This document shows positions 1-64,000 of a stretch of 64,000 nt of DNA, piece after piece. The notes under the pieces were generated by a model. That model had not been told where the DNA came from and made no database searches. It saw only the letters and a list, made by a program, of their open reading frames with translations. How positions within the stretch are numbered: the first letter of the stretch is position 1; every line of letters begins with the position of its first letter. Both the position numbers and the translations under genes were made by a program. Source of the stretch: Cellulomonas timonensis (lineage in GTDB: Bacteria > Actinomycetota > Actinomycetes > Actinomycetales > Cellulomonadaceae); the NCBI RefSeq assembly GCF_900046455.1, contig NZ_FCOT01000012.1, forward strand, positions 62,001 through 126,000, given 5' to 3'.

Positions 1-1
1 C

Positions 2-2632
2 GTCGCCGCGCTCGACCAGCACGGCGAGCTGGCACGCCACGCCGTGGAGGAGACCGGCCGCGGGGTGTTCGAGGACAAGGCCGTGAAGAACATCTTCGCG
101 TGCGAGCACGTCACGAACTCCATGCGCTCGCTCAAGACCGTCGGCGTGATCAGCCGCGACGACCTGAGCGGGATCACCGAGATCGCCGAGCCCGTGGGCG
201 TCATCTGCGCGATGACCCCGGTGACGAACCCGACGTCGACGGCGATCTTCAAGGCGCTCATCGCGCTGAAGACCCGCAACCCGATCATCTTCGCGTTCCA
301 CCCGAGCGCGCAGGCGTCCTCGGTGGCCGCCGCCAAGGTCGTGCGCGACGCGGCCGTGGCCGCTGGCGCCCCGGAGCACTGCGTCCAGTGGGTCGAGCAG
401 CCGTCGATGGAGGCCACCGGCCTGCTGATGAACCACCCGGGCGTCGCCCTCATCCTCGCCACCGGCGGGAACGCGATGGTCCGCGCCGCCTACTCGTGTG
501 GCAAGCCCGCCCTCGGCGTCGGCGCGGGAAACGTCCCCGCTTACATCGAGAAGTCCGCGAAGCTCAAGCGCGCGGTCAATGACGTGGTGCTGTCCAAGGC
601 CTTCGACAACGGCATGATCTGCGCCTCGGAGCAGGCCGTGATCCTGGACGACGAGATCTACGACGCCGCGATGGCCGAGTTCGCCACGCTGCACGCGTAC
701 CGGGTGAACGCCAAGGAGAAGGCGCTCCTCGAGAAGTTCATCTTCGGGGTGCAGGCGCAGGGCAAGAACTGCGGCGAGGCCAAGCTCAACGCCTCGGTCG
801 TGGGCCAGTCGCCCGCCTGGATCGCCGAGCACGCCGGCTTCACAGTCCCCGCCGAGACGTCGATCATCCTGGCCGAGGTCAGCGGTGTCGGCCCGCAGGA
901 GCCCCTCACCCGCGAGAAGCTCTGCCCCGTCCTCGCCGTGCTGCGCGCCGGCTCGACCGAGCAGGGCATCTCGTACGCCGAGCAGATGGTGGAGTTCGAC
1001 GGGCTGGGCCACAGCGCCGCGATCCACACGCAGGACGAGAAGCTGACCGAGGTCTACGGCAGCCGCGTCAAGGCGATCCGCGTCATTGCCAACGCGCCGT
1101 CCTCCCTGGGCGGGATCGGAGACATCTACAACGCCTTCATCCCGTCCCTGACGCTCGGCTGCGGCTCGTACGGCCACAACTCGGTCTCCAACAACGTCTC
1201 GGCGGTCAACCTGGTGAACATCAAGCGCATCGGCCGCCGGAACAACAACCTGCAGTGGCTCAAGGTCCCGGCCAAGACGTACTTCGAGCCGAACGCGATC
1301 CGCTACCTCGCGGACATGGCGGACGTCGAGCGCGTGACCATCGTGACCGACTCGACCATGACGACCCTCGGCTTCGTCGACCGCATTATCGAGGTCCTCA
1401 ACCGCCGCCCCAACAAGGTCGCGCTGCAGATCATCGACCAGGTCGAGCCCGAGCCGAGCGTGCGCACCGTCCAGGCGGGCGCCGCGCAGATGCGCCACTT
1501 CCGCCCCGACACGATCATCGCGCTGGGCGGCGGCTCGCCCATGGACGCCGCGAAGGTCATGTGGCTGCTGTACGAGCACCCGGAGATCGTCTTCTCCGAC
1601 CTCAAGCAGAAGTTCTTCGACGTCCGCAAGCGCGCGTTCAAGTTCCCGGTGCTGGGAGAGCTCGCCAAGCTCGTGTGCATCCCGACCACGTCCGGCACGG
1701 GCGCCGAGGTCACGCCGTTCGCCGTCATCTCGGACCCTGACGCGGGCAAGAAGTACCCGCTGGCCGACTACGCGCTCACGCCGACCGTCGCGATCATCGA
1801 CCCGGTGCTGACCGCGAAGATGCCCCGCTCGCTCGCCGCCGACTCCGGCTTCGACGCCCTGACGCACGCCACCGAGGCCTACGTCAGCGTCTACGCGAAC
1901 GACTTCACGGACGGCATGGCCCTGCAGGCCATCCGGCTCATCTTCGACAACCTGGCCGCCAGCGTGAACGGCGAGCCGGGCGCCCCGGACACGGCCGACG
2001 CCCGCGAGAAGATGCACAACGCGGGCACGATCGCCGGCATGGCGTTCGGCAACGCGTTCCTGGGCATCGTCCACGCCATGGCGCACGTGGTGGGCTCCAC
2101 GTTCCACCTGGTGCACGGCCGCACGAACGCGACCCTGCTGCCGCACGTGATCCGCTACAACGGCACCATCCCGACCAAGCTCACGAGCTGGCCGAAGTAC
2201 GAGCACTACGTCGCCCCGGAGCGGTTCCAGCAGATCGCCCAGACGCTGGGCCTGCCGGCCGAGACGCCGGAACAGGGCGTGGAGTCGTACGCGCTGGCCG
2301 TCGAGTCGCTGCGGGCGAAGGTCGGCATCCCGGCCTCGTTCCAGGCGCAGGGCGTGGACGAGCAGGAGTTCATCGGCCGCCTCGACGAGGTCGCGATGGG
2401 CGCCTACGAGGACCAGTGCGCCCCGGCGAACCCGCGGATGCCGATGCTCGCCGACATGAAGGACATCATGGCGGCGGCGTACTACGGCACCTCGCTGGAG
2501 GAGGTCCGCAGCCGACGCGAGCCGGTGGCGGCGCCCGCGAAGGCGTCGTCCGCGAAGGCAGCGGCAGCGGACGCGGCAGCCGAGGAGCCCGCGGCGGAGG
2601 CCGCAGCCGACAACGCGCCGGCCGCCTCCTGA
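2..2632 (+). CDS. adhE: bifunctional acetaldehyde-CoA/alcohol dehydrogenase, 5' end missing
   Basis: Converts acetyl-CoA to acetaldehyde to ethanol with NADH in fermentation. The frame is open from base 2, so the true start lies left of the window; 876 codons are visible against a family length near 870-900, so only a few tens of residues are missing. Residues about 1-430 are the aldehyde dehydrogenase half with the catalytic Cys in GMICASEQ (about residue 207). The rest is the iron-dependent alcohol dehydrogenase half, with GGGSPMDAAK for NAD binding and metal-ligand histidines in GIVHAMAHVVG and the following HGRTNA. The last 30 residues are an Ala/Glu-rich tail of no clear role. A strong hairpin follows directly. 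It could also use acetaldehyde released by the deoC aldolase, but that is inference. Confidence 0.95.
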   Translation, partial: VAALDQHGELARHAVEETGRGVFEDKAVKNIFACEHVTNSMRSLKTVGVISRDDLSGITEIAEPVGVICAMTPVTNPTSTAIFKALIALKTRNPIIFAFHPSAQASSVAAAKVVRDAAVAAGAPEHCVQWVEQPSMEATGLLMNHPGVALILATGGNAMVRAAYSCGKPALGVGAGNVPAYIEKSAKLKRAVNDVVLSKAFDNGMICASEQAVILDDEIYDAAMAEFATLHAYRVNAKEKALLEKFIFGVQAQGKNCGEAKLNASVVGQSPAWIAEHAGFTVPAETSIILAEVSGVGPQEPLTREKLCPVLAVLRAGSTEQGISYAEQMVEFDGLGHSAAIHTQDEKLTEVYGSRVKAIRVIANAPSSLGGIGDIYNAFIPSLTLGCGSYGHNSVSNNVSAVNLVNIKRIGRRNNNLQWLKVPAKTYFEPNAIRYLADMADVERVTIVTDSTMTTLGFVDRIIEVLNRRPNKVALQIIDQVEPEPSVRTVQAGAAQMRHFRPDTIIALGGGSPMDAAKVMWLLYEHPEIVFSDLKQKFFDVRKRAFKFPVLGELAKLVCIPTTSGTGAEVTPFAVISDPDAGKKYPLADYALTPTVAIIDPVLTAKMPRSLAADSGFDALTHATEAYVSVYANDFTDGMALQAIRLIFDNLAASVNGEPGAPDTADAREKMHNAGTIAGMAFGNAFLGIVHAMAHVVGSTFHLVHGRTNATLLPHVIRYNGTIPTKLTSWPKYEHYVAPERFQQIAQTLGLPAETPEQGVESYALAVESLRAKVGIPASFQAQGVDEQEFIGRLDEVAMGAYEDQCAPANPRMPMLADMKDIMAAAYYGTSLEEVRSRREPVAAPAKASSAKAAAADAAAEEPAAEAAADNAPAAS

Positions 2633-2666
2633 CCACGCGCCACTGACCGGCCCGCCCGGTCACCCT

Positions 2667-2708
2667 CACAGCGCCCCGCCCGCGTGTCGCACGCGGCGGG
2701 GCGCTGTG
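2667..2708 (+). terminator. strong hairpin after adhE
   Basis: CACAGCGCCCCGC pairs with GCGGGGCGCTGTG, and an inner CGCGT/ACGCG extends the stem with one bulged C; the loop is GTCGC. It sits 34 bases after the adhE stop. The artefact sequence begins one base later, as expected if reads failed at this hairpin. Confidence 0.7.
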
Positions 2709-2879
2709 CCTGTCTCCTATATCCATCTGACGCTGCCGACGTCCTCACGCGCGCGATTCATCCATGTAGTCGTCTCACGCACCAAATACAGACACCAGTA
2801 GTTGCCGTTCGACTTGTCATAATTCGTAATCAAAGCTATAGGAGACTCTCTCATTGTTTAGCATGACATTGTTATCCGC
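2709..2879. other. assembly artefact: Nextera-like adapter and low-quality sequence
   Basis: Bases 2710-2741 match the Illumina Nextera adapter, that is the reverse complement of the 19-bp transposon mosaic end (AGATGTGTATAAGAGACAG) followed by GACGCTGCCGACG, with three mismatches. What follows to about 2879 is AT-rich, has no coding frame, and is unlike everything around it. Native GC-rich sequence resumes in the middle of a lipoprotein signal peptide. No gene should be called here, and the adjacency of adhE to the downstream genes is not secured. Confidence 0.85.
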
Positions 2880-3371
2880 CCGCTCGCGGCCGCCGCCGCT
2901 GCTGTCCTCGCCCTCGCCCTCGCGGGCTGCGCCGAGGCCTCGACCACCATCGACGAGGCGCGAGACGGCGCCCAGACCGCCGTCGAGGAGGCGAAGGGCG
3001 CCGTCGACGAGGTGCGCGCCGCTGTCGACTCCGCGCGTGACGGCCTCGCCAAGGCGCGCACGGCCGCCGAGGACGCCCGCGCCGAGCTCGAGCAGCTCGA
3101 CGCGAGCGCCCGCGACTCCGCACAGGACGCGGTGGCGCGTGCGAGCTCGGCGATGGACGACGCGTCCGCCGCGCTCGACGAGGCGGCGACTGACGGCTCC
3201 GCGACGGCGAAGGAGCAGCTCGCCGCGGCCGAGACGGCACTGGAGGACGCCCGCGCTGACGTCGAGAAGGCCGCCGGGGCTGCCGACGGCACGGCGCGCG
3301 CGGCGCTGGACGAGTTGTCCGCACGGGTCGACGAGCTACGCCAGAAGGTCGAGCAGGCGAGCGCCCAGTAG
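2880..3371 (+). CDS. Ala/Glu-rich coiled-coil lipoprotein, start codon lost
   Basis: The frame from 2880 reads a hydrophobic signal segment ending in a lipobox (LALAGC, Cys at about residue 17 of the visible part), then about 145 residues of heptad-like Ala/Asp/Glu/Lys sequence (repeats such as ARAALDELSARVDELR) that should form a long coiled coil outside the membrane. The mature protein looks complete. The first few signal-peptide codons and the start codon are replaced by the artefact: the frame runs back only to a TAG at 2859 with no ATG, GTG or TTG in between. Function unknown; surface-anchored coiled-coil lipoproteins of this kind are common in actinobacteria. Confidence 0.7.
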   Translation, partial: PLAAAAAAVLALALAGCAEASTTIDEARDGAQTAVEEAKGAVDEVRAAVDSARDGLAKARTAAEDARAELEQLDASARDSAQDAVARASSAMDDASAALDEAATDGSATAKEQLAAAETALEDARADVEKAAGAADGTARAALDELSARVDELRQKVEQASAQ

Positions 3372-3501
3372 CCCGAGCACCCAGAGCACAACCGCGCAGT
3401 GGCCGCAGTGGACGTCCGCCCGCGGCGGATTCACCCAGACGCGTGCACGCTCATGCGGCCCGAAGTGTCACGGAAGCGCCCTCGCCTGCCGATCAGAGGG
3501 C

Positions 3502-3630
3502 ATGGGAGTCCCTCGGGCTGAGCGCGTCGCACGACGGCGCCACGTCGACTGGTGGGTGCTCAGCGCCTGGCTGTCGCTCGGCCTGCTGGTCCTGGGCGGC
3601 CTGACCGCCGCGGCGGGCGTGGGCGTCTAG
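3502..3630 (+). CDS. small single-pass membrane protein (42 aa)
   Basis: Starts MGVPRAERVARRR, a basic N-terminus, followed by WWVLSAWLSLGLLVLGGLTAAAG, one clear transmembrane helix, and ends at TAG. The positive-inside rule puts the N-terminus in the cytoplasm. There is no recognised family and no strong ribosome binding site, although GATCAGAGGGC lies just upstream. The charge pattern and intact helix favour a real small gene, but it could be a chance frame. Confidence 0.4.
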   Translation: MGVPRAERVARRRHVDWWVLSAWLSLGLLVLGGLTAAAGVGV

Positions 3631-3669
3631 CGCCCACGCCCGTGAGCACGTGGCGTTGCTCGTCGCGGC

Positions 3670-4296
3670 TCAGGAGCCGTCGCGCAGGTCGCCGAGCCGC
3701 GCCTGGGTGAACGCCACCTGGTCGAAGGCGATGGCGCACCCGTCGCCGGTGGGCGACTGCGCCTCGAAGCCGAGCTGCAGCGCGCCAGCCGGGTCGTCGA
3801 GCGCGAAGAAGCGGATCAGCCGCCATACCTCCCCGTCGAGGGACGCGTGGTAGGCGAAGGCCTGGTCGATCCGGGAGACGCGCAGCCACACCGACCGCCC
3901 GTCCACCACGAACCCGTTCGCGTCGTCGGCCACATCGCGGCACACCACGGAGACGACCATCGGCTCGGCGTCGGGCGAGTACTCGAAGCAGAACTTGGCC
4001 CAGTGCCGCTCGTCGACCCAGAGCAGCAGGACGCCGGCGTCGAAGGTGGCGGCGAAGTCGACGCTCACGCGCGCGCTGAGCTGGAAGTCGCCGGCGGGCG
4101 GCGCGCCCAGGAGCGTGACGGCGTTGAGCATCGACTCCGCGTTCAGCGCGGACCCGGAGCCGGGGTCGACGAAGATGTCGCTGTGCGGCAGGGCAGTCAC
4201 CCGCACCGTGCCGGCCGCGTTGTCCACGGCCCAGGACGAGCCCGCCGAGGGCGTCAGCGGGAAAGGCAGGCCGGGGACGTGCTGCGCTGTGGTCAT
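3670..4296 (-). CDS. DUF1349 (concanavalin-like) family protein
   Basis: 208 residues from ATG at 4296. The pattern of Trp and aromatic residues (VDERHWAKFCFEYSPDAEP, then WRLIRFFAL, then FEAQSPTGDGCAIAFDQV) is that of the DUF1349/YesU-like beta-sandwich family, which resembles carbohydrate-binding lectin folds. No signal peptide is visible, so it is probably cytoplasmic. The longer frame upstream overlaps the exporter gene and lacks family character, so the ATG before TTAQHVPG is taken. The substrate is unknown. Confidence 0.8.
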   Translation of the reverse strand: MTTAQHVPGLPFPLTPSAGSSWAVDNAAGTVRVTALPHSDIFVDPGSGSALNAESMLNAVTLLGAPPAGDFQLSARVSVDFAATFDAGVLLLWVDERHWAKFCFEYSPDAEPMVVSVVCRDVADDANGFVVDGRSVWLRVSRIDQAFAYHASLDGEVWRLIRFFALDDPAGALQLGFEAQSPTGDGCAIAFDQVAFTQARLGDLRDGS

Positions 4297-4351
4297 GGGG
4301 TCACTCTCACGTGGTGTCGGGGACCGCACGACGGCGCCGCGCGGGAGGTTC

Positions 4352-5629
4352 CTAGGTGGTCCAGCCGCCCGAGCGGTAGGCCGGCGTGGCGAGCACGAGC
4401 ACGAGCAGCGCCACGGCCGCGGAGCCGGCCATGACGATCGCCATCGCGAGGGTGTCGCCGCCGAGCACGCCCACCAGCGGGCTGACGGTGCCGGACACAC
4501 CGGCCTGCGTCGCGCCGATGAACGCCGCCGCGGTGCCCGCGATCGCCCCGTGCCGGCCCAGGGCGAGCGCGGACGCATTGGGCGGGGTGAAGTTGACCAG
4601 CGCGAGCAGCATCCACAGCACGACGAGCAGCGCGGGCAGCCCGCCGGCGCCGGTGAGCGCGAGCACGAGCAGCAGGACGGTCAGCCCGAACGACATGGGC
4701 AGCACGATCCGGATGATGCGGATCGGCGCGTACTTGCGCACGAGTGACGCGTTGACCTGGGCGCCGAGCACGAGCCCGACGCCATTGACGGCGAAGACGA
4801 GCGCGAACTGGTTCGCGCTGAGGCCGTAGCCCTCGCGCAGCACGAACGGCGAGCCGACCACGTAGCTCATGAGCACCGCGGCGCCGAGGCCCGGGAGCAC
4901 CGCGAGCGCCACGAAGTGCCGATCGCGCAGCAGCGTCGCGTAACCGGCGATCGCGGCCCGCAGCCCGCCGTCCCGGCGTCGCTCGACGGGCAGCGACTCC
5001 GGCATCCGCCGCCAGACCACCACCCAGAGCGCCGCCCCGAACACCGCCAGTGCGACGAACACCCCTCGCCAGCCGGCGAATCCGGCGATGAGGCCGCCGA
5101 TCGTCGGGGCGAACAGGGGCGCCACGCCGATGACCAGCATGAGGCGGGACAGCAGCCGGGACGCGTCCGACCCGACGAAGCGGTCGCGGATGAGCGCCAT
5201 CGCGACGACGGAGGCCGACGCGTTGAAGAACCCCTGCAGGACGCGCAGCGCGATGAGCGGCACGATGCCGGGCGCGATGGCGCACAGCAGGGAGGTGACC
5301 CCGTGCAGCGCGACGCCGATGAGCACCGGGAGCCTGCGGCCGAGCCGGTCGGAGGCGGGGCCGATGACGAGCTGGCCGACGGCGCCGCCGAGCAGCATGC
5401 CGGTCATGGTGAGCTGGGCGCCGGTGGCGGTGGCGCCGAGGTCGCGTGCGACGTCGGGCAGCGACGGCAGGTAGAGGTCGGTGGACACGGCCGGCAGCGC
5501 GCACATCGCGCCGAGCAGGGGCACGTACTTGGCGTTGGGGACGTAGGCGGGTGCGCCGGGCGCGCCTCCGGGCGCCGCGGGCGCGCCGGTGGGCTCAGGG
5601 GGCAGGGCAGGGGTGGAGCGGCTGGTCAT
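4352..5629 (-). CDS. Bcr/CflA-type multidrug efflux MFS transporter
   Basis: About 425 residues with 12 predicted transmembrane helices after a Pro/Ala-rich cytoplasmic N-terminus. The start of the core (LPAVSTDLYLPSLPDVARDLG) and the loop GPASDRLGRRLPVL, with its DRxGRR motif, are the Bcr/CflA signature, so a drug/H+ antiporter at the cytoplasmic membrane is expected. The start could also be the ATG at 5638, three codons earlier. It faces away from the SRAP gene, sharing a gap of under 90 bases with it. The substrate cannot be read from sequence; bicyclomycin, chloramphenicol or sulfonamides are typical. Confidence 0.9.
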   Translation of the reverse strand: MTSRSTPALPPEPTGAPAAPGGAPGAPAYVPNAKYVPLLGAMCALPAVSTDLYLPSLPDVARDLGATATGAQLTMTGMLLGGAVGQLVIGPASDRLGRRLPVLIGVALHGVTSLLCAIAPGIVPLIALRVLQGFFNASASVVAMALIRDRFVGSDASRLLSRLMLVIGVAPLFAPTIGGLIAGFAGWRGVFVALAVFGAALWVVVWRRMPESLPVERRRDGGLRAAIAGYATLLRDRHFVALAVLPGLGAAVLMSYVVGSPFVLREGYGLSANQFALVFAVNGVGLVLGAQVNASLVRKYAPIRIIRIVLPMSFGLTVLLLVLALTGAGGLPALLVVLWMLLALVNFTPPNASALALGRHGAIAGTAAAFIGATQAGVSGTVSPLVGVLGGDTLAMAIVMAGSAAVALLVLVLATPAYRSGGWTT

Positions 5630-5711
5630 CGCGGCCATGCTCTCATCGACGGCCGACCTCTTGCGAATCGATTCGCCCGCTCGTGTCGGAGCCATCCGCC
5701 ACACTGGGGTG

Positions 5712-6452
5712 ATGTGTGGTCGATATGCCTCCTTCCGCCGGGTCCAAGCGCTGGAAGACGCGTTCCGCATCGCCGAGGTGGCACAGGACGCGCGCCTGCT
5801 CCCCGAGTCCTGGAACGTCGCGCCCACCGATCCGGTGCGCATGGTCGTCGAGCGCGCGGACCGCGAGACAGGCGAGATCAGCCGCCAACTCCAGGCGGCG
5901 CGGTGGGGGCTCGTGCCGTCCTGGGCGAAGGATCCCTCGATCGGCAACCGGATGATCAACGCGCGCGCCGAGACCCTGCTGGACAAGGGCTCCTACCGCA
6001 AGGCCTTCGCGCAGCGCCGCGCGCTGCTGCCCGCCGACGGGTACTACGAGTGGCAGCGTCCAGGGCCGGGCGCGCTGACCAAGGCCAAGCAGCCGTTCTA
6101 CATCCACCCCGCCGAGGATGAGCCGCTCGCCCTCGCCGGCCTCTACGAGTTCTGGCGCGACCCCGCCAAGGCCCCCGACGACCCGAGCCGCTGGCTCGTG
6201 ACCACCACCGTCATCACCACCGACGCCAGCGAGCCGCTCGCGCACATCCACGACCGGCAGCCGCTCATGCTGCGCCCCGAGGCGTGGGACGCGTGGCTCG
6301 ACCCGGCGGTGGGCGCCGACGACGCGGCCGACCTGCTGCGGGCCCCCGCCCCGACACTCGTGGCGACGGAGGTCTCCACACGCGTCAACAAGGTGGGCAA
6401 CAACGGGCCCGAGCTGATCGAGCCCGAGGAGCCGTCCGCCACGCAGGGCTGA
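5712..6452 (+). CDS. SRAP domain protein (YedK/HMCES family)
   Basis: 246 residues starting MCGRYASF. Cys2, exposed after removal of Met1, is the residue that forms the thiazolidine link with abasic sites in single-stranded DNA. Other family residues are present: the WGLVPSWAKD and MINARAETL block, Glu in YYEWQ, and His in AHIHDRQPLML. The protein shields abasic sites and acts in DNA damage tolerance. The ATG at 5712 is chosen because Cys must be residue 2; the longer upstream frame is not credible. A weak CACACT -10-like hexamer lies 6 nt upstream. Confidence 0.92.
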   Translation: MCGRYASFRRVQALEDAFRIAEVAQDARLLPESWNVAPTDPVRMVVERADRETGEISRQLQAARWGLVPSWAKDPSIGNRMINARAETLLDKGSYRKAFAQRRALLPADGYYEWQRPGPGALTKAKQPFYIHPAEDEPLALAGLYEFWRDPAKAPDDPSRWLVTTTVITTDASEPLAHIHDRQPLMLRPEAWDAWLDPAVGADDAADLLRAPAPTLVATEVSTRVNKVGNNGPELIEPEEPSATQG

Positions 6453-6494
6453 CCGACGGTCGCGCGCTCAGCCTCGCGTTCAAGCCTCGCGCGC

Positions 6495-7577
6495 TCAGGC
6501 CTCGCGCAGCAGCACCGGCGCGATCGGCCCGATGCCCGCGAGGTCCCGGGTCGGCTGCTGCTCCGCCGCGAACCGCGGGTCGGAGGCCAGCAGCGCGGCC
6601 GTCGAGCCGTCAGTGAGCACCGTGCTCGGCTCCGCGATGTCCGTGAGCCGCGCCGCGAGGTTCACCGACGGCCCGAACACATCGCCGAACCGGGACAGCA
6701 CCCGCCCCCACACGAACCCGACGCGCACCGGCGTCACCCCGCGCGCCCCCTCGGCCAGCCCGCCGGCGCCCTTCTCCCGCTCGACGTCGAGGTCCCCGCC
6801 CAGCACCCGGGCCAGGCCCAAGGCCACCCGCGCGCCCGTCTGCACGTCGTCCGCGACGAACAGCACCGCGTCGCCGATGGTCTTCACCACCCGGCCGCCC
6901 GCGTTGGTGACCACGTCCCGCGCGACCGTCTCGAAGCGCTGCACGAACTCGCTCAGGTCGGTGGAGCCCAGGCCCGCGGTGCGCCGCGTGAACGACACCA
7001 TGTCGGCGAACCCGACGGCACGGGCCAGCGGCAGCGCCGCCGGGTCGGGGCGCTCGTCGCGCTGGTGGGCGAACTCCGCGGACAGCCGCCCGGCGATCGC
7101 CGCGAGCTGCCGGCGCCATGAGTGCACGAGCTGCGACTCGAGCAGCGGCGCGATGTCGGCGAGCTGGTCCAGCACGAGCAGCCGCGCCGAGATGTCGTCG
7201 AGGCTGTGCCGTCGGGCGAGGTCCTCCACGAGCGCCTCGACCTGCCACAGCGCCAGGCGGTCGCTCGTGTGGCCCAGCGCGCGGGTCAGGGAGATCGCGG
7301 TGCGCCTGTCCACCCCGTGCAAGCGCTGCAGATCGGCCCACCGGCCCACGGCCGCCGCGTCCTGCTGGGTGAAGACCACCTCATCCGCCGACGGGTGCGG
7401 CAGGCCCAGCGTCTGCCAGTACAGCCGCACGAGGTCCAGGTCGATGCCGACCTGCTCGGCGAGGTCCCGCAGCGTCAGCGTGCGCGGGCCGCCGAGCAGC
7501 TCGTCGTCCAGCTCGTCCAGCGTCGACGGACGCCCCGGCTCTCCCACTGCGTCGTGCTCGACTCTTTCACCCGCCAC
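6495..7577 (-). CDS. class III adenylate cyclase with N-terminal regulatory domain
   Basis: 360 residues from GTG at 7577. The catalytic homology domain occupies about residues 185-345: the metal-binding Asp in VGFADMVSFT, the substrate-selecting Lys and second metal Asp in VVKTIGDAVLF, and the transition-state Asn/Arg in FGPSVNLAARL, so it should be active and make cAMP. The first 180 residues are a helical region resembling the autoinhibitory, pH-sensing domain of the Rv1264 type, preceded by an HTH-like stretch (LRDLAEQVGIDLDLVRLYW). No membrane helix is seen, so the enzyme is soluble. It lies 15 bases after birA but has its own -10 hexamer. Confidence 0.9.
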   Translation of the reverse strand: MAGERVEHDAVGEPGRPSTLDELDDELLGGPRTLTLRDLAEQVGIDLDLVRLYWQTLGLPHPSADEVVFTQQDAAAVGRWADLQRLHGVDRRTAISLTRALGHTSDRLALWQVEALVEDLARRHSLDDISARLLVLDQLADIAPLLESQLVHSWRRQLAAIAGRLSAEFAHQRDERPDPAALPLARAVGFADMVSFTRRTAGLGSTDLSEFVQRFETVARDVVTNAGGRVVKTIGDAVLFVADDVQTGARVALGLARVLGGDLDVEREKGAGGLAEGARGVTPVRVGFVWGRVLSRFGDVFGPSVNLAARLTDIAEPSTVLTDGSTAALLASDPRFAAEQQPTRDLAGIGPIAPVLLREA

Positions 7578-7584
7578 GAGGTCG

Positions 7585-7590
7585 AGAGTA
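7585..7590 (-). promoter_or_regulatory. -10 hexamer (TACTCT) for leaderless cyclase transcript
   Basis: TACTCT lies 7 nt before the GTG start, in the 15-base gap between birA and the cyclase gene. This placement puts transcription start at the start codon, so the cyclase can be made independently of birA. Confidence 0.5.
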
Positions 7591-7592
7591 GA

Positions 7593-8462
7593 TCACCCGC
7601 CTGCGCGCACGTGACGCACGTCACCGGCCAGCACCTGGTGCTCGGCCCCGTTGTCGTCCACCACCACCAGCGCGCCCTCGTGATCGAGGCGGCGGGCCAC
7701 ACCGAGCACCTCGCGGCCGCCCGGCAGCTCGACCCGCACCCGGTCGCCGAGCGTCGCGCACACCGCGGCGACCTCCTCGGCGAGCCCCGAGGCCTCCGCG
7801 TCGCCGCCGTGCGAGCGCCACCTGTCGAGCGTGTCCGCGAGCGAGGACACCAGCGCCACCAGCAGCAGCTCGCGGTCCTGCTCGCCGCCGCCCGCCACCC
7901 GCAGGGACGTCGCGCTCGGCACCACCAGCTCATCAGCGGCCTGCGAGACGTTGATGCCGATGCCCAGCACGATCACGTCGCCCTCGGGCGTGCGCACCAG
8001 CTCGGTGAGCACCCCGCCGAGCTTGCGCAGCGTCCCCCAGCCCGGCACCTCGCTGCCATCCGCCGCATGCACCATCACGTCATTCGGCCACTTGAGCGCC
8101 GCTGCCACCCCGGCGGTGGCGCGCAGCGCGTGCACGGCGCCGAGCCCGGCGACCAGCGGGATCCACCCGTAGCTCGTGGGGGGGCCGCTGGGGCGCAGCG
8201 CGAACGACGCCGTCAGCGCCGCGCGCGGCGGGGTCTCCCAGGTGCGGCCGGCGCGGCCCCGGCCGTGCTCCTGGTGGTCGGCCACGAGGAGGCTGCCGTC
8301 AGGCCATGCGGCGGGGTCGGCGCGGACCGCCGCGACCAGGTCGGTGTTGGTCGACCCGGTGCGCTCCACCACCTCCACGCGGCGCAGCGGGCCCGCGGGG
8401 GCCAGCAGCAGGTCGCGTAGGACGGAGGCGCGCAGCGGCCGGCGCTCAGTCTGTTCAGCCAT
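7593..8462 (-). CDS. birA: biotin-[acetyl-CoA carboxylase] ligase
   Basis: 289 residues. Motifs in order: [10 protein letters not shown], the biotinyl-AMP loop [21 protein letters not shown], and GIGINVSQ, followed by a small C-terminal SH3-like domain. There is no N-terminal winged helix, so this is a group I ligase that does not itself repress biotin genes. It activates biotin to biotinyl-AMP and attaches it to the carrier Lys of the carboxylase alpha chain (encoded at 14584-16377). It is divergent from accD. The ATG at 8462 is chosen because the family N-terminus ([13 protein letters not shown]) follows closely. Confidence 0.93.
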
Positions 8463-8577
8463 GGGGCCATCATGTCTCGCCGGGCAGCGGGCGCCCAGAC
8501 GGCGCTTGTGGGAACCCGACGACACGACGCGCACATCCCCGTGACCGGACTGCACGTGCCGGACACGCGCGGACATC

Positions 8578-8583
8578 TAGTCT
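8578..8583 (+). promoter_or_regulatory. -10 hexamer (TAGTCT) for leaderless accD transcript
   Basis: TAGTCT sits 7 nt before the accD GTG, and no purine-rich ribosome site lies between. Transcription and translation probably start at the same base. Confidence 0.5.
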
Positions 8584-8590
8584 CGGTCGG

Positions 8591-10207
8591 GTGACGCAGA
8601 CCGATCCGACCTCGCCTGGCGCAACGACCGACCAGGTCCCCGGCTCCACCGCCGCCCGCCTCGCCGACCTCGAGCAGCGCCGGCAGGCAGGTGACGACGC
8701 CGCGCGGGCCGCCGCGGAGAAGCAGCACGCCCGCGGCAAGAAGTCCGCCCGCGAGCGCGTCGAGGCGCTGCTGGACCCGGGCTCGTTCACCGAGATGGAC
8801 GCGCTCGTGCGGCACCGCTCGTCGAACTTCGGCCTCGACAAGCGGCGCATCGCCGGCGACGGCGTAGTGGTGGGCCACGGCACGATCGACGGCCGGCCGG
8901 TCGCGGTGTACTCCCAGGACTTCACGGTCTTCGGCGGCAGCCTGGGCGAGGTGCACGGCCAGAAGATCACCAAGGTGATGGACCTGGCGCTGCGCACCGG
9001 CGTGCCGCTGATCGGCATCAGCGACGGCGGCGGCGCGCGCATCCAGGAGGGCGTCGCGGCCCTGACCCAGTTCGCGGAGATCTTCCGGCGGAACGTCGCC
9101 GCCTCGGGCGTCATCCCGCAGATCTCCCTGATCCTGGGCCCGAGCGCGGGCGGCGCGGTGTACTCCCCCGCGCTCACCGACTTCATCGTGATGGCGGACG
9201 GCACCTCCAACATGTTCATCACCGGGCCGGACGTGATCCGCGCGGTCACCGGCGAGGAGGTGGGCCTCGAGGAGCTCGGCGGCGCCACCACGCACAACAC
9301 CCGCTCCGGGGTGGCGCACTACCTGGCCGCCGACGAGGACGACGCGCTGGACTACGTGCGCTCGCTGCTGTCCTACCTACCGCAGAACAACCTCACCGAC
9401 CCGCCGTCGTTCCCGCATGAGACGGAGGTGTCCGTCACCGCGGAGGACCTCGAGCTCGACACGCTCATCCCCGACTCGGACGCCCAGCCCTATGACATGC
9501 GCACCGTCGTCGAGCACGTGCTGGACGACGGCGTGCTGCTCGAGGTGCAGCCGCTGTACGCGCAGAACGTGCTCATCGGCTTCGGCCACGTCGAGGGGCG
9601 CCCGGTGGGCGTGGTCGCCAACCAGCCGCTGTCCATGGCCGGCACCCTGGACATCAACGCCGCCGAGAAGGCCGCCCGGTTCGTGCGGACCTGCGACGCG
9701 TTCAACATCCCCGTCGTGACGTTCGTGGACGTGCCCGGGTTCCTGCCCGGCGCCGACCAGGAGTGGAACGGCATCATCCGGCGCGGCGCGAAGCTCATCT
9801 ACGCGTATGCCGAGGCCACAGTCCCCCTCGTGACCGTCATCACCCGCAAGGCGTACGGTGGCGCGTACATCGTCATGGGGTCCAAGCAGCTCGGCGCGGA
9901 CGTGAACCTGGCGTGGCCGACGGCGCAGATCGCGGTCATGGGGGCGGGTGGCGCGGTGAACATCCTGCAACGCGGCGCCCTCAAGGCAGTGGCGGACGCG
10001 GGCGGCGACGTCGAGGCGGAGCGCGCCCGGCTGACCCACGAGTACGAGGAGGCGATCGTGAACCCGTGGGACGCCGCCGATCGCGGCTACGTGGACGCGG
10101 TGATCGCGCCCGCGCAGACCCGCAGCGAGATCACCAAGGCCCTGCGGCTGCTGCGCTCCAAGCGCGCGAGCCTGCCGCCCAAGAAGCATGGGAACATCCC
10201 CCTGTGA
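8591..10207 (+). CDS. accD: acyl-CoA carboxylase carboxyltransferase (beta) subunit
   Basis: 538 residues from GTG. Transfers carboxyl from carboxybiotin to acetyl- or propionyl-CoA. The two crotonase-like halves carry their oxyanion-hole glycines in [13 protein letters not shown] (about residues 140-155) and [14 protein letters not shown] (about 415-430); the motif [15 protein letters not shown] is also intact. Length and tail (KHGNIPL, typical of actinobacterial beta chains) are as expected. The alpha chain is encoded about 4.4 kb downstream; two small genes follow in overlapping register. Whether acetyl- or propionyl-CoA is preferred cannot be decided here. Confidence 0.93.
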
Positions 10208-10737
10208 GCGGCAACGAGGGACATGAGCACGACCACCCGGCGCATGGCAGCGACCCGCTGACGGGCGTCGACCCGAGCGAGCTGCGGGCCGTGGTCGACG
10301 ACTTGGGCGCCGCGTTGCGCGACTACGTGGACACGGCCGTGGGCGTGCGCGCCGAGTTCGGGGCGCATGAGGCCGATGAGGACCCGCGCATCCTCGCCCT
10401 CGAGTCGCGCGTGGCGGGCCTCAACGCCGCGTTGTACGACCTGCTGCACGAGCGCCTCGGGCTGCACTCCGACCTCACCGGCATGACGTGGGACGACGAC
10501 GAGGAGCCCGCGCCGCACACCCGCACCGACACGTTCCACCTCGGCTTCGTGGTGGGCCCGCCGCAGGGCACCAGCGACCTGTCGATGGACTCGGTGCTCG
10601 GCATCGTCGACGACGCGGGCGAGGAGATCGCCCAGCGCCTGATCGGCAGCGGCTTCGACGTCAGCGAGTGGGGCACCTCGCGCGGCGTGCCCGTGGTCTT
10701 CGACCTGGACGAGGACGACGAGGGCGACGACGCGTGA
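10204..10737 (+). CDS. conserved hypothetical protein between accD and accE
   Basis: 177 residues from GTG overlapping the accD TGA by 4 bases, so translationally coupled. The N-terminus is His/Gly/Glu-rich ([15 protein letters not shown]), the middle is a helical pair ([20 protein letters not shown] and a second helix near [21 protein letters not shown]), and the C-terminus is a small alpha/beta segment ending in an acidic tail ([11 protein letters not shown]). No known motif and no signal peptide. The position inside the carboxylase operon suggests a role linked to that complex or to fatty-acid precursor supply, but the sequence does not prove it. Confidence 0.75.
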
Positions 10738-11027
10738 GCCCTGCCCTGCCCGACGGGCTGCCCTCGGTGCTGCCCTCCGTGCTGCCCGAGGCCACGCTCG
10801 TCCTCTCGGCGCCGCATGTGCACGTGGTGCGCGGCGAGCCGGACGAGTCCGAGCTGGCCGCGCTCGTCGCGGGGCTCGCCGCCGCGCGGTCGCAGGACGC
10901 CCACGACGAGCACGCGGGCGTGGGCCCGGCCGTCTCCGCCTGGGCCGACCGCTCCCGCACGCTACGGGGCGCGGGGCGGGGATCGGCGCCCGGCGCCGAC
11001 GCCTGGCGCTGGAGCCTGCACCCCTGA
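10734..11027 (+). CDS. accE: acyl-CoA carboxylase epsilon subunit
   Basis: 97 residues from GTG, overlapping the previous stop by 4 bases. The core HVHVVRGEPDESELAALVAG matches the start of the actinobacterial epsilon family, which binds and stimulates the beta subunit, and the tail with conserved Trp (AWADRSRTLRG and DAWRWSLHP) matches its end. An N-terminal Leu/Pro repeat (LPSVLPSVLPE) precedes the domain. The gene order beta, unknown, epsilon supports the call. Confidence 0.85.
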   Translation: MSPALPDGLPSVLPSVLPEATLVLSAPHVHVVRGEPDESELAALVAGLAAARSQDAHDEHAGVGPAVSAWADRSRTLRGAGRGSAPGADAWRWSLHP

Positions 11028-11045
11028 GCTGAGCCGGCTGCGCGA

Positions 11046-11051
11046 TAAGGT
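11046..11051 (+). promoter_or_regulatory. -10 hexamer (TAAGGT) for leaderless DUF885 gene
   Basis: TAAGGT ends 6 nt before the GTG at 11058. It supports the GTG start rather than the ATG two codons later, and a promoter separate from the acc operon. Confidence 0.5.
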
Positions 11052-11057
11052 GCCGCG

Positions 11058-12785
11058 GTGACCATGACCTCCTCGCTCAACGGACAGCAGGGTCATCGCG
11101 ACCCGTCTCCCATCGACGCCATCGCGGACGCGCACGTCGCGCTCGGCGCCCAGCTCGACCCCCTCAGCGCCACGTCCATGGGCATCTCCGGCCACGACCA
11201 TGAGATGACCGACCTGTCCCCCGCCGGCCACGAGGCCCGCGCCGAGGCGGCCCGGGCGACGCTGGTGGCCCTCGACGCGCACGCCCCCTCGGACGCCGTG
11301 GACGAGGTGACGGTCGCCGCGATGCGCGAGCGCCTGGGCCTCGACCTCGAGCTGCACGACGCCGGGGAGCTCCTCGCCGACCTCAACAACATCGCCTCCC
11401 CGGTCCAGGGCCTGCGCGACGTCTTCGACCTCATGCCCACGGGCGACCCGGAGGCGTGGGAGAACATCGCCGCGCGACTGAACGCCCTGCCCGGCGCCGT
11501 CGACGGCTACGTGGCGTCGCTGCGCGAGGCCGCCAGCCGGGGCCAGGTCGCCGCGGTGCGCCAGGTGCGCGAGGCCGTCGCCCAGGCCGCCGAGCTCGCC
11601 GACCCGTCCACGTCCTTCTTCACGAGCTTCGTCCAGGGGCAGGCGGTCGACGCGGCGCTGGACGGCTCGGCGGCGTGCCAGGCCATCCGCGGCGAGCTCG
11701 AGCTCGGCGCGCAGGCCGCCCGCCAGGCCTACGCCACGCTCACGTCCTTCCTCGCCGACGAGCTCGCGCCGCAGGCCCCCGTGGCCGACGCGGCTGGCCG
11801 CGAGCGCTACTCGCTGTGGTCGCGCTACTTCCTGGGCTCCACGGTGGACCTCGAGGAGACCTACCAGTGGGGCCTCGAGGAGCTCGCCCGGGTGGTGGAC
11901 GAGCAGGAGCGCGTCGCCGCGCAGATCGCGGGCCCCGAGGCCACCGTCGAGCAGGCTGTGGCCGTCCTCGACGCCGACCCGTCGCGGCGGCTCAACGGCA
12001 CGCAGGCGCTCCAGGCCTGGATGCAGGAGACGTCCGACGCGGCCATCGCGGCGCTCGACGGGGTCCACTTCGACATCCCGGCGCCGGTGCGCACGCTCGA
12101 GTGCATGATCGCCCCCACCCAGAACGGTGGCATCTACTACACCGGCCCCAGCGACGACTTCACGCGCCCGGGCCGCATGTGGTGGTCCGTGCCGCCCGAG
12201 GTCACCACGTTCAACACGTGGCGCGAGAAGACCACCGTCTTCCACGAGGGCGTCCCGGGCCACCACCTGCAGGTCGGCCAGGCCGTGCACCAGCGGGCGA
12301 CGCTGAACTCGTGGCGCCGGCTGAGCTGCTGGGTCTCGGGCCACGGCGAGGGCTGGGCGCTGTACGCCGAGCGCCTCATGGCCGACCTCGGCTTCATGTA
12401 CGACCCGGGCGACCGCCTCGGCATGCTTGACGGCCAGCGCATGCGCGCCGCCCGCGTCGTGCTCGACATCGGCGTGCACCTGGGCCTGCAGGCCCCCGAG
12501 CGCTGGGGCGGCGGCACGTGGGACGCCGACAAGGCGTGGGAGTTCCTCAAGGCCAACGTCAACATGCCCGAGCAGTTCGTGCGCTTCGAGCTCAACCGCT
12601 ACCTGGGCTGGCCGGGCCAGGCGCCGTCGTACAAGATCGGCCAGCGGCTCTGGGAGCAGGCCCGCGATGACTCCGCGAAGGCGGCCACCGGGCGCGGCGA
12701 GGTCTTCGACCTGCGCGAGTTCCACGCCCGGGCGCTGGGCCTGGGGGCACTGCCGCTCGACGTGCTGCGCTCCGCCCTCGTCTGA
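11058..12785 (+). CDS. DUF885 family putative zinc metallopeptidase
   Basis: 575 residues, the usual length for DUF885. The central motif FHEGVPGHHLQ (about residues 395-405) provides the predicted zinc-binding His/Glu residues, and SGHGEGWALYAERL about 35 residues later carries the third ligand Glu, a gluzincin-like arrangement. There is no signal peptide, so it is cytoplasmic. These proteins are thought to be carboxypeptidase- or oligopeptidase-like, but the substrate is unproven. Start: GTG at 11058, supported by the -10 hexamer, or ATG at 11064. A very strong hairpin follows. Confidence 0.88.
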   Translation: MTMTSSLNGQQGHRDPSPIDAIADAHVALGAQLDPLSATSMGISGHDHEMTDLSPAGHEARAEAARATLVALDAHAPSDAVDEVTVAAMRERLGLDLELHDAGELLADLNNIASPVQGLRDVFDLMPTGDPEAWENIAARLNALPGAVDGYVASLREAASRGQVAAVRQVREAVAQAAELADPSTSFFTSFVQGQAVDAALDGSAACQAIRGELELGAQAARQAYATLTSFLADELAPQAPVADAAGRERYSLWSRYFLGSTVDLEETYQWGLEELARVVDEQERVAAQIAGPEATVEQAVAVLDADPSRRLNGTQALQAWMQETSDAAIAALDGVHFDIPAPVRTLECMIAPTQNGGIYYTGPSDDFTRPGRMWWSVPPEVTTFNTWREKTTVFHEGVPGHHLQVGQAVHQRATLNSWRRLSCWVSGHGEGWALYAERLMADLGFMYDPGDRLGMLDGQRMRAARVVLDIGVHLGLQAPERWGGGTWDADKAWEFLKANVNMPEQFVRFELNRYLGWPGQAPSYKIGQRLWEQARDDSAKAATGRGEVFDLREFHARALGLGALPLDVLRSALV

Positions 12786-12799
12786 CACTCCCAGCGCAC

Positions 12800-12840
12800 A
12801 CAGCAGCGCCCGGCCCCGCACAGGGACCGGGCGCTGCTGT
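12800..12840 (+). terminator. bidirectional hairpin terminator
   Basis: ACAGCAGCGCCCGG (12800-12813) pairs perfectly over 14 bases with CCGGGCGCTGCTGT (12827-12840). It lies between two convergent genes (DUF885 and VKOR) and can serve both. Confidence 0.8.
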
Positions 12841-12865
12841 CATGCGGGCCGGGGAGGGCGGCCCG

Positions 12866-13600
12866 TCAGGCGAACAGCGCGGCGCCGTACTTGAGCAGCA
12901 CCAGCGCCACCAGCACCACCAGCCAGGCGGCCACGACGATCACGTCGTTGTCGCTGTCCACGAACTCCCTGGCGCTGCGCTGCAGGCGCGGCGGGAGGAA
13001 GAGGTTGTTCTCCCGGATGTTGTAGTGCGTCAACGTGGAGAACACGAGCGTGGTGGACAGCGTCACCAGCAGGCACCACGGGCACAGCGAGCCGATCACC
13101 ATCATCGACTGCTGGAACAGCCAGTACGCGAACACCAGGCCGATCGTGTAGACGATCTGCGCCGAGAACATGAACCAGCGCGGGAACCTCACGCCGCCGA
13201 GGCTGGCCACGGCGATGGTGATCACCACGGACTCCGCGATGAGCCCGAGGAACGCGTTGGGGAACCCGAGCAGGCTGGCCTGCCAGGACAGCCCGACCGC
13301 CCCGCAACTCACCACCGAGTTGATGTCGCAGGACAGCTCCGCGCCCGGGTCGGCGGCCAGGGCGATCGCGTCGACGGAGAGCACGAACGACGCGGTCAGG
13401 CTGATCAGGGCGGAGAACAGCATCGTGCCGAAGATCCAGCCACGGGAGTGGCGCAGCGCTCGCAGCCGGTTCACCGGCCGCGCTTCGGCCTCCATCAGGT
13501 CGCTCATGTCGTCGAGGTCCTCGGGGTCGGGGCGGGATGGCACGGCTCTCTCCGATGATTGTGGTGTTCCGGCGGCCAGAACGGGGACGTACGTCCCCAT
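12866..13600 (-). CDS. vitamin K epoxide reductase (VKOR) family membrane protein
   Basis: Integral membrane thiol oxidoreductase of about 244 residues with five likely helices. The active-site CxxC is in GSLCPWCLLVT and the partner Cys pair in ELSCDINSVVSCGAVG. The second region also has the family Ser/Asn pattern (SLLGFPNAFLGL). Bacterial VKOR reoxidises a DsbA-like partner in extracytoplasmic disulfide formation; no fused or adjacent thioredoxin domain is seen. The start is uncertain: ATG 13600 gives a long hydrophilic head, while GTG 13543 or ATG 13507 would begin closer to the first helix. Confidence 0.9.
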   Translation of the reverse strand: MGTYVPVLAAGTPQSSERAVPSRPDPEDLDDMSDLMEAEARPVNRLRALRHSRGWIFGTMLFSALISLTASFVLSVDAIALAADPGAELSCDINSVVSCGAVGLSWQASLLGFPNAFLGLIAESVVITIAVASLGGVRFPRWFMFSAQIVYTIGLVFAYWLFQQSMMVIGSLCPWCLLVTLSTTLVFSTLTHYNIRENNLFLPPRLQRSAREFVDSDNDVIVVAAWLVVLVALVLLKYGAALFA

Positions 13601-13702
13601 CTCGACCGCGGGCCGGCCCCCAGACGATAACGATGGGGCCTGTGCTCCACCATGACCCCGCGACGGCGGTGGGCGCAGGCGGGGCGGCTAGGCTCCCAGG
13701 CC

Positions 13703-14392
13703 GTGACCCGACTGCTGCTCGCCTCCGCCTCCCCCGCCCGTCTCGCGACCCTGACCGCCGCCGGGATCGACCCGATCGTCCGCGTCTCCGGGGTTGACGA
13801 GCACGCGGTGCTCACGGCGGCGCGTGAGCGGTTCGGGGACCTGGAGCCGGCGGATGCGGTCCTCGTGCTCGCGCAGGCCAAGGCGGAGGACGTCGCCCGG
13901 GCGCTCGCCGACGACGGCGCAGCCGATGACGACGCGACCGGCGGCCTGCTCGTGCTGGGCTGCGACTCGCTGCTCGAAGTCGACGGCGAGGTGCTCGGCA
14001 AGCCGCGCGACGCGCAGGACGCGGTGGAGCGGTGGCGGTCGATGCGCGGGCGCGCCGGCGAGCTGCACACGGGCCACTGGCTGATCGACGAGCGCACGCC
14101 GCAGTCCGAGGGCGGGGATGGCACCGGCGGGACGCTCGGGGCGGTCTCGTCGACGGTCGTGCACTTCGCGGACCTGTCGGATGCCGAGATCGACCAGTAC
14201 ATCGCCACCGGGGAGCCGCTCGCGGTGGCCGGCGCGTTCACCCTCGACGGCCTGGGCGGCCCGTTCGTCACGGCGGTGGAGGGCGACCACCACGGGGTCG
14301 TGGGGCTGAGCCTGCCGCTGCTGCGCGAGCTGCTGGCCGAGGTCGGCGTGACCATCCCGTCGCTGTGGCGGGCGGGCACGATCCCGGCCTGA
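13703..14392 (+). CDS. maf: Maf-like nucleoside triphosphate pyrophosphatase
   Basis: 229 residues from GTG. The family start RLLLASASPARLATL (S-x-S-P-R motif), the catalytic Asp in LGCDSLLE and Lys in GKPRD are all present. It hydrolyses non-canonical or m5U/dTTP-type nucleotides and is linked to septum inhibition and house-cleaning. An insert of about 10 residues (RTPQSEGGDGTGG) follows the conserved GHWL segment, a little longer than usual. TAGGCT 8 nt upstream of the GTG is a likely -10 element. No downstream partner is evident. Confidence 0.9.
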   Translation: MTRLLLASASPARLATLTAAGIDPIVRVSGVDEHAVLTAARERFGDLEPADAVLVLAQAKAEDVARALADDGAADDDATGGLLVLGCDSLLEVDGEVLGKPRDAQDAVERWRSMRGRAGELHTGHWLIDERTPQSEGGDGTGGTLGAVSSTVVHFADLSDAEIDQYIATGEPLAVAGAFTLDGLGGPFVTAVEGDHHGVVGLSLPLLRELLAEVGVTIPSLWRAGTIPA

Positions 14393-14572
14393 GCCACCGG
14401 GGGCCTGCCTGAGCCGGGCGTTTGTCCGCATCTGACAATCCGCACCCGACGGAGCGGACACCGCGCCCATGTCCTCGTGGGATCCCTACAACTGCCCCGT
14501 GGCCTGGCTGGGCAGTTCCCCAATCTTCCGCCGGGATGCGTGGCACGGCAGAGATGCCAGGGCCGCGCGCGT

Positions 14573-14578
14573 TACGGT
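14573..14578 (+). promoter_or_regulatory. -10 hexamer (TACGGT) for leaderless bccA transcript
   Basis: TACGGT lies 5 nt before the GTG at 14584, at the end of a 190-base gap that holds no other feature I can support. Confidence 0.5.
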
Positions 14579-14583
14579 GAGCC

Positions 14584-16377
14584 GTGCCCGCCATCTCAAA
14601 GGTCCTCATCGCCAACCGCGGTGAGATCGCCGTGCGCATCGCCCGGGCCTGCCGGGACGCCCGCATCGGCTCCGTCGCCGTCTACGCCGACCCGGACCGG
14701 GAGTCGCTGCACGTCCGCGTCGCCGACGAGGCCTTCGCGCTCGACGGCTCCCGCGCCCAGGAGACCTACCTCGACATCGGCAAGCTCCTCGACGTGGCAC
14801 GCCGCTCCGGCGCCGACGCGGTGCACCCCGGCTACGGCTTCCTCGCCGAGAACGCCGACTTCGCGCGGGCGGTGATCGACGCCGGGCTGGTGTGGATCGG
14901 CCCGCCGCCCACCGCCATCGAGCAGCTCGGCGACAAGGTCAGCGCCCGCCACATCGCGCTGCGCGCCGGCGCCCCGCTGGTGCCGGGAACCCCCGACCCG
15001 GTGGCCGACGTCAGCGAGATCCACGCGTTCGCGCAGCAGCACGGCCTGCCCGTCGCGATCAAGGCGGCCTTCGGCGGCGGCGGCCGCGGCCTCAAGGTCG
15101 CGCGCCACGCCTCGGAGATCGACGAGATGTTCGAGTCCGCCGTGCGTGAGGCCACCGCGGCGTTCGGCCGTGGCGAGTGCTTCGTCGAGCGCTACCTCGA
15201 CTCCCCCCGGCACGTGGAGACCCAGTGCCTCGCGGACGAGCACGGGACCGTCGTGGTGGTCTCGACGCGCGACTGCTCGTTGCAGCGCCGCCACCAGAAG
15301 CTCGTCGAAGAGGCGCCCGCGCCGTTCCTCACCGCTGAGCAGCGCGAGCAGCTCGTGACCTCCTCCGTCGCGATCCTGCGTGAGGCGGGCTACGTGGGCG
15401 CCGGCACCTGCGAGTTCCTCGTGGGCGCCGACGGGACCGTGTCGTTCCTGGAGGTCAACACCCGACTGCAGGTCGAGCACCCGGTCACCGAGGAGATCAG
15501 CGGCGTCGACCTGGTGCGCGAGCAGCTCCGCATCGCGGCGGGCGAGCCGCTCGGCTACGACCACGTCGAGACCCGTGGGCACTCGATCGAGTTCCGGATC
15601 AACGGCGAGGACCCGTCCGCCGGGTTCCTGCCGGCGCCGGGACGCCTGTCCACACTCCGCTTCCCGTCGGGCCCGGGCGTGCGGGTCGACTCCGGGGTGG
15701 TCGAGGGCGACACCGTCTCCGGGGCCTTCGACTCGATGATCGCCAAGCTCATCGTCACGGGCGCCACGCGGGTGCAGGCCATTGAGCGGGCCCGCCGCGC
15801 GCTCGCCGAGCTCGAGATCGTCGGCATCCCCACAGTGGTCCCGTTCCACCGCGCGGTGCTCGAGGAGGAGGCGTTCGCGCCCGCCGCCCCGTCCACGCCG
15901 TTCCAGGTGCACACCCGCTGGATCGAGACGGAGTTCGCCGACCGGCTGCCCGGCCTCGTCGGGCAGCGCCCCGCCGCGTCCAACGGCTCCCCGCAGGAGG
16001 ACGGCGACGAGGCAGTCGCGCTGGAGCGCGTGGTCGTCGAGGTCGGCGGCAAGCGGCTCGAGGTCGTCATCCCGGCGTCGCTGGCGCGCAGCGTCGGGCG
16101 CCCGTCCACCGCGAGCCGGCGCCCGGTGCGGCGCACGGCCGCCCGCGCGACCGGCTCCAATGGCGTGACGCTGGCGTCGCCGATGCAGGGCACGATCGTC
16201 AAGGTCGCGGTGGCCGACGGCGCCGAGGTCGCCGCGGGCGATCTGGTGGTGGTGCTCGAGGCGATGAAGATGGAGCAGCCGCTGCTGGCCCACCGGGCCG
16301 GACGGGTCACCGGGTTGTCCGCCGGCGTCGGGTCGAGCGTCAGCGCCGGCACCGCGATCTGCGACATCGTCGGCTGA
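14584..16377 (+). CDS. bccA: acyl-CoA carboxylase alpha subunit (biotin carboxylase plus biotin carrier)
   Basis: 597 residues. Residues about 1-450 are the ATP-grasp biotin carboxylase: [28 protein letters not shown], the glycine-rich loop [11 protein letters not shown], and [19 protein letters not shown] Pro/Arg-rich linker leads to the carrier domain, whose biotin-accepting Lys562 is in LEAMKMEQP. It makes malonyl- or methylmalonyl-CoA together with the beta and epsilon subunits encoded at 8.6-11.0 kb. Standard length and order for actinobacterial AccA3-type chains. The start is GTG, matching the conserved N-terminus. Confidence 0.95.
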
Positions 16378-16381
16378 TCGC

Positions 16382-16879
16382 ATGAGGTCCGACGACCTCA
16401 GGAGGCCGCACCACCCGCAGCCTGGCGATGGGTGGGTCGAGTGCGCCTGCGGCCGTCGGCACTGGGGGCTGCACGGCGCGGCCGGCTTGCTGCTCGCACG
16501 CCGGGGCCCTGACGGCCTGGCGACGGACGTGGTGCTGCAGCATCGGGCCGTCTGGAGCCACCAGGGCGGCACCTGGGGGGTGCCGGGCGGCGCCCGGATG
16601 CCCGATGAGACGGCCGTCGAGGCCGCGCTGCGCGAGGCGCAGGAGGAGGCGGGCATCGACCCGGCCTCGGTGCGGGTGCTCGACGAGCACGTGCTCGACC
16701 ATGGCCCGTGGAGCTACACCACCGTCCTGGCGACGGCCGTCGGCCCTGTCGAGCCGCGCCCCACGGACTCCGAGAGCCTCGAGGTCGGCTGGACGCCCGT
16801 GGACGATGTCACCCTGCTGCCGCTGCTCCCGGAGTTCGCCCGCGCGTGGCCCTCGCTGCGCCGCCGCCTCGACGGCTGA
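16382..16879 (+). CDS. NUDIX hydrolase
   Basis: 165 residues. The Nudix box is complete: GGARMPDETAVEAALREAQE followed by EAGI (the GX5EX7REUXEEXGU pattern). It follows bccA by 4 bases and is probably co-transcribed. The N-terminus has a Cys pair (VECACGRRHWG) that could be a tiny metal-binding site. The substrate is a nucleoside diphosphate linked to X, not identifiable further. Confidence 0.88.
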   Translation: MRSDDLRRPHHPQPGDGWVECACGRRHWGLHGAAGLLLARRGPDGLATDVVLQHRAVWSHQGGTWGVPGGARMPDETAVEAALREAQEEAGIDPASVRVLDEHVLDHGPWSYTTVLATAVGPVEPRPTDSESLEVGWTPVDDVTLLPLLPEFARAWPSLRRRLDG

Positions 16880-17019
16880 CACGGAGCTCGCGCCATCGTC
16901 CGGGGCGGCGCTCCGCGCGGCTGACCAGGGACGGCGCAGCGTGGCGGGAGCCAATGGCGAGGGCTGCGGGCATGACGCCCAGGCGTGAGGAGAGTCGAGG
17001 CCCACCCCGCGTCGCGGGG

Positions 17020-17025
17020 TACCGT
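17020..17025 (+). promoter_or_regulatory. -10 hexamer (TACCGT) for EEP gene
   Basis: TACCGT ends 7 nt before the GTG at 17033, supporting that start over the earlier GTG at 17024, which overlaps the hexamer. Confidence 0.45.
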
Positions 17026-17032
17026 GGCGGCC

Positions 17033-18997
17033 GTGACGACCCCCGACCGCACCAGCCCGCCCGACGTCGGGACGCCCACCCGGGTCGTCCTGATCGCCCT
17101 GCTGTCCACTCTGACGATCGAGGCGGTGCGCGCCAGCGGCCCGTTGCTCGACCGCGCGTTCGCCTCGGGCGTGGTCACTGCCGGCGTCACCGCGCTGACC
17201 ACCTACGCCGCCGTCGGCCTGGTCGTCGCGGCACTGCTGCTCGCGACCCGGCGTTTCACCTCCGGCTCCCCCTCCGGCCGCACGGTGCTGGCGGGCACGC
17301 TCGTGCTGGCCGTGGCCCGGCTCGCCGCGCAGGCCCTCGACGGCGGCGCCCGGTTCGCCGTCGGCCTGGCCACCGCGGCAGTGGCCGTCGCCGTCCTCAT
17401 GCTCGCCGTGGCGTTCGTCGCCGGGCGCCCGCACGGGGCGCGCGCGGCGGCGGTGGCGCTGGCCGTCGGCACGGGCTTCGCCTCGGGACTGCAGCTCGTG
17501 CTCGGCACGTGGGACGTGTACTGGAGGCACGGCCTGCTGGGCTGGCTGATCACGATCGCGCTGGTGGGCGGGGCCGTCGCCGTGGCCCGCGTCGTGCGCC
17601 GTGACGTTGTGGAGGCGCGCCCCCGACGGCTGTGGGTGCTGGGCCCCTTCCTGGCGATCGCGGTCATGGTGCTGGCGAACCCCGCGTTCGCGGCATCTCA
17701 GTCGGGCGCCCGACTCGACGTCGCCGGCCTCGTGGTCGTCGGCGCCTCGACCGTCGCGGTGTGGATGATGCTCGACCCGCAGCGGCTCAACGGCGAGACC
17801 CGGGTGCTGGCCGCCGTCACCGTGCCACTCGCCCTGGTCGCGGCGTTCCTCACCCAGGGCACGGGCACGCTCGTGGCCATCGGGGCCCTCGGCGTCGCGG
17901 CCCCGGTGACGCTGGTGACAGCGCTCAGCGTGCGCCGGCCCGCCCCGCGCGGCGGCCTGCGGGTCAGCCTCGCGGCCTCCCTCGTCGGGCTCGGGCTGAT
18001 CATCCCGCTCGCGCTGTACCTCGTCGACTATGACGTGCCGCTGGGCTTCGACAACGCCTGGGTGATCGTGGCCGCCGGGGTGGCGCTGGCCTGCGGCGGG
18101 CTACGCCGTCGGATGCCCCCGCTGCCGGGCACCGACCCTGAGACCGCCGCGCCCGAGCCCGCTGCCCCCCGCGCCAACCCCGTGCGGGCGAACGCCGTCC
18201 GCCTGCTCGTGATCCCGGCAGTGCTGCTCGCCCTCGTCGGCTGGGCCGTCTCCAGCCCGGCGTCCGCCAGCCAAGACCGCGCGCGCTCCGACGAGCTCGT
18301 GCTGCTGAGCTGGAACCTGCACTACGGCGTCGAGCCGGCCACGGCCGTGGACCTCGAGCGCATCGCCTCCGTGATCGAAGAGCACGACCCCGACGTCGTG
18401 GCCCTCCAGGAGGTCTCCCGGGGGTGGGTGCTGGGCGGGGGCGTCGACATGGCCACCTGGCTGTCGCACCGGCTCGGCATGGAGTTCGTCTACTCGCCGG
18501 CCGCCGACGCCCAGATGGGCAATGCGCTGCTGTCGCGCTCGGCGTTGACGGACCGGCAGGTCACCGAGCTGCCCATCGGCGCCGGGCCGCAGCAGCGTTC
18601 CGCCGCCACGGCCACCGTGACGCTGGCCGACGGCTCGCCGATCCGGGTGACGTCGGTGCACCTGCAGCACCGCGACGAGAACACCCCCACCCGCATCGAT
18701 CAGCTCGAGGCGTTGCTGGCCGCGGAGCCGCATGGCGACGAGCCCGCGGTGATCGCCGGCGACCTCAATGCGGAGCCGGGCTGGCCGGAGATCGAGCTGC
18801 TCGCGGCAGACGGCTGGACCAGCGCCGTGGACTCCGCAGGCGACCCCGACGCGCTGACCTTCCCCAGCGACGACCCGCAGGTGCGCATCGACTGGGTGCT
18901 GGGCGCGGGCGTCGAGTTCAGCGACGTGCGGGTGCTCACCGGCGAGGGGTCCTCCGACCACCTGCCGATCGTGGCGCGCGTCCGGGCCGCCGGCTGA
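17033..18997 (+). CDS. membrane-anchored endonuclease/exonuclease/phosphatase family protein
   Basis: 654 residues. The first about 400 are ten or more hydrophobic helices with short loops. The last 240 are an EEP domain: SWNLHYG, catalytic Glu in VVALQEVSRG, His in SVHLQHRD, AGDLNAEP, DWVL, and the terminal SSDHLPIVARV, so all catalytic residues are present. Such fusions often place a phosphodiesterase or phosphatase at the membrane, possibly acting on lipids or nucleotides. It ends 16 bases from the convergent lpdA stop. Confidence 0.85.
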   Translation: MTTPDRTSPPDVGTPTRVVLIALLSTLTIEAVRASGPLLDRAFASGVVTAGVTALTTYAAVGLVVAALLLATRRFTSGSPSGRTVLAGTLVLAVARLAAQALDGGARFAVGLATAAVAVAVLMLAVAFVAGRPHGARAAAVALAVGTGFASGLQLVLGTWDVYWRHGLLGWLITIALVGGAVAVARVVRRDVVEARPRRLWVLGPFLAIAVMVLANPAFAASQSGARLDVAGLVVVGASTVAVWMMLDPQRLNGETRVLAAVTVPLALVAAFLTQGTGTLVAIGALGVAAPVTLVTALSVRRPAPRGGLRVSLAASLVGLGLIIPLALYLVDYDVPLGFDNAWVIVAAGVALACGGLRRRMPPLPGTDPETAAPEPAAPRANPVRANAVRLLVIPAVLLALVGWAVSSPASASQDRARSDELVLLSWNLHYGVEPATAVDLERIASVIEEHDPDVVALQEVSRGWVLGGGVDMATWLSHRLGMEFVYSPAADAQMGNALLSRSALTDRQVTELPIGAGPQQRSAATATVTLADGSPIRVTSVHLQHRDENTPTRIDQLEALLAAEPHGDEPAVIAGDLNAEPGWPEIELLAADGWTSAVDSAGDPDALTFPSDDPQVRIDWVLGAGVEFSDVRVLTGEGSSDHLPIVARVRAAG

Positions 18998-19013
18998 GGC
19001 CCTCGAACGCCCC

Positions 19014-20462
19014 CTAGCCCTCCTGCACGTGATGCAGCATGCGGGCGACCTCGGCGATCGACCCGGTGATCGAGGGGTACACCGTGAACGCGCTGGCCAC
19101 GTCGTCGACCGTGAGCCGGTGCGACACGGCCAGCGTGATCGGGAAGATCAGCTCGCTGGCGCGGGGCGCGACGACCACCCCGCCGAGCACCTGCCCGGTG
19201 GGGTGGGCGAAGAGCTTCACGAAGCCGTCCTTGAGGCCGAGCATCTTGGCGCGCGGGTTGCGGGTCAGCGGCAGCATGCTCGTCACGTAGGGCGTGCCGC
19301 TCGCCTGCAGCCCTGCCTCGCTGGACCCGACCGTCGCGATCTCGGGCGCGGTGAAGATGTTCGCCGCGACGCCGCGCAGCGCGAGCGGGACCACGGCGTC
19401 GCCAAGCGCATGGGACATGGCGATGCGCCCCTGCATGGCCGCCACCGAGGCCAGCGGCAGCACCCCCGTCACATCACCGGCGGCGTACACGCCCCGCGCC
19501 GACGTCCGCGAGACCTTGTCGACCTCGATGTGCCCGCTGGGCGTGAGCCGCACGCCGGCCTCCTCGAGCCCGAGCCCGGTGGTGCTGGGCGTCGACCCGA
19601 CAGCCATCAGAGCATGCGACCCCTCGACCGTCCTGCCGTCGGCCAGCGTGACGAGCACGCCGTCGGCGGTGCGCCGGACGGACTGCGCGCGCGAGCGGGA
19701 CATGACCGTCATGCCGCGGCTGCGGAACACCTCCTCGATGAGCGCGGCGGCGTCGGCGTCCTCCCCCGGGAGCACCCGGTCCCGGCTGGAGACCAGCACC
19801 ACGTCGGAGCCCAGCGAGACGTACGCGCCGGCGAACTCGGCCCCGGTGACGCCGGAGCCGACCACCACGAGTTGCTCTGGCAGCGACTTCAGGTCGTAGA
19901 GCTGCGTCCACGTGAGGATGCGCTCCCCGTCCGGCCGCGCCTCCGGCAGCACGCGGGGTGTGGCGCCGGTGGCCACCAGCACCACGTCCGCCTCGAAGGC
20001 GTGCTCCCCGCCGCCGTCCTCCTGCGCGACGACGCGCTGCGGCCCGTCCAGTCGCGCGCTGCCGATCACCACCCGGACGCCCTCGCGGTCGAGCCGGGCG
20101 CGGATGTCCTGCGACTGCGCGGCGGCGAGCGCGAGGACGCGGGCGTTGACCTCGTCCAGGTCGACGCGGTGGCGCTCCGACTCCTTCGGGCCGTCTGCCG
20201 CCGCGCCCGAGGCGCCGGGCACGTCGAGCCGGATGCCCAGGTCGGGCGCGCGGTCCGCGATCGTCATCCACTCGGCGGTGGCGATCAGCGTCTTCGACGG
20301 GACCGCGTCGGTGAGCACCGCGGCGCCGCCGAGCCCGGTCCGCTCCACGACCGTGACCTGCGCGCCCAGCCGCCGCGCGACGAGCGCCGCCTCGTAACCG
20401 CCCGGGCCCCCTCCCACGACGACGACGCGGCTGGCCTGCAGGTCATGAATGGGGGTGTTCAC
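19014..20462 (-). CDS. lpdA: NAD(P)H-quinone dehydrogenase, LpdA type
   Basis: 482 residues of the flavoprotein disulfide reductase fold: VVVVGGGPGGYEAAL binds FAD, VVVGSGVTGAEFAGAY binds NAD(P)H, and YAAGDVTGVLPLASVA is the second FAD motif. The position of the redox disulfide reads GGAAVLTDAVPSK, with no Cys, and the C-terminal His-Glu dyad is absent (YPSITGSIAE). This is the pattern of mycobacterial LpdA (Rv3303c), a quinone reductase and not a lipoamide dehydrogenase. The GTG at 20462 is taken because the longer frame adds only charged residues. Divergent from PNP. Confidence 0.9.
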   Translation of the reverse strand: MNTPIHDLQASRVVVVGGGPGGYEAALVARRLGAQVTVVERTGLGGAAVLTDAVPSKTLIATAEWMTIADRAPDLGIRLDVPGASGAAADGPKESERHRVDLDEVNARVLALAAAQSQDIRARLDREGVRVVIGSARLDGPQRVVAQEDGGGEHAFEADVVLVATGATPRVLPEARPDGERILTWTQLYDLKSLPEQLVVVGSGVTGAEFAGAYVSLGSDVVLVSSRDRVLPGEDADAAALIEEVFRSRGMTVMSRSRAQSVRRTADGVLVTLADGRTVEGSHALMAVGSTPSTTGLGLEEAGVRLTPSGHIEVDKVSRTSARGVYAAGDVTGVLPLASVAAMQGRIAMSHALGDAVVPLALRGVAANIFTAPEIATVGSSEAGLQASGTPYVTSMLPLTRNPRAKMLGLKDGFVKLFAHPTGQVLGGVVVAPRASELIFPITLAVSHRLTVDDVASAFTVYPSITGSIAEVARMLHHVQEG

Positions 20463-20547
20463 GCCCCCATTGTGCCGCTCTGGCCCATCCACGCAGGTCG
20501 GGTGGCGCCCACGCCGCGTCGCTGACGGGAAGCCGCCGGACGGCCAC

Positions 20548-20553
20548 TAGCCT
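20548..20553 (+). promoter_or_regulatory. -10 hexamer (TAGCCT) for leaderless PNP transcript
   Basis: TAGCCT sits 6 nt before the PNP ATG with no ribosome site between. It heads the PNP-mutase pair. Confidence 0.55.
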
Positions 20554-20559
20554 CGACAC

Positions 20560-21423
20560 ATGTCTGAACTCGACGATCCCCGCACCGACCCCTTCGACGT
20601 GGCCCGCCTCGCGGCCGAGCACCTGGCACGGGTGACCGGCGTCGAGCGCCATGACATCGCGCTCGTCCTCGGCTCCGGCTGGGGCGGCGCCGCCGACCTC
20701 CTGGGCGAGACAGTGGCCGAGGTCCCCAGCCACGAGATCCCCGGCTTCTCCGCCCCCGCGGTGCCCGGCCACGTCGGCACCACCCGCTCCATCCGGGTCG
20801 CCGGGGAGGACGGGGCACCGGACCGCCACGTCCTGGTCATCGGCTCCCGCACGCACCTGTACGAGGGACGCGGGGTGCGCCGCGTGGTGCACGGCGTCCG
20901 CACGGCCGCCGCCGCGGGCGCGCACACCATCGTCCTGACCAACGGCTGCGGGGGCCTGAACCCCGACTGGGCGCCCGGCACCCCCGTGCTCATCCGCGAC
21001 CACATCAACCTCACGGCCACGTCGCCGCTCGAGGGCGCGACGTTCGTCGACCTCACCGACCTGTACGCGGAGCGCCTGCGCGACCTCGCCCGCACTGTCG
21101 ACCCGAGCCTCGACGAGGGCGTCTACGTCCAGTTCCGCGGGCCGCACTACGAGACCCCCGCCGAGGTGACGATGGCCGGCCGCATGGGCGGCGACCTGGT
21201 GGGCATGTCCACCACCCTCGAGGCCATCGCCGCCCGCCAGGCCGGCATGGAGGTGCTGGGGCTCTCCCTCGTGACGAACCTCGCCGCCGGCATCAGCCCG
21301 GTGCCGCTGTCCCACGCGGAGGTCATCGAGGCCGGCCAGGCCGCGGGCCCGCGCATCAGCGCGCTCCTCGCCTCGATCGTGCGACGCCTGGACGACGCGT
21401 CGGCGACGCCGTCGGTAGATTGA
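20560..21423 (+). CDS. punA: purine-nucleoside phosphorylase (trimeric type)
   Basis: 287 residues. Cleaves purine (deoxy)ribonucleosides with phosphate to base and (deoxy)ribose-1-phosphate. Phosphate-binding residues in LGSGWGG and RTHLYEG, the purine-site Glu in FRGPHYETPAEV, and the Asn in LVTNLAAG mark the low-molecular-weight trimeric class, which prefers 6-oxopurines. The stop overlaps the region just before the mutase start, so the two genes form an operon: the ribose-1-phosphate made here is the likely substrate of the mutase. Confidence 0.95.
   Translation: MSELDDPRTDPFDVARLAAEHLARVTGVERHDIALVLGSGWGGAADLLGETVAEVPSHEIPGFSAPAVPGHVGTTRSIRVAGEDGAPDRHVLVIGSRTHLYEGRGVRRVVHGVRTAAAAGAHTIVLTNGCGGLNPDWAPGTPVLIRDHINLTATSPLEGATFVDLTDLYAERLRDLARTVDPSLDEGVYVQFRGPHYETPAEVTMAGRMGGDLVGMSTTLEAIAARQAGMEVLGLSLVTNLAAGISPVPLSHAEVIEAGQAAGPRISALLASIVRRLDDASATPSVD
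21416..21421 (+). promoter_or_regulatory. possible internal -10 hexamer (TAGATT) for the mutase
   Basis: TAGATT overlaps the PNP stop codon and ends 7 nt before the mutase ATG at 21429, which supports that ATG over the TTG at 21420. Confidence 0.4.
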
Positions 21424-21428
21424 GCGAC

Positions 21429-23315
21429 ATGGCGACCGCCGACGCATGGCCCCAGGTGCAGGACAGGGTGCGAGCCTGGATCGCTGACGATCCGGACCCC
21501 ACCACCGCCGCCGAGCTCGCGGAGCTGCTCGCGACCGCCGGCCGCTCCCTTGAGGAGGTCGAGGCCGGGCGAGTCCCCGGCAGCGACCTCCCGCCCGAGC
21601 AGGAACAGCTCGTGAGCGAGGTCGAGCGCGCCCGCGCCGAGCTCGAGGACCGGTTCGCGGGCACCCTGCAGTTCGGCACCGCCGGCCTGCGGGGCGCCAT
21701 CGCGGGCGGCCCCAACCGGATGAACCGCGCCGTCGTGATCCGGGCCGCCGCCGGCCTCGCCGGCTACCTGCGCGCCCAGCTCCCCGCCGCCCGGCCCGCG
21801 CCGCGCGTCGTGATCGGCTACGACGCGCGGCACCGCCCCGCCGCCTTCGCCCGGGACCCCGCCGCCGTCATGCCGGCCGCGGGCATCGAGGCACTGCTGC
21901 CCCCGGCGCCGCTGCCGCCCCCTGTGCGGGCCTTCGCGGCCCGCCCCCGGGGCGCCGACGCCGGCGTCATGGGCACGGCGACCCACACCCCGCCGCAGGA
22001 CAACGGCTACAAGGTGTACCTCGGCGGCCGGGTCGCCGCCGGCGGCGCGCAGGGCTCGCAGATCGTGCCGCCCGCCGACGCGGAGATCGCCGCCGAGATC
22101 GCCCGGGTCGCGTCCGTCGCGTCGGTGCCGCGCGCCGACTCGGGCTGGACGGTGCTAGGGCCCGAGGTGCTCGACGCGTACGTCGCGGCAGTGCTGACGC
22201 TCGCCGACTCGAGCGAGCAGGCCCGCACCCGCGCGAGCGACCTCAAGGTCGTGCTGACGCCGCTACACGGCGTGGGCGGGGCCGTCGCCCACCGGGTGCT
22301 GGCCGCCGCCGGGTTCAGCGACGTCACGCTGGTGCCCGAGCAGGCCGATCCCGACCCCGACTTCCCCACCGTCGCGTTCCCCAACCCCGAGGAGGCGGGA
22401 GCGATGGACTACGCGCTCGGCCTCGCGCGGGACCGGGACGCGGATCTGGTGCTGGCCCTCGACCCGGACGCCGACAGGTGCGCGGTGGCCGTCGACGATC
22501 CCGGCTCACGGACCTACCGGGGGCCGGGCACGGCCGCGGCGGACGGCTGGCGGATGCTGCGGGGCGATGAGGTGGGGGCGCTGCTGGGCGCGCTCGCCGC
22601 GGGCGCCATCGGCGGCTCCGGCACGTTCGTGGCCGGCACGCCGGACGACCGCGAGCTCGTCTTCGCCAACTCGATCGTCTCCTCGCGGCTGCTCGCGCAG
22701 ATCGCGCAGGCCGCCGGGGCACGTCATGAGGAGACCCTCACGGGCTTCAAGTGGATCTCCCGTGTCGACGGCCTGTCCTACGGGTACGAGGAGGCGCTCG
22801 GCTACTGCGTCGACCCGGCGCATGTGCGGGACAAGGACGGCATCTCCGCCGCCCTGGTCATCGCGCAGCTCGCCGCGACGCTCAAGGCCGACGGCCGCAC
22901 CCTGATCGGCGTGCTGGACGACCTGGCCCGCGACCACGGCCTCTACGTCACCGACCAGCTCTCGGCGCGCTTCACGGACCTCGCGCAGATCCCCGCGACG
23001 ATGGCCCGGCTGCGGGACAACCCCCCGGCCACGCTGGGCGGATCTCCCGTGACGAAGGTCGTCGACCTGGAGGCGGGCACCGACGCCGAGCGCGGCGGGC
23101 TCCCCCCGACGGTCGGGCTGCGGCTCCTCGCCGAGGACGGCACCCGGGCGATCGTGCGGCCCAGCGGCACGGAGCCGAAGGTGAAGTGCTACCTCGAGGC
23201 GATCGTCGAGGTCGGCGAGCATGCCGGCGAGGCGAAGATGATGAGCGCGCGCCAGCACGCGCGCGAGCGGCTCGACGCGGTGCGCCGCGACCTCGAGGCC
23301 GCCCTCGGGCTCTGA
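21429..23315 (+). CDS. pmmB: phospho-sugar mutase (phosphopento-/phosphoglucomutase family) with altered active-site loop
   Basis: 628 residues of the alpha-D-phosphohexomutase superfamily, PGM2-like. The metal loop DPDADRCAV, the sugar loop YEEALGYCVDP and the phosphate loop RPSGTEPKVKCY are intact. The catalytic phosphoserine loop, normally TASHNP, reads TATHTP here (residues 183-188), so Thr185 stands for the phosphorylated Ser. The 50 residues before it also contain many unusual prolines. Either consensus base errors or real divergence explain this. In context after PNP the expected job is ribose-1-phosphate to ribose-5-phosphate. Confidence 0.85.
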   Translation: MATADAWPQVQDRVRAWIADDPDPTTAAELAELLATAGRSLEEVEAGRVPGSDLPPEQEQLVSEVERARAELEDRFAGTLQFGTAGLRGAIAGGPNRMNRAVVIRAAAGLAGYLRAQLPAARPAPRVVIGYDARHRPAAFARDPAAVMPAAGIEALLPPAPLPPPVRAFAARPRGADAGVMGTATHTPPQDNGYKVYLGGRVAAGGAQGSQIVPPADAEIAAEIARVASVASVPRADSGWTVLGPEVLDAYVAAVLTLADSSEQARTRASDLKVVLTPLHGVGGAVAHRVLAAAGFSDVTLVPEQADPDPDFPTVAFPNPEEAGAMDYALGLARDRDADLVLALDPDADRCAVAVDDPGSRTYRGPGTAAADGWRMLRGDEVGALLGALAAGAIGGSGTFVAGTPDDRELVFANSIVSSRLLAQIAQAAGARHEETLTGFKWISRVDGLSYGYEEALGYCVDPAHVRDKDGISAALVIAQLAATLKADGRTLIGVLDDLARDHGLYVTDQLSARFTDLAQIPATMARLRDNPPATLGGSPVTKVVDLEAGTDAERGGLPPTVGLRLLAEDGTRAIVRPSGTEPKVKCYLEAIVEVGEHAGEAKMMSARQHARERLDAVRRDLEAALGL

Positions 23316-23347
23316 CAGGCCATCTCCGCGCCAGGGCGTGACGTGAG

Positions 23348-23383
23348 AAGCCGGCGGTCCCCCGCGATGGGGGCCGCCGGCTT
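23348..23383 (+). terminator. bidirectional hairpin between mutase and deoC
   Basis: AAGCCGGCGGTCCCC pairs with GGGGGCCGCCGGCTT (one G-U pair, 6-base loop), followed by TTCGCG. It lies between convergent genes. Confidence 0.75.
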
Positions 23384-23407
23384 TCGCGTGTGCGTCGTGC
23401 CGCCGGC

Positions 23408-24082
23408 TCAGTAGCCGGAGTCGGCCTCCAGGCCGGCCAGCACGGCGGCGGTCCCCGACAGGCCCAGGCGCGTCGCGCCCGCCTCGATCATCGCGAGCGC
23501 GTCGGCGCTGGTGCGGACCCCGCCCGACGCCTTGATGCCGAGCCGGCCGCCCACTGTCGCGTGCATCAGCTCGATGGCGTGCACGGTGGCGCCCCCGGCC
23601 GGGTGGAAGCCCGTGGACGTCTTGACGAAGTCCGCGCCCGCGGCCTCGGCGGCCTGGCACACCGCGACGATCTCCTCATCGCTCAGCGCCGCCGACTCGA
23701 TGATGACCTTCAGCACCACAGGCGCCGGGGCGGCCGCGCGCACGGCGGCGATGTCCGCCTGCACCGACGCGAACTGCCCGGCCTTCGCCGCGCCCACGTC
23801 GATGACCATGTCCACCTCGTCGGCGCCGTCCGCCACCGCACGGGCGGCCTCGGCGGCCTTGACCTCGCTGTGGTGCTTGCCGGACGGGAACCCGCACACC
23901 GTCGCGACCTTCAAGTCGCCCGCGTCGAGCGGCAGGAACGACGGCGAGACGCACACGGAGTACACGCCCAGGCGCTGCCCCTCGGCGACGAGCGCCGCGA
24001 CGTCGTCAGCGGTGGCCTCCGGCTTGAGAAGCGTGTGGTCGACGTACTGGGCCAGGGTCGTCGGGTCGATGTTCGTGGTCAT
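23408..24082 (-). CDS. deoC: deoxyribose-phosphate aldolase
   Basis: 224 residues. Splits 2-deoxyribose-5-phosphate into glyceraldehyde-3-phosphate and acetaldehyde. Class I Schiff-base Lys in [10 protein letters not shown], second active-site Lys in VVLKVIIES, and family start [12 protein letters not shown]. It overlaps the adenosine deaminase stop by 4 bases and is translated with it. The acetaldehyde product is a substrate for the adhE product at the left end of the window. Confidence 0.95.
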
Positions 24083-25185
24083 GCGCGGTGCCTCCCGCTG
24101 CCGTTCTGCGAATAGGCCGGGAGGATCACCCGGTCGATCAAGTCGCGCCGCTCGGGCAACGCGAGGAAAGAGCTCTGGGCGGCGGTGACCGTCACGTCAC
24201 GCATGTCGTCGAGGGTCCAGCCCGCCTCCGCTGCCAGCAGGGCGAACTCGCGCGTGAGCGACGTGCCGGACTGCAGGCGGTTGTCGGTGCTCACCGTGAC
24301 CGCGAAGCCCAAGGAGCGCAGGATCGTCACCGGGTGCTCCGCGATCGACGTCGCGGCGCCGGTCTGGAGGTTCGACGAGGGGCACAGCTCGAGCGGGATC
24401 TGCCGGTCGAGCACCCACTGCGCCAGCCGGCCCAGCCGGGCGTCGGGAGCGCCGTCCGGGCCCGTCGTCACCGTGATGTCGTCCATCAGCCGCACACCGT
24501 GCCCGAGCCGCTGCGCTCCGGCGACGTGCACCGCCTCGGCGATGGACTGCAGGCCGTCCGCCTCGCCGGCATGCACCGTGACGGGAAAGTTGGCCGCGCG
24601 CAGAGAGCCGAACGCGGACGCCTGGCGCGAGGGCGGGAAGCCCTTCTCGGCGCCGGCGATGTCGAAGCCGACCACGCCGCTGTCGCGGTTCGCCAGCGCG
24701 AGCGCCGCGATCTCGTCACCGCGGTCGGCGTGCCGCATCGCTGTCAGCAGCGTGCCGACGCGGATCTCGCGGCCGTCCTCGGCGGCGAGCGCGACGCCCT
24801 CGGCGAAGCCCTCCTGCACGGCGTCGACGACCTCTTGCAGGCTCAGGCCGCCCTGTTGGTGCTGCTCGGGGGCGTACCGCTGCTCCGCGTAGACCACCCC
24901 GTCGGCGGCCAGGTCGAGCACGGCCTCGCGGGCCACGCGCCGCAGGTTGTCCGCCGTCTGCATGACGGCGACGGTGTGCGCGAACGTCTCCAGGTAGCGC
25001 TCCAGCGAGCCCGAGTCGGCAGCCTCGCCGAACCAGCGCGCGAGGGCGTCGGGGTCGGTGGCCGGCAGCTCGTGGCCGGCCTCGTGGGCCAGCTCCACGA
25101 TCGTCGCGGCGCGCAGCCCGCCGTCGAGGTGGTCGTGCAGCAGCACCTTGGGCAGCACGGCGATCTGGTCGGCGGCGAGGGTCAT
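24079..25185 (-). CDS. add: adenosine deaminase
   Basis: 368 residues. Converts (deoxy)adenosine to (deoxy)inosine, feeding PNP. Zinc ligands in HDHLDGG and VHAGEADG, catalytic His in [19 protein letters not shown], and the metal-binding Asp in [10 protein letters not shown]. Full length. It heads a two-gene unit with deoC and starts from its own -10 hexamer. Confidence 0.95.
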
Positions 25186-25191
25186 GGTCCC

Positions 25192-25197
25192 ACCGTA
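25192..25197 (-). promoter_or_regulatory. -10 hexamer (TACGGT) for leaderless add transcript
   Basis: TACGGT ends 6 nt before the add ATG; the six bases between are GGGACC and hold no ribosome site. Confidence 0.55.
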
Positions 25198-25220
25198 GTG
25201 GTCGGTGGGGACTACTCCGA

Positions 25221-25526
25221 TCAGGGGTAGTCGTCGCGCTCGTCGGGCGGGACCTCGCGGGCCTGCTCGGTCACGTCCGCCACGTTCGCCTTGTCCTCGA
25301 GGTCGGGCCGCGGGGCGTCGGGGCGGTACTCCTCGACGACGCCGGCGGCCGGGTCGACGACAGTCACGTCGGTGCCCGCCTCGTCGTCGCGCAGTTCCTC
25401 GGCGGCCTCCGCGTCGTCGAGCTCGTCGAGCTCGAACGGCGACGGGTCCGCCTCGGTGGTGTCCTGCAACTTGGGCTGCGTCAGGCCTGCGTCACGCCAG
25501 GAGTCCTGGCCGGGCACGGTGCTCAT
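25221..25526 (-). CDS. DUF5709-like acidic hypothetical protein
   Basis: 101 residues, strongly acidic, from ATG at 25526 with a good ribosome site (GGAGGAACC). Sequence such as [29 protein letters not shown] and the tail [15 protein letters not shown] resemble the actinobacterial DUF5709 family. It is probably largely disordered, with no signal peptide or helix. Function unknown. It is read in the same direction as add, 24 bases upstream. Confidence 0.75.
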
Positions 25527-25638
25527 GGTTCCTCCCGGGGGATGAGGACGGCTCGTGCGCTTCCATCGTGGACCGCCCCGGAGCCCTGTGCCAACAGGAC
25601 AGAGTGGGCATTCCCGGCGGAACGCGCACGTAGCGCCC

Positions 25639-26589
25639 TCAGGCGCGCCGCACGGGCAGCAGCGCCCAGCACACGTGCGACCAGCCGCCGTAGGCCGCGC
25701 GCGGCGTCCCCCCGGCGAGCACAGCGTCCTCGGCCACCACGTGCTCCTGGCCGGTCGACGGCTCATAGACCCGCAGGCTGGTGGCATCCGCACCGGTGAC
25801 GAGCACGACGTGACGGGGCACGGCGGCGGCCAGCCCGGATGAGGCGTCGCCCCCGGTGTACAGCGGCACGGGAACCCCGTGCGCGAGCGCGCGCCGGATG
25901 CGGGCCAGCACGGCGCGCACCTCGTCGTGCCGGGTGTCGTCGAGCATCACCGACCGATAGGCGATCCCCGTCCCTCCGACGCCGTGCACAGCGCCGACCC
26001 CGGAGCACAGCTCGGTGGCGACGCGCGCGGCCCCCCACGGCGGGGTGCCGAGGGCTGTCGGCCAGGGCAGGGCCCCCAGCACCGCGCGCCGCGTGCTGCG
26101 CACATGCAGCGCGGCCTGCAGGCCCGCCAGGCGCCCGGCCGGCCCGGAGGCGGGCGCGACGCCGTCCAGCGCCGAAGGCGTCTCGCCGATGTGCTCACCC
26201 GTGACCAGCCACAGCGCCACAGCCGGGTTCCCGTGGGCGGCGAGCATCGCCAGCACCGCCGCGCCGCAGGACGTCTCGTCGACCTGGCGGGCGGCGGCCG
26301 TGCCGAACCGCAGCACGCTGGCGCCGCGTGCGGGGCGCCGCGGGTCGACGACCTGCCACGCCTCCCGGTCGGAGAGCCGCTCGACGCGCGCGACCAGCTC
26401 CACGGCGTCGTCCTCTGCGAGCCCGGCGCCGACGGCGCGGGCGCGCACGAGGTCGGCGCCCGGACGGCGCGGCCGACGCGGCGCTGGGACGGCGGCCGGA
26501 TCCTGGCCAGCCGCCGCCGGCTCGAGCGGGACCGTGCGCCCACGCACCGCGCGCAGCACGCTCGTGAGCTGCATGCTCGTGGGCGTCAC
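25639..26589 (-). CDS. putative C39-like papain-fold cysteine hydrolase
   Basis: 316 residues from GTG, overlapping the deoA TGA by 4 bases. The candidate catalytic Cys is in RQVDETSCGAAVLAMLAAHG (about residue 120), the His in PRHVVLVTG (about 262), and the Asp/Asn partner region in LRVYEPSTGQEHVV, an order typical of C39-like peptidase folds. There is no signal peptide or clear helix, so it is cytoplasmic. It is the last gene of the cdd-deoA operon, an unexpected place for a protease-like protein. The family assignment is by motif only. Confidence 0.55.
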   Translation of the reverse strand: MTPTSMQLTSVLRAVRGRTVPLEPAAAGQDPAAVPAPRRPRRPGADLVRARAVGAGLAEDDAVELVARVERLSDREAWQVVDPRRPARGASVLRFGTAAARQVDETSCGAAVLAMLAAHGNPAVALWLVTGEHIGETPSALDGVAPASGPAGRLAGLQAALHVRSTRRAVLGALPWPTALGTPPWGAARVATELCSGVGAVHGVGGTGIAYRSVMLDDTRHDEVRAVLARIRRALAHGVPVPLYTGGDASSGLAAAVPRHVVLVTGADATSLRVYEPSTGQEHVVAEDAVLAGGTPRAAYGGWSHVCWALLPVRRA

Positions 26590-27878
26590 TCGCCGATGCG
26601 GTCGATGAGCAGCGGGCGCACGGCCACCTCGGCGCCGTCGGCCTCGATGCGCACGGCGCCCTCAAGCGCCTCGCGGGCCCGGCCGAAGCGCTCCGGGGTG
26701 TCGGTGTGCAGCGTCAGCAGCGGCTGCCCCGCGCGCACCCGGTCGCCCGGCTTCGCGTGCAGCTCGACGCCTGCGGCAGCCTGCACCGGGTCCTCCTTGC
26801 GGGCCCGGCCCGCGCCGAGCCGCCACGCCGCGACGCCCACGGCGTAGGCGTCGAGGCCGGTCAGCACGCCGTCGGAGGCCGCGAGGACCTGCTCGGTGTC
26901 CCGCGCGACAGGCAGCGGCGCGTCCACGTCGCCACCCTGCGCCGCGATCATGCGCCGCCACACGTCCATCGCGCGCCCATCGGCGAGCGCGGCCGCCGGG
27001 TCGGCGTCCGGCTGCCCGGCGGCGGTGAGCATCTCGCGGGCCAGCGCCACGGTGAGCTCCACGACGTCCGCGGGGCCTCCCCCAGCCAACACCTCGACCG
27101 ACTCGCGCACCTCGAGGCCGTTGCCCGCGGTGAGCCCCAGCGGGGTCTCCATGTCGGTGATCAGCGCGACGGTCCGCACCCCGGCGTCCACGCCCAGCTC
27201 CACCATGGTGCGGGCGAGCTCACGCGCCCGGTCGAGGTCCTTCATGAAGGCGCCCGAGCCGACCTTCACGTCGAGCACCAGCGAGCCGGTGCCCTCGGCG
27301 ATCTTCTTGCTCATGATCGAGCTGGCGATCAGGGGGATGGCCTCGACGGTGCCGGTGACGTCGCGCAGCGCGTACAGCTTGCGGTCGGCGGGGGCCAGCC
27401 CGGATCCGGCCTGGCAGATGACGGCGCCCACGTCCTCGAGCTGCCGCATCATCTCGTCGTTGCTGAGCGCGGCGCGCCAGCCGGGGATGGCCTCGAGCTT
27501 GTCCAGCGTGCCGCCGGTGTGCCCCAGGCCGCGGCCCGAGAGCTGCGGCACCGCGACGCCGAACACGGCGACGAGCGGCGCCAGCGGCAGCGTGATCTTG
27601 TCGCCGACCCCACCCGTGGAGTGCTTGTCCGCGGTCGGGCGGGACAGGCCGGAGAAGTCCATCCGCTCGCCGCTCGCGATCATCGCGGCCGTCCAGCGGG
27701 AGATCTCCGCGCGGTCCATGCCGTTGAGCAGGATGGCCATCGCGAGGGCCGACATCTGCTCCTCGGCCACGGCGCCGCGGGTGTACGCGTCGATGACCCA
27801 GTCGATCTGCCCCTCGCTCAGCCGACCGTGGTCGCGCTTGGTGCGAATGACGTCGACGGCGTCGAACTGCTCGCTCAT
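26586..27878 (-). CDS. deoA: thymidine phosphorylase
   Basis: 430 residues. Cleaves thymidine or uridine with phosphate to base and (deoxy)ribose-1-phosphate. Phosphate loop KHSTGGVGDKITLPLAP, the signature SGRGLGHTGGTLDKLEA, and SSIMSKKIAEG are intact; the C-terminal domain (ELHAKPGDRVRAGQPLLTL) resembles the lipoyl-like cap of the family. It overlaps cdd by 4 bases, so cytidine is deaminated to uridine and phosphorolysed by one operon. The ATG at 27878 marks the family start; the longer frame runs into cdd. Confidence 0.95.
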   Translation of the reverse strand: MSEQFDAVDVIRTKRDHGRLSEGQIDWVIDAYTRGAVAEEQMSALAMAILLNGMDRAEISRWTAAMIASGERMDFSGLSRPTADKHSTGGVGDKITLPLAPLVAVFGVAVPQLSGRGLGHTGGTLDKLEAIPGWRAALSNDEMMRQLEDVGAVICQAGSGLAPADRKLYALRDVTGTVEAIPLIASSIMSKKIAEGTGSLVLDVKVGSGAFMKDLDRARELARTMVELGVDAGVRTVALITDMETPLGLTAGNGLEVRESVEVLAGGGPADVVELTVALAREMLTAAGQPDADPAAALADGRAMDVWRRMIAAQGGDVDAPLPVARDTEQVLAASDGVLTGLDAYAVGVAAWRLGAGRARKEDPVQAAAGVELHAKPGDRVRAGQPLLTLHTDTPERFGRAREALEGAVRIEADGAEVAVRPLLIDRIGE

Positions 27879-28288
27879 CGGGCTGCCCTCTCCACGAGGT
27901 CGTCCGGCCCGAACGCGTCGGGCAGCACCTCGGTCATCGGCTTGATGCCGCTGACGGTGTCCACCAGCAGCGACGGGCCGCCGTGCTCCCAAAGGAGCTG
28001 TCGGCAGCGGCCGCAGGGCATCAGCGCGTTGCCGTGCTGGTCCACGCACGCGAAGGCCACGAGGCGCCCGCCGCCGCTGACGTGCAGGCCGGAGACGAGC
28101 GCGCACTCGGCGCACAGCGTCAGGCCCAGCGACGCGTTCTCCACGTTGCAGCCCACCACGATGCGGCCGTCGTCGACCAGGGCCGCGACGCCCACGGGGA
28201 ACTTCGAGTAGGGCACGTAGGCCCGGGTCATGACGTCGCGCGCGGCATCGCGCAGGGCGTCCCAGTCGATCGGGGGGGTCTGGCTCAT
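27875..28288 (-). CDS. cdd: cytidine deaminase
   Basis: 137 residues, tetrameric type. Zinc and catalytic residues in LCAECAL and PCGRCRQLL, substrate Asn/Glu in CNVENASLG, and YVPYSKFPVGVA at the start. It deaminates (deoxy)cytidine to (deoxy)uridine. It lies 20 bases after the transporter permease gene and overlaps deoA, so uptake and use of pyrimidine nucleosides are co-expressed. Confidence 0.95.
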   Translation of the reverse strand: MSQTPPIDWDALRDAARDVMTRAYVPYSKFPVGVAALVDDGRIVVGCNVENASLGLTLCAECALVSGLHVSGGGRLVAFACVDQHGNALMPCGRCRQLLWEHGGPSLLVDTVSGIKPMTEVLPDAFGPDDLVERAAR

Positions 28289-28308
28289 GTCACTCACTCC
28301 ACTGTCGC

Positions 28309-29607
28309 TCACTTGACGTACGGGATGCCCTCGGCGGCCGGGGCGCGGACGCGTCCCACGAGGCCGGCGACGGCGAAGATGGTCACCACGTACGGGGTCA
28401 TCAGCATGATCTGGCTCGGGATCGGGGTGCCGATGATGCCGAGCACCACCTGCAGGTTGTCCGCGAAGCCGAACAACAGCGCCGCCGCGAGGGCGCCCGT
28501 CGGGCTCCACCGGCCCAGGATCATGGCGGCCAACGCGATGAAGCCCTTGCCGCCCGTCATCTCCTTGCCGAACGCGAGCCCGGCGGCCACGGTGAAGAAC
28601 GCCCCGCCCAGCCCGGCGACCGCGCCGCCCAGCATCGTCGCGCGGACCCGGGTGCGGTTGACCTTGATGCCGACGGTGTCCGCGGCCTTCGGGTGCTCGC
28701 CCACCGCGCGCAGGCGCAGGCCCCAGCGGCTGCGGAACACCATCACCTGCAGCAGCGCCACAACCACGTACATGACGTAGACGAGCGCCGTCTGCCGGAA
28801 CAGCACCGGGCCGATCACGGGGATCTGCGAGAGCAGCGGGATCTCGATGGTCGGCAGCTTCGGCGGGGAGTTCCACGTCGCGGCGTTCACCTTGAGCACA
28901 GTGGAGAACAGGTAGCTCGTGACGCCGACGACGAGCACGTTGAGCACCACGCCGACGATGATCTGGTTGACCAGGTACTTCACCGAGAAGTACACGAGGA
29001 TCAGGCCGACCAGCGCGCCGGCGATGGGCGCGGCGATCAGGCCCGCGTACGCGCTGTGGGTCAGCGAGGCGATGACCGCCGCCGCGAAGGCGCCGGCGAG
29101 CAGCTGGCCCTCGATCGCGACGTTGATGATGCCCGAGCGCTCGCACAGCACACCCGCCAGCGAGCCGAACACCAGCGGGATGGCCAGGAACAGCGAGCCC
29201 TGCAGCAGCCCGGTGATCGGCAGCGGCTGCGCCTTGCCCGCGACGGCCCAGGTGAGGAACGCGAGGATGACCACCACGCCGAACAGCGCGGGCAGCCACA
29301 CCCCCGTCTTGCGGCGGCTGCGGGGGAGCCACAGGGACACCCCCGCGAGGGCGAGCCCGATCAGCGAGAGCACGATCGCCGTGGACTTCGACGGCACCGT
29401 CAGCGGCTCGATCTGGAAGAAGTCCTTCGACGTCGCGAACGTGAACGTCGTCGTCCGGCCACTGGCGGGCAGCAGCCCGAAGAGGACCAGCGCGACCAGG
29501 GCCGTCACGCCATAGCCGATCGGCGCCTTCCAGTTGATCGGCGGCAGCGGCTTGCCCACGGGGGCGGGGCTCGCGGCGGGCCGCGAGGGGGCGGTCACGG
29601 CGCTCAC
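28309..29607 (-). CDS. nucleoside ABC transporter permease (second)
   Basis: 432 residues with about ten helices, of the BPD_transp_2 family that pairs with BMP-type nucleoside binding proteins. Landmarks: GVLCERSGIINVAIEGQLL, VGEHPKAADTVGI and GKGFIALAAMILGRWSPTGAL. The N-terminal 30 residues are Pro/Ala-rich and cytoplasmic, and an insert between the first helices is soluble. The GTG at 29607 overlaps the stop of the first permease by 4 bases. Confidence 0.92.
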   Translation of the reverse strand: MSAVTAPSRPAASPAPVGKPLPPINWKAPIGYGVTALVALVLFGLLPASGRTTTFTFATSKDFFQIEPLTVPSKSTAIVLSLIGLALAGVSLWLPRSRRKTGVWLPALFGVVVILAFLTWAVAGKAQPLPITGLLQGSLFLAIPLVFGSLAGVLCERSGIINVAIEGQLLAGAFAAAVIASLTHSAYAGLIAAPIAGALVGLILVYFSVKYLVNQIIVGVVLNVLVVGVTSYLFSTVLKVNAATWNSPPKLPTIEIPLLSQIPVIGPVLFRQTALVYVMYVVVALLQVMVFRSRWGLRLRAVGEHPKAADTVGIKVNRTRVRATMLGGAVAGLGGAFFTVAAGLAFGKEMTGGKGFIALAAMILGRWSPTGALAAALLFGFADNLQVVLGIIGTPIPSQIMLMTPYVVTIFAVAGLVGRVRAPAAEGIPYVK

Positions 29608-30866
29608 GCTGCGGCCTCCTTGGTGGCGAGGACGCCGGGTCTGACGGCGCCTGGGGAGGGCAGCCGGAACACGGCCCGGACGAGCGGCGGCGCCGCGATG
29701 AACAGCACGATCAGCGACTGCACGACGAGCACGATGTCGATGGGCGTGCCCGTGCGGGCCTGCATCGAGTACCCGCCCGCGCGCAGCGCCCCGAAGAGCA
29801 GCCCCGCGAACACGGTGCCCAACGGCTTGGAGCGGCCGAGCAGCGCGACGGTGATCGCATCGAAGCCGAAGCTGGCGGCGACGCCGGCGGTGAGCACCTT
29901 CTCGGTGCCCAGCACCTGGGCTGATCCGCCCAGCCCGGCCAGCGCCCCCGCGATCACCATGACCCACACGTAGCTGGCCTCGACGGACATGCCGGCGGTG
30001 CGGGCGGCGTGCGGGTTGGAGCCCACGGCGCGGAACTGGAACCCGATCGTCGACCGGTTCATCAGCCACCACACGCCCACGGCCGCGGCGAGCGCGAGCA
30101 GGAACCCGGCGTGCAGACGGAAGCCCGTGCCGAGCAGCAGCGGGTACACCGCGCTGGACTCGACCGGCGGCGAGATCGGGTTGTTGCTGTTCCCGCGCTG
30201 GAACGCCGACGTGGTGAGCAGGTAGCCCACCAGGTAGATCGCGATGTTGTTGAGCATGATCGTGACGATCACCTCGTTGGCGCCCGTGCGCGCCTTGAGC
30301 ACACCGGCGATGCCCGCCCAGATGGCCCCGCCCAGCGCCGAGCCGATCACGGCGAGGAGCAGGTGCAGCCCCACGGGCAGCTCGAAGGTGAAGCCGATGT
30401 AGCCGCCCAGGACGGCGCCCATGATGATCTGCCCCTGGGCGCCGATGTTGAACAGGCCGGCGCGGAAGCCGATGCCCAGCCCGAGGCCCGCGAAGATCAG
30501 CGGCACGGACACCGTCATGGTCTCCGTCAGCGGGCGCACGGCCCGGGCGAGCGTCGTGGCGCCCGGGTCGACGATGGCGCCCTGGAACAGCGCGGTGTAC
30601 GCCTGGGACACCGCCGTCCACGCGGCGGTGAGCAGGTCCATCGGCCGTGCGAAGAAGTAGCTGGCGGCGGCCTGCACCTCGGCGTCGGCCGCCGCGATGA
30701 GCACCGCGCTGATCACCAGCGCGAGCACGATCGCCAGCACAGTGACGAGCCAGCTGCTCTCGAGCATCTCGCGGAGGGCGTTCTGGCCACGGGACGGGGG
30801 CCGCTCGACCCCGGTGTCTCCCGGGACCGGGACGGCCGCGTCCCGCAGCGGAGCGGACTCGCTCAC
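29604..30866 (-). CDS. nucleoside ABC transporter permease (first)
   Basis: 420 residues from GTG overlapping the ATPase stop. Family landmarks: FRAGLFNIGAQGQIIMGA, TIMLNNIAIYLVGYL, and VGSNPHAARTAGM. It forms the channel as a heterodimer with the second permease. An extended extracytoplasmic loop between the first two helices (residues about 60-95) is usual for this family. Confidence 0.93.
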   Translation of the reverse strand: MSESAPLRDAAVPVPGDTGVERPPSRGQNALREMLESSWLVTVLAIVLALVISAVLIAAADAEVQAAASYFFARPMDLLTAAWTAVSQAYTALFQGAIVDPGATTLARAVRPLTETMTVSVPLIFAGLGLGIGFRAGLFNIGAQGQIIMGAVLGGYIGFTFELPVGLHLLLAVIGSALGGAIWAGIAGVLKARTGANEVIVTIMLNNIAIYLVGYLLTTSAFQRGNSNNPISPPVESSAVYPLLLGTGFRLHAGFLLALAAAVGVWWLMNRSTIGFQFRAVGSNPHAARTAGMSVEASYVWVMVIAGALAGLGGSAQVLGTEKVLTAGVAASFGFDAITVALLGRSKPLGTVFAGLLFGALRAGGYSMQARTGTPIDIVLVVQSLIVLFIAAPPLVRAVFRLPSPGAVRPGVLATKEAAA

Positions 30867-32455
30867 GTGAGGTCCTCCTCGGAGGGGTCGGTGTCAGCCG
30901 CGGCGTCCGCCTGGCCGAGTGTGGTGTGGTGTGTCGCGACCTGCGCCTGCGCCTCGTCGAGCGGCACGCCCGCCATCATCAGGCCGAGCACGTCGCGGTC
31001 GGCGCCGCCCGGGACGATCCCGACGATGGAGCCGCGGTACATCACGACGATGCGGTCGGCCAGCGCCAGGACCTCGTCGAGCTCCGTGGAGACGATGATC
31101 ACCGGCGTGCCGAGGTCGCGCTCGGCGACAACTCGGCTGTGCACGAACTCGATCGAGCCGACGTCGAGGCCGCGGGTGGGCTGCGAGGCGATCAGCAGGC
31201 GCAGCGGACGCGACATCTCGCGCGCGAGCACGACCTTCTGCTGGTTGCCGCCGGAGAGCGTGCCCGCGAACGCGTCCACCGACGGCGTGCGGACGTCGAA
31301 CTCGACGACCCGCTCACGCGCGCTGGCGGCCACCTTCGCGGGGTCGAACGCGATGCCCCGCGCGTAGGGCGCCTGGTCGAACAGGTCGAGGACGAGGTTC
31401 TCCGCGACGGAGAAGTCGGCGATCACCCCGTCGGCGGTGCGGTCCTCCGGCACGTAGCCGACGCCGGCGCGCAGCACCTCGCGGACCGGGCGGCCCACGA
31501 GCTCCGCGCCGTCCAGCAGCACCGAGCCAGCCACGGGCTCGAGCAGCCCCATGAGCACCTCGGTGAGCTCGGTCTGCCCGTTGCCCTGCACCCCGGCCAC
31601 GGCGAGGATCTCCCCGCGGTGGACGTCGAAGCTGACGTCGTCGACCTGGCGCACGCCCGCCACGTCGATCACCGTGACGTCTTTCACCTGCAAGGCGACC
31701 TCGCCTGGCGTGGCCGGGGCCTTGGCGACCCCGAGGTCCACCGAGCGGCCGACCATGAGCGCGGCGAGCTCGGGCTCGGAGGCCGTCGGGGCCGCGCTGC
31801 CCACGACGGCGCCGCGCCGGATGACGGTGATGCGGTCCGCGACGGCGCGCACCTCGCGCAGCTTGTGGGTGATGAAGACGATGGAGGTGCCGGCGGCCTT
31901 GAGCTGCCGCATGATCTCGATGAGCTCGTCGGTCTCCTGCGGCGTGAGCACGGCTGTGGGCTCGTCGAGGATCAGCACGTGGGCGTCGCGGGACAGCGCC
32001 TTGATGATCTCGACGCGCTGCTGGGCGCCGACGGGCAGGTCCTCGACGAGCGCGTCGGGGTCCAGGTCGAAGCCGAACCGGTCGGAGATCTCGCGGACCC
32101 GCCGACGGGCCTCGGCGAGGTCGATGATCCCGGCGCCGCGCACGGGCTCATGCCCGAGGGCCACGTTCTCCGCGACGGTGAACACGGGCACAAGCATGAA
32201 GTGCTGGTGCACCATGCCGATCCCGGCGGCCATCGCGTCGCCGGGGCCGGTGAAGGTCACCGGGGCGTCGTCGACGAGGATCTCGCCGCCGTCGGGCTCG
32301 TAGAACCCGTAGAGGACGTTCATCAGCGTGCTCTTGCCGGCGCCGTTCTCGCCCAGCAGGGCGTGGATCTCGCCGGGCTCGACCACCAGGTCGATGTGGT
32401 CATTGGCCACCAGGCTGCCGAAGCGCTTGGTGATCCCTCGCAGTTCCAGCTTCAC
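30863..32455 (-). CDS. nucleoside ABC transporter ATP-binding protein (tandem ATPase)
   Basis: 530 residues with two ABC domains. The first has Walker A GENGAGKST and Walker B LILDEPTAVL, with a degenerate signature (VGAQQRVEI). The second has a degenerate Walker A (GVQGNGQTE) and Walker B (LLIASQPTRGLD, with Gln in place of the catalytic Glu) but a good signature LSGGNQQKV. Complementary degeneration of the two sites is typical of sugar/nucleoside import ATPases. The GTG at 32455 (VKLELRGITKRFG) is favoured over the TTG at 32473. Confidence 0.93.
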   Translation of the reverse strand: MKLELRGITKRFGSLVANDHIDLVVEPGEIHALLGENGAGKSTLMNVLYGFYEPDGGEILVDDAPVTFTGPGDAMAAGIGMVHQHFMLVPVFTVAENVALGHEPVRGAGIIDLAEARRRVREISDRFGFDLDPDALVEDLPVGAQQRVEIIKALSRDAHVLILDEPTAVLTPQETDELIEIMRQLKAAGTSIVFITHKLREVRAVADRITVIRRGAVVGSAAPTASEPELAALMVGRSVDLGVAKAPATPGEVALQVKDVTVIDVAGVRQVDDVSFDVHRGEILAVAGVQGNGQTELTEVLMGLLEPVAGSVLLDGAELVGRPVREVLRAGVGYVPEDRTADGVIADFSVAENLVLDLFDQAPYARGIAFDPAKVAASARERVVEFDVRTPSVDAFAGTLSGGNQQKVVLAREMSRPLRLLIASQPTRGLDVGSIEFVHSRVVAERDLGTPVIIVSTELDEVLALADRIVVMYRGSIVGIVPGGADRDVLGLMMAGVPLDEAQAQVATHHTTLGQADAAADTDPSEEDLT

Positions 32456-32527
32456 GTGCCCCGGCTCCTTCAAAGTTCGTGGTGGTCGACACTAGCGACC
32501 AGTGCGGGTGCGTGCCGGGTGGTCAGG

Positions 32528-32562
32528 CCGATGGCCCGGGCGTTGTCCGCCCGGGCCATCGG
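32528..32562 (-). terminator. intercistronic hairpin between binding protein and ATPase genes
   Basis: A perfect 15-bp stem, CCGATGGCCCGGGCG with CGCCCGGGCCATCGG around a 5-base loop, lies 15 bases after the binding-protein stop. It probably acts as partial terminator or mRNA-stabilising element, so that the binding protein is made in excess over the membrane parts. Confidence 0.7.
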
Positions 32563-32577
32563 TGGGTGGTGATGCCG

Positions 32578-33669
32578 TCAGCTGTTGGCGGACGGCGAGT
32601 CGACCGACAGGTCGCCCGCGATGATCTCCGCCTTCAGGGCCTCGATCGCGTCCGCGAGCTCGCTCGGCACCTTGGCCTCGAAGTCGTGGAACGGCGCCAG
32701 GCCGATGCCGCCGTTGGCCAGCGTGCCGACATAGGCCTCGGAGGTGTACTCCCCGGCGACGGCCTGGTCGACAGTGTCGAAGACCGCCTGGCCGATCTCC
32801 TTGATGACCGAGGTCAGGATGATCGACGAGTAGTCGGGCGCCGTCTCGAACCAGTCGGCGTCGACGCCGATGATCAGGACGTCACCGGCCTCCTTGGCCG
32901 CCGCGGCCGCGCCGAGGCCGACCGGGCCGGCCACGGGCATGATCACGTCGACGCCCTGGTCGATGAAGCCCTTGGCGAGGTTCTGGCCGTTGGCCTGGTT
33001 CGAGAAGTCACCGGTGAACGAGCCGGTCTGCGCGGCCTTGTCCCAGCCGAAGACCTCCACGGCGGTGCCGTTGTCCTCGTTGTACTTGGCGACGCCGTCG
33101 ACGTAGCCGTCCATGAAGATCGTGACCGAGGGGAGCGCGATGCCGCCGAAGGTCGCGACCTTGCCCGTGGTGGACATGCCTGCCGCGGCGTAGCCCGCGA
33201 GGTAGGCCGCCTCCTGCGTGTCGAAGAGGAGCGGCTTGGCGTTGTCGTACGTCACCGGGTTGAAGTCGGCGTCGCTGAAGCCGGAGTCGACGAGCGCGAA
33301 CTCGATGTCGGGGTTGGCGACTGCCGCCTCCTCGATCGCGTCCTCGAGCATGAACCCGACGCCGATCACGAGGTTGCAGCCCTGGGTCACCAGGTTTGTG
33401 ACATTGGGGCCGAAGTCCGTCACGTCCTGCGACTCGACGAGCGCGGTGGTGATGCCGAGCTCCTCCTTGGCCCGCTCGAGGCCCTCCGCGCCGGACTGGT
33501 TGAAGGACTTGTCGTCGAACCCGCCCTCGTCGGAGACCATGCAGGCCTTGAAGTCGGCGTTCTCCGCGCCGGCGGACGCGGTCGAGTCGTCCTCCGGCGC
33601 GCTGCCACATGCCGCGAGAGTGAGGGCGAGCGCCCCACCGAGCGCAGCCACACGGATGATCTTCTTCAC
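32578..33669 (-). CDS. BMP-family nucleoside-binding lipoprotein
   Basis: 363 residues from GTG with ribosome site CAGGAG 8 nt upstream. Signal peptide KKIIRVAALGGALALTLAACG with lipobox Cys. The mature part shows the BMP/PnrA pattern: VSDEGGFDDKSFNQ, ALVDSGFSDADF, AGYAAAGMSTTGKVATFGG and IIGVDADWFETAP. It delivers nucleosides to the permeases encoded downstream. It is the first gene of a seven-gene uptake and salvage operon. Confidence 0.95.
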   Translation of the reverse strand: MKKIIRVAALGGALALTLAACGSAPEDDSTASAGAENADFKACMVSDEGGFDDKSFNQSGAEGLERAKEELGITTALVESQDVTDFGPNVTNLVTQGCNLVIGVGFMLEDAIEEAAVANPDIEFALVDSGFSDADFNPVTYDNAKPLLFDTQEAAYLAGYAAAGMSTTGKVATFGGIALPSVTIFMDGYVDGVAKYNEDNGTAVEVFGWDKAAQTGSFTGDFSNQANGQNLAKGFIDQGVDVIMPVAGPVGLGAAAAAKEAGDVLIIGVDADWFETAPDYSSIILTSVIKEIGQAVFDTVDQAVAGEYTSEAYVGTLANGGIGLAPFHDFEAKVPSELADAIEALKAEIIAGDLSVDSPSANS

Positions 33670-33775
33670 GCGACACTCCTGTTGTTGGGTCGAGATGCTG
33701 CTGGCCGTGACTTCACCGCCCTGCGACCTACTCGTCTGCGAGGGGGGCGGGCACGCCGTTGACACCCGCACGCGC

Positions 33776-33781
33776 ATTCTA
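33776..33781 (-). promoter_or_regulatory. possible -10 (TAGAAT) of the nucleoside operon
   Basis: TAGAAT reads toward the binding-protein gene and would give a leader of about 100 nt. I see no convincing -35. The 238-base gap (33670-33907) otherwise holds only the direct repeat described next. Confidence 0.35.
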
Positions 33782-33801
33782 CGGAGGTTGTCTTTCCGGC
33801 A

Positions 33802-33839
33802 CGTTACCGAGAGGTAGGCAACCAGGTTCCGTTACGGAG
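33802..33839. repeat. 10-bp direct repeat upstream of nucleoside operon
   Basis: CGTTACCGAG (33802-33811) and CGTTACGGAG (33830-33839) match at 9 of 10 positions, 28 bp apart, on one side of the predicted promoter. They are possible binding sites for a regulator of nucleoside uptake. Confidence 0.3.
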
Positions 33840-33907
33840 TTGGGATCAAGCGCCGCGATGCGGGACGCCTCGTCCCAGCGGGCGGGCAGGGTGCGGCAAT
33901 TCGCGCG

Positions 33908-35101
33908 TCAGTCGCCCGCCGCGGACAGCGCGGTGCGGGCCAGCAGCAGCACGCCGGAGTCCAGCGCGCGCTCGTCCACCCGGAAGTCCCCCTGGTGCAG
34001 GTCGAAGGACCGGCCGCCCGGAGTCCGCGTCCCGAGCCGCGCCATCGCCCCCGGGACCTTGGTGAGGTACCAGGCGAAGTCCTCGCCGCCCAGCGACTGC
34101 TCCGTCAGCTGCACGGCGTCCTCGCCCAGCACGTCGCGCGCGGCCGCCTCGAGGACCGCCACGCTGTGCTCGTCGTTCTCGACCGGCGGCACCCCCCGGA
34201 GGTGGCGCACCTCGGCCTCGACGCCGTACGGCGCGACGACCTGCTGCACCGCCTCCTGGAACACCGCCGACGCCTGCTCCCAGGCCCGCACGTCGAGGCA
34301 GCGGAGCGTGCCGCGCGCCGTGCCCGTCGCCGGGATCGCGTTCGGCGCGGAGCCCGCCTGCACCGCCCCCCACGTGAGGTTCACCCCCGAGCGCGGGTCG
34401 AGCCGCCGCCCCAGCACGGCCGGGACCTGCGTGATGACCTGGCCCAGCGCGAAGACGACGTCGCCGGTCCGGTGCGGGCGCGAGGTGTGGCCGCCCGCGC
34501 CGCGCAGCGTCACGGTGACCTCGTCGGAGGCGGACGTGATGGGGCCGATGCGGGTGCCGATCCGCCCGACGTCCACGCGCGGGTCGCAGTGCACGGCGTA
34601 CACGCGGCTGACGCCGTCCAGCACGCCCTCGGCGATCGCGTCGAGGGCGCCGCCGGGCTGCACCTCCTCGGCCGACTGGAACAGCAGCCGCACCCCGCGG
34701 CTGAGCTGCCCGGCCGCCGCCAGCTCGGCGAGCACCAGGCCGGCGCCCAGCACGACGGTGGTGTGCACGTCATGGCCGCAGGCGTGCGCCACATGCGGCA
34801 CGATCGACGCCCACTCGACGCCCGAGGTGTCCATCACCGGCAGCGCGTCCAAGTCGGCGCGCAGCACCACGCGGCGCCGGTCGCCCTCGGCGAGCCCTGG
34901 CCCGATGTCGCAGATCAGCCCGGTGCCCGGCAGGAGCTTCGGCGTGAGCCCCGCGAGGCGCAGGCGCTCGGCGACCTTGGCGGTGGTGCGCTGCTCGAGT
35001 CGCGACAGCTCGGGGTGGGCGTGCAGGTCACGCCGGAACTCGACGAGCTCGGAGCGCAGGGCGGCGACACGGTCAGCGAGGTGGAAAGCGTCTTCGGGCA
35101 C
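33908..35101 (-). CDS. M20-family amidohydrolase
   Basis: 397 residues from GTG. The family residues are present: RRDLHAHPELS, HACGHDVHTT (metal ligands), Glu pair in LFQSAEEVQPGGA, dimerisation region GAGGHTSRPHRTGD, and GGEDFAWY near the end. The closest kin are IAA-amino acid or hippurate hydrolase-like enzymes that release amino acids from N-acyl conjugates. The exact substrate is unknown. It is read from its own promoter and is separate from the manC gene. Confidence 0.9.
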   Translation of the reverse strand: MPEDAFHLADRVAALRSELVEFRRDLHAHPELSRLEQRTTAKVAERLRLAGLTPKLLPGTGLICDIGPGLAEGDRRRVVLRADLDALPVMDTSGVEWASIVPHVAHACGHDVHTTVVLGAGLVLAELAAAGQLSRGVRLLFQSAEEVQPGGALDAIAEGVLDGVSRVYAVHCDPRVDVGRIGTRIGPITSASDEVTVTLRGAGGHTSRPHRTGDVVFALGQVITQVPAVLGRRLDPRSGVNLTWGAVQAGSAPNAIPATGTARGTLRCLDVRAWEQASAVFQEAVQQVVAPYGVEAEVRHLRGVPPVENDEHSVAVLEAAARDVLGEDAVQLTEQSLGGEDFAWYLTKVPGAMARLGTRTPGGRSFDLHQGDFRVDERALDSGVLLLARTALSAAGD

Positions 35102-35107
35102 GCCGTG

Positions 35108-35113
35108 AGGGTA
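35108..35113 (-). promoter_or_regulatory. -10 hexamer (TACCCT) for leaderless M20 gene
   Basis: TACCCT ends 6 nt before the GTG at 35101. Confidence 0.5.
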
Positions 35114-35159
35114 GTCCGCCTGGCTGGGACCCCGCCTTGCGAGCCGACGACGACACTGC

Positions 35160-36275
35160 TCAGAGCAGGTCGTCGCGCCCCCGCTCGCGCCATCCGTCGA
35201 CGCCGGCCTTGACCTGCTGCGCCCGCTCCAGAGTCGTGACGAGCAGCGCGTCCGGGGTGTCGACGACGACCGCGCCCGGAACGCCGATCACCGTGACGGC
35301 GCGGCCGGAGGACGGCACCACCAGCGTGCCGTCGGCGTCGATGCGCAGCACCAGCGACTCCTCGCCCAGCGTGCGGCCGGACGCGTCGGACTGGGCGGGC
35401 AGCAGCTCGGCGAGCGACGCGAAGTCGCCCACGTCGTCCCAGGTGAAGTCGCCCGGCACCACTGCCACCCCGCCGGCGGCGGCGACGGGCTCGGCGATCG
35501 CGTGGTCGATGGCGATCCGGGTGAGCGTGGGCCACACCCGGTCGAGGACCTCGTCGCGCTGCGGGGTGTCCCACACCGCGGCGATCTCGCGGAGGCCGTC
35601 GTGCAGTGTGGGGAGCTGCGTCGCGAGGTGGTCGAGCAGCGTGCGCGCCCGGACGATGAACATGCCCGCGTTCCAGCGGTACTCCCCCGTGGCGAGGTAC
35701 TCCGCGGCGGTCTCGGCGTCGGGCTTCTCCGTGAACCCCTGGGCGTGGCGGACGCCCGGCGCCCCCTCGACGCCCAGCGGGGCGCCTGAGCGGACATAGC
35801 CGAACGCCGTGGACGGTCCCGTCGCCGCGATGCCGACGGTCACGACGTACCCCGCGCGGGCGGCCTCGACGCCCTCGCGCACGGCCCTGCCGAACTCCTG
35901 CGCGCCGTCGATCACCTGGTCGGCCGCGAACGACCCCAGGACGACATCGCCGTGCCGCTGCTCGAGCACGGCCGCGGCCAGGCCGATCGCGGCCATGGAG
36001 TCGCGGGGCGACGGCTCGGCGAGCACGTCCTGCGGGCGCACCTCCGGGAGCTGCGCCTGCACCGCGGCCCGGTGCCGGGCGCCCGTGACGACCATGACGC
36101 CGCCGTCTCCGGTGAGCGGCAGCAGCCGGTCGACGGTGCCCTGCAGCAGGGTGCGCCCGGTGCCCGTCAGGTCGTGCAGGAACTTGGGCGCGCCCGCGCG
36201 CGAGAGGGGCCACAGCCGGGTGCCGGCGCCACCCGCCGGGACAACGGCGTGGAAGCCGGGGATCACGTCAGTCAT
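35160..36275 (-). CDS. manC: mannose-1-phosphate guanylyltransferase
   Basis: 371 residues. Makes GDP-mannose from GTP and mannose-1-phosphate. The nucleotide-binding start is VVPAGGAGTRLWPLSRAGAPK, followed by EPSPRDSMAAIGLAA, TAFGYV and FTEKPDAETA. The length is that of the short guanylyltransferase without the isomerase domain. GDP-mannose would feed cell-wall mannosides, in line with the PIG-V-like transferase at 49-50 kb. Confidence 0.93.
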   Translation of the reverse strand: MTDVIPGFHAVVPAGGAGTRLWPLSRAGAPKFLHDLTGTGRTLLQGTVDRLLPLTGDGGVMVVTGARHRAAVQAQLPEVRPQDVLAEPSPRDSMAAIGLAAAVLEQRHGDVVLGSFAADQVIDGAQEFGRAVREGVEAARAGYVVTVGIAATGPSTAFGYVRSGAPLGVEGAPGVRHAQGFTEKPDAETAAEYLATGEYRWNAGMFIVRARTLLDHLATQLPTLHDGLREIAAVWDTPQRDEVLDRVWPTLTRIAIDHAIAEPVAAAGGVAVVPGDFTWDDVGDFASLAELLPAQSDASGRTLGEESLVLRIDADGTLVVPSSGRAVTVIGVPGAVVVDTPDALLVTTLERAQQVKAGVDGWRERGRDDLL

Positions 36276-36281
36276 CGGGTC

Positions 36282-36287
36282 AGGGTA
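36282..36287 (-). promoter_or_regulatory. -10 hexamer (TACCCT) for leaderless manC
   Basis: TACCCT ends 6 nt before the manC ATG. Confidence 0.5.
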
Positions 36288-36324
36288 GCCATGACCAGCG
36301 GCGCGACGGCCGCGCCCGGGTCGC

Positions 36325-36340
36325 TGTGGATTTGATCACA
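36325..36340 (+). promoter_or_regulatory. CRP/GlxR-like palindrome upstream of sdhCDAB
   Basis: TGTGGATTTGATCACA fits the actinobacterial GlxR/CRP pattern TGTGANNTANNTCACA with two mismatches in the specified positions. It is centred about 80 bp before the predicted sdhC transcription start. In Corynebacterium the sdh operon is a GlxR target; binding here is inference. Confidence 0.5.
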
Positions 36341-36399
36341 TTGCGTCACAACCCCCTGCGCCACGGCCCGCACACGCCCGACCGGCGACGTCGTGTCAC

Positions 36400-36405
36400 T
36401 AGAGT
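36400..36405 (+). promoter_or_regulatory. possible -10 (TAGAGT) of sdhCDAB
   Basis: TAGAGT would start transcription near 36412, giving a leader of about 48 nt that contains the palindrome at 36418-36431 and the AGGAGG ribosome site before sdhC. Confidence 0.4.
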
Positions 36406-36417
36406 GGACAGCGAAAA

Positions 36418-36431
36418 GGACAGTGCTGTCC
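36418..36431. promoter_or_regulatory. palindrome in the sdh leader
   Basis: GGACAG-TG-CTGTCC is a perfect 6+6 inverted repeat just after the predicted start of transcription. A third GGACAG lies at 36406-36411. It could be a repressor operator or an RNA hairpin ahead of the ribosome site. Confidence 0.4.
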
Positions 36432-36459
36432 CTCATCCGACTGCCAGGAGGCTCTCCAC

Positions 36460-36840
36460 GTGCCCACCGCACCGGCCGGCACGCTCTACCGAGGGCGTGA
36501 AGGCATGTGGTCGTGGGTCGCGCACCGCGTGACCGGCGTCCTCATCTTCTTCTTCCTGCTCGTGCACGTGCTCGACACGGCCCTGGTGCGCGTCTCCCCG
36601 GAGGCGTACAACGCGGTCATCGGCACGTACAAAAACCCCATCATGGGCCTCGGCGAGGCCGGCCTCGTCGCCGCCATCGTCTTCCACGCCTTCAACGGTG
36701 TGCGGATCATGCTCGTCGACTTCTGGGTCAAGGGACCGAAGTACCAGCGGGTCATGCTGTACGTCGTGCTAGGGCTGTTCCTCGTGACCATGGCCGGCTT
36801 CCTGCCGCGCCACCTGGGCCACGTCTTCGGGGGTGCCTGA
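36460..36840 (+). CDS. sdhC: succinate dehydrogenase cytochrome b556 subunit
   Basis: 126 residues with three membrane helices. The start RGREGMWSWVAHRVTGVLIF carries the quinone-site residues, and FHAFNGVRIMLVDFW holds the haem-ligand His. It anchors the dehydrogenase and passes electrons to the quinone. GTG start with ribosome site AGGAGG. Overlaps sdhD by one base (TGATG). Confidence 0.93.
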   Translation: MPTAPAGTLYRGREGMWSWVAHRVTGVLIFFFLLVHVLDTALVRVSPEAYNAVIGTYKNPIMGLGEAGLVAAIVFHAFNGVRIMLVDFWVKGPKYQRVMLYVVLGLFLVTMAGFLPRHLGHVFGGA

Positions 36841-37292
36841 TGACCACCATCGCCGAGCCGCGGTCCCCGCGGGTTCGCCGGAGCGGGCGCACCAGCACCC
36901 GCGGCAACTTCGAGCTGTACGGCTGGATCTTCATGCGGGTGTCAGGCGTCGTCCTGATCGTCCTCATCTTCGGGCACCTGTTCGTCAACCTGGTGCAGGG
37001 CGAGGGCATCAACGCCGTCGACTTCGGCTTCGTCGCCGGCAAGTGGGCGTCGCCGCTGTGGCAGATCTGGGACCTGCTCATGCTGTGGCTCGCGATGATC
37101 CACGGCGCCAACGGGGTGCGCACCATCATCAACGACTACGCCGAACGGGATGGTGTGCGCCTCGCGCTCAAGGCCGCCCTGGTCGCGTCGCTCGTCGTCG
37201 TGGTGGTGCTCGGCACCCTCGTCATCTTCACGTTCGACCCGTGCCCGCCCGAGAGCCCGGCGAACCTGCTCCCCTCGTTCTGCTCCGCCTGA
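36840..37292 (+). CDS. sdhD: succinate dehydrogenase membrane anchor subunit
   Basis: 150 residues with three helices: [38 protein letters not shown] (with His) and [19 protein letters not shown]. The N-terminal 25 residues are basic and cytoplasmic. It pairs with sdhC as the second anchor of the four-gene type of complex II. Confidence 0.92.
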
Positions 37293-37371
37293 CCGCCGGC
37301 GCCGCCCGCCCCTCGCGGCGGGCGGCGCCGGCGCGTCTCGCACCGAACCGCCACAGGAGGCATCGACACCG

Positions 37372-39282
37372 ATGCAGACCCATCAGTACGACGTCGTGAT
37401 CGTGGGCGCAGGTGGCGCGGGGATGCGCGCCGCCCTCGAGTCCTCCGGCCGCACCCGCACAGCCGTCATCTCCAAGCTCTACCCGACGCGCTCCCACACG
37501 GGCGCCGCGCAGGGCGGCATGTGCGCCGCCCTCGCGAACGTCGAGGAGGACAACTGGGAGTGGCACACGTTCGACACGGTCAAGGGCGGTGACTACCTCG
37601 TCGACCAGGACGCCGCCGAGGTCATGGCCAAGGAGGCCATCGACGCGGTGCTCGACCTGGAGAAGATGGGCCTGCCGTTCAACCGCACGCCCGAGGGCAA
37701 GATCGACCAGCGCCGGTTCGGCGGCCACACCCGCAACCACGGCGAGAGCGCCGTGCGCCGCTCGTGCTACGCGGCGGACCGCACCGGCCACATGATCCTG
37801 CAGACGCTGTACCAGCAGTGCGTCAAGCAGGATGTGGAGTTCTTCAACGAGTTCTACGTGCTCGACCTGCTGCTCTCCCACGACCTCGTCGACGGCGACG
37901 TTCCCGAGGGCGAGGAGGTGGCCGTCAGCGGCGTCATCGCCTATGAGCTGGCCACCGGGGAGATCCACCTGTTCCGCGCGAAGTCCGTGGTCCTGGCCAC
38001 TGGCGGCGCGGGGAAGATCTACAAGACGACCTCCAACGCGCACACCCTCACCGGTGACGGCATGGCGCTCGCCTACCGCCGCGGCCTGCCGCTCGAGGAC
38101 ATGGAGTTCTTCCAGTTCCACCCGACAGGCCTGGCCGGGCTGGGCATCCTGCTCTCCGAGGCCGCGCGCGGCGAGGGCGGCATCCTGCGCAACTCGGATG
38201 GCGAGCGCTTCATGGAGCGCTACGCCCCCACCATCAAGGACCTCGCGCCCCGCGACATCGTCGCCCGGTCGATGGCCCTGGAGGTCCGCGAGGGCCGCGG
38301 CGCCGGGCCGAACAAGGACTACGTGCTGCTCGACCTGACGCACCTGGAGCCCGCGCACATCGACGCGAAGCTCCCGGACATCACCGAGTTCGCGCGCACC
38401 TACCTGGGCATCGAGCCGTACACCGAGCCCATCCCCGTCTACCCGACGGCGCACTACGCGATGGGCGGGGTGCCGACCAACATCACCGCCGAGGTGCTGC
38501 GCAACAACACCGACGTGGTCAAGGGCCTGTACGCCGCCGGCGAGGTCGCCTGCGTGTCCGTGCACGGCTCCAACCGGCTGGGCACCAACTCGCTGCTGGA
38601 CATCAACGTGTTCGGCAAGCGGGCCGGCATCGCCGCCGCCCAGTACGCCGCAACCGCCGACTGGGTCGAGGTCCCCGACGACCCCGAGAGCGGTGTGGTC
38701 GCCGAGCTCCTGGAGATGCGCGAGCGCCCGTCCGGCGAGCGCGTGGCCGACGTGCGGCGCGACCTGCAGCAGACCATGGACACCAACGCGCAGGTGTTCC
38801 GCACCGAGGAGTCGCTGCTCCAGGCGCTGGCCGACGTCCGCGAGCTGCAGGAGCGGTACACGAACGTCTCGGTGCAGGACAAGAGCAGCACCTTCAACAC
38901 CGACCTCCTTGAGGCGCTCGAGCTGGGCTTCCTGCTCGACATCGCGGAGGTCGTGGTCGTGGGCGCCCTCAACCGCAACGAGTCCCGCGGCGGCCACTTC
39001 CGCGAGGACTACCCGAAGCGCGACGACGCCGGCTACATGAAGCACACGATGGCCTACCGCCGTCGCCCCGGCGTCCTCGCCCCGTCCGAGCCGGTGGCCG
39101 TCGCCATCGCCGCCGCGTCCACGCCCGCCGCCGAGGGCGCCGTGCTGACCGCCGACCAGGGCGGCGAGCTCGTCGACATCCTCAGCGGGCCCGGATCGGC
39201 CGCGCCCGGCGCCTTCGACGTCAGCCTCGGGTACAAGCCCGTGGTCATGACCCGGTACCAGCCGATGGAGCGTAAGTACTGA
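37372..39282 (+). CDS. sdhA: succinate dehydrogenase flavoprotein subunit
   Basis: 636 residues. FAD-binding start [17 protein letters not shown], covalent-FAD His in [14 protein letters not shown], catalytic region [22 protein letters not shown], and [22 protein letters not shown]. Oxidises succinate to fumarate in the TCA cycle. The ATG follows CAGGAGG by 12 bases. The last 60 residues before the conserved end ([11 protein letters not shown]) are Ala-rich and variable. Overlaps sdhB by one base. Confidence 0.96.
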
Positions 39283-40049
39283 TGACTGCCACCCTCGACG
39301 CCGCGGTCTCCGAGACCACCGAGATCGGCGCGGTCCCCAGCTTCGACGTGACGCTGCGCATCCGCCGGTTCCTGCCCGACACCCACGGGGACGACGCCTA
39401 CTGGGAGGAGTTCACGGTCACGGCCCACGGCACGGACCGCCTCCTGGACGCCCTGCACAAGGTGAAGTGGGAGCACGACGGGTCACTCACGTTCCGCCGG
39501 TCCTGCGCCCACGGCGTGTGCGGCTCGGACGCGATGCGCATCAACGGCCGCAACCGGCTCGCGTGCAAGGCCCTGCTCAAGGACCTCAACCCCGGCAAGC
39601 CGATCATCGTCGAGCCCATCAAGGGCCTGCCCGTGATCAAGGACCTCGTGGTGGACATGGAGCCGTTCTTCGCCTCCTACCGCGAGATCATGCCGTTCCT
39701 CATCACCGAGGGGAACGCGCCGACCAAGGAGCGCCTGCAGTCCGCCGCCCAGCGCGAGCGGTTCGACGACACCACCAAGTGCATCCTCTGCGCGGCGTGC
39801 ACGTCCTCCTGCCCGGTGTTCTGGACCGACGGGCAGTACTTCGGCCCGGCCGCGATCGTCAACGCGCACCGGTTCATCTTCGACAGCCGCGACGAGGGCG
39901 GGGCCCAGCGCCTGGAGATCCTCAACGACAAGGAGGGCGTGTGGCGCTGCCGCACCACCTTCAACTGCACCGAGGCGTGCCCGCGCGGCATCGAGGTCAC
40001 CAAGGCGATCCAGGAGGTCAAGCGGGCGATGATCACCCGCGCCTTCTGA
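39282..40049 (+). CDS. sdhB: succinate dehydrogenase iron-sulfur subunit
   Basis: 255 residues. The 2Fe-2S cysteines are in RRSCAHGVCGSDAM and RLACKAL, the 4Fe-4S cluster in CILCAACTSSCPVF, and the 3Fe-4S/4Fe-4S ligands in FNCTEACPRGIEVTKAI. Carries electrons from the flavin to the quinone. Last gene of the operon; a hairpin follows. Confidence 0.96.
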   Translation: MTATLDAAVSETTEIGAVPSFDVTLRIRRFLPDTHGDDAYWEEFTVTAHGTDRLLDALHKVKWEHDGSLTFRRSCAHGVCGSDAMRINGRNRLACKALLKDLNPGKPIIVEPIKGLPVIKDLVVDMEPFFASYREIMPFLITEGNAPTKERLQSAAQRERFDDTTKCILCAACTSSCPVFWTDGQYFGPAAIVNAHRFIFDSRDEGGAQRLEILNDKEGVWRCRTTFNCTEACPRGIEVTKAIQEVKRAMITRAF

Positions 40050-40061
40050 CCTGCGCCTTCT

Positions 40062-40104
40062 GACGACGAGAGCGCCGTCCCACGGGGGTCGCGCTCTCGT
40101 CGTC
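40062..40104 (+). terminator. terminator of the sdh operon
   Basis: GACGACGAGAGCGC pairs perfectly over 14 bases with GCGCTCTCGTCGTC, starting 12 bases after the sdhB stop and followed by TTCAGG. It also serves the convergent YihY gene. Confidence 0.8.
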
Positions 40105-40129
40105 TTCAGGGCCAGCCGCGTGGGAGGGC

Positions 40130-41167
40130 TCAGGCCGAGACCGCGGCGGCCCCGTCGTCATCGTCGGCTGGCGTGGCCAGGGCCGGAGGGTCGGCCGTCC
40201 ACGCGGCCGCCAGCAGCACGATGCGCGACATCAGGTTGACCCACACCAGCAACGTCACCACGGCGGCGAACGAGGCCAACAGGGCGTTCCGGTCCGCTCC
40301 CCTGGCCACCAGCGACGTTCCAGCGACGCGCATCGCCCCCAGCCCGACGGCGGCGATCAGCGCCCCGCCCAGCAGGTCACGGAACGGCGGCCGCTGGCCG
40401 GCGAGCACCCAGACGATCAGCATGAACGTGCCGACATCCACCACGAAGCCCGCCGCGACGACGAGCACCTGCACGACGGCGCCGGCGCCCTCCGTCACCC
40501 CGAAGAACCGCAGCACGCTGTCGGCCAGGGACGACGCGGCCACGCTGAGCACCGCGGAGAGCAGCACCGCCAAAGCCAGGCCCACGAAGCCGGCCAGGTC
40601 GCGCGCCTTGCCGAGCAAGGCGTTCTCCGGCATCTTCCCGGCGTCGAACATGGCCCGCACGGCGGTGCGCAGCGAGGACAGGGCCGACGTCGCGCTGACC
40701 AGCAGCACCACGGCGGCGATGATCCCGGTGAGGTTCAGCCCGGTGCTGAGCTGCAGGGAGTCCGGCTCCAGCAGCCCGGAGCCCGAGCCGGTGTCCACCA
40801 GGCCCGGCAGGTTCGCCGCCACCGCGTCCAGCACGTCCTCGCGCAGCACGTCGTTGTTGCCCAGCACGGCCATGAACACGGTGTAGCCGATGGTCAGCCC
40901 CGCGAAGACGGAGAACAGCGTGGAGTAGGCGATCCCGCCCGTCAGCACGCCGCCGCCGGCCGCGCCGAAGCGCGCGTTCGCACGCGCCGCACGCGTCTGG
41001 TTCCACCACGCGATCACCCGGGCGACCCAGGCCGTCAGGGCTGCCACCCGACCGCGCAAACCCCGTGCGGGGCCCTCCGCCGAGGCCTTCGACAGTTCGG
41101 TGGCGGACGCCTTGACATGCGCCTGACCTGCACCGATCGGCGCATGGGGGTCAGACTGCGCGATCAT
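40130..41167 (-). CDS. YihY/BrkB-family integral membrane protein
   Basis: 345 residues with six helices. The family region GGGVLTGGIAYSTLFSVFAGLT follows a basic cytoplasmic head. Once annotated as ribonuclease BN, the family is now regarded as membrane proteins of unclear function, perhaps transport. The C-terminus is acidic (ATPADDDDGAA). It has its own leaderless-type promoter. Confidence 0.88.
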   Translation of the reverse strand: MIAQSDPHAPIGAGQAHVKASATELSKASAEGPARGLRGRVAALTAWVARVIAWWNQTRAARANARFGAAGGGVLTGGIAYSTLFSVFAGLTIGYTVFMAVLGNNDVLREDVLDAVAANLPGLVDTGSGSGLLEPDSLQLSTGLNLTGIIAAVVLLVSATSALSSLRTAVRAMFDAGKMPENALLGKARDLAGFVGLALAVLLSAVLSVAASSLADSVLRFFGVTEGAGAVVQVLVVAAGFVVDVGTFMLIVWVLAGQRPPFRDLLGGALIAAVGLGAMRVAGTSLVARGADRNALLASFAAVVTLLVWVNLMSRIVLLAAAWTADPPALATPADDDDGAAAVSA

Positions 41168-41176
41168 CCCCCGACC

Positions 41177-43303
<2,127 letters not shown>

Positions 43304-43309
43304 GAGGCT

Positions 43310-43315
43310 AGGCTA
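43310..43315 (-). promoter_or_regulatory. -10 hexamer (TAGCCT) for leaderless tatB
   Basis: TAGCCT ends 6 nt before the GTG at 43303; a second overlapping copy lies closer but too near the start to work. Confidence 0.5.
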
Positions 43316-43324
43316 CCCGCCGCT

Positions 43325-44716
43325 TCAGGAGCCCGAGGACTCGTCGAGCACGACACGGACGTCGCGCTCGTCGTCGCCCGTGCGGACCCTCAGCACCACG
43401 GTGTCCCCAGGAGTCTTCGCGCGGATCGCCACGATGAGCTCGTCGGGGTCCGTGACCGGGCGCCCGTCGATGGCCAGGATCACGTCGCCGCTGCGGATCC
43501 CCGCCTTGTCCGCGGGCCCACGCGGCGTCACGGGGGCGGTCCCGCCCTGCGCGTCTGCGGCGACCTGGACCCCCTCGCCCACATACCGCTGGTCGAGCAG
43601 CACCCCGATGATCGGGTAGGTCGCCGTCCCCGTCTCGATCAGCTGCTCGGCGGTGCGCCGGGCCTGGTTCGAGGGGATCGCGAACCCGAGCCCGATGCTC
43701 CCGCTCGCGCCGCTGAACGAGCCCGGCGGCTGCGCGATCGCCGAGTTCACGCCGATCACCTCGCCCGCGGCGTTGACGAGCGGCCCGCCGGAGTTGCCGG
43801 GGTTGATCGCCGCGTCCGTCTGGATCGCGTTGATGAAGGCCGTGTCCGTGTCGCTCCCGCCAGCGGAGACCGGGCGGTTCAGCGCGCTGACGATGCCGGT
43901 GGTCACGGTGCCCTCAAGGCCCAGCGGCGCGCCGACGGCGATGACCGGGTCGCCCACGACGGCGAGGTCGGAGTCGCCGAGCGCGAGCGGCACCAGGCCG
44001 GTGCGCTCCACCTTGAGCACGGCGATGTCGTAGTCGGCGGTCTGCCCGACGATCGTCGCGGGCTCCTCGGTGCCGTCCCCGAACAGCACCACCGTCGTGG
44101 CCCCGGCCGCTGTCGCGTCGGCGACGACGTGGTGGTTGGTCAGCACGTACCCGTCCTGGCGCAGCACGAACCCGGAGCCGGTCGACGTCCCGTTCGGGCC
44201 GACCACCTGGATGGACACCACGCTCGGCAGCACCACTGCGGCGATGCCCGCGACACTCTCGGGCGCGCGGTCCCCGGCGCCTGTCGACACCGTGACGGGC
44301 AGCCCCGCGTCGGCGAGGCGGCCGTCTCCGAGCAGCTGGCTGCTGACGACGCCGCCGGTGGCGCCGGCCACGAGCGCGATCACCATCAGCAGGACGACCC
44401 AGCCCAGCGGCAGCCCGTTGCGGCGCGTCCGAGCCGGCTTGGACGGGGGCGGCGGCGTCGGGGCGCCGTGGTCCCAGCCGTCCCCGGGCCAGCGCGCGCC
44501 GCCGTCGAGCGATGGCATGTGCTCGGGCTCGGGCGCCGGAGCCGCGGGAGCCGATGGCGGAGGGGGCCCGTACGGCGCCGTGACGTGCGAGGGCGCGGCG
44601 AACGGGTTGGGGGGCGCCGGGGGCGCCGCGAATCGCACAGGCGTGGGCGCCGCGAACGGCTCAGGCGCCGGAGCGGGCGGCGTGTGGCCCGCGAAGGGCT
44701 GCTCGGGGTGGGTCAT
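43325..44716 (-). CDS. htrA: HtrA/DegP-type serine protease with PDZ domain
   Basis: 463 residues. A Pro/Ala-rich cytoplasmic head of about 100 residues, one helix (LGWVVLLMVIALVAGATGGVV), then a trypsin-like domain with triad His in LTNHHVVAD, Asp in ADYDIAVLKV and Ser in NPGNSGGPLVN, and a C-terminal PDZ domain (ADKAGIRSGDVILAIDGRPV). A quality-control protease outside the membrane in the sigma-E envelope stress response. Overlaps rseA by 4 bases. Confidence 0.94.
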   Translation of the reverse strand: MTHPEQPFAGHTPPAPAPEPFAAPTPVRFAAPPAPPNPFAAPSHVTAPYGPPPPSAPAAPAPEPEHMPSLDGGARWPGDGWDHGAPTPPPPSKPARTRRNGLPLGWVVLLMVIALVAGATGGVVSSQLLGDGRLADAGLPVTVSTGAGDRAPESVAGIAAVVLPSVVSIQVVGPNGTSTGSGFVLRQDGYVLTNHHVVADATAAGATTVVLFGDGTEEPATIVGQTADYDIAVLKVERTGLVPLALGDSDLAVVGDPVIAVGAPLGLEGTVTTGIVSALNRPVSAGGSDTDTAFINAIQTDAAINPGNSGGPLVNAAGEVIGVNSAIAQPPGSFSGASGSIGLGFAIPSNQARRTAEQLIETGTATYPIIGVLLDQRYVGEGVQVAADAQGGTAPVTPRGPADKAGIRSGDVILAIDGRPVTDPDELIVAIRAKTPGDTVVLRVRTGDDERDVRVVLDESSGS

Positions 44717-45678
44717 CGCTGCTGCAACGCCTGGGTCACGGTGTCCCATCCTCGGCTGATCCTGGCCTGCAGGCCGTCGTCGAAACGTCCACCGGGGAAC
44801 CCGGCCACCACAGACTGCACCGTCTCCGAGTCGGAGGCGGCCACCACCTCGACCACGAGGTCGCCAGCCTGCCACGCAGCGTGCCAGGGCTGCTCGGAGA
44901 GCACGTACAGCGTCCGGTCACCGAGAACGATCTGCGTCACGCCGTCGAGCGCCTGGACGTCGAGCCGCCCCGGCTGCTCGGTGAGGACCGCGCTGACCCC
45001 GGGCCCGGACAGGTCCACCTCCAGGCGGGAGCCGTCCTCGCTGGTCTGCACGGCGGTGACCGTCCAGCCGTCGGGCAGCGTGACCGGGCACTGCCACCCG
45101 TCGGCGCGCAGGGAGGCCAGCACGTCGTCCGCCGCGACCCCGTCGGCCAGCGACGTCGCGCCGGCGGCGCCCGCGGCGAGGGCCGCGAGGCTCGTGGCGC
45201 GCTCACTCGACTCATGGCCGAGCAGCATCAACGCCTGGGCGGGGTGGCTCGACGGGAGCACCGAGGGCTGGTCGCCCAACAGGAACAGCCCGCCGCAGGC
45301 GACGCCCACGCCGGCGACGGCCGCGACGACGATCCGCACCGGCCCACGCCGCGCCAAGTCGCCGGTGATCGCGTGCGGAGCGGTGTACGCCGCCGCCCTG
45401 GCGTCGGCGCCCAACGAGGCCGGCGAGGCGAACGGGTCACGACGTGGCGGCGGGTCGGCGGGCTGCCCGGCGGCCAGGGAGAGCAACCGGTCCGTGAGGT
45501 CGGGCGCCGGGCGCACGTCACGAGCCTGCGCCAGCGCGCTGCGCGCCGTGCGTGCCGCGGCGAGCTCGGCGGCGCACTCCGGGCACACCGCGACGTGGGC
45601 CAGCGCGCGCTCGGTCGCGCCGGGCGGCAACTGGCCGTCGACGAGCGCCGAGATCCGGGTCCCCAGGTGCGTGGTCAT
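44713..45678 (-). CDS. rseA: anti-sigma factor with zinc-binding domain
   Basis: 321 residues. The N-terminal zinc anti-sigma motif is [14 protein letters not shown] (H-x3-C-x2-C, about residues 27-35). A single membrane helix ([19 protein letters not shown]) near residue 115 separates it from an extracytoplasmic domain of about 180 residues. It should hold SigE inactive. Its overlaps with sigE and htrA (4 bases each) support stoichiometric production. Confidence 0.9.
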
Positions 45679-46280
45679 CGGGCCACCGCCTCGTCGAACA
45701 CGTCGGGGCCGAGCACCGGCTGATCGAGGTCGCCCTCCGACCGGCCCGGCGCGCGGTGCTCGAGCGACACCCGCAGCCGTGCCCGCGCCCGGTGGATGCG
45801 CGAGCGCACCGTCCCGAGCTTGATGCCGAGCGTCACCGCGATCTCCTCGTAGGACAGCCCCTCGATGTCGCACAGCACCACGGCGGCGCGGTACTCGGGG
45901 GGCAGCGCGTCGAGCGCGCGCTGCACGTCATGGTCGAGGTTGTCGTGCTCATACGCCCGCTCCGGCGAGTGGCGCCCCTCGGCGGCGGGGTAGCGGTCGC
46001 TGTCCTCGCCCATCGCGTCCATGCGGATGCGCTGCTTGCGCCGCATCTGGTCGAGGAAGAGGTTGGTGGTGATGCGGTGCAGCCACCCCTCGAAGGTCCC
46101 CGGGGTGTACGTCGACAACGAGCGGAAGACACGCACGAAGACCTCCTGCGTGAGGTCCTCCGCGTCGTGCTGGTTGCCGGTGAGGCGGTAGGCGAGCCGG
46201 TACACCCGCGCGGAGTGGTCCCGGACGATCTGCTCCCATGACGGCGCCTGCCACGGCTGCTCGGTCGTGGAGCCTGTCAT
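45675..46280 (-). CDS. sigE: ECF sigma factor SigE
   Basis: 201 residues. Region 2 ([26 protein letters not shown], then [20 protein letters not shown]) and region 4 ([28 protein letters not shown], then [11 protein letters not shown]) are intact. An unrelated acidic tail of about 25 residues follows. Directs RNA polymerase to envelope-stress promoters. The ATG is preceded by AGGAGGG. I could not find a convincing GGAAC-type autoregulatory promoter. Confidence 0.94.
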
Positions 46281-46409
46281 CGAGGTCCCTCCTGGTCGTC
46301 ACACCTGGGCGGCGTGCGAGGACCCCTAGTGTCCCAGGCTCGCGCCAAAACATCGAATGTCGGGGCCACGCGTCCGGGGGCGCCTCCCGCTCCCCCGTCG
46401 ACGCGGCAC

Positions 46410-46415
46410 TAGGCT
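46410..46415 (+). promoter_or_regulatory. possible -10 (TAGGCT) for the O-methyltransferase
   Basis: TAGGCT would start transcription near 46422 and leave a 48-nt leader that contains the GGGAGG site before the predicted ATC start. Confidence 0.35.
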
Positions 46416-46469
46416 GGCGCTCGACTGCGATCACCACCGAGCATCGCCAACGAGCCCTGGGAGGCTGCC

Positions 46470-47102
46470 ATCTCGACCGACAAGGCCCAGAGCTGGGTGT
46501 ACTCCGAGGGCTTCCTGACCGAGGACGACACCCTGCTGCGCGCCCGCGAGCGGGCGGGCCAGCTCGGCTGCACGCCCGTGCTGCCGGGATCGGGCGCAGT
46601 CCTGCGGCTGCTCGCGGCGGCGGCGCAGGCCAGGGCGGTCGTGGAGATCGGCACGGGCGCGGGCGTCGGCTCGCTGTACCTGCTCCGTGGCATGCCCGAG
46701 GAGGGCGTGCTCACCACGATCGACGTCGAGATCGAGCACCAGCGCGCCGCGAAGGAGGCCTTCAGCGAGGAGGGCCTGCGCAGCACCCGCACCCGCACGA
46801 TCTCCGGCCGCGCGCTCGACGTGCTCCCCCGGCTCACCGATGGCGGCTACGACCTGGTCTTCGTCGACGCGGACAAGGAGTCCTACCCGGCCTACGTCGA
46901 GCAGGCCCTGCGCCTGCTGCGCCCGGGCGGCGTGCTCGCGATCGACAACGCGCTCTGGCACGACCGGGTGGCCGACCCGGCCCGCCGCGACGAGGTGACC
47001 ACGGTGATCCGCGAGGTCGGCCGCATGGTGCGCGACGATGCGCGACTGCTGCCCGCGATGATCCCCAGCGGCGACGGGCTGCTCACCGCCGTCAAGCGCT
47101 GA
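46470..47102 (+). CDS. SAM-dependent O-methyltransferase with no canonical start codon
   Basis: About 210 residues of the catechol-O-methyltransferase-like family: SAM loop VVEIGTGAGVGSLYLL, metal-site FVDADKESYP, and AIDNALWHDRVAD. The family N-terminus (STDKAQSWVYSEGF) begins right after an ATC at 46470, itself 6 nt after GGGAGG. No ATG, GTG or TTG lies in frame between the TAG at 46410 and the GTG at 46497, and that GTG would cut off conserved residues. Either ATC is used or it is a miscalled ATG. Homologues sit next to sigE in related genomes. Confidence 0.82.
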   Translation: MSTDKAQSWVYSEGFLTEDDTLLRARERAGQLGCTPVLPGSGAVLRLLAAAAQARAVVEIGTGAGVGSLYLLRGMPEEGVLTTIDVEIEHQRAAKEAFSEEGLRSTRTRTISGRALDVLPRLTDGGYDLVFVDADKESYPAYVEQALRLLRPGGVLAIDNALWHDRVADPARRDEVTTVIREVGRMVRDDARLLPAMIPSGDGLLTAVKR

Positions 47103-47130
47103 CCCGCGGAGCGGCCTGACCGCCCGCGCC

Positions 47131-47207
47131 TCAGCACTGCACCGACCAGCGCAGCTCAGCACTGCACCGACCAGCGCTGCGCTGCTCAGCGCTGCGCTGC
47201 TCAGCGC
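47131..47207. repeat. short tandem repeats at the pepA 3' end
   Basis: A 22-base unit starting TCAGCACTGCACCGACCAGC occurs at 47131-47152 and 47156-47177, then the 15-base unit TGCGCTGCTCAGCGC occurs twice back to back (47178-47207). The pepA stop codon lies in the last copy. Origin probably slippage. Confidence 0.75.
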
Positions 47208-48790
47208 AGAGCGGCCAGGTACCGCAGCAGCAGACGCGCGCCGTAACCGGTGGCGCCCTCGGTGACCTCGTGCTTGTCGGATGTGGAGCGCGCCGGGCCC
47301 GCGATGTCGAGGTGCGCCCAGGTGCGCTTCCCCACGAACTCGCGCAGGAACAGCGCCGCGGTGATGGACCCGCCGCCGAACTCCGAGCCGTCGATCGGCA
47401 CGTGCCGCAGGTCCGCGACGTGCGAGCGCACCGCGGGCAGGTACTCCTCGACGAGGGGCATGTGCCAGACGGCCTCGCCCGACTCCGCCGCAGCGGCCTC
47501 GAGCGCGCTGATCAGCCGCTCGTCGGCCGAGTACAGCGCGGCGTGCTGGCGGCCCAGCCCGAGGCTCGCGGCGCCCGTGAGCGTGGCCACGTCGATGAGC
47601 ACGTCGGGGTCGAGCTCGGCGTCGGCCCAGGCCAGCGCGTCGCCCAGGACGAGCCGCCCCTCCGCGTCCGTGTTCGCGATCTCGACGGTGCGCCCGCCGT
47701 ACAGCCGCAGCACATCGCCCGGACGGTACGAGGCTCCACCGAAGTGGTTCTCGGCGAGCGGCAGCACAGCGGTCACGCGGTGCTGGCTCCCGGCAGCGGC
47801 GGCGCCGAGCACGGTGGCCAACGCCACGGCGGCGCCCGCCATGTCGGTCTTCATCGGGACCATCGCCTCGCGCGGCTTGATCGACAGCCCACCCGTGTCG
47901 TACGTGATCCCCTTGCCGACCACGACCACGTGGCGGCGGCCGCGCGCGGGCGCGTCCCCCGACGGGGTGTAGTCGACGGTGACCAGCCGCGGCGGTGACG
48001 CCGAGCCGGCGCCAACGGCCAGAATGCCGCCGAAGCCCTCGGCGGCGAGCTCCTTCGGCCCGCGGACCTGCACGGTCAGCCCTGCCTCGGAGCCGAGCCG
48101 GACGGCCTGCTCGGCCAGCCAGGCCGGGTTCTTGGTGCTGGACGGCGTGTTCGCCAGATCGCGCACCAGCCACGTGGCGGCGGCGTCGCGGACGGCGTCC
48201 TCGACAGCGTTCGCGACTCGGACACCGTGGCGGCCGAGCAGCACGAGCTCCCGCGCCGGGCGCCGCCTCGCCGTCGCCTCGTCGGTGGAGGACGCGGACG
48301 TGGGCACGTCATATGCGGCGAGCAGGTACCCCTCGACGAGCGCACGGACGGCGCTCGGCGCGCCGGGGCCGCCCTCGGAGGCCATCGAGGTCACCACGCG
48401 ATCGAGCCCACGGGTCGCGCGGGCCAGGGCGGCGCCTGCTCGGCGCAACTCGTCAGGAGTGCCGGAGCCGACGCCCACGAGCACCACATGGTTGGGGAGC
48501 CCCGCCCATGGCAGGTCCGTCCCGCGTCCGATGGGGCGCGGGAGCTGCAGGGTGTAGGCCTCGCCAGCCGCGCCGCTCAGCCGCGCGCGCTCGGCCACCT
48601 CGGCGAGGTCGAGCCCGTAGCGGGCCGCCGCGTCGGCAGTGCCGGCGCGCGGCTGCAAGTCGGTCTCGTCAGGAGCCGCCGGGGCCACCGGCAGGGCGAG
48701 CGCGTCGACCCGGGGGTCGTTCAGCAGCTCCGTGCTCGCCACCGCACCGGTGGCGAGCACGACAGCAGGAAGTTCACGCCCGGGCGTCAT
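47201..48790 (-). CDS. pepA: leucyl aminopeptidase (M17 family)
   Basis: 529 residues. The catalytic half shows GKGITYDTGGLSIKP, the Lys in MKTDMAGAA, and the two-metal signature NTDAEGRLVLGDALA with the neighbouring Arg. Cytosolic hexameric enzyme that removes N-terminal residues in peptide turnover. The ATG at 48790 is preferred; a TTG at 48820 would add ten residues. Its stop lies inside a tandem repeat. Confidence 0.92.
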   Translation of the reverse strand: MTPGRELPAVVLATGAVASTELLNDPRVDALALPVAPAAPDETDLQPRAGTADAAARYGLDLAEVAERARLSGAAGEAYTLQLPRPIGRGTDLPWAGLPNHVVLVGVGSGTPDELRRAGAALARATRGLDRVVTSMASEGGPGAPSAVRALVEGYLLAAYDVPTSASSTDEATARRRPARELVLLGRHGVRVANAVEDAVRDAAATWLVRDLANTPSSTKNPAWLAEQAVRLGSEAGLTVQVRGPKELAAEGFGGILAVGAGSASPPRLVTVDYTPSGDAPARGRRHVVVVGKGITYDTGGLSIKPREAMVPMKTDMAGAAVALATVLGAAAAGSQHRVTAVLPLAENHFGGASYRPGDVLRLYGGRTVEIANTDAEGRLVLGDALAWADAELDPDVLIDVATLTGAASLGLGRQHAALYSADERLISALEAAAAESGEAVWHMPLVEEYLPAVRSHVADLRHVPIDGSEFGGGSITAALFLREFVGKRTWAHLDIAGPARSTSDKHEVTEGATGYGARLLLRYLAALR

Positions 48791-48822
48791 ACCGGCGCCC
48801 GGGGATTCTCGGCGGACCAACG

Positions 48823-48990
48823 TCAGCTGACGACCGAGGTCAGCGCCTCACCCAGCTCCTGGGCCTCGGTCGCATTCAGCTCGACGACCAGCCGGCCACC
48901 GCCCTCGAGGGGAACTCGCATGACGATGCCACGACCCTCCTTGGTCACCTCGAGCGGGCCGTCACCTGTCCTCGGCTTCATCGCGGCCAT
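48823..48990 (-). CDS. DUF3117 small protein
   Basis: 55 residues: MAAMKPRTGDGPLEVTKEG, then GIVMRVPLEGGGRLVVELNATEAQELGEAL. This is a highly conserved actinobacterial protein of unknown function with the fixed KPRTGDGPLEVTKEGRG block. Ribosome site AAGGAG upstream. A possible -10 (TAGAAT) at 49089-49094 would give a 92-nt leader. Confidence 0.9.
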   Translation of the reverse strand: MAAMKPRTGDGPLEVTKEGRGIVMRVPLEGGGRLVVELNATEAQELGEALTSVVS

Positions 48991-49088
48991 TCGGGCTCTC
49001 CTTCGCGTCGTTCCTGACCGACCGAACATCGTCGCGCGAGTGCCGAAGCACGCGCCGCTGCGAGCTGCGGGGCCGGATGTCCGCGATC

Positions 49089-49094
49089 ATTCTA
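49089..49094 (-). promoter_or_regulatory. possible -10 (TAGAAT) for the DUF3117 gene
   Basis: TAGAAT reads toward DUF3117. There is no clear -35. Confidence 0.3.
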
Positions 49095-49147
49095 GGTCAC
49101 CCGGCTCGACACACGGGCAGGTCAGCGCGCCGAGTGTGCGGAACCGG

Positions 49148-50428
49148 TCACGGGGGCCACCCTGACGGCGGTGTGAACCGCCACATCGAGTCGATCCACA
49201 CCACCTGCAGCACCAGCATCAGGAGCACCACGGCGACAAGCCAGGCCCGCCGGGCGAGCGTCGGCCGGCGCACCACGCCCGCCGTGACGGCGCCCAGCGG
49301 GAACGCCAGCAGCAGGAACCGGGCCAGGCTCGACCCCGGCTCGATGGCGGCCGCGAGGTACAGCGGATAGGCCGCCGACCAGACGTGCAGCTCATTGCCC
49401 AGCCGCCACGCGGCCGGGACCAGCAGGCACGCCGCCAACAGGCCGAAGCCGCCGATCAGCACCCACGGCGCGGCGTCGCCGAACCAGAACCGCGAGACGT
49501 ATCCCCACGGCTCGAACGGCACGATCTCCCGGACCCCCCGCCACGAGCCCTGCGTCAACAGGTAGCCGTCCGGCTCGCCCGTGACCCAGCCGCAGATGAG
49601 CGGCCAGGCGACGCCGGAGATCGCGGCCGTCGCGCCCAGCACCCCCAGGCCCACCACATCCCGCACGCCCAGGTGGTCCTCGCCGCGCCGGCTCGCCCGC
49701 CAGCGCACCAGCGCGTGCACCACGACGACAGCGGCCATCGGGAGCGCGACCGCCCGTGTGAAGCCCAGTGCGAGCACCGCGACGGAAGCCCAGGCGTACC
49801 GGCGCTCCACCACCAGGAGCAGCGTCGTCGCGACGAGCAGCACCGCGAGCGACTCGGTGTAGGCGATCTGCATGACCACGGCGGTCGGGAACACCGCGAA
49901 GAGCGTGACGGCGGCCAGCGGCAGCCCGGGGCGGGCAGCCACCGCGCGGGGGGCGCCGCGCTCCACGAGCCGGCGGACCACCACCGCGGCGACCGCGCCG
50001 AGCACGAGCGCGAGCAGCGGGGCGACCACGAACCACTCGGCCCCGGTGAGCCGCATGAGCCCGCGGGCCAGGTACGGGAACAGCGGGAAGAACGCCCAGG
50101 GGTTCTGTTGGACGAGCCCGTCCTCACCGCGCGGCAGCTCGGCGGGGTACCCGGTCTCGGCGATCTGGCGGTACCAGCCGGCATCCCACATCAGGCCGGT
50201 GAACCGCAGGTACGAGGGGTTGGCGGGGGTCCAGTAGTTCTCGACCTGGCCGCGCGCCACGACGATGAGCGCCACCGCGGAGAACGCGCGGGCGGCGAGG
50301 TAGATGCCGAGCGCCTGTGCCCAGCCGGGCCAGCGCCGCGGATCGGCCAGGGCTCGGCGCCGTGGTGTGGCCGCCGAGTCCTCGTCGGCCACGCGTCCGG
50401 GACTCTGTGCTGTCAGGTCTGCGCTCAT
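49148..50428 (-). CDS. PIG-V-like mannosyltransferase, integral membrane
   Basis: 426 residues with about ten helices. The first loop contains LMWDAGWYRQIAETGYP and NPWAFFPLFPYLARGLMRLTG, the acidic-residue and aromatic pattern of actinobacterial relatives of the eukaryotic PIG-V alpha-1,6-mannosyltransferase (GT-C fold). It probably adds mannose from a polyprenyl donor to a cell-envelope lipid or glycan. Start ATG 50428 with ribosome site GGAGAGG. It follows folP2 in the opposite reading order from dapE, separated by 34 bases, probably in one transcript. Confidence 0.8.
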   Translation of the reverse strand: MSADLTAQSPGRVADEDSAATPRRRALADPRRWPGWAQALGIYLAARAFSAVALIVVARGQVENYWTPANPSYLRFTGLMWDAGWYRQIAETGYPAELPRGEDGLVQQNPWAFFPLFPYLARGLMRLTGAEWFVVAPLLALVLGAVAAVVVRRLVERGAPRAVAARPGLPLAAVTLFAVFPTAVVMQIAYTESLAVLLVATTLLLVVERRYAWASVAVLALGFTRAVALPMAAVVVVHALVRWRASRRGEDHLGVRDVVGLGVLGATAAISGVAWPLICGWVTGEPDGYLLTQGSWRGVREIVPFEPWGYVSRFWFGDAAPWVLIGGFGLLAACLLVPAAWRLGNELHVWSAAYPLYLAAAIEPGSSLARFLLLAFPLGAVTAGVVRRPTLARRAWLVAVVLLMLVLQVVWIDSMWRFTPPSGWPP

Positions 50429-50462
50429 CCAGCCTCTCCGCTCGTGCGCGCCAGTCGTCCGC

Positions 50463-51392
50463 TCATGCCAGCCCTCGCACGGCGTGCGCGGGCGCGAGGT
50501 CGCCCCGGATCGCCGCGACCATGTCGAGCACGCGCCGGGTGGCCAGCACGTCATGCGCCCGGAACACCCGGGCGCCCAGCCACGCGGCCACCGAGGTCGC
50601 CGCGAGCGTCCCCTCGAGCCGCTCCTCCACCGGCAGCCCCAGGGCCTCCCCCACGAAGTCCTTGCGCGAGAACGCCATCAGGGTCGGGTAGCCGAGGGCC
50701 ACCACCGCCTCGGTGCGACGGACCAGGTGCAACGAGTGCCACGTGTTCTTGCCGAAGTCGTGCGTCGGGTCGACCAGCACCGACGCGGGGTCGACGCCGA
50801 GGGCCACGGCGCGGGCCGCCGACGCCCGCAGCGTCGCGACCACGTCGTCCACCACGCCGTCCAGCGGGTCGTCGCTCGGGTCCGCGCCCGCCGACGGGCC
50901 GTACGCGACCCGCAGCGGGTCGGTGCGTGGCGCCGCTCCCCCGGTGTGCGAGCACACGACACCCAGGCCATGCTCGGCCGCGACCTCCACGAGGGCGGGA
51001 TCGTGTCCGGCCCAGGTGTCGTTGATCAGGTCGGCGCCCGCCCGCGCGGCGGCCTGCGCGACATCCGCGCGCCAGGTGTCCACGCTCACCAGCAGGTCCG
51101 GGTGGCGGGCGCGCACCCGCTCGACCAGGGGTATGACGCGGGCGATCTCCTCGTCGGCGCCCACCCGCGGCCCGCGGCCGGCGCGGACCCCGCCGAGGTC
51201 GACGAGGTCCGCGCCCTCCTCGACGGCCCGTTCCACCGCGGCGTCGGCGCCCGCATCGTCGAACCGGGCAGCGGCGTAGAACGAGTCGGGCGTGCGGTTG
51301 ACCACCGCCATCACCAGCGGGTGGCCCGGGCCGAACGTCCGATCGCGCAGCCGCAGATCAGCCCCGGCGCCGGGCACACCCGCCAGGGTCAT
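50463..51392 (-). CDS. folP2: dihydropteroate synthase-like protein (FolP2 type)
   Basis: 309 residues with the pterin-binding barrel pattern: MAVVNRTPDSFY, VSVDTWRADVAQAAARAGADLINDTW, LVDPTHDFGKNTWHS and FSRKDFVGEA. The pABA/pterin loop that reads GGESTRPG in true enzymes reads GGVRAGRGP here, as in mycobacterial FolP2, which is not thought to be a working dihydropteroate synthase. The genome context (folP2, LOG protein, dapE, dapD) equals the mycobacterial locus. Overlaps the LOG gene by 4 bases. Confidence 0.87.
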   Translation of the reverse strand: MTLAGVPGAGADLRLRDRTFGPGHPLVMAVVNRTPDSFYAAARFDDAGADAAVERAVEEGADLVDLGGVRAGRGPRVGADEEIARVIPLVERVRARHPDLLVSVDTWRADVAQAAARAGADLINDTWAGHDPALVEVAAEHGLGVVCSHTGGAAPRTDPLRVAYGPSAGADPSDDPLDGVVDDVVATLRASAARAVALGVDPASVLVDPTHDFGKNTWHSLHLVRRTEAVVALGYPTLMAFSRKDFVGEALGLPVEERLEGTLAATSVAAWLGARVFRAHDVLATRRVLDMVAAIRGDLAPAHAVRGLA

Positions 51393-52213
51393 GACACCGA
51401 GCTCTCGGAGGCCTCCCGCTCGGCGCGGGTCGTCTGCTCGACGGCCGCGAGCTCGGCGGCGCGCAGCTCGGCGCCTCGCTCGCAGACGATCCGGACGGCC
51501 TCGTCGGCGTCGTCCACCACGTTGATCAGGTCGAGGTCGGCGGCAGCGATCATCCCGCGCTCGCGCACCGGCCCCCGCAGCCACTCGAGCAGGCCAGACC
51601 AGTAGTCGGTGCCGATCAGGACGATCGGGAACTCGGTGACCTTGTGGGTCTGCACCAGCGTGAGCGCCTCGAACAGCTCGTCGAACGTGCCGAAGCCGCC
51701 GGGCAGCACCACGAAGCCCTCGGCGTACTTCACGAACATCGTCTTGCGGGCGAAGAAGTAGCGGAAGTTGACCCCGAGGTCCACCCACTGGTTCATGCCC
51801 TGCTCGAACGGGAGCTCGATGCCGAGGCCCACGGAGAGGCCGCCCGCCTCGCTGGCGCCCTTGTTCGCGGCCTCCATGATCCCGGGACCGCCGCCCGTGA
51901 TGACGCCGTAGCCGGCCTCCGCGAGCCCACGTCCCACGGCCTCGCCGATCACGTAGTCCGGCGACCCGGCCGGCACCCGGGCGGAGCCGAAGACGCTCAC
52001 CGCGGGCCCGACCTCGGCCAACGCGCCGAAGCCCTCGACGAACTCACTCTGGATCCGCATCACCCGCCACGGGTCGCCGTGCAGCCAGCCGGCGCCGTCG
52101 GCGCCGGAGAGCAGCCGCTCATCCGAGGTGGTGGCGGGGATCTGGTCGCGGCGCAGCTGGAGCGGGCCCTTGCGGTAGACGGAGCCATTGGCTCCGCGGT
52201 CGTGACTTCTCAT
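51389..52213 (-). CDS. TIGR00730 / LOG-family Rossmann protein
   Basis: 274 residues. The motifs GGGPGIMEAANKGA and PGGFGTFDELFEALTL (PGGxGTxxE) define LOG-type cytokinin riboside 5'-monophosphate phosphoribohydrolases, which cleave nucleotide-like N-glycosidic bonds. An N-terminal extension of about 60 residues and a short C-terminal helix are as in the actinobacterial branch. Cytoplasmic, with a likely role in nucleotide salvage; the mycobacterial homologue Rv1205 makes cytokinin and releases aldehydes. Confidence 0.9.
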   Translation of the reverse strand: MRSHDRGANGSVYRKGPLQLRRDQIPATTSDERLLSGADGAGWLHGDPWRVMRIQSEFVEGFGALAEVGPAVSVFGSARVPAGSPDYVIGEAVGRGLAEAGYGVITGGGPGIMEAANKGASEAGGLSVGLGIELPFEQGMNQWVDLGVNFRYFFARKTMFVKYAEGFVVLPGGFGTFDELFEALTLVQTHKVTEFPIVLIGTDYWSGLLEWLRGPVRERGMIAAADLDLINVVDDADEAVRIVCERGAELRAAELAAVEQTTRAEREASESSVS

Positions 52214-52220
52214 GGTCTCG

Positions 52221-52226
52221 ACTCTA
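52221..52226 (-). promoter_or_regulatory. -10 hexamer (TAGAGT) for leaderless LOG gene
   Basis: TAGAGT ends 7 nt before the ATG at 52213. Confidence 0.5.
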
Positions 52227-52229
52227 GGA

Positions 52230-52264
52230 GGTCTGCCGGGGGATGCGGAGGCCTCCGGCAGACC
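52230..52264 (-). terminator. hairpin after dapE
   Basis: GGTCTGCCGG pairs with CCGGCAGACC around a loop of about 15 bases that can pair further. It lies between the dapE stop and the LOG gene promoter and so insulates the two. Confidence 0.6.
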
Positions 52265-52270
52265 AGCCGC

Positions 52271-53425
52271 TCAGCTGAGCCAGGCGCCCAGCGCGTCGTG
52301 GCATGCCTGGAGCTGCCAGGCGGGGCAGCGCTCGTCGTCCTTATGCGCGAGCAGCGGGTCCCCGGGGCCGAAATTGACGGCCGGCATGCCCAGCGAGGCG
52401 AAGCGCGCGACGTCGGTCCAGCCGTACTTCGGGGCGGGGGCGCCGCCGGTCTGCGCGAGCACGGCCTCCACGAAGTCGGCGGCAGTCGGGTCGTCCAGGC
52501 CGGGCCGGGCGCCGGCGGCGGCGTCAGTGACCGTCACCTCGTAACCCGCGAAGACCTCGCGGACATGCTCCTCGGCCTCGGCCAGGCTCCGGGACGGGGC
52601 GAAGCGGTAGTTGACGGTGACGACGCACTCGTCCGGGATGACGTTCGTCGCGATGCCGCCGCGGATGCCGACGGCGTTCAGGCCCTCGCGGTACACCAGC
52701 CCGTCCACCTCGACGGCGGCGGGCTCGTACGCCTCCAAGCGCCGCAGCGCCTCGCCTGCGCCGTGGATCGCATTCGTCCCCGTCCAGGACCGCGCCGAGT
52801 GCGCCGCGACGCCGGGCACCCGCACCTCGACGCGCAGCGTCCCATTGCAGCCGCCCTCGATGCCCGCCGAGGTGGGCTCGCACAGCACCGCGAAGTCGCC
52901 GTCCAGCCACTCGGGGTGCGAGCGGGCCACCCGGCCCAGCCCGTTCAGGTCGGCGGCGACCTCCTCGTGGTCGTAGAACACCCAGGTGACGTCGCGCGCC
53001 GGCTCCGCGAGCCGCGCCGCGAGGGCGAGTTGGACGGCGACGCCGCCCTTCATGTCGACAGTCCCACGGCCCCAGATCTCCGCGTGCAGACCTTCGCCCA
53101 TGAGCCGCGTCGGCAGGTTGTCCGCCACCGGAACCGTGTCGATGTGCCCTGCCACGACCACCCGGGCAGGGCGGCCGAGCCGCGTCCGCGCCACGATGGC
53201 GTCGCCGTCGCGCAGCACCTCCAGGTGCGGGACGGCCGTCAGCGCCACCTCGATCGCGTCCGCCAGCGGCCGCTCCTGCCCGCTGGGCGAGGGCATGTCG
53301 CACAGCGCGCGGGTGAGGGTGACCAGGTCGGCGTGCAGGTCCAGAGATGGCACAGGCACCGCCGCGGAGGCCGTCGAGGGCTGGTCGGGGCTCGGGTGGG
53401 TCAGGTCACGCGCTGGCTCGGTCAC
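52271..53425 (-). CDS. dapE: succinyl-diaminopimelate desuccinylase
   Basis: 384 residues from GTG. M20A metal ligands in VVAGHIDTVP, RGTVDMKGGVA, YDHEEVAADLNG and the later His in LLAHKDDE; CEPTSAGIEGGCNGTLR is typical for the actinobacterial type. Forms LL-diaminopimelate for lysine and peptidoglycan. Divergent from dapD with only 38 bases between the starts. Confidence 0.93.
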   Translation of the reverse strand: MTEPARDLTHPSPDQPSTASAAVPVPSLDLHADLVTLTRALCDMPSPSGQERPLADAIEVALTAVPHLEVLRDGDAIVARTRLGRPARVVVAGHIDTVPVADNLPTRLMGEGLHAEIWGRGTVDMKGGVAVQLALAARLAEPARDVTWVFYDHEEVAADLNGLGRVARSHPEWLDGDFAVLCEPTSAGIEGGCNGTLRVEVRVPGVAAHSARSWTGTNAIHGAGEALRRLEAYEPAAVEVDGLVYREGLNAVGIRGGIATNVIPDECVVTVNYRFAPSRSLAEAEEHVREVFAGYEVTVTDAAAGARPGLDDPTAADFVEAVLAQTGGAPAPKYGWTDVARFASLGMPAVNFGPGDPLLAHKDDERCPAWQLQACHDALGAWLS

Positions 53426-53432
53426 AGCACGA

Positions 53433-53438
53433 ACCCTA
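53433..53438 (-). promoter_or_regulatory. -10 hexamer (TAGGGT) for leaderless dapE
   Basis: TAGGGT ends 7 nt before the dapE GTG, in the 38-base gap shared with dapD. Confidence 0.55.
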
Positions 53439-53451
53439 GCGAGGCTCCGTC

Positions 53452-53457
53452 TACGCT
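53452..53457 (+). promoter_or_regulatory. -10 hexamer (TACGCT) for leaderless dapD
   Basis: TACGCT ends 6 nt before the ATG at 53464 and so decides between that ATG and the GTG at 53461. Confidence 0.55.
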
Positions 53458-53463
53458 GGTGTG

Positions 53464-54411
53464 ATGAGCACGCGCACGGCCTGGGGGTTCGGCCTGTCCA
53501 CTGTGACCGATGACGGCATGACCTTGGACGTCTGGTACCCGTCACCGCAACTCGGCCCGGTGGATGAGGCGGCCGAGGCGCCCGAGGAGCTCGTGGCCGC
53601 CGAGGGCGACGACCCCGCCCGCAAGGTCAGCACGCAGGTGGTGCGCACGATCGTCGACCTCGACGCCCCGCCCGCCACCACCGCTGACGCCTACCTGCGC
53701 CTGCACCTGCTCTCCCACCGGCTCGTGCCGCCGCACGGCCAGAACCTCGACGGCATCTTCGCCGTCCTGCCGAACGTCGTGTGGACGGACCGCGGCCCGT
53801 GCTCGCCCGAGGGCTTCGAGGCCACTCGCGCGCGGCTGCGGGCGGCGCACCGCGTCCCCGTCACGGTGTACGGCGTGGACAAGTTCCCGCGCATGGTCGA
53901 CTACGTCCTGCCGACCGGCGTGCGGATCGCCGACGCCGACCGGGTGCGCCTCGGCGCCTACCTGGCTCCCGGCACGACGGTCATGCACGAGGGCTTCGTG
54001 AACTTCAACGCGGGCACCCTCGGCACCTCGATGGTCGAGGGGCGGATCTCCGCCGGCGTCACCGTCGGCGACGGCAGCGACATCGGTGGCGGCGCGTCGA
54101 TCATGGGCACGCTGTCCGGCGGCGGCCGCGAGACGGTCTCGATCGGCCGCCGCACACTGCTGGGCGCCAACGCCGGGCTCGGCATCCCGTTGGGCGACGA
54201 CTGCGTGGTCGAGGCGGGCCTCTACCTGACGGCCGGGACCAAGCTCGTGGTGGTGGGCGGCGAGGAGGGCGCGCCCCCGGTGGTCAAGGCCCGCGAGCTG
54301 GCCGGGGCCGACAACATCCTGTTCCGGCGCAACTCGCTCACCGGCGCCGTCGAGGCCGTCGCGCGCACAGGCGCCGGGGTCCGGCTCAACACCGCGCTGC
54401 ACGCCAACTGA
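53464..54411 (+). CDS. dapD: tetrahydrodipicolinate N-succinyltransferase (actinobacterial type)
   Basis: 315 residues starting [18 protein letters not shown]. The N-terminal domain leads to a left-handed beta-helix built of hexapeptide repeats ([18 protein letters not shown], then [21 protein letters not shown]). Succinylates tetrahydrodipicolinate in the lysine/DAP route. The sequence type is the one specific to Actinobacteria. Confidence 0.94.
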
Positions 54412-54414
54412 CCG

Positions 54415-55329
54415 ATGGCGAGGCGACACCGGCACCGCTGGGGGCAACGCCTCGCCCGAGGCGTGGGCGCCGGGCTCGCCCTGCTCGCGGTGCTCGCGGC
54501 CGGGATCGTCGTCGTGGTGCTGGTGCTGGTGCGCTCGGAGGCCCCCGAGGTCACCGCTGAGCGGTGCGCTGTCGAGATCGACGGCGCGACGTGGGTCCTC
54601 AGCCCCGAGCAGGCGGGCAACGCGGCGCTGCTCTCCGCCACAGCCATCCGCCGCGGGCTGCCCGCACGCGCCGTGACGATCGCCATCGCCACGGCCCTGC
54701 AGGAGTCGCGCCTGATCAACATCGACTACGGCGACCGCGACTCGGTGGGCCTGTTCCAGCAGCGCCCGTCACAGGGCTGGGGCACCGTCGAGCAGATCAT
54801 GGACCCGGTGTACTCGACGAACGCCTTCTACGACGGCCTGGTCAAGGTGCAGGGGTACGAGCAGCTCCCCATCACCGAGGCCGCCCAGGCGGTACAGCGC
54901 TCCGGCTTCCCCGACGCGTACGCCCAGCACGAGGGCCGCTCACGGGCGTGGGCCTCGGCGCTCACCGGGTTCTCCCCCGGCACGCTGACCTGCACCCTGC
55001 GCGCGCCCAGCGGACCGGGATCGGCGGAGTCCTTCACCGCACGGGTGGAGCGCGACTACGGCGCCCTGCCCGCGTCATCGTCAGTGGGCGACGACGGGTC
55101 CACCACAGTGGTCGTCGACACGACCCCGCTCGCCCAGGGCGCCGAGGCCGAGCAGGAGCGTTTCGCGTGGGCCTTCGCCCAATGGTCCGTGGCCGTCGCC
55201 GCCGAGCAGCAGGTCACCCGCGTGTCCGTGAATGCCGAGACCTGGTCGCGGGACAGCGGGACCTGGGCGCCGTCGGGCCGGGCGCTGCCCACCGGCGAGG
55301 TCCGCGTGACCCTCGCCGGTGACGGCTGA
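54415..55329 (+). CDS. membrane-anchored lysozyme/transglycosylase-like protein
   Basis: 304 residues. One N-terminal helix after a basic head (ALLAVLAAGIVVVVLVLV), then an extracytoplasmic domain in which ATALQESRLINI (candidate catalytic Glu) and DSVGLFQQRPSQGWGT match the start of SLT/goose-lysozyme-like folds. The C-terminal 100 residues are a separate small domain. Possibly cleaves peptidoglycan or only binds it. It follows dapD by 3 bases, fitting a peptidoglycan-linked unit. Confidence 0.75.
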   Translation: MARRHRHRWGQRLARGVGAGLALLAVLAAGIVVVVLVLVRSEAPEVTAERCAVEIDGATWVLSPEQAGNAALLSATAIRRGLPARAVTIAIATALQESRLINIDYGDRDSVGLFQQRPSQGWGTVEQIMDPVYSTNAFYDGLVKVQGYEQLPITEAAQAVQRSGFPDAYAQHEGRSRAWASALTGFSPGTLTCTLRAPSGPGSAESFTARVERDYGALPASSSVGDDGSTTVVVDTTPLAQGAEAEQERFAWAFAQWSVAVAAEQQVTRVSVNAETWSRDSGTWAPSGRALPTGEVRVTLAGDG

Positions 55330-55331
55330 CC

Positions 55332-56630
<1,299 letters not shown>

Positions 56631-56762
56631 GGGGTTCCTTCCTGCGACGACAGGTGACGCCGGGCGGGCGTACCGAGTCATCGTTGATCGCGACCGCTCG
56701 GGCCGGCTGTTCGACCGTCATTGGCCAGCCACGACGGTACCTGCGCCGTGCTCGTGCTGACC

Positions 56763-56768
56763 AATCTA
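56763..56768 (-). promoter_or_regulatory. possible -10 (TAGATT) of gltA
   Basis: TAGATT would start transcription near 56756, leaving a leader of about 125 nt and putting the palindrome at 56789-56804 near -41. Confidence 0.4.
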
Positions 56769-56788
56769 GGCGGGCATTTGGTCCCAGG

Positions 56789-56804
56789 TGTGAGCACCAT
56801 CACA
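56789..56804 (-). promoter_or_regulatory. CRP/GlxR-like palindrome upstream of gltA
   Basis: TGTGAGCACCATCACA has perfect TGTGA and TCACA half-sites separated by 6 bases, the spacing of CRP and GlxR sites. It lies in the 215-base gap between dapC and gltA. Confidence 0.6.
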
Positions 56805-56845
56805 GTCGTGGGTCACACTGGGAAAGACCGCAGGTGACGGGCCTG

Positions 56846-58006
56846 TCACCCCTCCGCCAGGCGGCGAGCCGCCTCCGCGACGTGCTCGTCCGACGCGGTG
56901 AGCGCGATGCGGACGTGCCCTGACGCGGCCGGGCCGTAGAACGCGCCCGGCGCCACCAGGATGCCCCGGTCGGCGAATGCCGAGACTGTCGTCCAGCAGT
57001 CCTGCGGGCCGCCCTGCGGCCGGGTCCACAGGTAGAGCCCCGCCTGGGAGCCGTCCACCACATGGCCCGATGCCTCGAGCGCCCCGCGCAGCACCGTGCG
57101 CCGGGCCCAGTACCGCTCGCGCTGCTCCGCGACGTGCTCGTCGTCGCGCAACGCCGCGGCTATCGCGGCCTGCACCGGCCCGGGGACGATCATCCCGGCG
57201 TGCTTGCGCAGCTCCAGCAACGGCGCGATGAGCGCGCGGTCGCCCGCCACGAACGCCGCCCGGTACCCCGCCAGGTTCGACTGCTTGGACAGCGAGTACA
57301 CCGCCAGCAGGCCGGTCAGGTCGCCTCCGGTGACACGCGGGTCCAGGATGCTCGGCACGCCCTCAGACGCCCAGGGCTCATCCCAGGCGAGCTCGGCGTA
57401 GCACTCATCCGAGGCGACCACCACGGGCTTGCCCGTCCGCGCCTGCGCGGCGCGGGCGGCGGCGACCACCGCGGCCAGCTCCTCGACGCCGAGCACCGAG
57501 CCGTCCGGGTTGCCGGGCGAGTTGAGCCACACGAGCCGGACGTCGTCCGCGCCCGGGGCGCCGGGCGCCAGCCGTGCCACAACGTCGTCCACCGCGACGG
57601 GCCGAGCGCCGGCGAGGCGCGCGCCCACGTCATAGGTCGGATAGGCGGTGGCAGGGTGCAGCACCACGTCGCCGGCGCCCAGCCCGAGCTGGGAGGGCAG
57701 CCACGCGACGAGCTCCTTGGAGCCGACCGTCGGGAGCACCGCTGCCGGGTCCAGGCCGGCGACCCCGCGACGGCGCGCGAACCACTCGACGACGGCGGCC
57801 CGCAGGTCTGCCGTGCCGTGCGTGGTCGGGTATCCCGGGGAGTCGGAGGCCGCTGCCAGGGCATCCCGCACGACCTTCGGGGTCGGGTCCACGGGGGTGC
57901 CCACCGAGAGGTCGACGATCCCGCGCGGATGCGCGCGCGCCGACTCGGCGTAGGGCCCCAGTGCGTCCCAGGGAAAGTCCGGCAACGCGCCGATGACCAG
58001 GCCCAC
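56846..58006 (-). CDS. dapC: succinyldiaminopimelate transaminase
   Basis: 386 residues from GTG. Fold-type I aminotransferase: PGYPTTHGTADLRAAV, LNSPGNPDGS, ASDECYAELAWD, and the PLP Lys in YSLSKQSNLAGYR. Makes N-succinyl-LL-DAP from the keto acid, the step between dapD and dapE. It starts 4 bases after the ferredoxin stop, the standard fdxA-dapC pair of Actinobacteria. Confidence 0.93.
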   Translation of the reverse strand: MGLVIGALPDFPWDALGPYAESARAHPRGIVDLSVGTPVDPTPKVVRDALAAASDSPGYPTTHGTADLRAAVVEWFARRRGVAGLDPAAVLPTVGSKELVAWLPSQLGLGAGDVVLHPATAYPTYDVGARLAGARPVAVDDVVARLAPGAPGADDVRLVWLNSPGNPDGSVLGVEELAAVVAAARAAQARTGKPVVVASDECYAELAWDEPWASEGVPSILDPRVTGGDLTGLLAVYSLSKQSNLAGYRAAFVAGDRALIAPLLELRKHAGMIVPGPVQAAIAAALRDDEHVAEQRERYWARRTVLRGALEASGHVVDGSQAGLYLWTRPQGGPQDCWTTVSAFADRGILVAPGAFYGPAASGHVRIALTASDEHVAEAARRLAEG

Positions 58007-58010
58007 AGCT

Positions 58011-58337
58011 TCAGTCCGTGTGGATCTGGAGCGGCAGCGTCGCGATGATGGGGTGGTCCTTGTCGATCTCGCCCATCTTCGCCGCGCCACCAGGCGAGCC
58101 CAGGTCGTCGAAGAACTCGACGTTGGCCTTGTAGTACTCAGACCACTGCTCGGGGACGTCGTCCTCGTAGTAGATGGCCTCCACCGGGCACACCGGCTCG
58201 CAGGCGCCGCAGTCGACGCACTCGTCAGGGTGGATGTACAGCGACCGCTTGCCCTCGTAGATGCAGTCCACGGGACATTCCTCGATGCACGCCTTGTCCT
58301 TGACGTCAACGCAAGGCTGGGCGATCACATACGTCAC
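58011..58337 (-). CDS. fdxA: seven-iron ferredoxin
   Basis: 108 residues from GTG with ribosome site GGAGG. Cysteines in ACIEECPVDCIYEG and PDECVDCGACEPVCPVEAIYY supply one 3Fe-4S and one 4Fe-4S cluster, and the tail (FFDDLGSPGGAAKMG) is that of mycobacterial FdxA. An electron carrier, for example to cytochrome P450 or ferredoxin-dependent enzymes. Confidence 0.95.
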   Translation of the reverse strand: MTYVIAQPCVDVKDKACIEECPVDCIYEGKRSLYIHPDECVDCGACEPVCPVEAIYYEDDVPEQWSEYYKANVEFFDDLGSPGGAAKMGEIDKDHPIIATLPLQIHTD

Positions 58338-58415
58338 GGCTGTCCTCCACGGACCGAGCAGGGTCGACGGGTGTGGCAGTCAGGCCTCGGGCGGCGCCCT
58401 GCGCACCGCCCGACC

Positions 58416-58421
58416 TAGTAT
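58416..58421 (+). promoter_or_regulatory. -10 hexamer (TAGTAT) for leaderless upstream ORF
   Basis: TAGTAT ends 7 nt before the GTG at 58429, which opens a 15-codon frame. Confidence 0.5.
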
Positions 58422-58428
58422 CCCCCAG

Positions 58429-58476
58429 GTGAGCAACCAGACGAAGCGCCGTCCGCTGTGTGAGGCACGGGCATGA
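58429..58476 (+). CDS. 15-residue upstream ORF coupled to the next gene
   Basis: Reads VSNQTKRRPLCEARA then TGA. Its stop overlaps the ATG of the following gene (ATGA), and a -10 hexamer stands directly in front, so it would be the first thing translated on the message. Basic, with one Cys. It may control the next gene by coupling; no homology can be judged at this length. Confidence 0.45.
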   Translation: MSNQTKRRPLCEARA

Positions 58477-58724
58477 GCCCCATCGAGCCGGCGCCCGTGC
58501 CCGCGTGGCGCGCGTGGACGCCCGGCGTGCGCGTCGTGGTGCGGCGACCGCTGCCCGCAGGCGACGCGCGGCGCTGGACCGACGTGCTCGGCGCCCTGGT
58601 GGCCGTCGACGACGAGGGGGTGAGCGTTCCCCCCCGCCACGGCACGGTGCGGGTGCCCGCCGACGAGATCGCGCTCACCAAGATCGTCCCCCCGGCGCCC
58701 CCACGCCGCCCACGCGCCCGCTGA
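58473..58724 (+). CDS. small SH3-like protein (N-domain of Rv0428c-type acetyltransferases)
   Basis: 83 residues. The core WTPGVRVVVRRPLP, then TDVLGALVAVDDEGVSV and TVRVPADEIALTKIVPP is the beta-barrel head found in front of GNAT domains in actinobacterial histone-acetyltransferase-like proteins, here without a GNAT domain. Ends with PRRPRAR. Start ATG overlaps the upstream ORF stop. Function unknown. Confidence 0.7.
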   Translation: MSPIEPAPVPAWRAWTPGVRVVVRRPLPAGDARRWTDVLGALVAVDDEGVSVPPRHGTVRVPADEIALTKIVPPAPPRRPRAR

Positions 58725-58727
58725 CCA

Positions 58728-58762
58728 CGCCCGCCCACGCCGTTGACTGGCGTGGGCGGGCG
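58728..58762 (+). terminator. bidirectional hairpin terminator
   Basis: CGCCCGCCCACGCC pairs perfectly with GGCGTGGGCGGGCG around GTTGACT, between convergent genes. Confidence 0.8.
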
Positions 58763-58770
58763 GGACGGCG

Positions 58771-60540
58771 TCACTCCACCGGAGCGGCGCCGCAGATCAC
58801 CTTGTTCTGGGCCTTGTAGCTGGTGGTGTCGGACTCGGTGTCCTTGAGCACCCCGTCCAGGTAGAGCTTGCGCGTGACCGTCACGGTGAAGCCCGCGTTG
58901 CCCGCCGACTGCGGCTCACACGTCGGCGACGTGCTGTAGCTGGTGCCCACCGGCTTGACGTTGGTGCGCCCGCCCGTGACCGTCTCGACGGTCCAGTACT
59001 TCGTGCTCCACGCCTTGACGTGCACGCGGCCGTCGCCCACCCACGCCTGCAGCACCACGCCGTAGGGCGTGTTGTTCTGCCACTTCATGTCCAGGGTCGG
59101 GGTGAAGAGCGTGGCCTCACGGCCCTCCGGGTAGCGCGAGATCCACTCGGAGTGCGGGTGGTGCTCCACGTCCACGAAGCCGGCGAGGTGGCCGACGTTG
59201 AAGGTCGTCGTCGCGAGCTGCGACAGGCCGCCGCCCATGCCGTCCACGTGCTCGCCGTTCTTGATCACGCCCGCGGCGATGTACCCGTTGGCGGCGGTGA
59301 CCGGCCCGACCGTCTCCGCGAGGCTGAACGTCTCCCCCGGGAGCACGACCGTCCCGTTGACCCGCTGCGCGCCCAGCGTGATGTTCTTGGTGCGCTTCGG
59401 CTCCGAGTTCAACGGGGTCCAGAACTCCGCGATGACCTCCTTGACGCCCAGCGCCTCCAGCTTCGCGGTGGACTGCGCCGGGTCGGACGTGACGAGTTCC
59501 ACGGTGGCCGAGCGGACATCGGCGACCGCGGCCGCCGCGACAGCTGTCGCCACAGCCTGCGGGTCCAGCGTGGTCCCCGGCTCGCCCGGCACCACCGTGG
59601 GCGCACCGTCCACGAACTCGAAGTGGGCGTCCGCCGACTCGGTGAGCAGGTCCGTCGTCTGCTTGAGGACCTCCTCGACCAAGACGGCGCCGTCCATCTG
59701 CAGCACCAGCCCCGAGCCGCTCGGCGCCATCGTCGACGCCGCCGCGAGGGTCTCCGGCGCGAGGTTCACCACCTGGTCCTCAACCTGCAGCGACACCGGC
59801 GCCGCCACGACGCGCCGCGCGATCGTCTGCAACGCGGCGTCGGTCTCCTCCTGCGTGATCTCGGGCGCGACGACGGTTGTGGGCAGCACCAGCGGGCGCG
59901 GCGCGGTCAGCCACTCACCGCGCAGCATCTCCGCGGCGGCCTCAGTGTCCAGCGCGAGCCCGCCCCCCGCGTCAGGGGCATGGGCGTCCCCGTCGACGAA
60001 CACGACCGCGCCGCCCCCCGGGTCGAGCGCCACGGCGTCCGCCAGGCCCTCGACTGCCGTGTCGAACGCCGCCTCGTCGACCGCCGTGACCGGCTGCTGC
60101 TCCCCCACGCCCGCGATGTGCTGCCACATGCGCGCGGGCGACAGGTCCACACCGGTCAGGGCGTCGACAGTGGCCTCGACGTCGAAGCCCAGCCCGCCCT
60201 CCACAGGGTCGAGGGTCGCGCTCTTCCCCCCGGCGGCCACGGGGAGAGCCGACGTCGCCAGATCAGCCGGGCCCGCCGTCAGCGCGGCCTCAGCGGCATT
60301 GGCGTCCAGCCCGCCGACCTCGACGCCCGCGACCGTGGCGCCGCGAGGCACCCGGCCGCCCAGCGCATAGGCGGACCCCACGTACGCGCCGCCGAGCACC
60401 ACGGCGACGAGGCCCGACACGAGCAGCACCCTGGGCCAGCGTCGAGGCCGCTCGTCGGACGTGAAGCCGTCCAGCGGCGAGCCCGAGCCCTTGCCCGGGC
60501 CGCCGTCGGCGGTCTTCGTGGCGGGCGCGGGGGGGGTGCG
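58771..60540 (-). CDS. VanW-family cell-wall protein, C-terminal main part (gene split by artefact)
   Basis: About 590 residues from the artefact edge to the stop. One helix (WPRVLLVSGLVAVVLGGAYVG), then long extracytoplasmic sequence with peptidoglycan-binding-4-like domains, and the VanW domain (FWTPLNSEPKRTKNITLGA, then VLPGETFSLAETVGPVTAANGY and GGGLSQLATTTFNVG). VanW proteins occur with vancomycin-resistance loci but are widespread in actinobacteria with unknown wall function. The frame upstream of about 60540 runs into non-genomic sequence, so no native start is visible; the true N-terminus is probably the gene part at 60652-61634. Confidence 0.85.
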   Translation of the reverse strand, partial: RTPPAPATKTADGGPGKGSGSPLDGFTSDERPRRWPRVLLVSGLVAVVLGGAYVGSAYALGGRVPRGATVAGVEVGGLDANAAEAALTAGPADLATSALPVAAGGKSATLDPVEGGLGFDVEATVDALTGVDLSPARMWQHIAGVGEQQPVTAVDEAAFDTAVEGLADAVALDPGGGAVVFVDGDAHAPDAGGGLALDTEAAAEMLRGEWLTAPRPLVLPTTVVAPEITQEETDAALQTIARRVVAAPVSLQVEDQVVNLAPETLAAASTMAPSGSGLVLQMDGAVLVEEVLKQTTDLLTESADAHFEFVDGAPTVVPGEPGTTLDPQAVATAVAAAAVADVRSATVELVTSDPAQSTAKLEALGVKEVIAEFWTPLNSEPKRTKNITLGAQRVNGTVVLPGETFSLAETVGPVTAANGYIAAGVIKNGEHVDGMGGGLSQLATTTFNVGHLAGFVDVEHHPHSEWISRYPEGREATLFTPTLDMKWQNNTPYGVVLQAWVGDGRVHVKAWSTKYWTVETVTGGRTNVKPVGTSYSTSPTCEPQSAGNAGFTVTVTRKLYLDGVLKDTESDTTSYKAQNKVICGAAPVE

Positions 60541-60651
60541 GCTGGGTCTTCTTTTACTCTCCTCTGCCCCCAAACACAGTCGCCCTTCTTTTGGCGCTTT
60601 TTCTCTCTACTAAATAATTATTTTTCCTTTTTGGTTGGTTGTATTGCTTAA
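60541..60651. other. AT-rich artefact splitting the VanW-family gene
   Basis: About 110 bases of T-rich, stop-laden sequence directly after a run of eight G (60529-60536), in a window otherwise very GC-rich. It looks like the low-quality tail of reads that failed at the G run and were built into the consensus. The true sequence here is unknown in content and length. Confidence 0.75.
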
Positions 60652-61634
60652 GTGGCGCCACCCGGGGCCGATGCAGGCGATCCCGCGACCGGGCTGGTCA
60701 CCGGAGGCGCGGCGGGCTCGGCGGCTGTCGGAGCGGGCGCGTGGGGTGCCATGACCTCGGGCTCGTGCGCCGGAGTCGACGGCCAGCCCTGCCATCCGCC
60801 GGCTGCAGCGATCCCCGGCTCGGCGGGGGTCGGGCGCGGCGGGACGACGGCGGTCCGCTGCGGGAGGTCGGCGACAGCAGCCGGGGGCACAGGCGCCGGC
60901 AGCACCTGGGTCACGGCGGCCGCAGCCACAGCGACGGGCGGCGCGCTCGGCGCGCTCGGCGTGGTCGGAGCCGGGGCAGGCGCGTCCGGCTCCGACGGGG
61001 CGTCTGCGGCGGCCTGCGTGGGTGCGACGGCCTCAGGGACTTCGGCGGTCTCCGAGGGCTGCTGTGCGGGCATCGACGCGGGCGCGGGCGCGGATGCGGA
61101 CTCTTGGACGGGCGCATCCCCCTCGGGCGCTGGAACGGCGTCCTCTGCCGGCGCGGGCTTATCAGCCACGGCGACCTCGGCATTCGCCAAGCGGTCGACC
61201 TCGCCGTCAGTGGGCGCCGTGTCGACGGACGGCGCCGCTGCCTCCTGCGCGGCGTCGACTGCGGGAGCAGTGGCCTCGTCGGGAGTAGCGGGGGCGGCCC
61301 CAGCGTCGGGGGCGACCTCGGCCTCGGGGACAGCCTCGGCTTCGGGCGCGGTGTCTGCAGCGAGCACTGCGTCGGGTGCGGTGGGCTCGTCCTCGACCGG
61401 CTGGGCCTCGTCGTCGGGCACCGGCTCGTCATCGAGCACCGCCGTGTCCTCACTCGCCGGGCTCACGTCATCGGTGGTGTGGTCGACCGCGGCGTCGTCG
61501 CTAGCGACGTCTTCGATCGCGGGGTCGTCGGCTATGCCCGCGGTGTCGGCTTCTTCGAGCTCGCGCTCTGTCGTGTCAGGAGTCTCCGAGGCGCCGTTCG
61601 GCGTGTGTTCGTCGACCTGTTCGTTCGTGCCCAT
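60652..61634 (-). CDS. Ala/Glu/Pro-rich N-terminal part of the VanW-family gene
   Basis: About 327 residues from ATG 61634 (MGTNEQVDEHTPNGA) with ribosome site GGGGGAG, read until the artefact. Composition is almost only Ala, Pro, Glu, Asp, Thr and Val, with no fold, so a disordered cytoplasmic head. The end (PVTSPVAGSPASAPGG) resembles the Pro/Ala stretch with which the VanW part resumes (TPPAPATKTADGGPGKG), and no stop is seen before the artefact, so both belong to one gene by inference. Alternative: a separate small disordered protein. Confidence 0.65.
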
Positions 61635-61680
61635 CGTTGACTCCCCCTGCGACATGGCGGTGCGGGTGATACAGGCGCAG

Positions 61681-61686
61681 ATTGTA
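61681..61686 (-). promoter_or_regulatory. possible -10 (TACAAT) for the VanW-family gene
   Basis: TACAAT would start transcription near 61674 and give a 40-nt leader carrying the ribosome site. Confidence 0.45.
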
Positions 61687-61763
61687 CGGGCGCCATCTGC
61701 CCACACCCCTCAACTCGGGGCGAGTCACGCGGTCGGCGCCCACGGCGCGCACGACTCGAGCCC

Positions 61764-62273
61764 TCAGCGGATCCCGTGCATACGTCCGCGCAGGTGGACC
61801 AGTCCCCCGGCGTCAGCGGCGCCCTGCTGCGCGCCGAGGACCTCGCCCACGATGATGTCGTGGTCGCCCGCCGGGTGGATGGCGGCGGTGCGGCAGTCGA
61901 ACCAGGCGGCGGCGCCGTCAATCCATGCGGCGCCGGACAGTGGCGCGGTGCGATGCGCGACACGGGCGAGCTGCCCGACGGCGGGACGGCCGGGTGACGC
62001 GAGCCAGTCGGCGACGGGTCCGGAATCGTCGGAGAGCACGCTCACGGCCCACCGGTCCACGTCGTCGAGGGCGTCGCGGAGCCGCGAGTCCTGGTGCACG
62101 CAGAACAGCAGCATCGCCGGCTCGAGGGAGACGGACGCCAACGAGCTGACAGTCGTGGCGTGGTCGGTGCCGCGCCAGCGCAGGGAGACGACGCCAACCC
62201 CGGAGGGCAGGCGGCCGATGGCGGCGCGGTAGACGACGGGGTCGACGGGCTGGGGGTCGGCGGCGCCGCTCAT
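61764..62273 (-). CDS. flavin reductase-like FMN-binding protein
   Basis: 169 residues. The fold is recognisable from RAAIGRLPSGVGVVSLRW, TVSSLASVSLEPAMLLFCV, FAV-type VDRWAVSVLSDD and the late GDHDIIVGEVLGA (His of the family). Reduces flavin with NAD(P)H for a partner monooxygenase, or acts alone; no monooxygenase is in view. Overlaps the next gene upstream by 4 bases. Confidence 0.88.
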   Translation of the reverse strand: MSGAADPQPVDPVVYRAAIGRLPSGVGVVSLRWRGTDHATTVSSLASVSLEPAMLLFCVHQDSRLRDALDDVDRWAVSVLSDDSGPVADWLASPGRPAVGQLARVAHRTAPLSGAAWIDGAAAWFDCRTAAIHPAGDHDIIVGEVLGAQQGAADAGGLVHLRGRMHGIR

Positions 62274-62683
62274 GGCGCGTCCGGGCCCGTCCCGCCGCGT
62301 CGGCCATGGCGCACGCGGCGCTCGCGGGGCTCGTCGCTGAACAGGCGGCGAGGGGCGAAGGCCGCGGCGGCGAGGGCCAAGCCGGAGCCGATGATCCACC
62401 ACCAGCCCAGCGAGTCCCCCGCCGGGACGAGCACGTCGCCGCCGGGGCCGGTCTGGGCGAAGAGCTGGACGATGAAGTACAGGCCGCCGGCGTAGCCGAT
62501 GAAGGTGATCCAGCCGGACCAGGCGCGCACCGCGACACCCGTGGACAGCACGAGGGCGAGGGCGAGCACCATGCCCCAGGGCGCCTCGGAACGGTGCATG
62601 ACCGTGCCGGCGGCGCCCACGACGGCGCCGAGGAGGAGGGCTGCCACGCCACGGAGGATCGAGGCGCCGGTCAGTGGTTGCAC
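62270..62683 (-). CDS. DUF6113-like four-helix membrane protein
   Basis: 137 residues from GTG. Four hydrophobic helices (for example ILRGVAALLLGAVVGAAGTVM, WGMVLALALVLSTGVAV) and a basic cytoplasmic tail (RERRVRHGRRGG). The pattern GTVMHRSEAPWG and the location directly after mshB suggest the actinobacterial DUF6113 group. Function unknown. Confidence 0.7.
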   Translation of the reverse strand: MQPLTGASILRGVAALLLGAVVGAAGTVMHRSEAPWGMVLALALVLSTGVAVRAWSGWITFIGYAGGLYFIVQLFAQTGPGGDVLVPAGDSLGWWWIIGSGLALAAAAFAPRRLFSDEPRERRVRHGRRGGTGPDAP

Positions 62684-62687
62684 GGCT

Positions 62688-63671
62688 TCAGGCTACCCGT
62701 CGGACCCCGGTGGGCCAGGTCACGGCATCAGGCCGGGATCCAGGCGCCAGGCGGTAGCCCTCGGCGGACAGCAGGGGGGCGAGGACGTCGTTGCTCAGCG
62801 CGTACTGGCCCAACACCACGGGGTCGGCGCCGGGCGACACCCGCGCGAGGGCGTGCACCTGCGTCGCGTGGGCGCGCAGGGCTCCCACGACGGCGGGCAG
62901 GACGGGCGCGACGTCGACCACCAGGTCGACCTCCTCGTCGGGCACGGCGACAGACGGCAGCGGGCCGTCAGGGTCGGGCACGGCGAGCGCCGGCTGGGCG
63001 CTGTGCTGGCCCGGCTCCGCGGGCTCGGCGGCCAGTGCGGCGTAGGCCTGTCGCAGCGCGGACTCGCCCTGCGCGGCCCAGAGCACGACGGGCGTGGTGT
63101 GCGGCGCCCCGGCCTCGGGCTCCCAGGCGGGGTCCGCCGCGAGCCGCACGGCTTCCGTGGCGACCTCATGGGCGCGGACATGGTCGGGGTGCCCGTAGCC
63201 GCCGCCGGGCTCGTAGGTGGCCACGACGGCGGGACGACGGGTGCGGAGCAGGCGGGCGAGCCGTCCGGCGGGCTCGGCCAGCGGCGCCGCGACGAACGCG
63301 TCCGGCGTGAGGTCCGCGAGGCGGCCAGCTCGGCCGACGCCTGCCCAGGCCATCCCCGAGTCCGCGTAGCGGGCGTCAGAGCCGCCGGGGCCGGGCACGG
63401 CGTCGAGGAACACCTGGTCCCGCACGCCGAGCCGGGCCAGGGCCGCCGTGAGCTCGCCGGTGCGGTGCGCGGCGAGCGCCGGGCCGTCGCCCTCGAGGTG
63501 CGCGAGGGCGGAGCCGATGACCTCGCCGCGCTCGCCGCGCGTGCACGTGACGACGGTGACGGGCGCGCCGGAGGCCGCCCATGTGGCCAGCAACGCCCCG
63601 GTGGCCAGGGTCTCGTCGTCAGGGTGCGCATGCACCGCGACGAGCGGGCCCACGGCCACCGGGGTCGTCAC
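62688..63671 (-). CDS. mshB: PIG-L family deacetylase, probable MshB of mycothiol synthesis
   Basis: 327 residues from GTG. Zinc and catalytic residues in HAHPDDETLATG and the His pair in GGYGHPDHVRAHEV; TCTRGERGEV also typical. Deacetylates GlcNAc-inositol to GlcN-inositol, the second step of mycothiol. Mca, the related amidase, is the alternative; length and the neighbouring DUF6113 gene favour MshB. Confidence 0.88.
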   Translation of the reverse strand: MTTPVAVGPLVAVHAHPDDETLATGALLATWAASGAPVTVVTCTRGERGEVIGSALAHLEGDGPALAAHRTGELTAALARLGVRDQVFLDAVPGPGGSDARYADSGMAWAGVGRAGRLADLTPDAFVAAPLAEPAGRLARLLRTRRPAVVATYEPGGGYGHPDHVRAHEVATEAVRLAADPAWEPEAGAPHTTPVVLWAAQGESALRQAYAALAAEPAEPGQHSAQPALAVPDPDGPLPSVAVPDEEVDLVVDVAPVLPAVVGALRAHATQVHALARVSPGADPVVLGQYALSNDVLAPLLSAEGYRLAPGSRPDAVTWPTGVRRVA

Positions 63672-63678
63672 GGGCGTC

Positions 63679-64000
63679 TCAGGCGCGCTTGGTGCGGGCG
63701 AACGCGCGGGCGCGCTCGGTCTGGTCGAGGATCACCTTGCGGATCCGCACGACCTCGGGGGTCACCTCGACGCACTCGTCCTCGCGGGCGAACTCGAGCG
63801 ACTCCTCGAGCGTGAGGTGACGCGGAGGGGTGAGGTTCTCGAACGTGTCGCTGGAGGCAGCGCGCATGTTCGTGAGCTTCTTCTCCTTGGTGATGTTGAC
63901 GTCCATGTCCTCGTTGCGCGAGTTCTCGCCGACGATCATGCCCTCGTAGACCTCCTGCGTGGGGTCGACGAAGAACGAGCCGCGCTCCTGCAGGTTGATC
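63679..64000 (-). CDS. typA: translational GTPase TypA/BipA, C-terminal fragment
   Basis: Only the last about 107 residues are in the window; the gene continues to the right. [34 protein letters not shown] and [20 protein letters not shown] are the conserved C-terminal domain of BipA. A ribosome-associated GTPase of 50S assembly and stress. Confidence 0.95.

Follow-up and report, generated by a model that had tools for sequence, protein, structure and literature searches.

A patch of 164 bases at positions 2710-2873 of the window (the whole stretch analysed, 64,000 nucleotides of contig NZ_FCOT01000012.1 of Cellulomonas timonensis) is a Nextera adapter leftover followed by machine noise and not bacterial DNA. 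With a probability of about 0.96, the patch is an adapter read-through artefact that escaped trimming and bridges a coverage gap, the neighbouring genes standing in the right order and ~130-150 native bases having been replaced. This reading is directly supported by the identity of the adapter, a recurring sample index, a floor in the number of mosaic-end mismatches, conserved gene order and the replacement of a native spacer. The artefact is of a known technical kind with an unusually clear mechanism, and the result serves as a practical check on assembly quality; it is no biological discovery.

Adapter sequence and native flanks in the window

The features of the region are given below. The left edge of the patch is uncertain by a few bases and the right edge by perhaps 10-20.

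2..2632, forward strand: adhE (bifunctional aldehyde-alcohol dehydrogenase), native left flank; ORF open at the left end of the window
2667..2708, forward strand: terminator-type hairpin at the patch edge, conserved in the relatives G005 and G006
2710..2742, reverse strand: Nextera Read 1 adapter, read through from the left
2710-2728, reverse strand: mosaic end within the Read 1 adapter, 3 mismatches
2729-2742, reverse strand: Read 1 tail, 1 mismatch
2743..2750, reverse strand: i5 index position, CCTCACGC; 6 of 8 bases shared with the recurring index TCTTACGC
2751..2779, no strand: expected place of P5; 13 of 29 bases match, other offsets reach 16
2780..2873, no strand: AT-rich noise past the adapter end; 39% GC, ~94 bases, ending where native sequence resumes
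2874..3371, forward strand: lipoprotein gene without start (IRPLAAAAAVLALALAGC...), its start codon and ribosome-binding site removed by the patch

The matching was carried out with the Nextera adapter sequences. Positions 2710-2742 (CTGTCTCcTATAtcCATCTGACGCTGCCGACGt, mismatches in lower case) were identical to the reverse complement of the Read 1 adapter at 29 of 33 bases, with an exact 18-base match to the Read 1 junction at 2724-2741. The original prediction had placed an adapter at 2710-2741 with all but three positions matching, and over that span the reverse-complemented mosaic end with its Read 1 tail indeed matched at 29 of 32 bases. The 19-base mosaic end at up to three mismatches occurred once in the window and in none of 100 dinucleotide shuffles. 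A 70-base construct of Read 1 adapter, the genome's own i5 index and P5 matched 48 of 70 bases at 2710, versus 35 of 70 at the runner-up place in the window (both strands) and 35 for the best reversed control. The chance of six or more of the eight bases at the index position matching is P = 0.004. P5 is not demonstrable in this copy, since 13 of 29 bases is no better than at other offsets.

The bases after the adapter had been described as AT-rich, which holds: the GC content was 47% in 2710-2873 and 39% in 2780-2873, against 73% across the whole window. The first 48 bases of the patch had 11 matches in the same genome, at other adapter sites, and the remainder had no match elsewhere in it at an E value of 0.001. 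No facing second adapter is demonstrable at the right edge, where TATAGGAGAC at 2836-2845 bears a weak resemblance to one. A phage or plasmid source of the AT-rich filler was also considered; 2742-2873 gave no match at an E value of 1 in a search from which the nearest records were perhaps excluded.

Both flanks are native. The left-hand gene, named adhE from its family, encodes a protein with 95-96% identity to those of G006 and G005, and the hairpin behind it is intact (the fold of 2656-2712 has -40.6 kcal/mol) with the patch starting directly after it, as the original prediction had stated. Native sequence resumes mid-gene, again as claimed, from ~2874 in the lipoprotein gene, which lacks a start codon; an in-frame stop lies at 2859-2861 and no in-frame ATG occurs from there to 2874. 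G005 (on one contig) and G006 carry, in order, adhE, the same hairpin, a GC-rich spacer and a homologous lipoprotein gene, with GAGGAG followed by ATGCGC at the place corresponding to the patch. The proposed check by alignment to close relatives thus returned a GC-rich native spacer and no adapter, and the mosaic end at up to two mismatches was found in none of the six other same-genus genomes. The patch has taken the place of ~130-150 native bases, and with them went the ribosome-binding site and start codon of the lipoprotein gene.

Adapter copies across the genome

The genome around the window comprises 4,057,828 bases in 13 contigs, and mosaic ends at up to three mismatches were found in it at 36 places, against none for the reversed-pattern control. 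The 18-base Read 1 junction was exact at 7 places, the window included, and within one mismatch at 16; the Read 2 junction was exact at 3 places and within one mismatch at 4. Tail searches at three mismatches gave 36 matches versus 23 in the reversed control for Read 1 and 29 versus 12 for Read 2, so that only close tails count and weak tails alone mean little. The set of 34 stretches used below holds all 36 mosaic-end places and all 20 tail places at up to one mismatch (16 + 4), leaving out most tail matches at 2-3 mismatches, where reversed controls are high.

These stretches contained 41 adapter copies, 31 closer to Read 1 and 10 closer to Read 2, a label that is nominal for copies with a poor tail. 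The index TCTTACGC followed the Read 1-type copies exactly in 4 of 31 cases and with one base off in 7, and AGGCAGAA followed the Read 2-type copies exactly in 3 of 10 and with one base off in one; we take the two recurring indices to be Nextera XT S517 and N703. P5 follows the index at L018, and P7 is visible at L021, L034, L035 and L041. One copy was present in 28 stretches and more than one in six. In five of these six the left copy ran rightward and the right copy leftward, the pattern expected of read-through from both sides; the sixth, L041, has two copies in the same direction.

A real insertion of Tn5/IS50 or MITE-like type, with ends resembling the mosaic end, was considered as a rival reading. 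The mosaic end is derived from Tn5 ends, and an inverted match to GTCTCCTATA (2712-2721) lies at 2836-2845. Against such an insertion, mosaic ends across the genome are followed by the synthetic Read 1 tail and a sample index, Read 2 tails and remnants of P5 and P7 are also present, the patch past its first 48 bases is not repeated in the genome, and the window has lost the spacer, the ribosome-binding site and the start codon that G005 and G006 possess, where an insertion would have left native sequence on both sides. The synthetic tails and the recurring index rule out a mobile element for practical purposes, and the probability left to one is negligible.

Several further observations were made at the adapter sites. 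At L013:1450-1604 the adapter has the native flank CCACTGGCATGCTCGTGGCGCGCGCTTGGACACCGCCGGC on either side, likely a false local duplication. Long G or C runs lie beside the adapter copies at L011, L012, L022, L032 and L037, perhaps as read-end noise. The window itself holds a possible second patch:

60541..60660, no strand: possible second patch following a G run, with a very degraded Read 2 adapter and AT-rich noise

This segment is below 50% GC and was not singled out by the ungapped adapter scans. Its gapped local alignment score to Read 2 + i7 + P7 was reached by 2 of 500 shuffles, in one of four tests. The matches to G005 and G006 end before the segment, and that to G005 resumes after 145 bases, versus 183 in the window.

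Gene order at adapter sites and the origin of the patch

The join between adhE and the following sequence had been called unproven. That doubt is weakened as far as the neighbours are concerned; it is the 164 bases between them that are wrong. Five of the six same-genus relatives have a lipoprotein-gene homologue downstream of adhE. It is clear in G005 (identity of 79% over 150 residues), G006 (87% over 143) and G004 (49%), and weak in G002 and G003. No homologue was found in the remaining genome, G001, where 387 bases separate adhE from a contig end. Since the order is conserved in a relative with both genes on a single contig and in others, adhE and the lipoprotein gene are probably true neighbours.

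Twelve of the 34 stretches, picked by eye for ordinary flanks, were searched with both flanks in G005 and G006. Both flanks were present in G006 for eight of the twelve sites, and all eight were colinear, at distances of 102-246 bases in the own genome versus 74-248 in G006 (computed by hand from match coordinates):

L042 (window site): 215 own, 200 G006
L010: 102 own, 93 G006
L018: 116 own, 103 G006
L024: 221 own, 114 G006
L031: 181 own, 190 G006
L035: 246 own, 248 G006
L038: 114 own, 74 G006
L040: 185 own, ~173 G006 (left flank a 44-base match; extrapolated)

The uncounted sites are L026 (right flank not found in G006), L030 (no match), L020 (a single match across both flanks) and L034, where the right flank was found and the left flank gave short weak matches on other contigs, taken as chance.

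These results bear on the possibility that adapter-bearing contigs were joined at random, adhE being no neighbour of the lipoprotein gene at all. Adapters do often lie at contig ends: in G050, another contaminated genome, 10 of the 18 copies listed (of 21) are within 280 bases of a contig start, and among the remaining 8 listed the one with a known contig end is ~200 bases from it. Random joining, on the other hand, does not predict an adhE-lipoprotein order shared with G005, G006 and G004, nor colinear flanks at every one of the eight sites. The conserved order rules out a random chimeric join as a working explanation, and we regard it as very improbable.

The artefact could also have arisen in a different way, by short-read polishing of a long-read draft, with end-to-end alignment of read tails across a coverage hole. 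Base-by-base replacement of this kind would keep the native distance, and at six of the eight sites the own and native distances differ by no more than 15 bases. L024 and L038, in contrast, are longer than G006 by 107 and 40 bases and have adapters facing from both sides, and at L010 the odd bases of the adapter differ, by eye, from the native bases. Polishing is an unlikely route. Inspection of L010 by eye showed no mixing of adapter with native bases. At the same site ~31 native bases rich in G runs were replaced, which would fit dropout at hard sequence.

The preferred reading, read-through and gap closure, would proceed as follows. Reads from library fragments shorter than the read length would run on through the Nextera adapter, i5 index and P5 and end in noise. 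Trimming would take out reads with 0 or 1 errors in the mosaic end, and reads with two or more would survive. Coverage would fail here just past the strong GC-rich terminator hairpin, which is a possible cause of the short-read dropout, and an assembler or gap closer, or else a polisher, would span the hole with surviving read tails. The order of the neighbours would be kept and native bases, including the start of the lipoprotein gene, overwritten.

Two-mismatch floor and contamination of other assemblies

The 41 copies comprised 23 with 2 mosaic-end mismatches, 13 with 3, 2 with 4 and 3 with 5, and none with 0 or 1. The same holds for the copies with a tail at up to one mismatch, none of 20 having fewer than 2. 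The chance of finding none of 41 below the floor is ~2e-6 at an error rate of 13% per base, 5e-4 at 16% and 0.03 at 20%, and the significance of the floor is weaker for this dependence on the assumed rate. Under a trimming threshold of 90% identity over 19 bases, copies with 18 of 19 matches are removed and those with 17 of 19 (0.895) stay, which results in a floor at two mismatches; we infer that such a trimming rule lies behind it. Illumina's own software applies a stringency of 0.9 by default, to which the default 10% error of cutadapt is equivalent here. Two other rules were tried and excluded: trimming by the first 12 bases at one mismatch, which would have removed the 19 of 41 copies with 0 or 1 mismatches there, and trimming by the 33/34-base adapter at three mismatches, since 13 of 41 copies have a total of 2 or 3. 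The mosaic-end mismatches equalled the neighbouring base in 88 of 108 cases versus 57.7 expected (z 6.2), and a composition-matched null gave an expectation of 76.2 (sd 3.5; maximum 88 in 5000), so that phasing as the source of the errors receives moderate support. No description of a two-mismatch floor was found in a partial literature search covering mainly titles and abstract openings.

Mosaic ends at up to two mismatches were found in 10 of 221 genomes of a family survey and 22 of 396 of a phylum draw (the own genome included in both), with reversed controls of 0 matches in the former and 6 matches in 5 genomes in the latter, so that single 2-mismatch matches (G273, G484, G328, G514) may be chance. 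Exact copies are listed for 14 of the 22 phylum-draw genomes, which look untrimmed. Within the two-mismatch limit, copies with exactly two mismatches alone were seen in G000 (23/23), G366 (10/10) and G562 (10 listed of 12) in the phylum draw, and in G050 (18 listed of 21) and G195 (4/4) in the family survey. The floor is not universal, since the otherwise similar G588 has one 1-mismatch copy among three (1, 2 and 2 mismatches); in G028 of the family, copies with 1 and with 2 mismatches occur together. The copies of G366 and G588 are internal to contigs of 3.4 and 3.9 Mb, and the tail was within one mismatch in 5 of 10 fetched copies and 3 of 3, respectively, with indices unlike those of the own genome. 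A-rich tails after P7 are present in some copies of G366 (L192-L201) and G588 (L202-L204). In G420, two exact mosaic ends stand back to back at L205:210-247, resembling a head-to-head transposon-end junction.

Scanning genome contigs for Read 1 tail + index + P5 returned at least 120 stretches, the counts being lower bounds. Among the matches listed (at least 123), the mosaic end was exact in 96, with 1 mismatch in 12, 2 in 8, 3 in 1, and worse or partial in 6; exact copies thus prevail among the contaminated assemblies listed, and the two-mismatch floor applies to a subset of them. Two of the 123 listed, L098 and L111, had over 600 bases past the adapter within the stretch, the latter with an internal P5 + index + Read 1 adapter at L111:7320-7354 (AP019702.1, Stella vacuolata ATCC 43931, titled complete genome).

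With the start of the lipoprotein gene and the native intergenic region gone, annotation and promoter studies would be wrong here and at ~30 similar places. Screens of contig ends or for exact matches would miss these copies, since they lie inside long contigs and have at least two mosaic-end mismatches. A similar signature is present in G366, G562, G050 and G195 of the phylum and in one genome titled complete. More generally, the floor could be the fingerprint of the common 90%/19-base trimming rule, marking remnants inside good, even chromosome-scale references, at coverage failures, unnoticed by exact-match screens and silently taking the place of promoters, gene starts and linkers; we hold the odds on this generalization to be even. 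If it is true, such remnants could be found and mapped across databases by searching for mosaic ends with 2-3 mismatches plus tail.

The NCBI VecScreen tool detects adapters among synthetic sequences, and contamination persists despite filters (PMC7218494). The present case resembles the known adapter contamination of public assemblies in that library adapter was likewise deposited as genome. In the known cases of the contig scan, the adapter is mostly near the end of a stretch, whereas in the own genome it lies inside long contigs, joining real neighbours, and every copy found has at least two mosaic-end mismatches. Compared with Illumina Nextera/Nextera XT read-through, the order and spacing of mosaic end, tail and 8-base index, with P5/P7 at some sites, are the same; the own copies differ from the design in carrying bases with errors, P5 being unrecognisable in the window copy. 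Stella vacuolata AP019702.1 is like the window in having a 2-mismatch mosaic end beside AT-rich sequence within a chromosome, and unlike it in having another library index and an intact P5 in the part searched.
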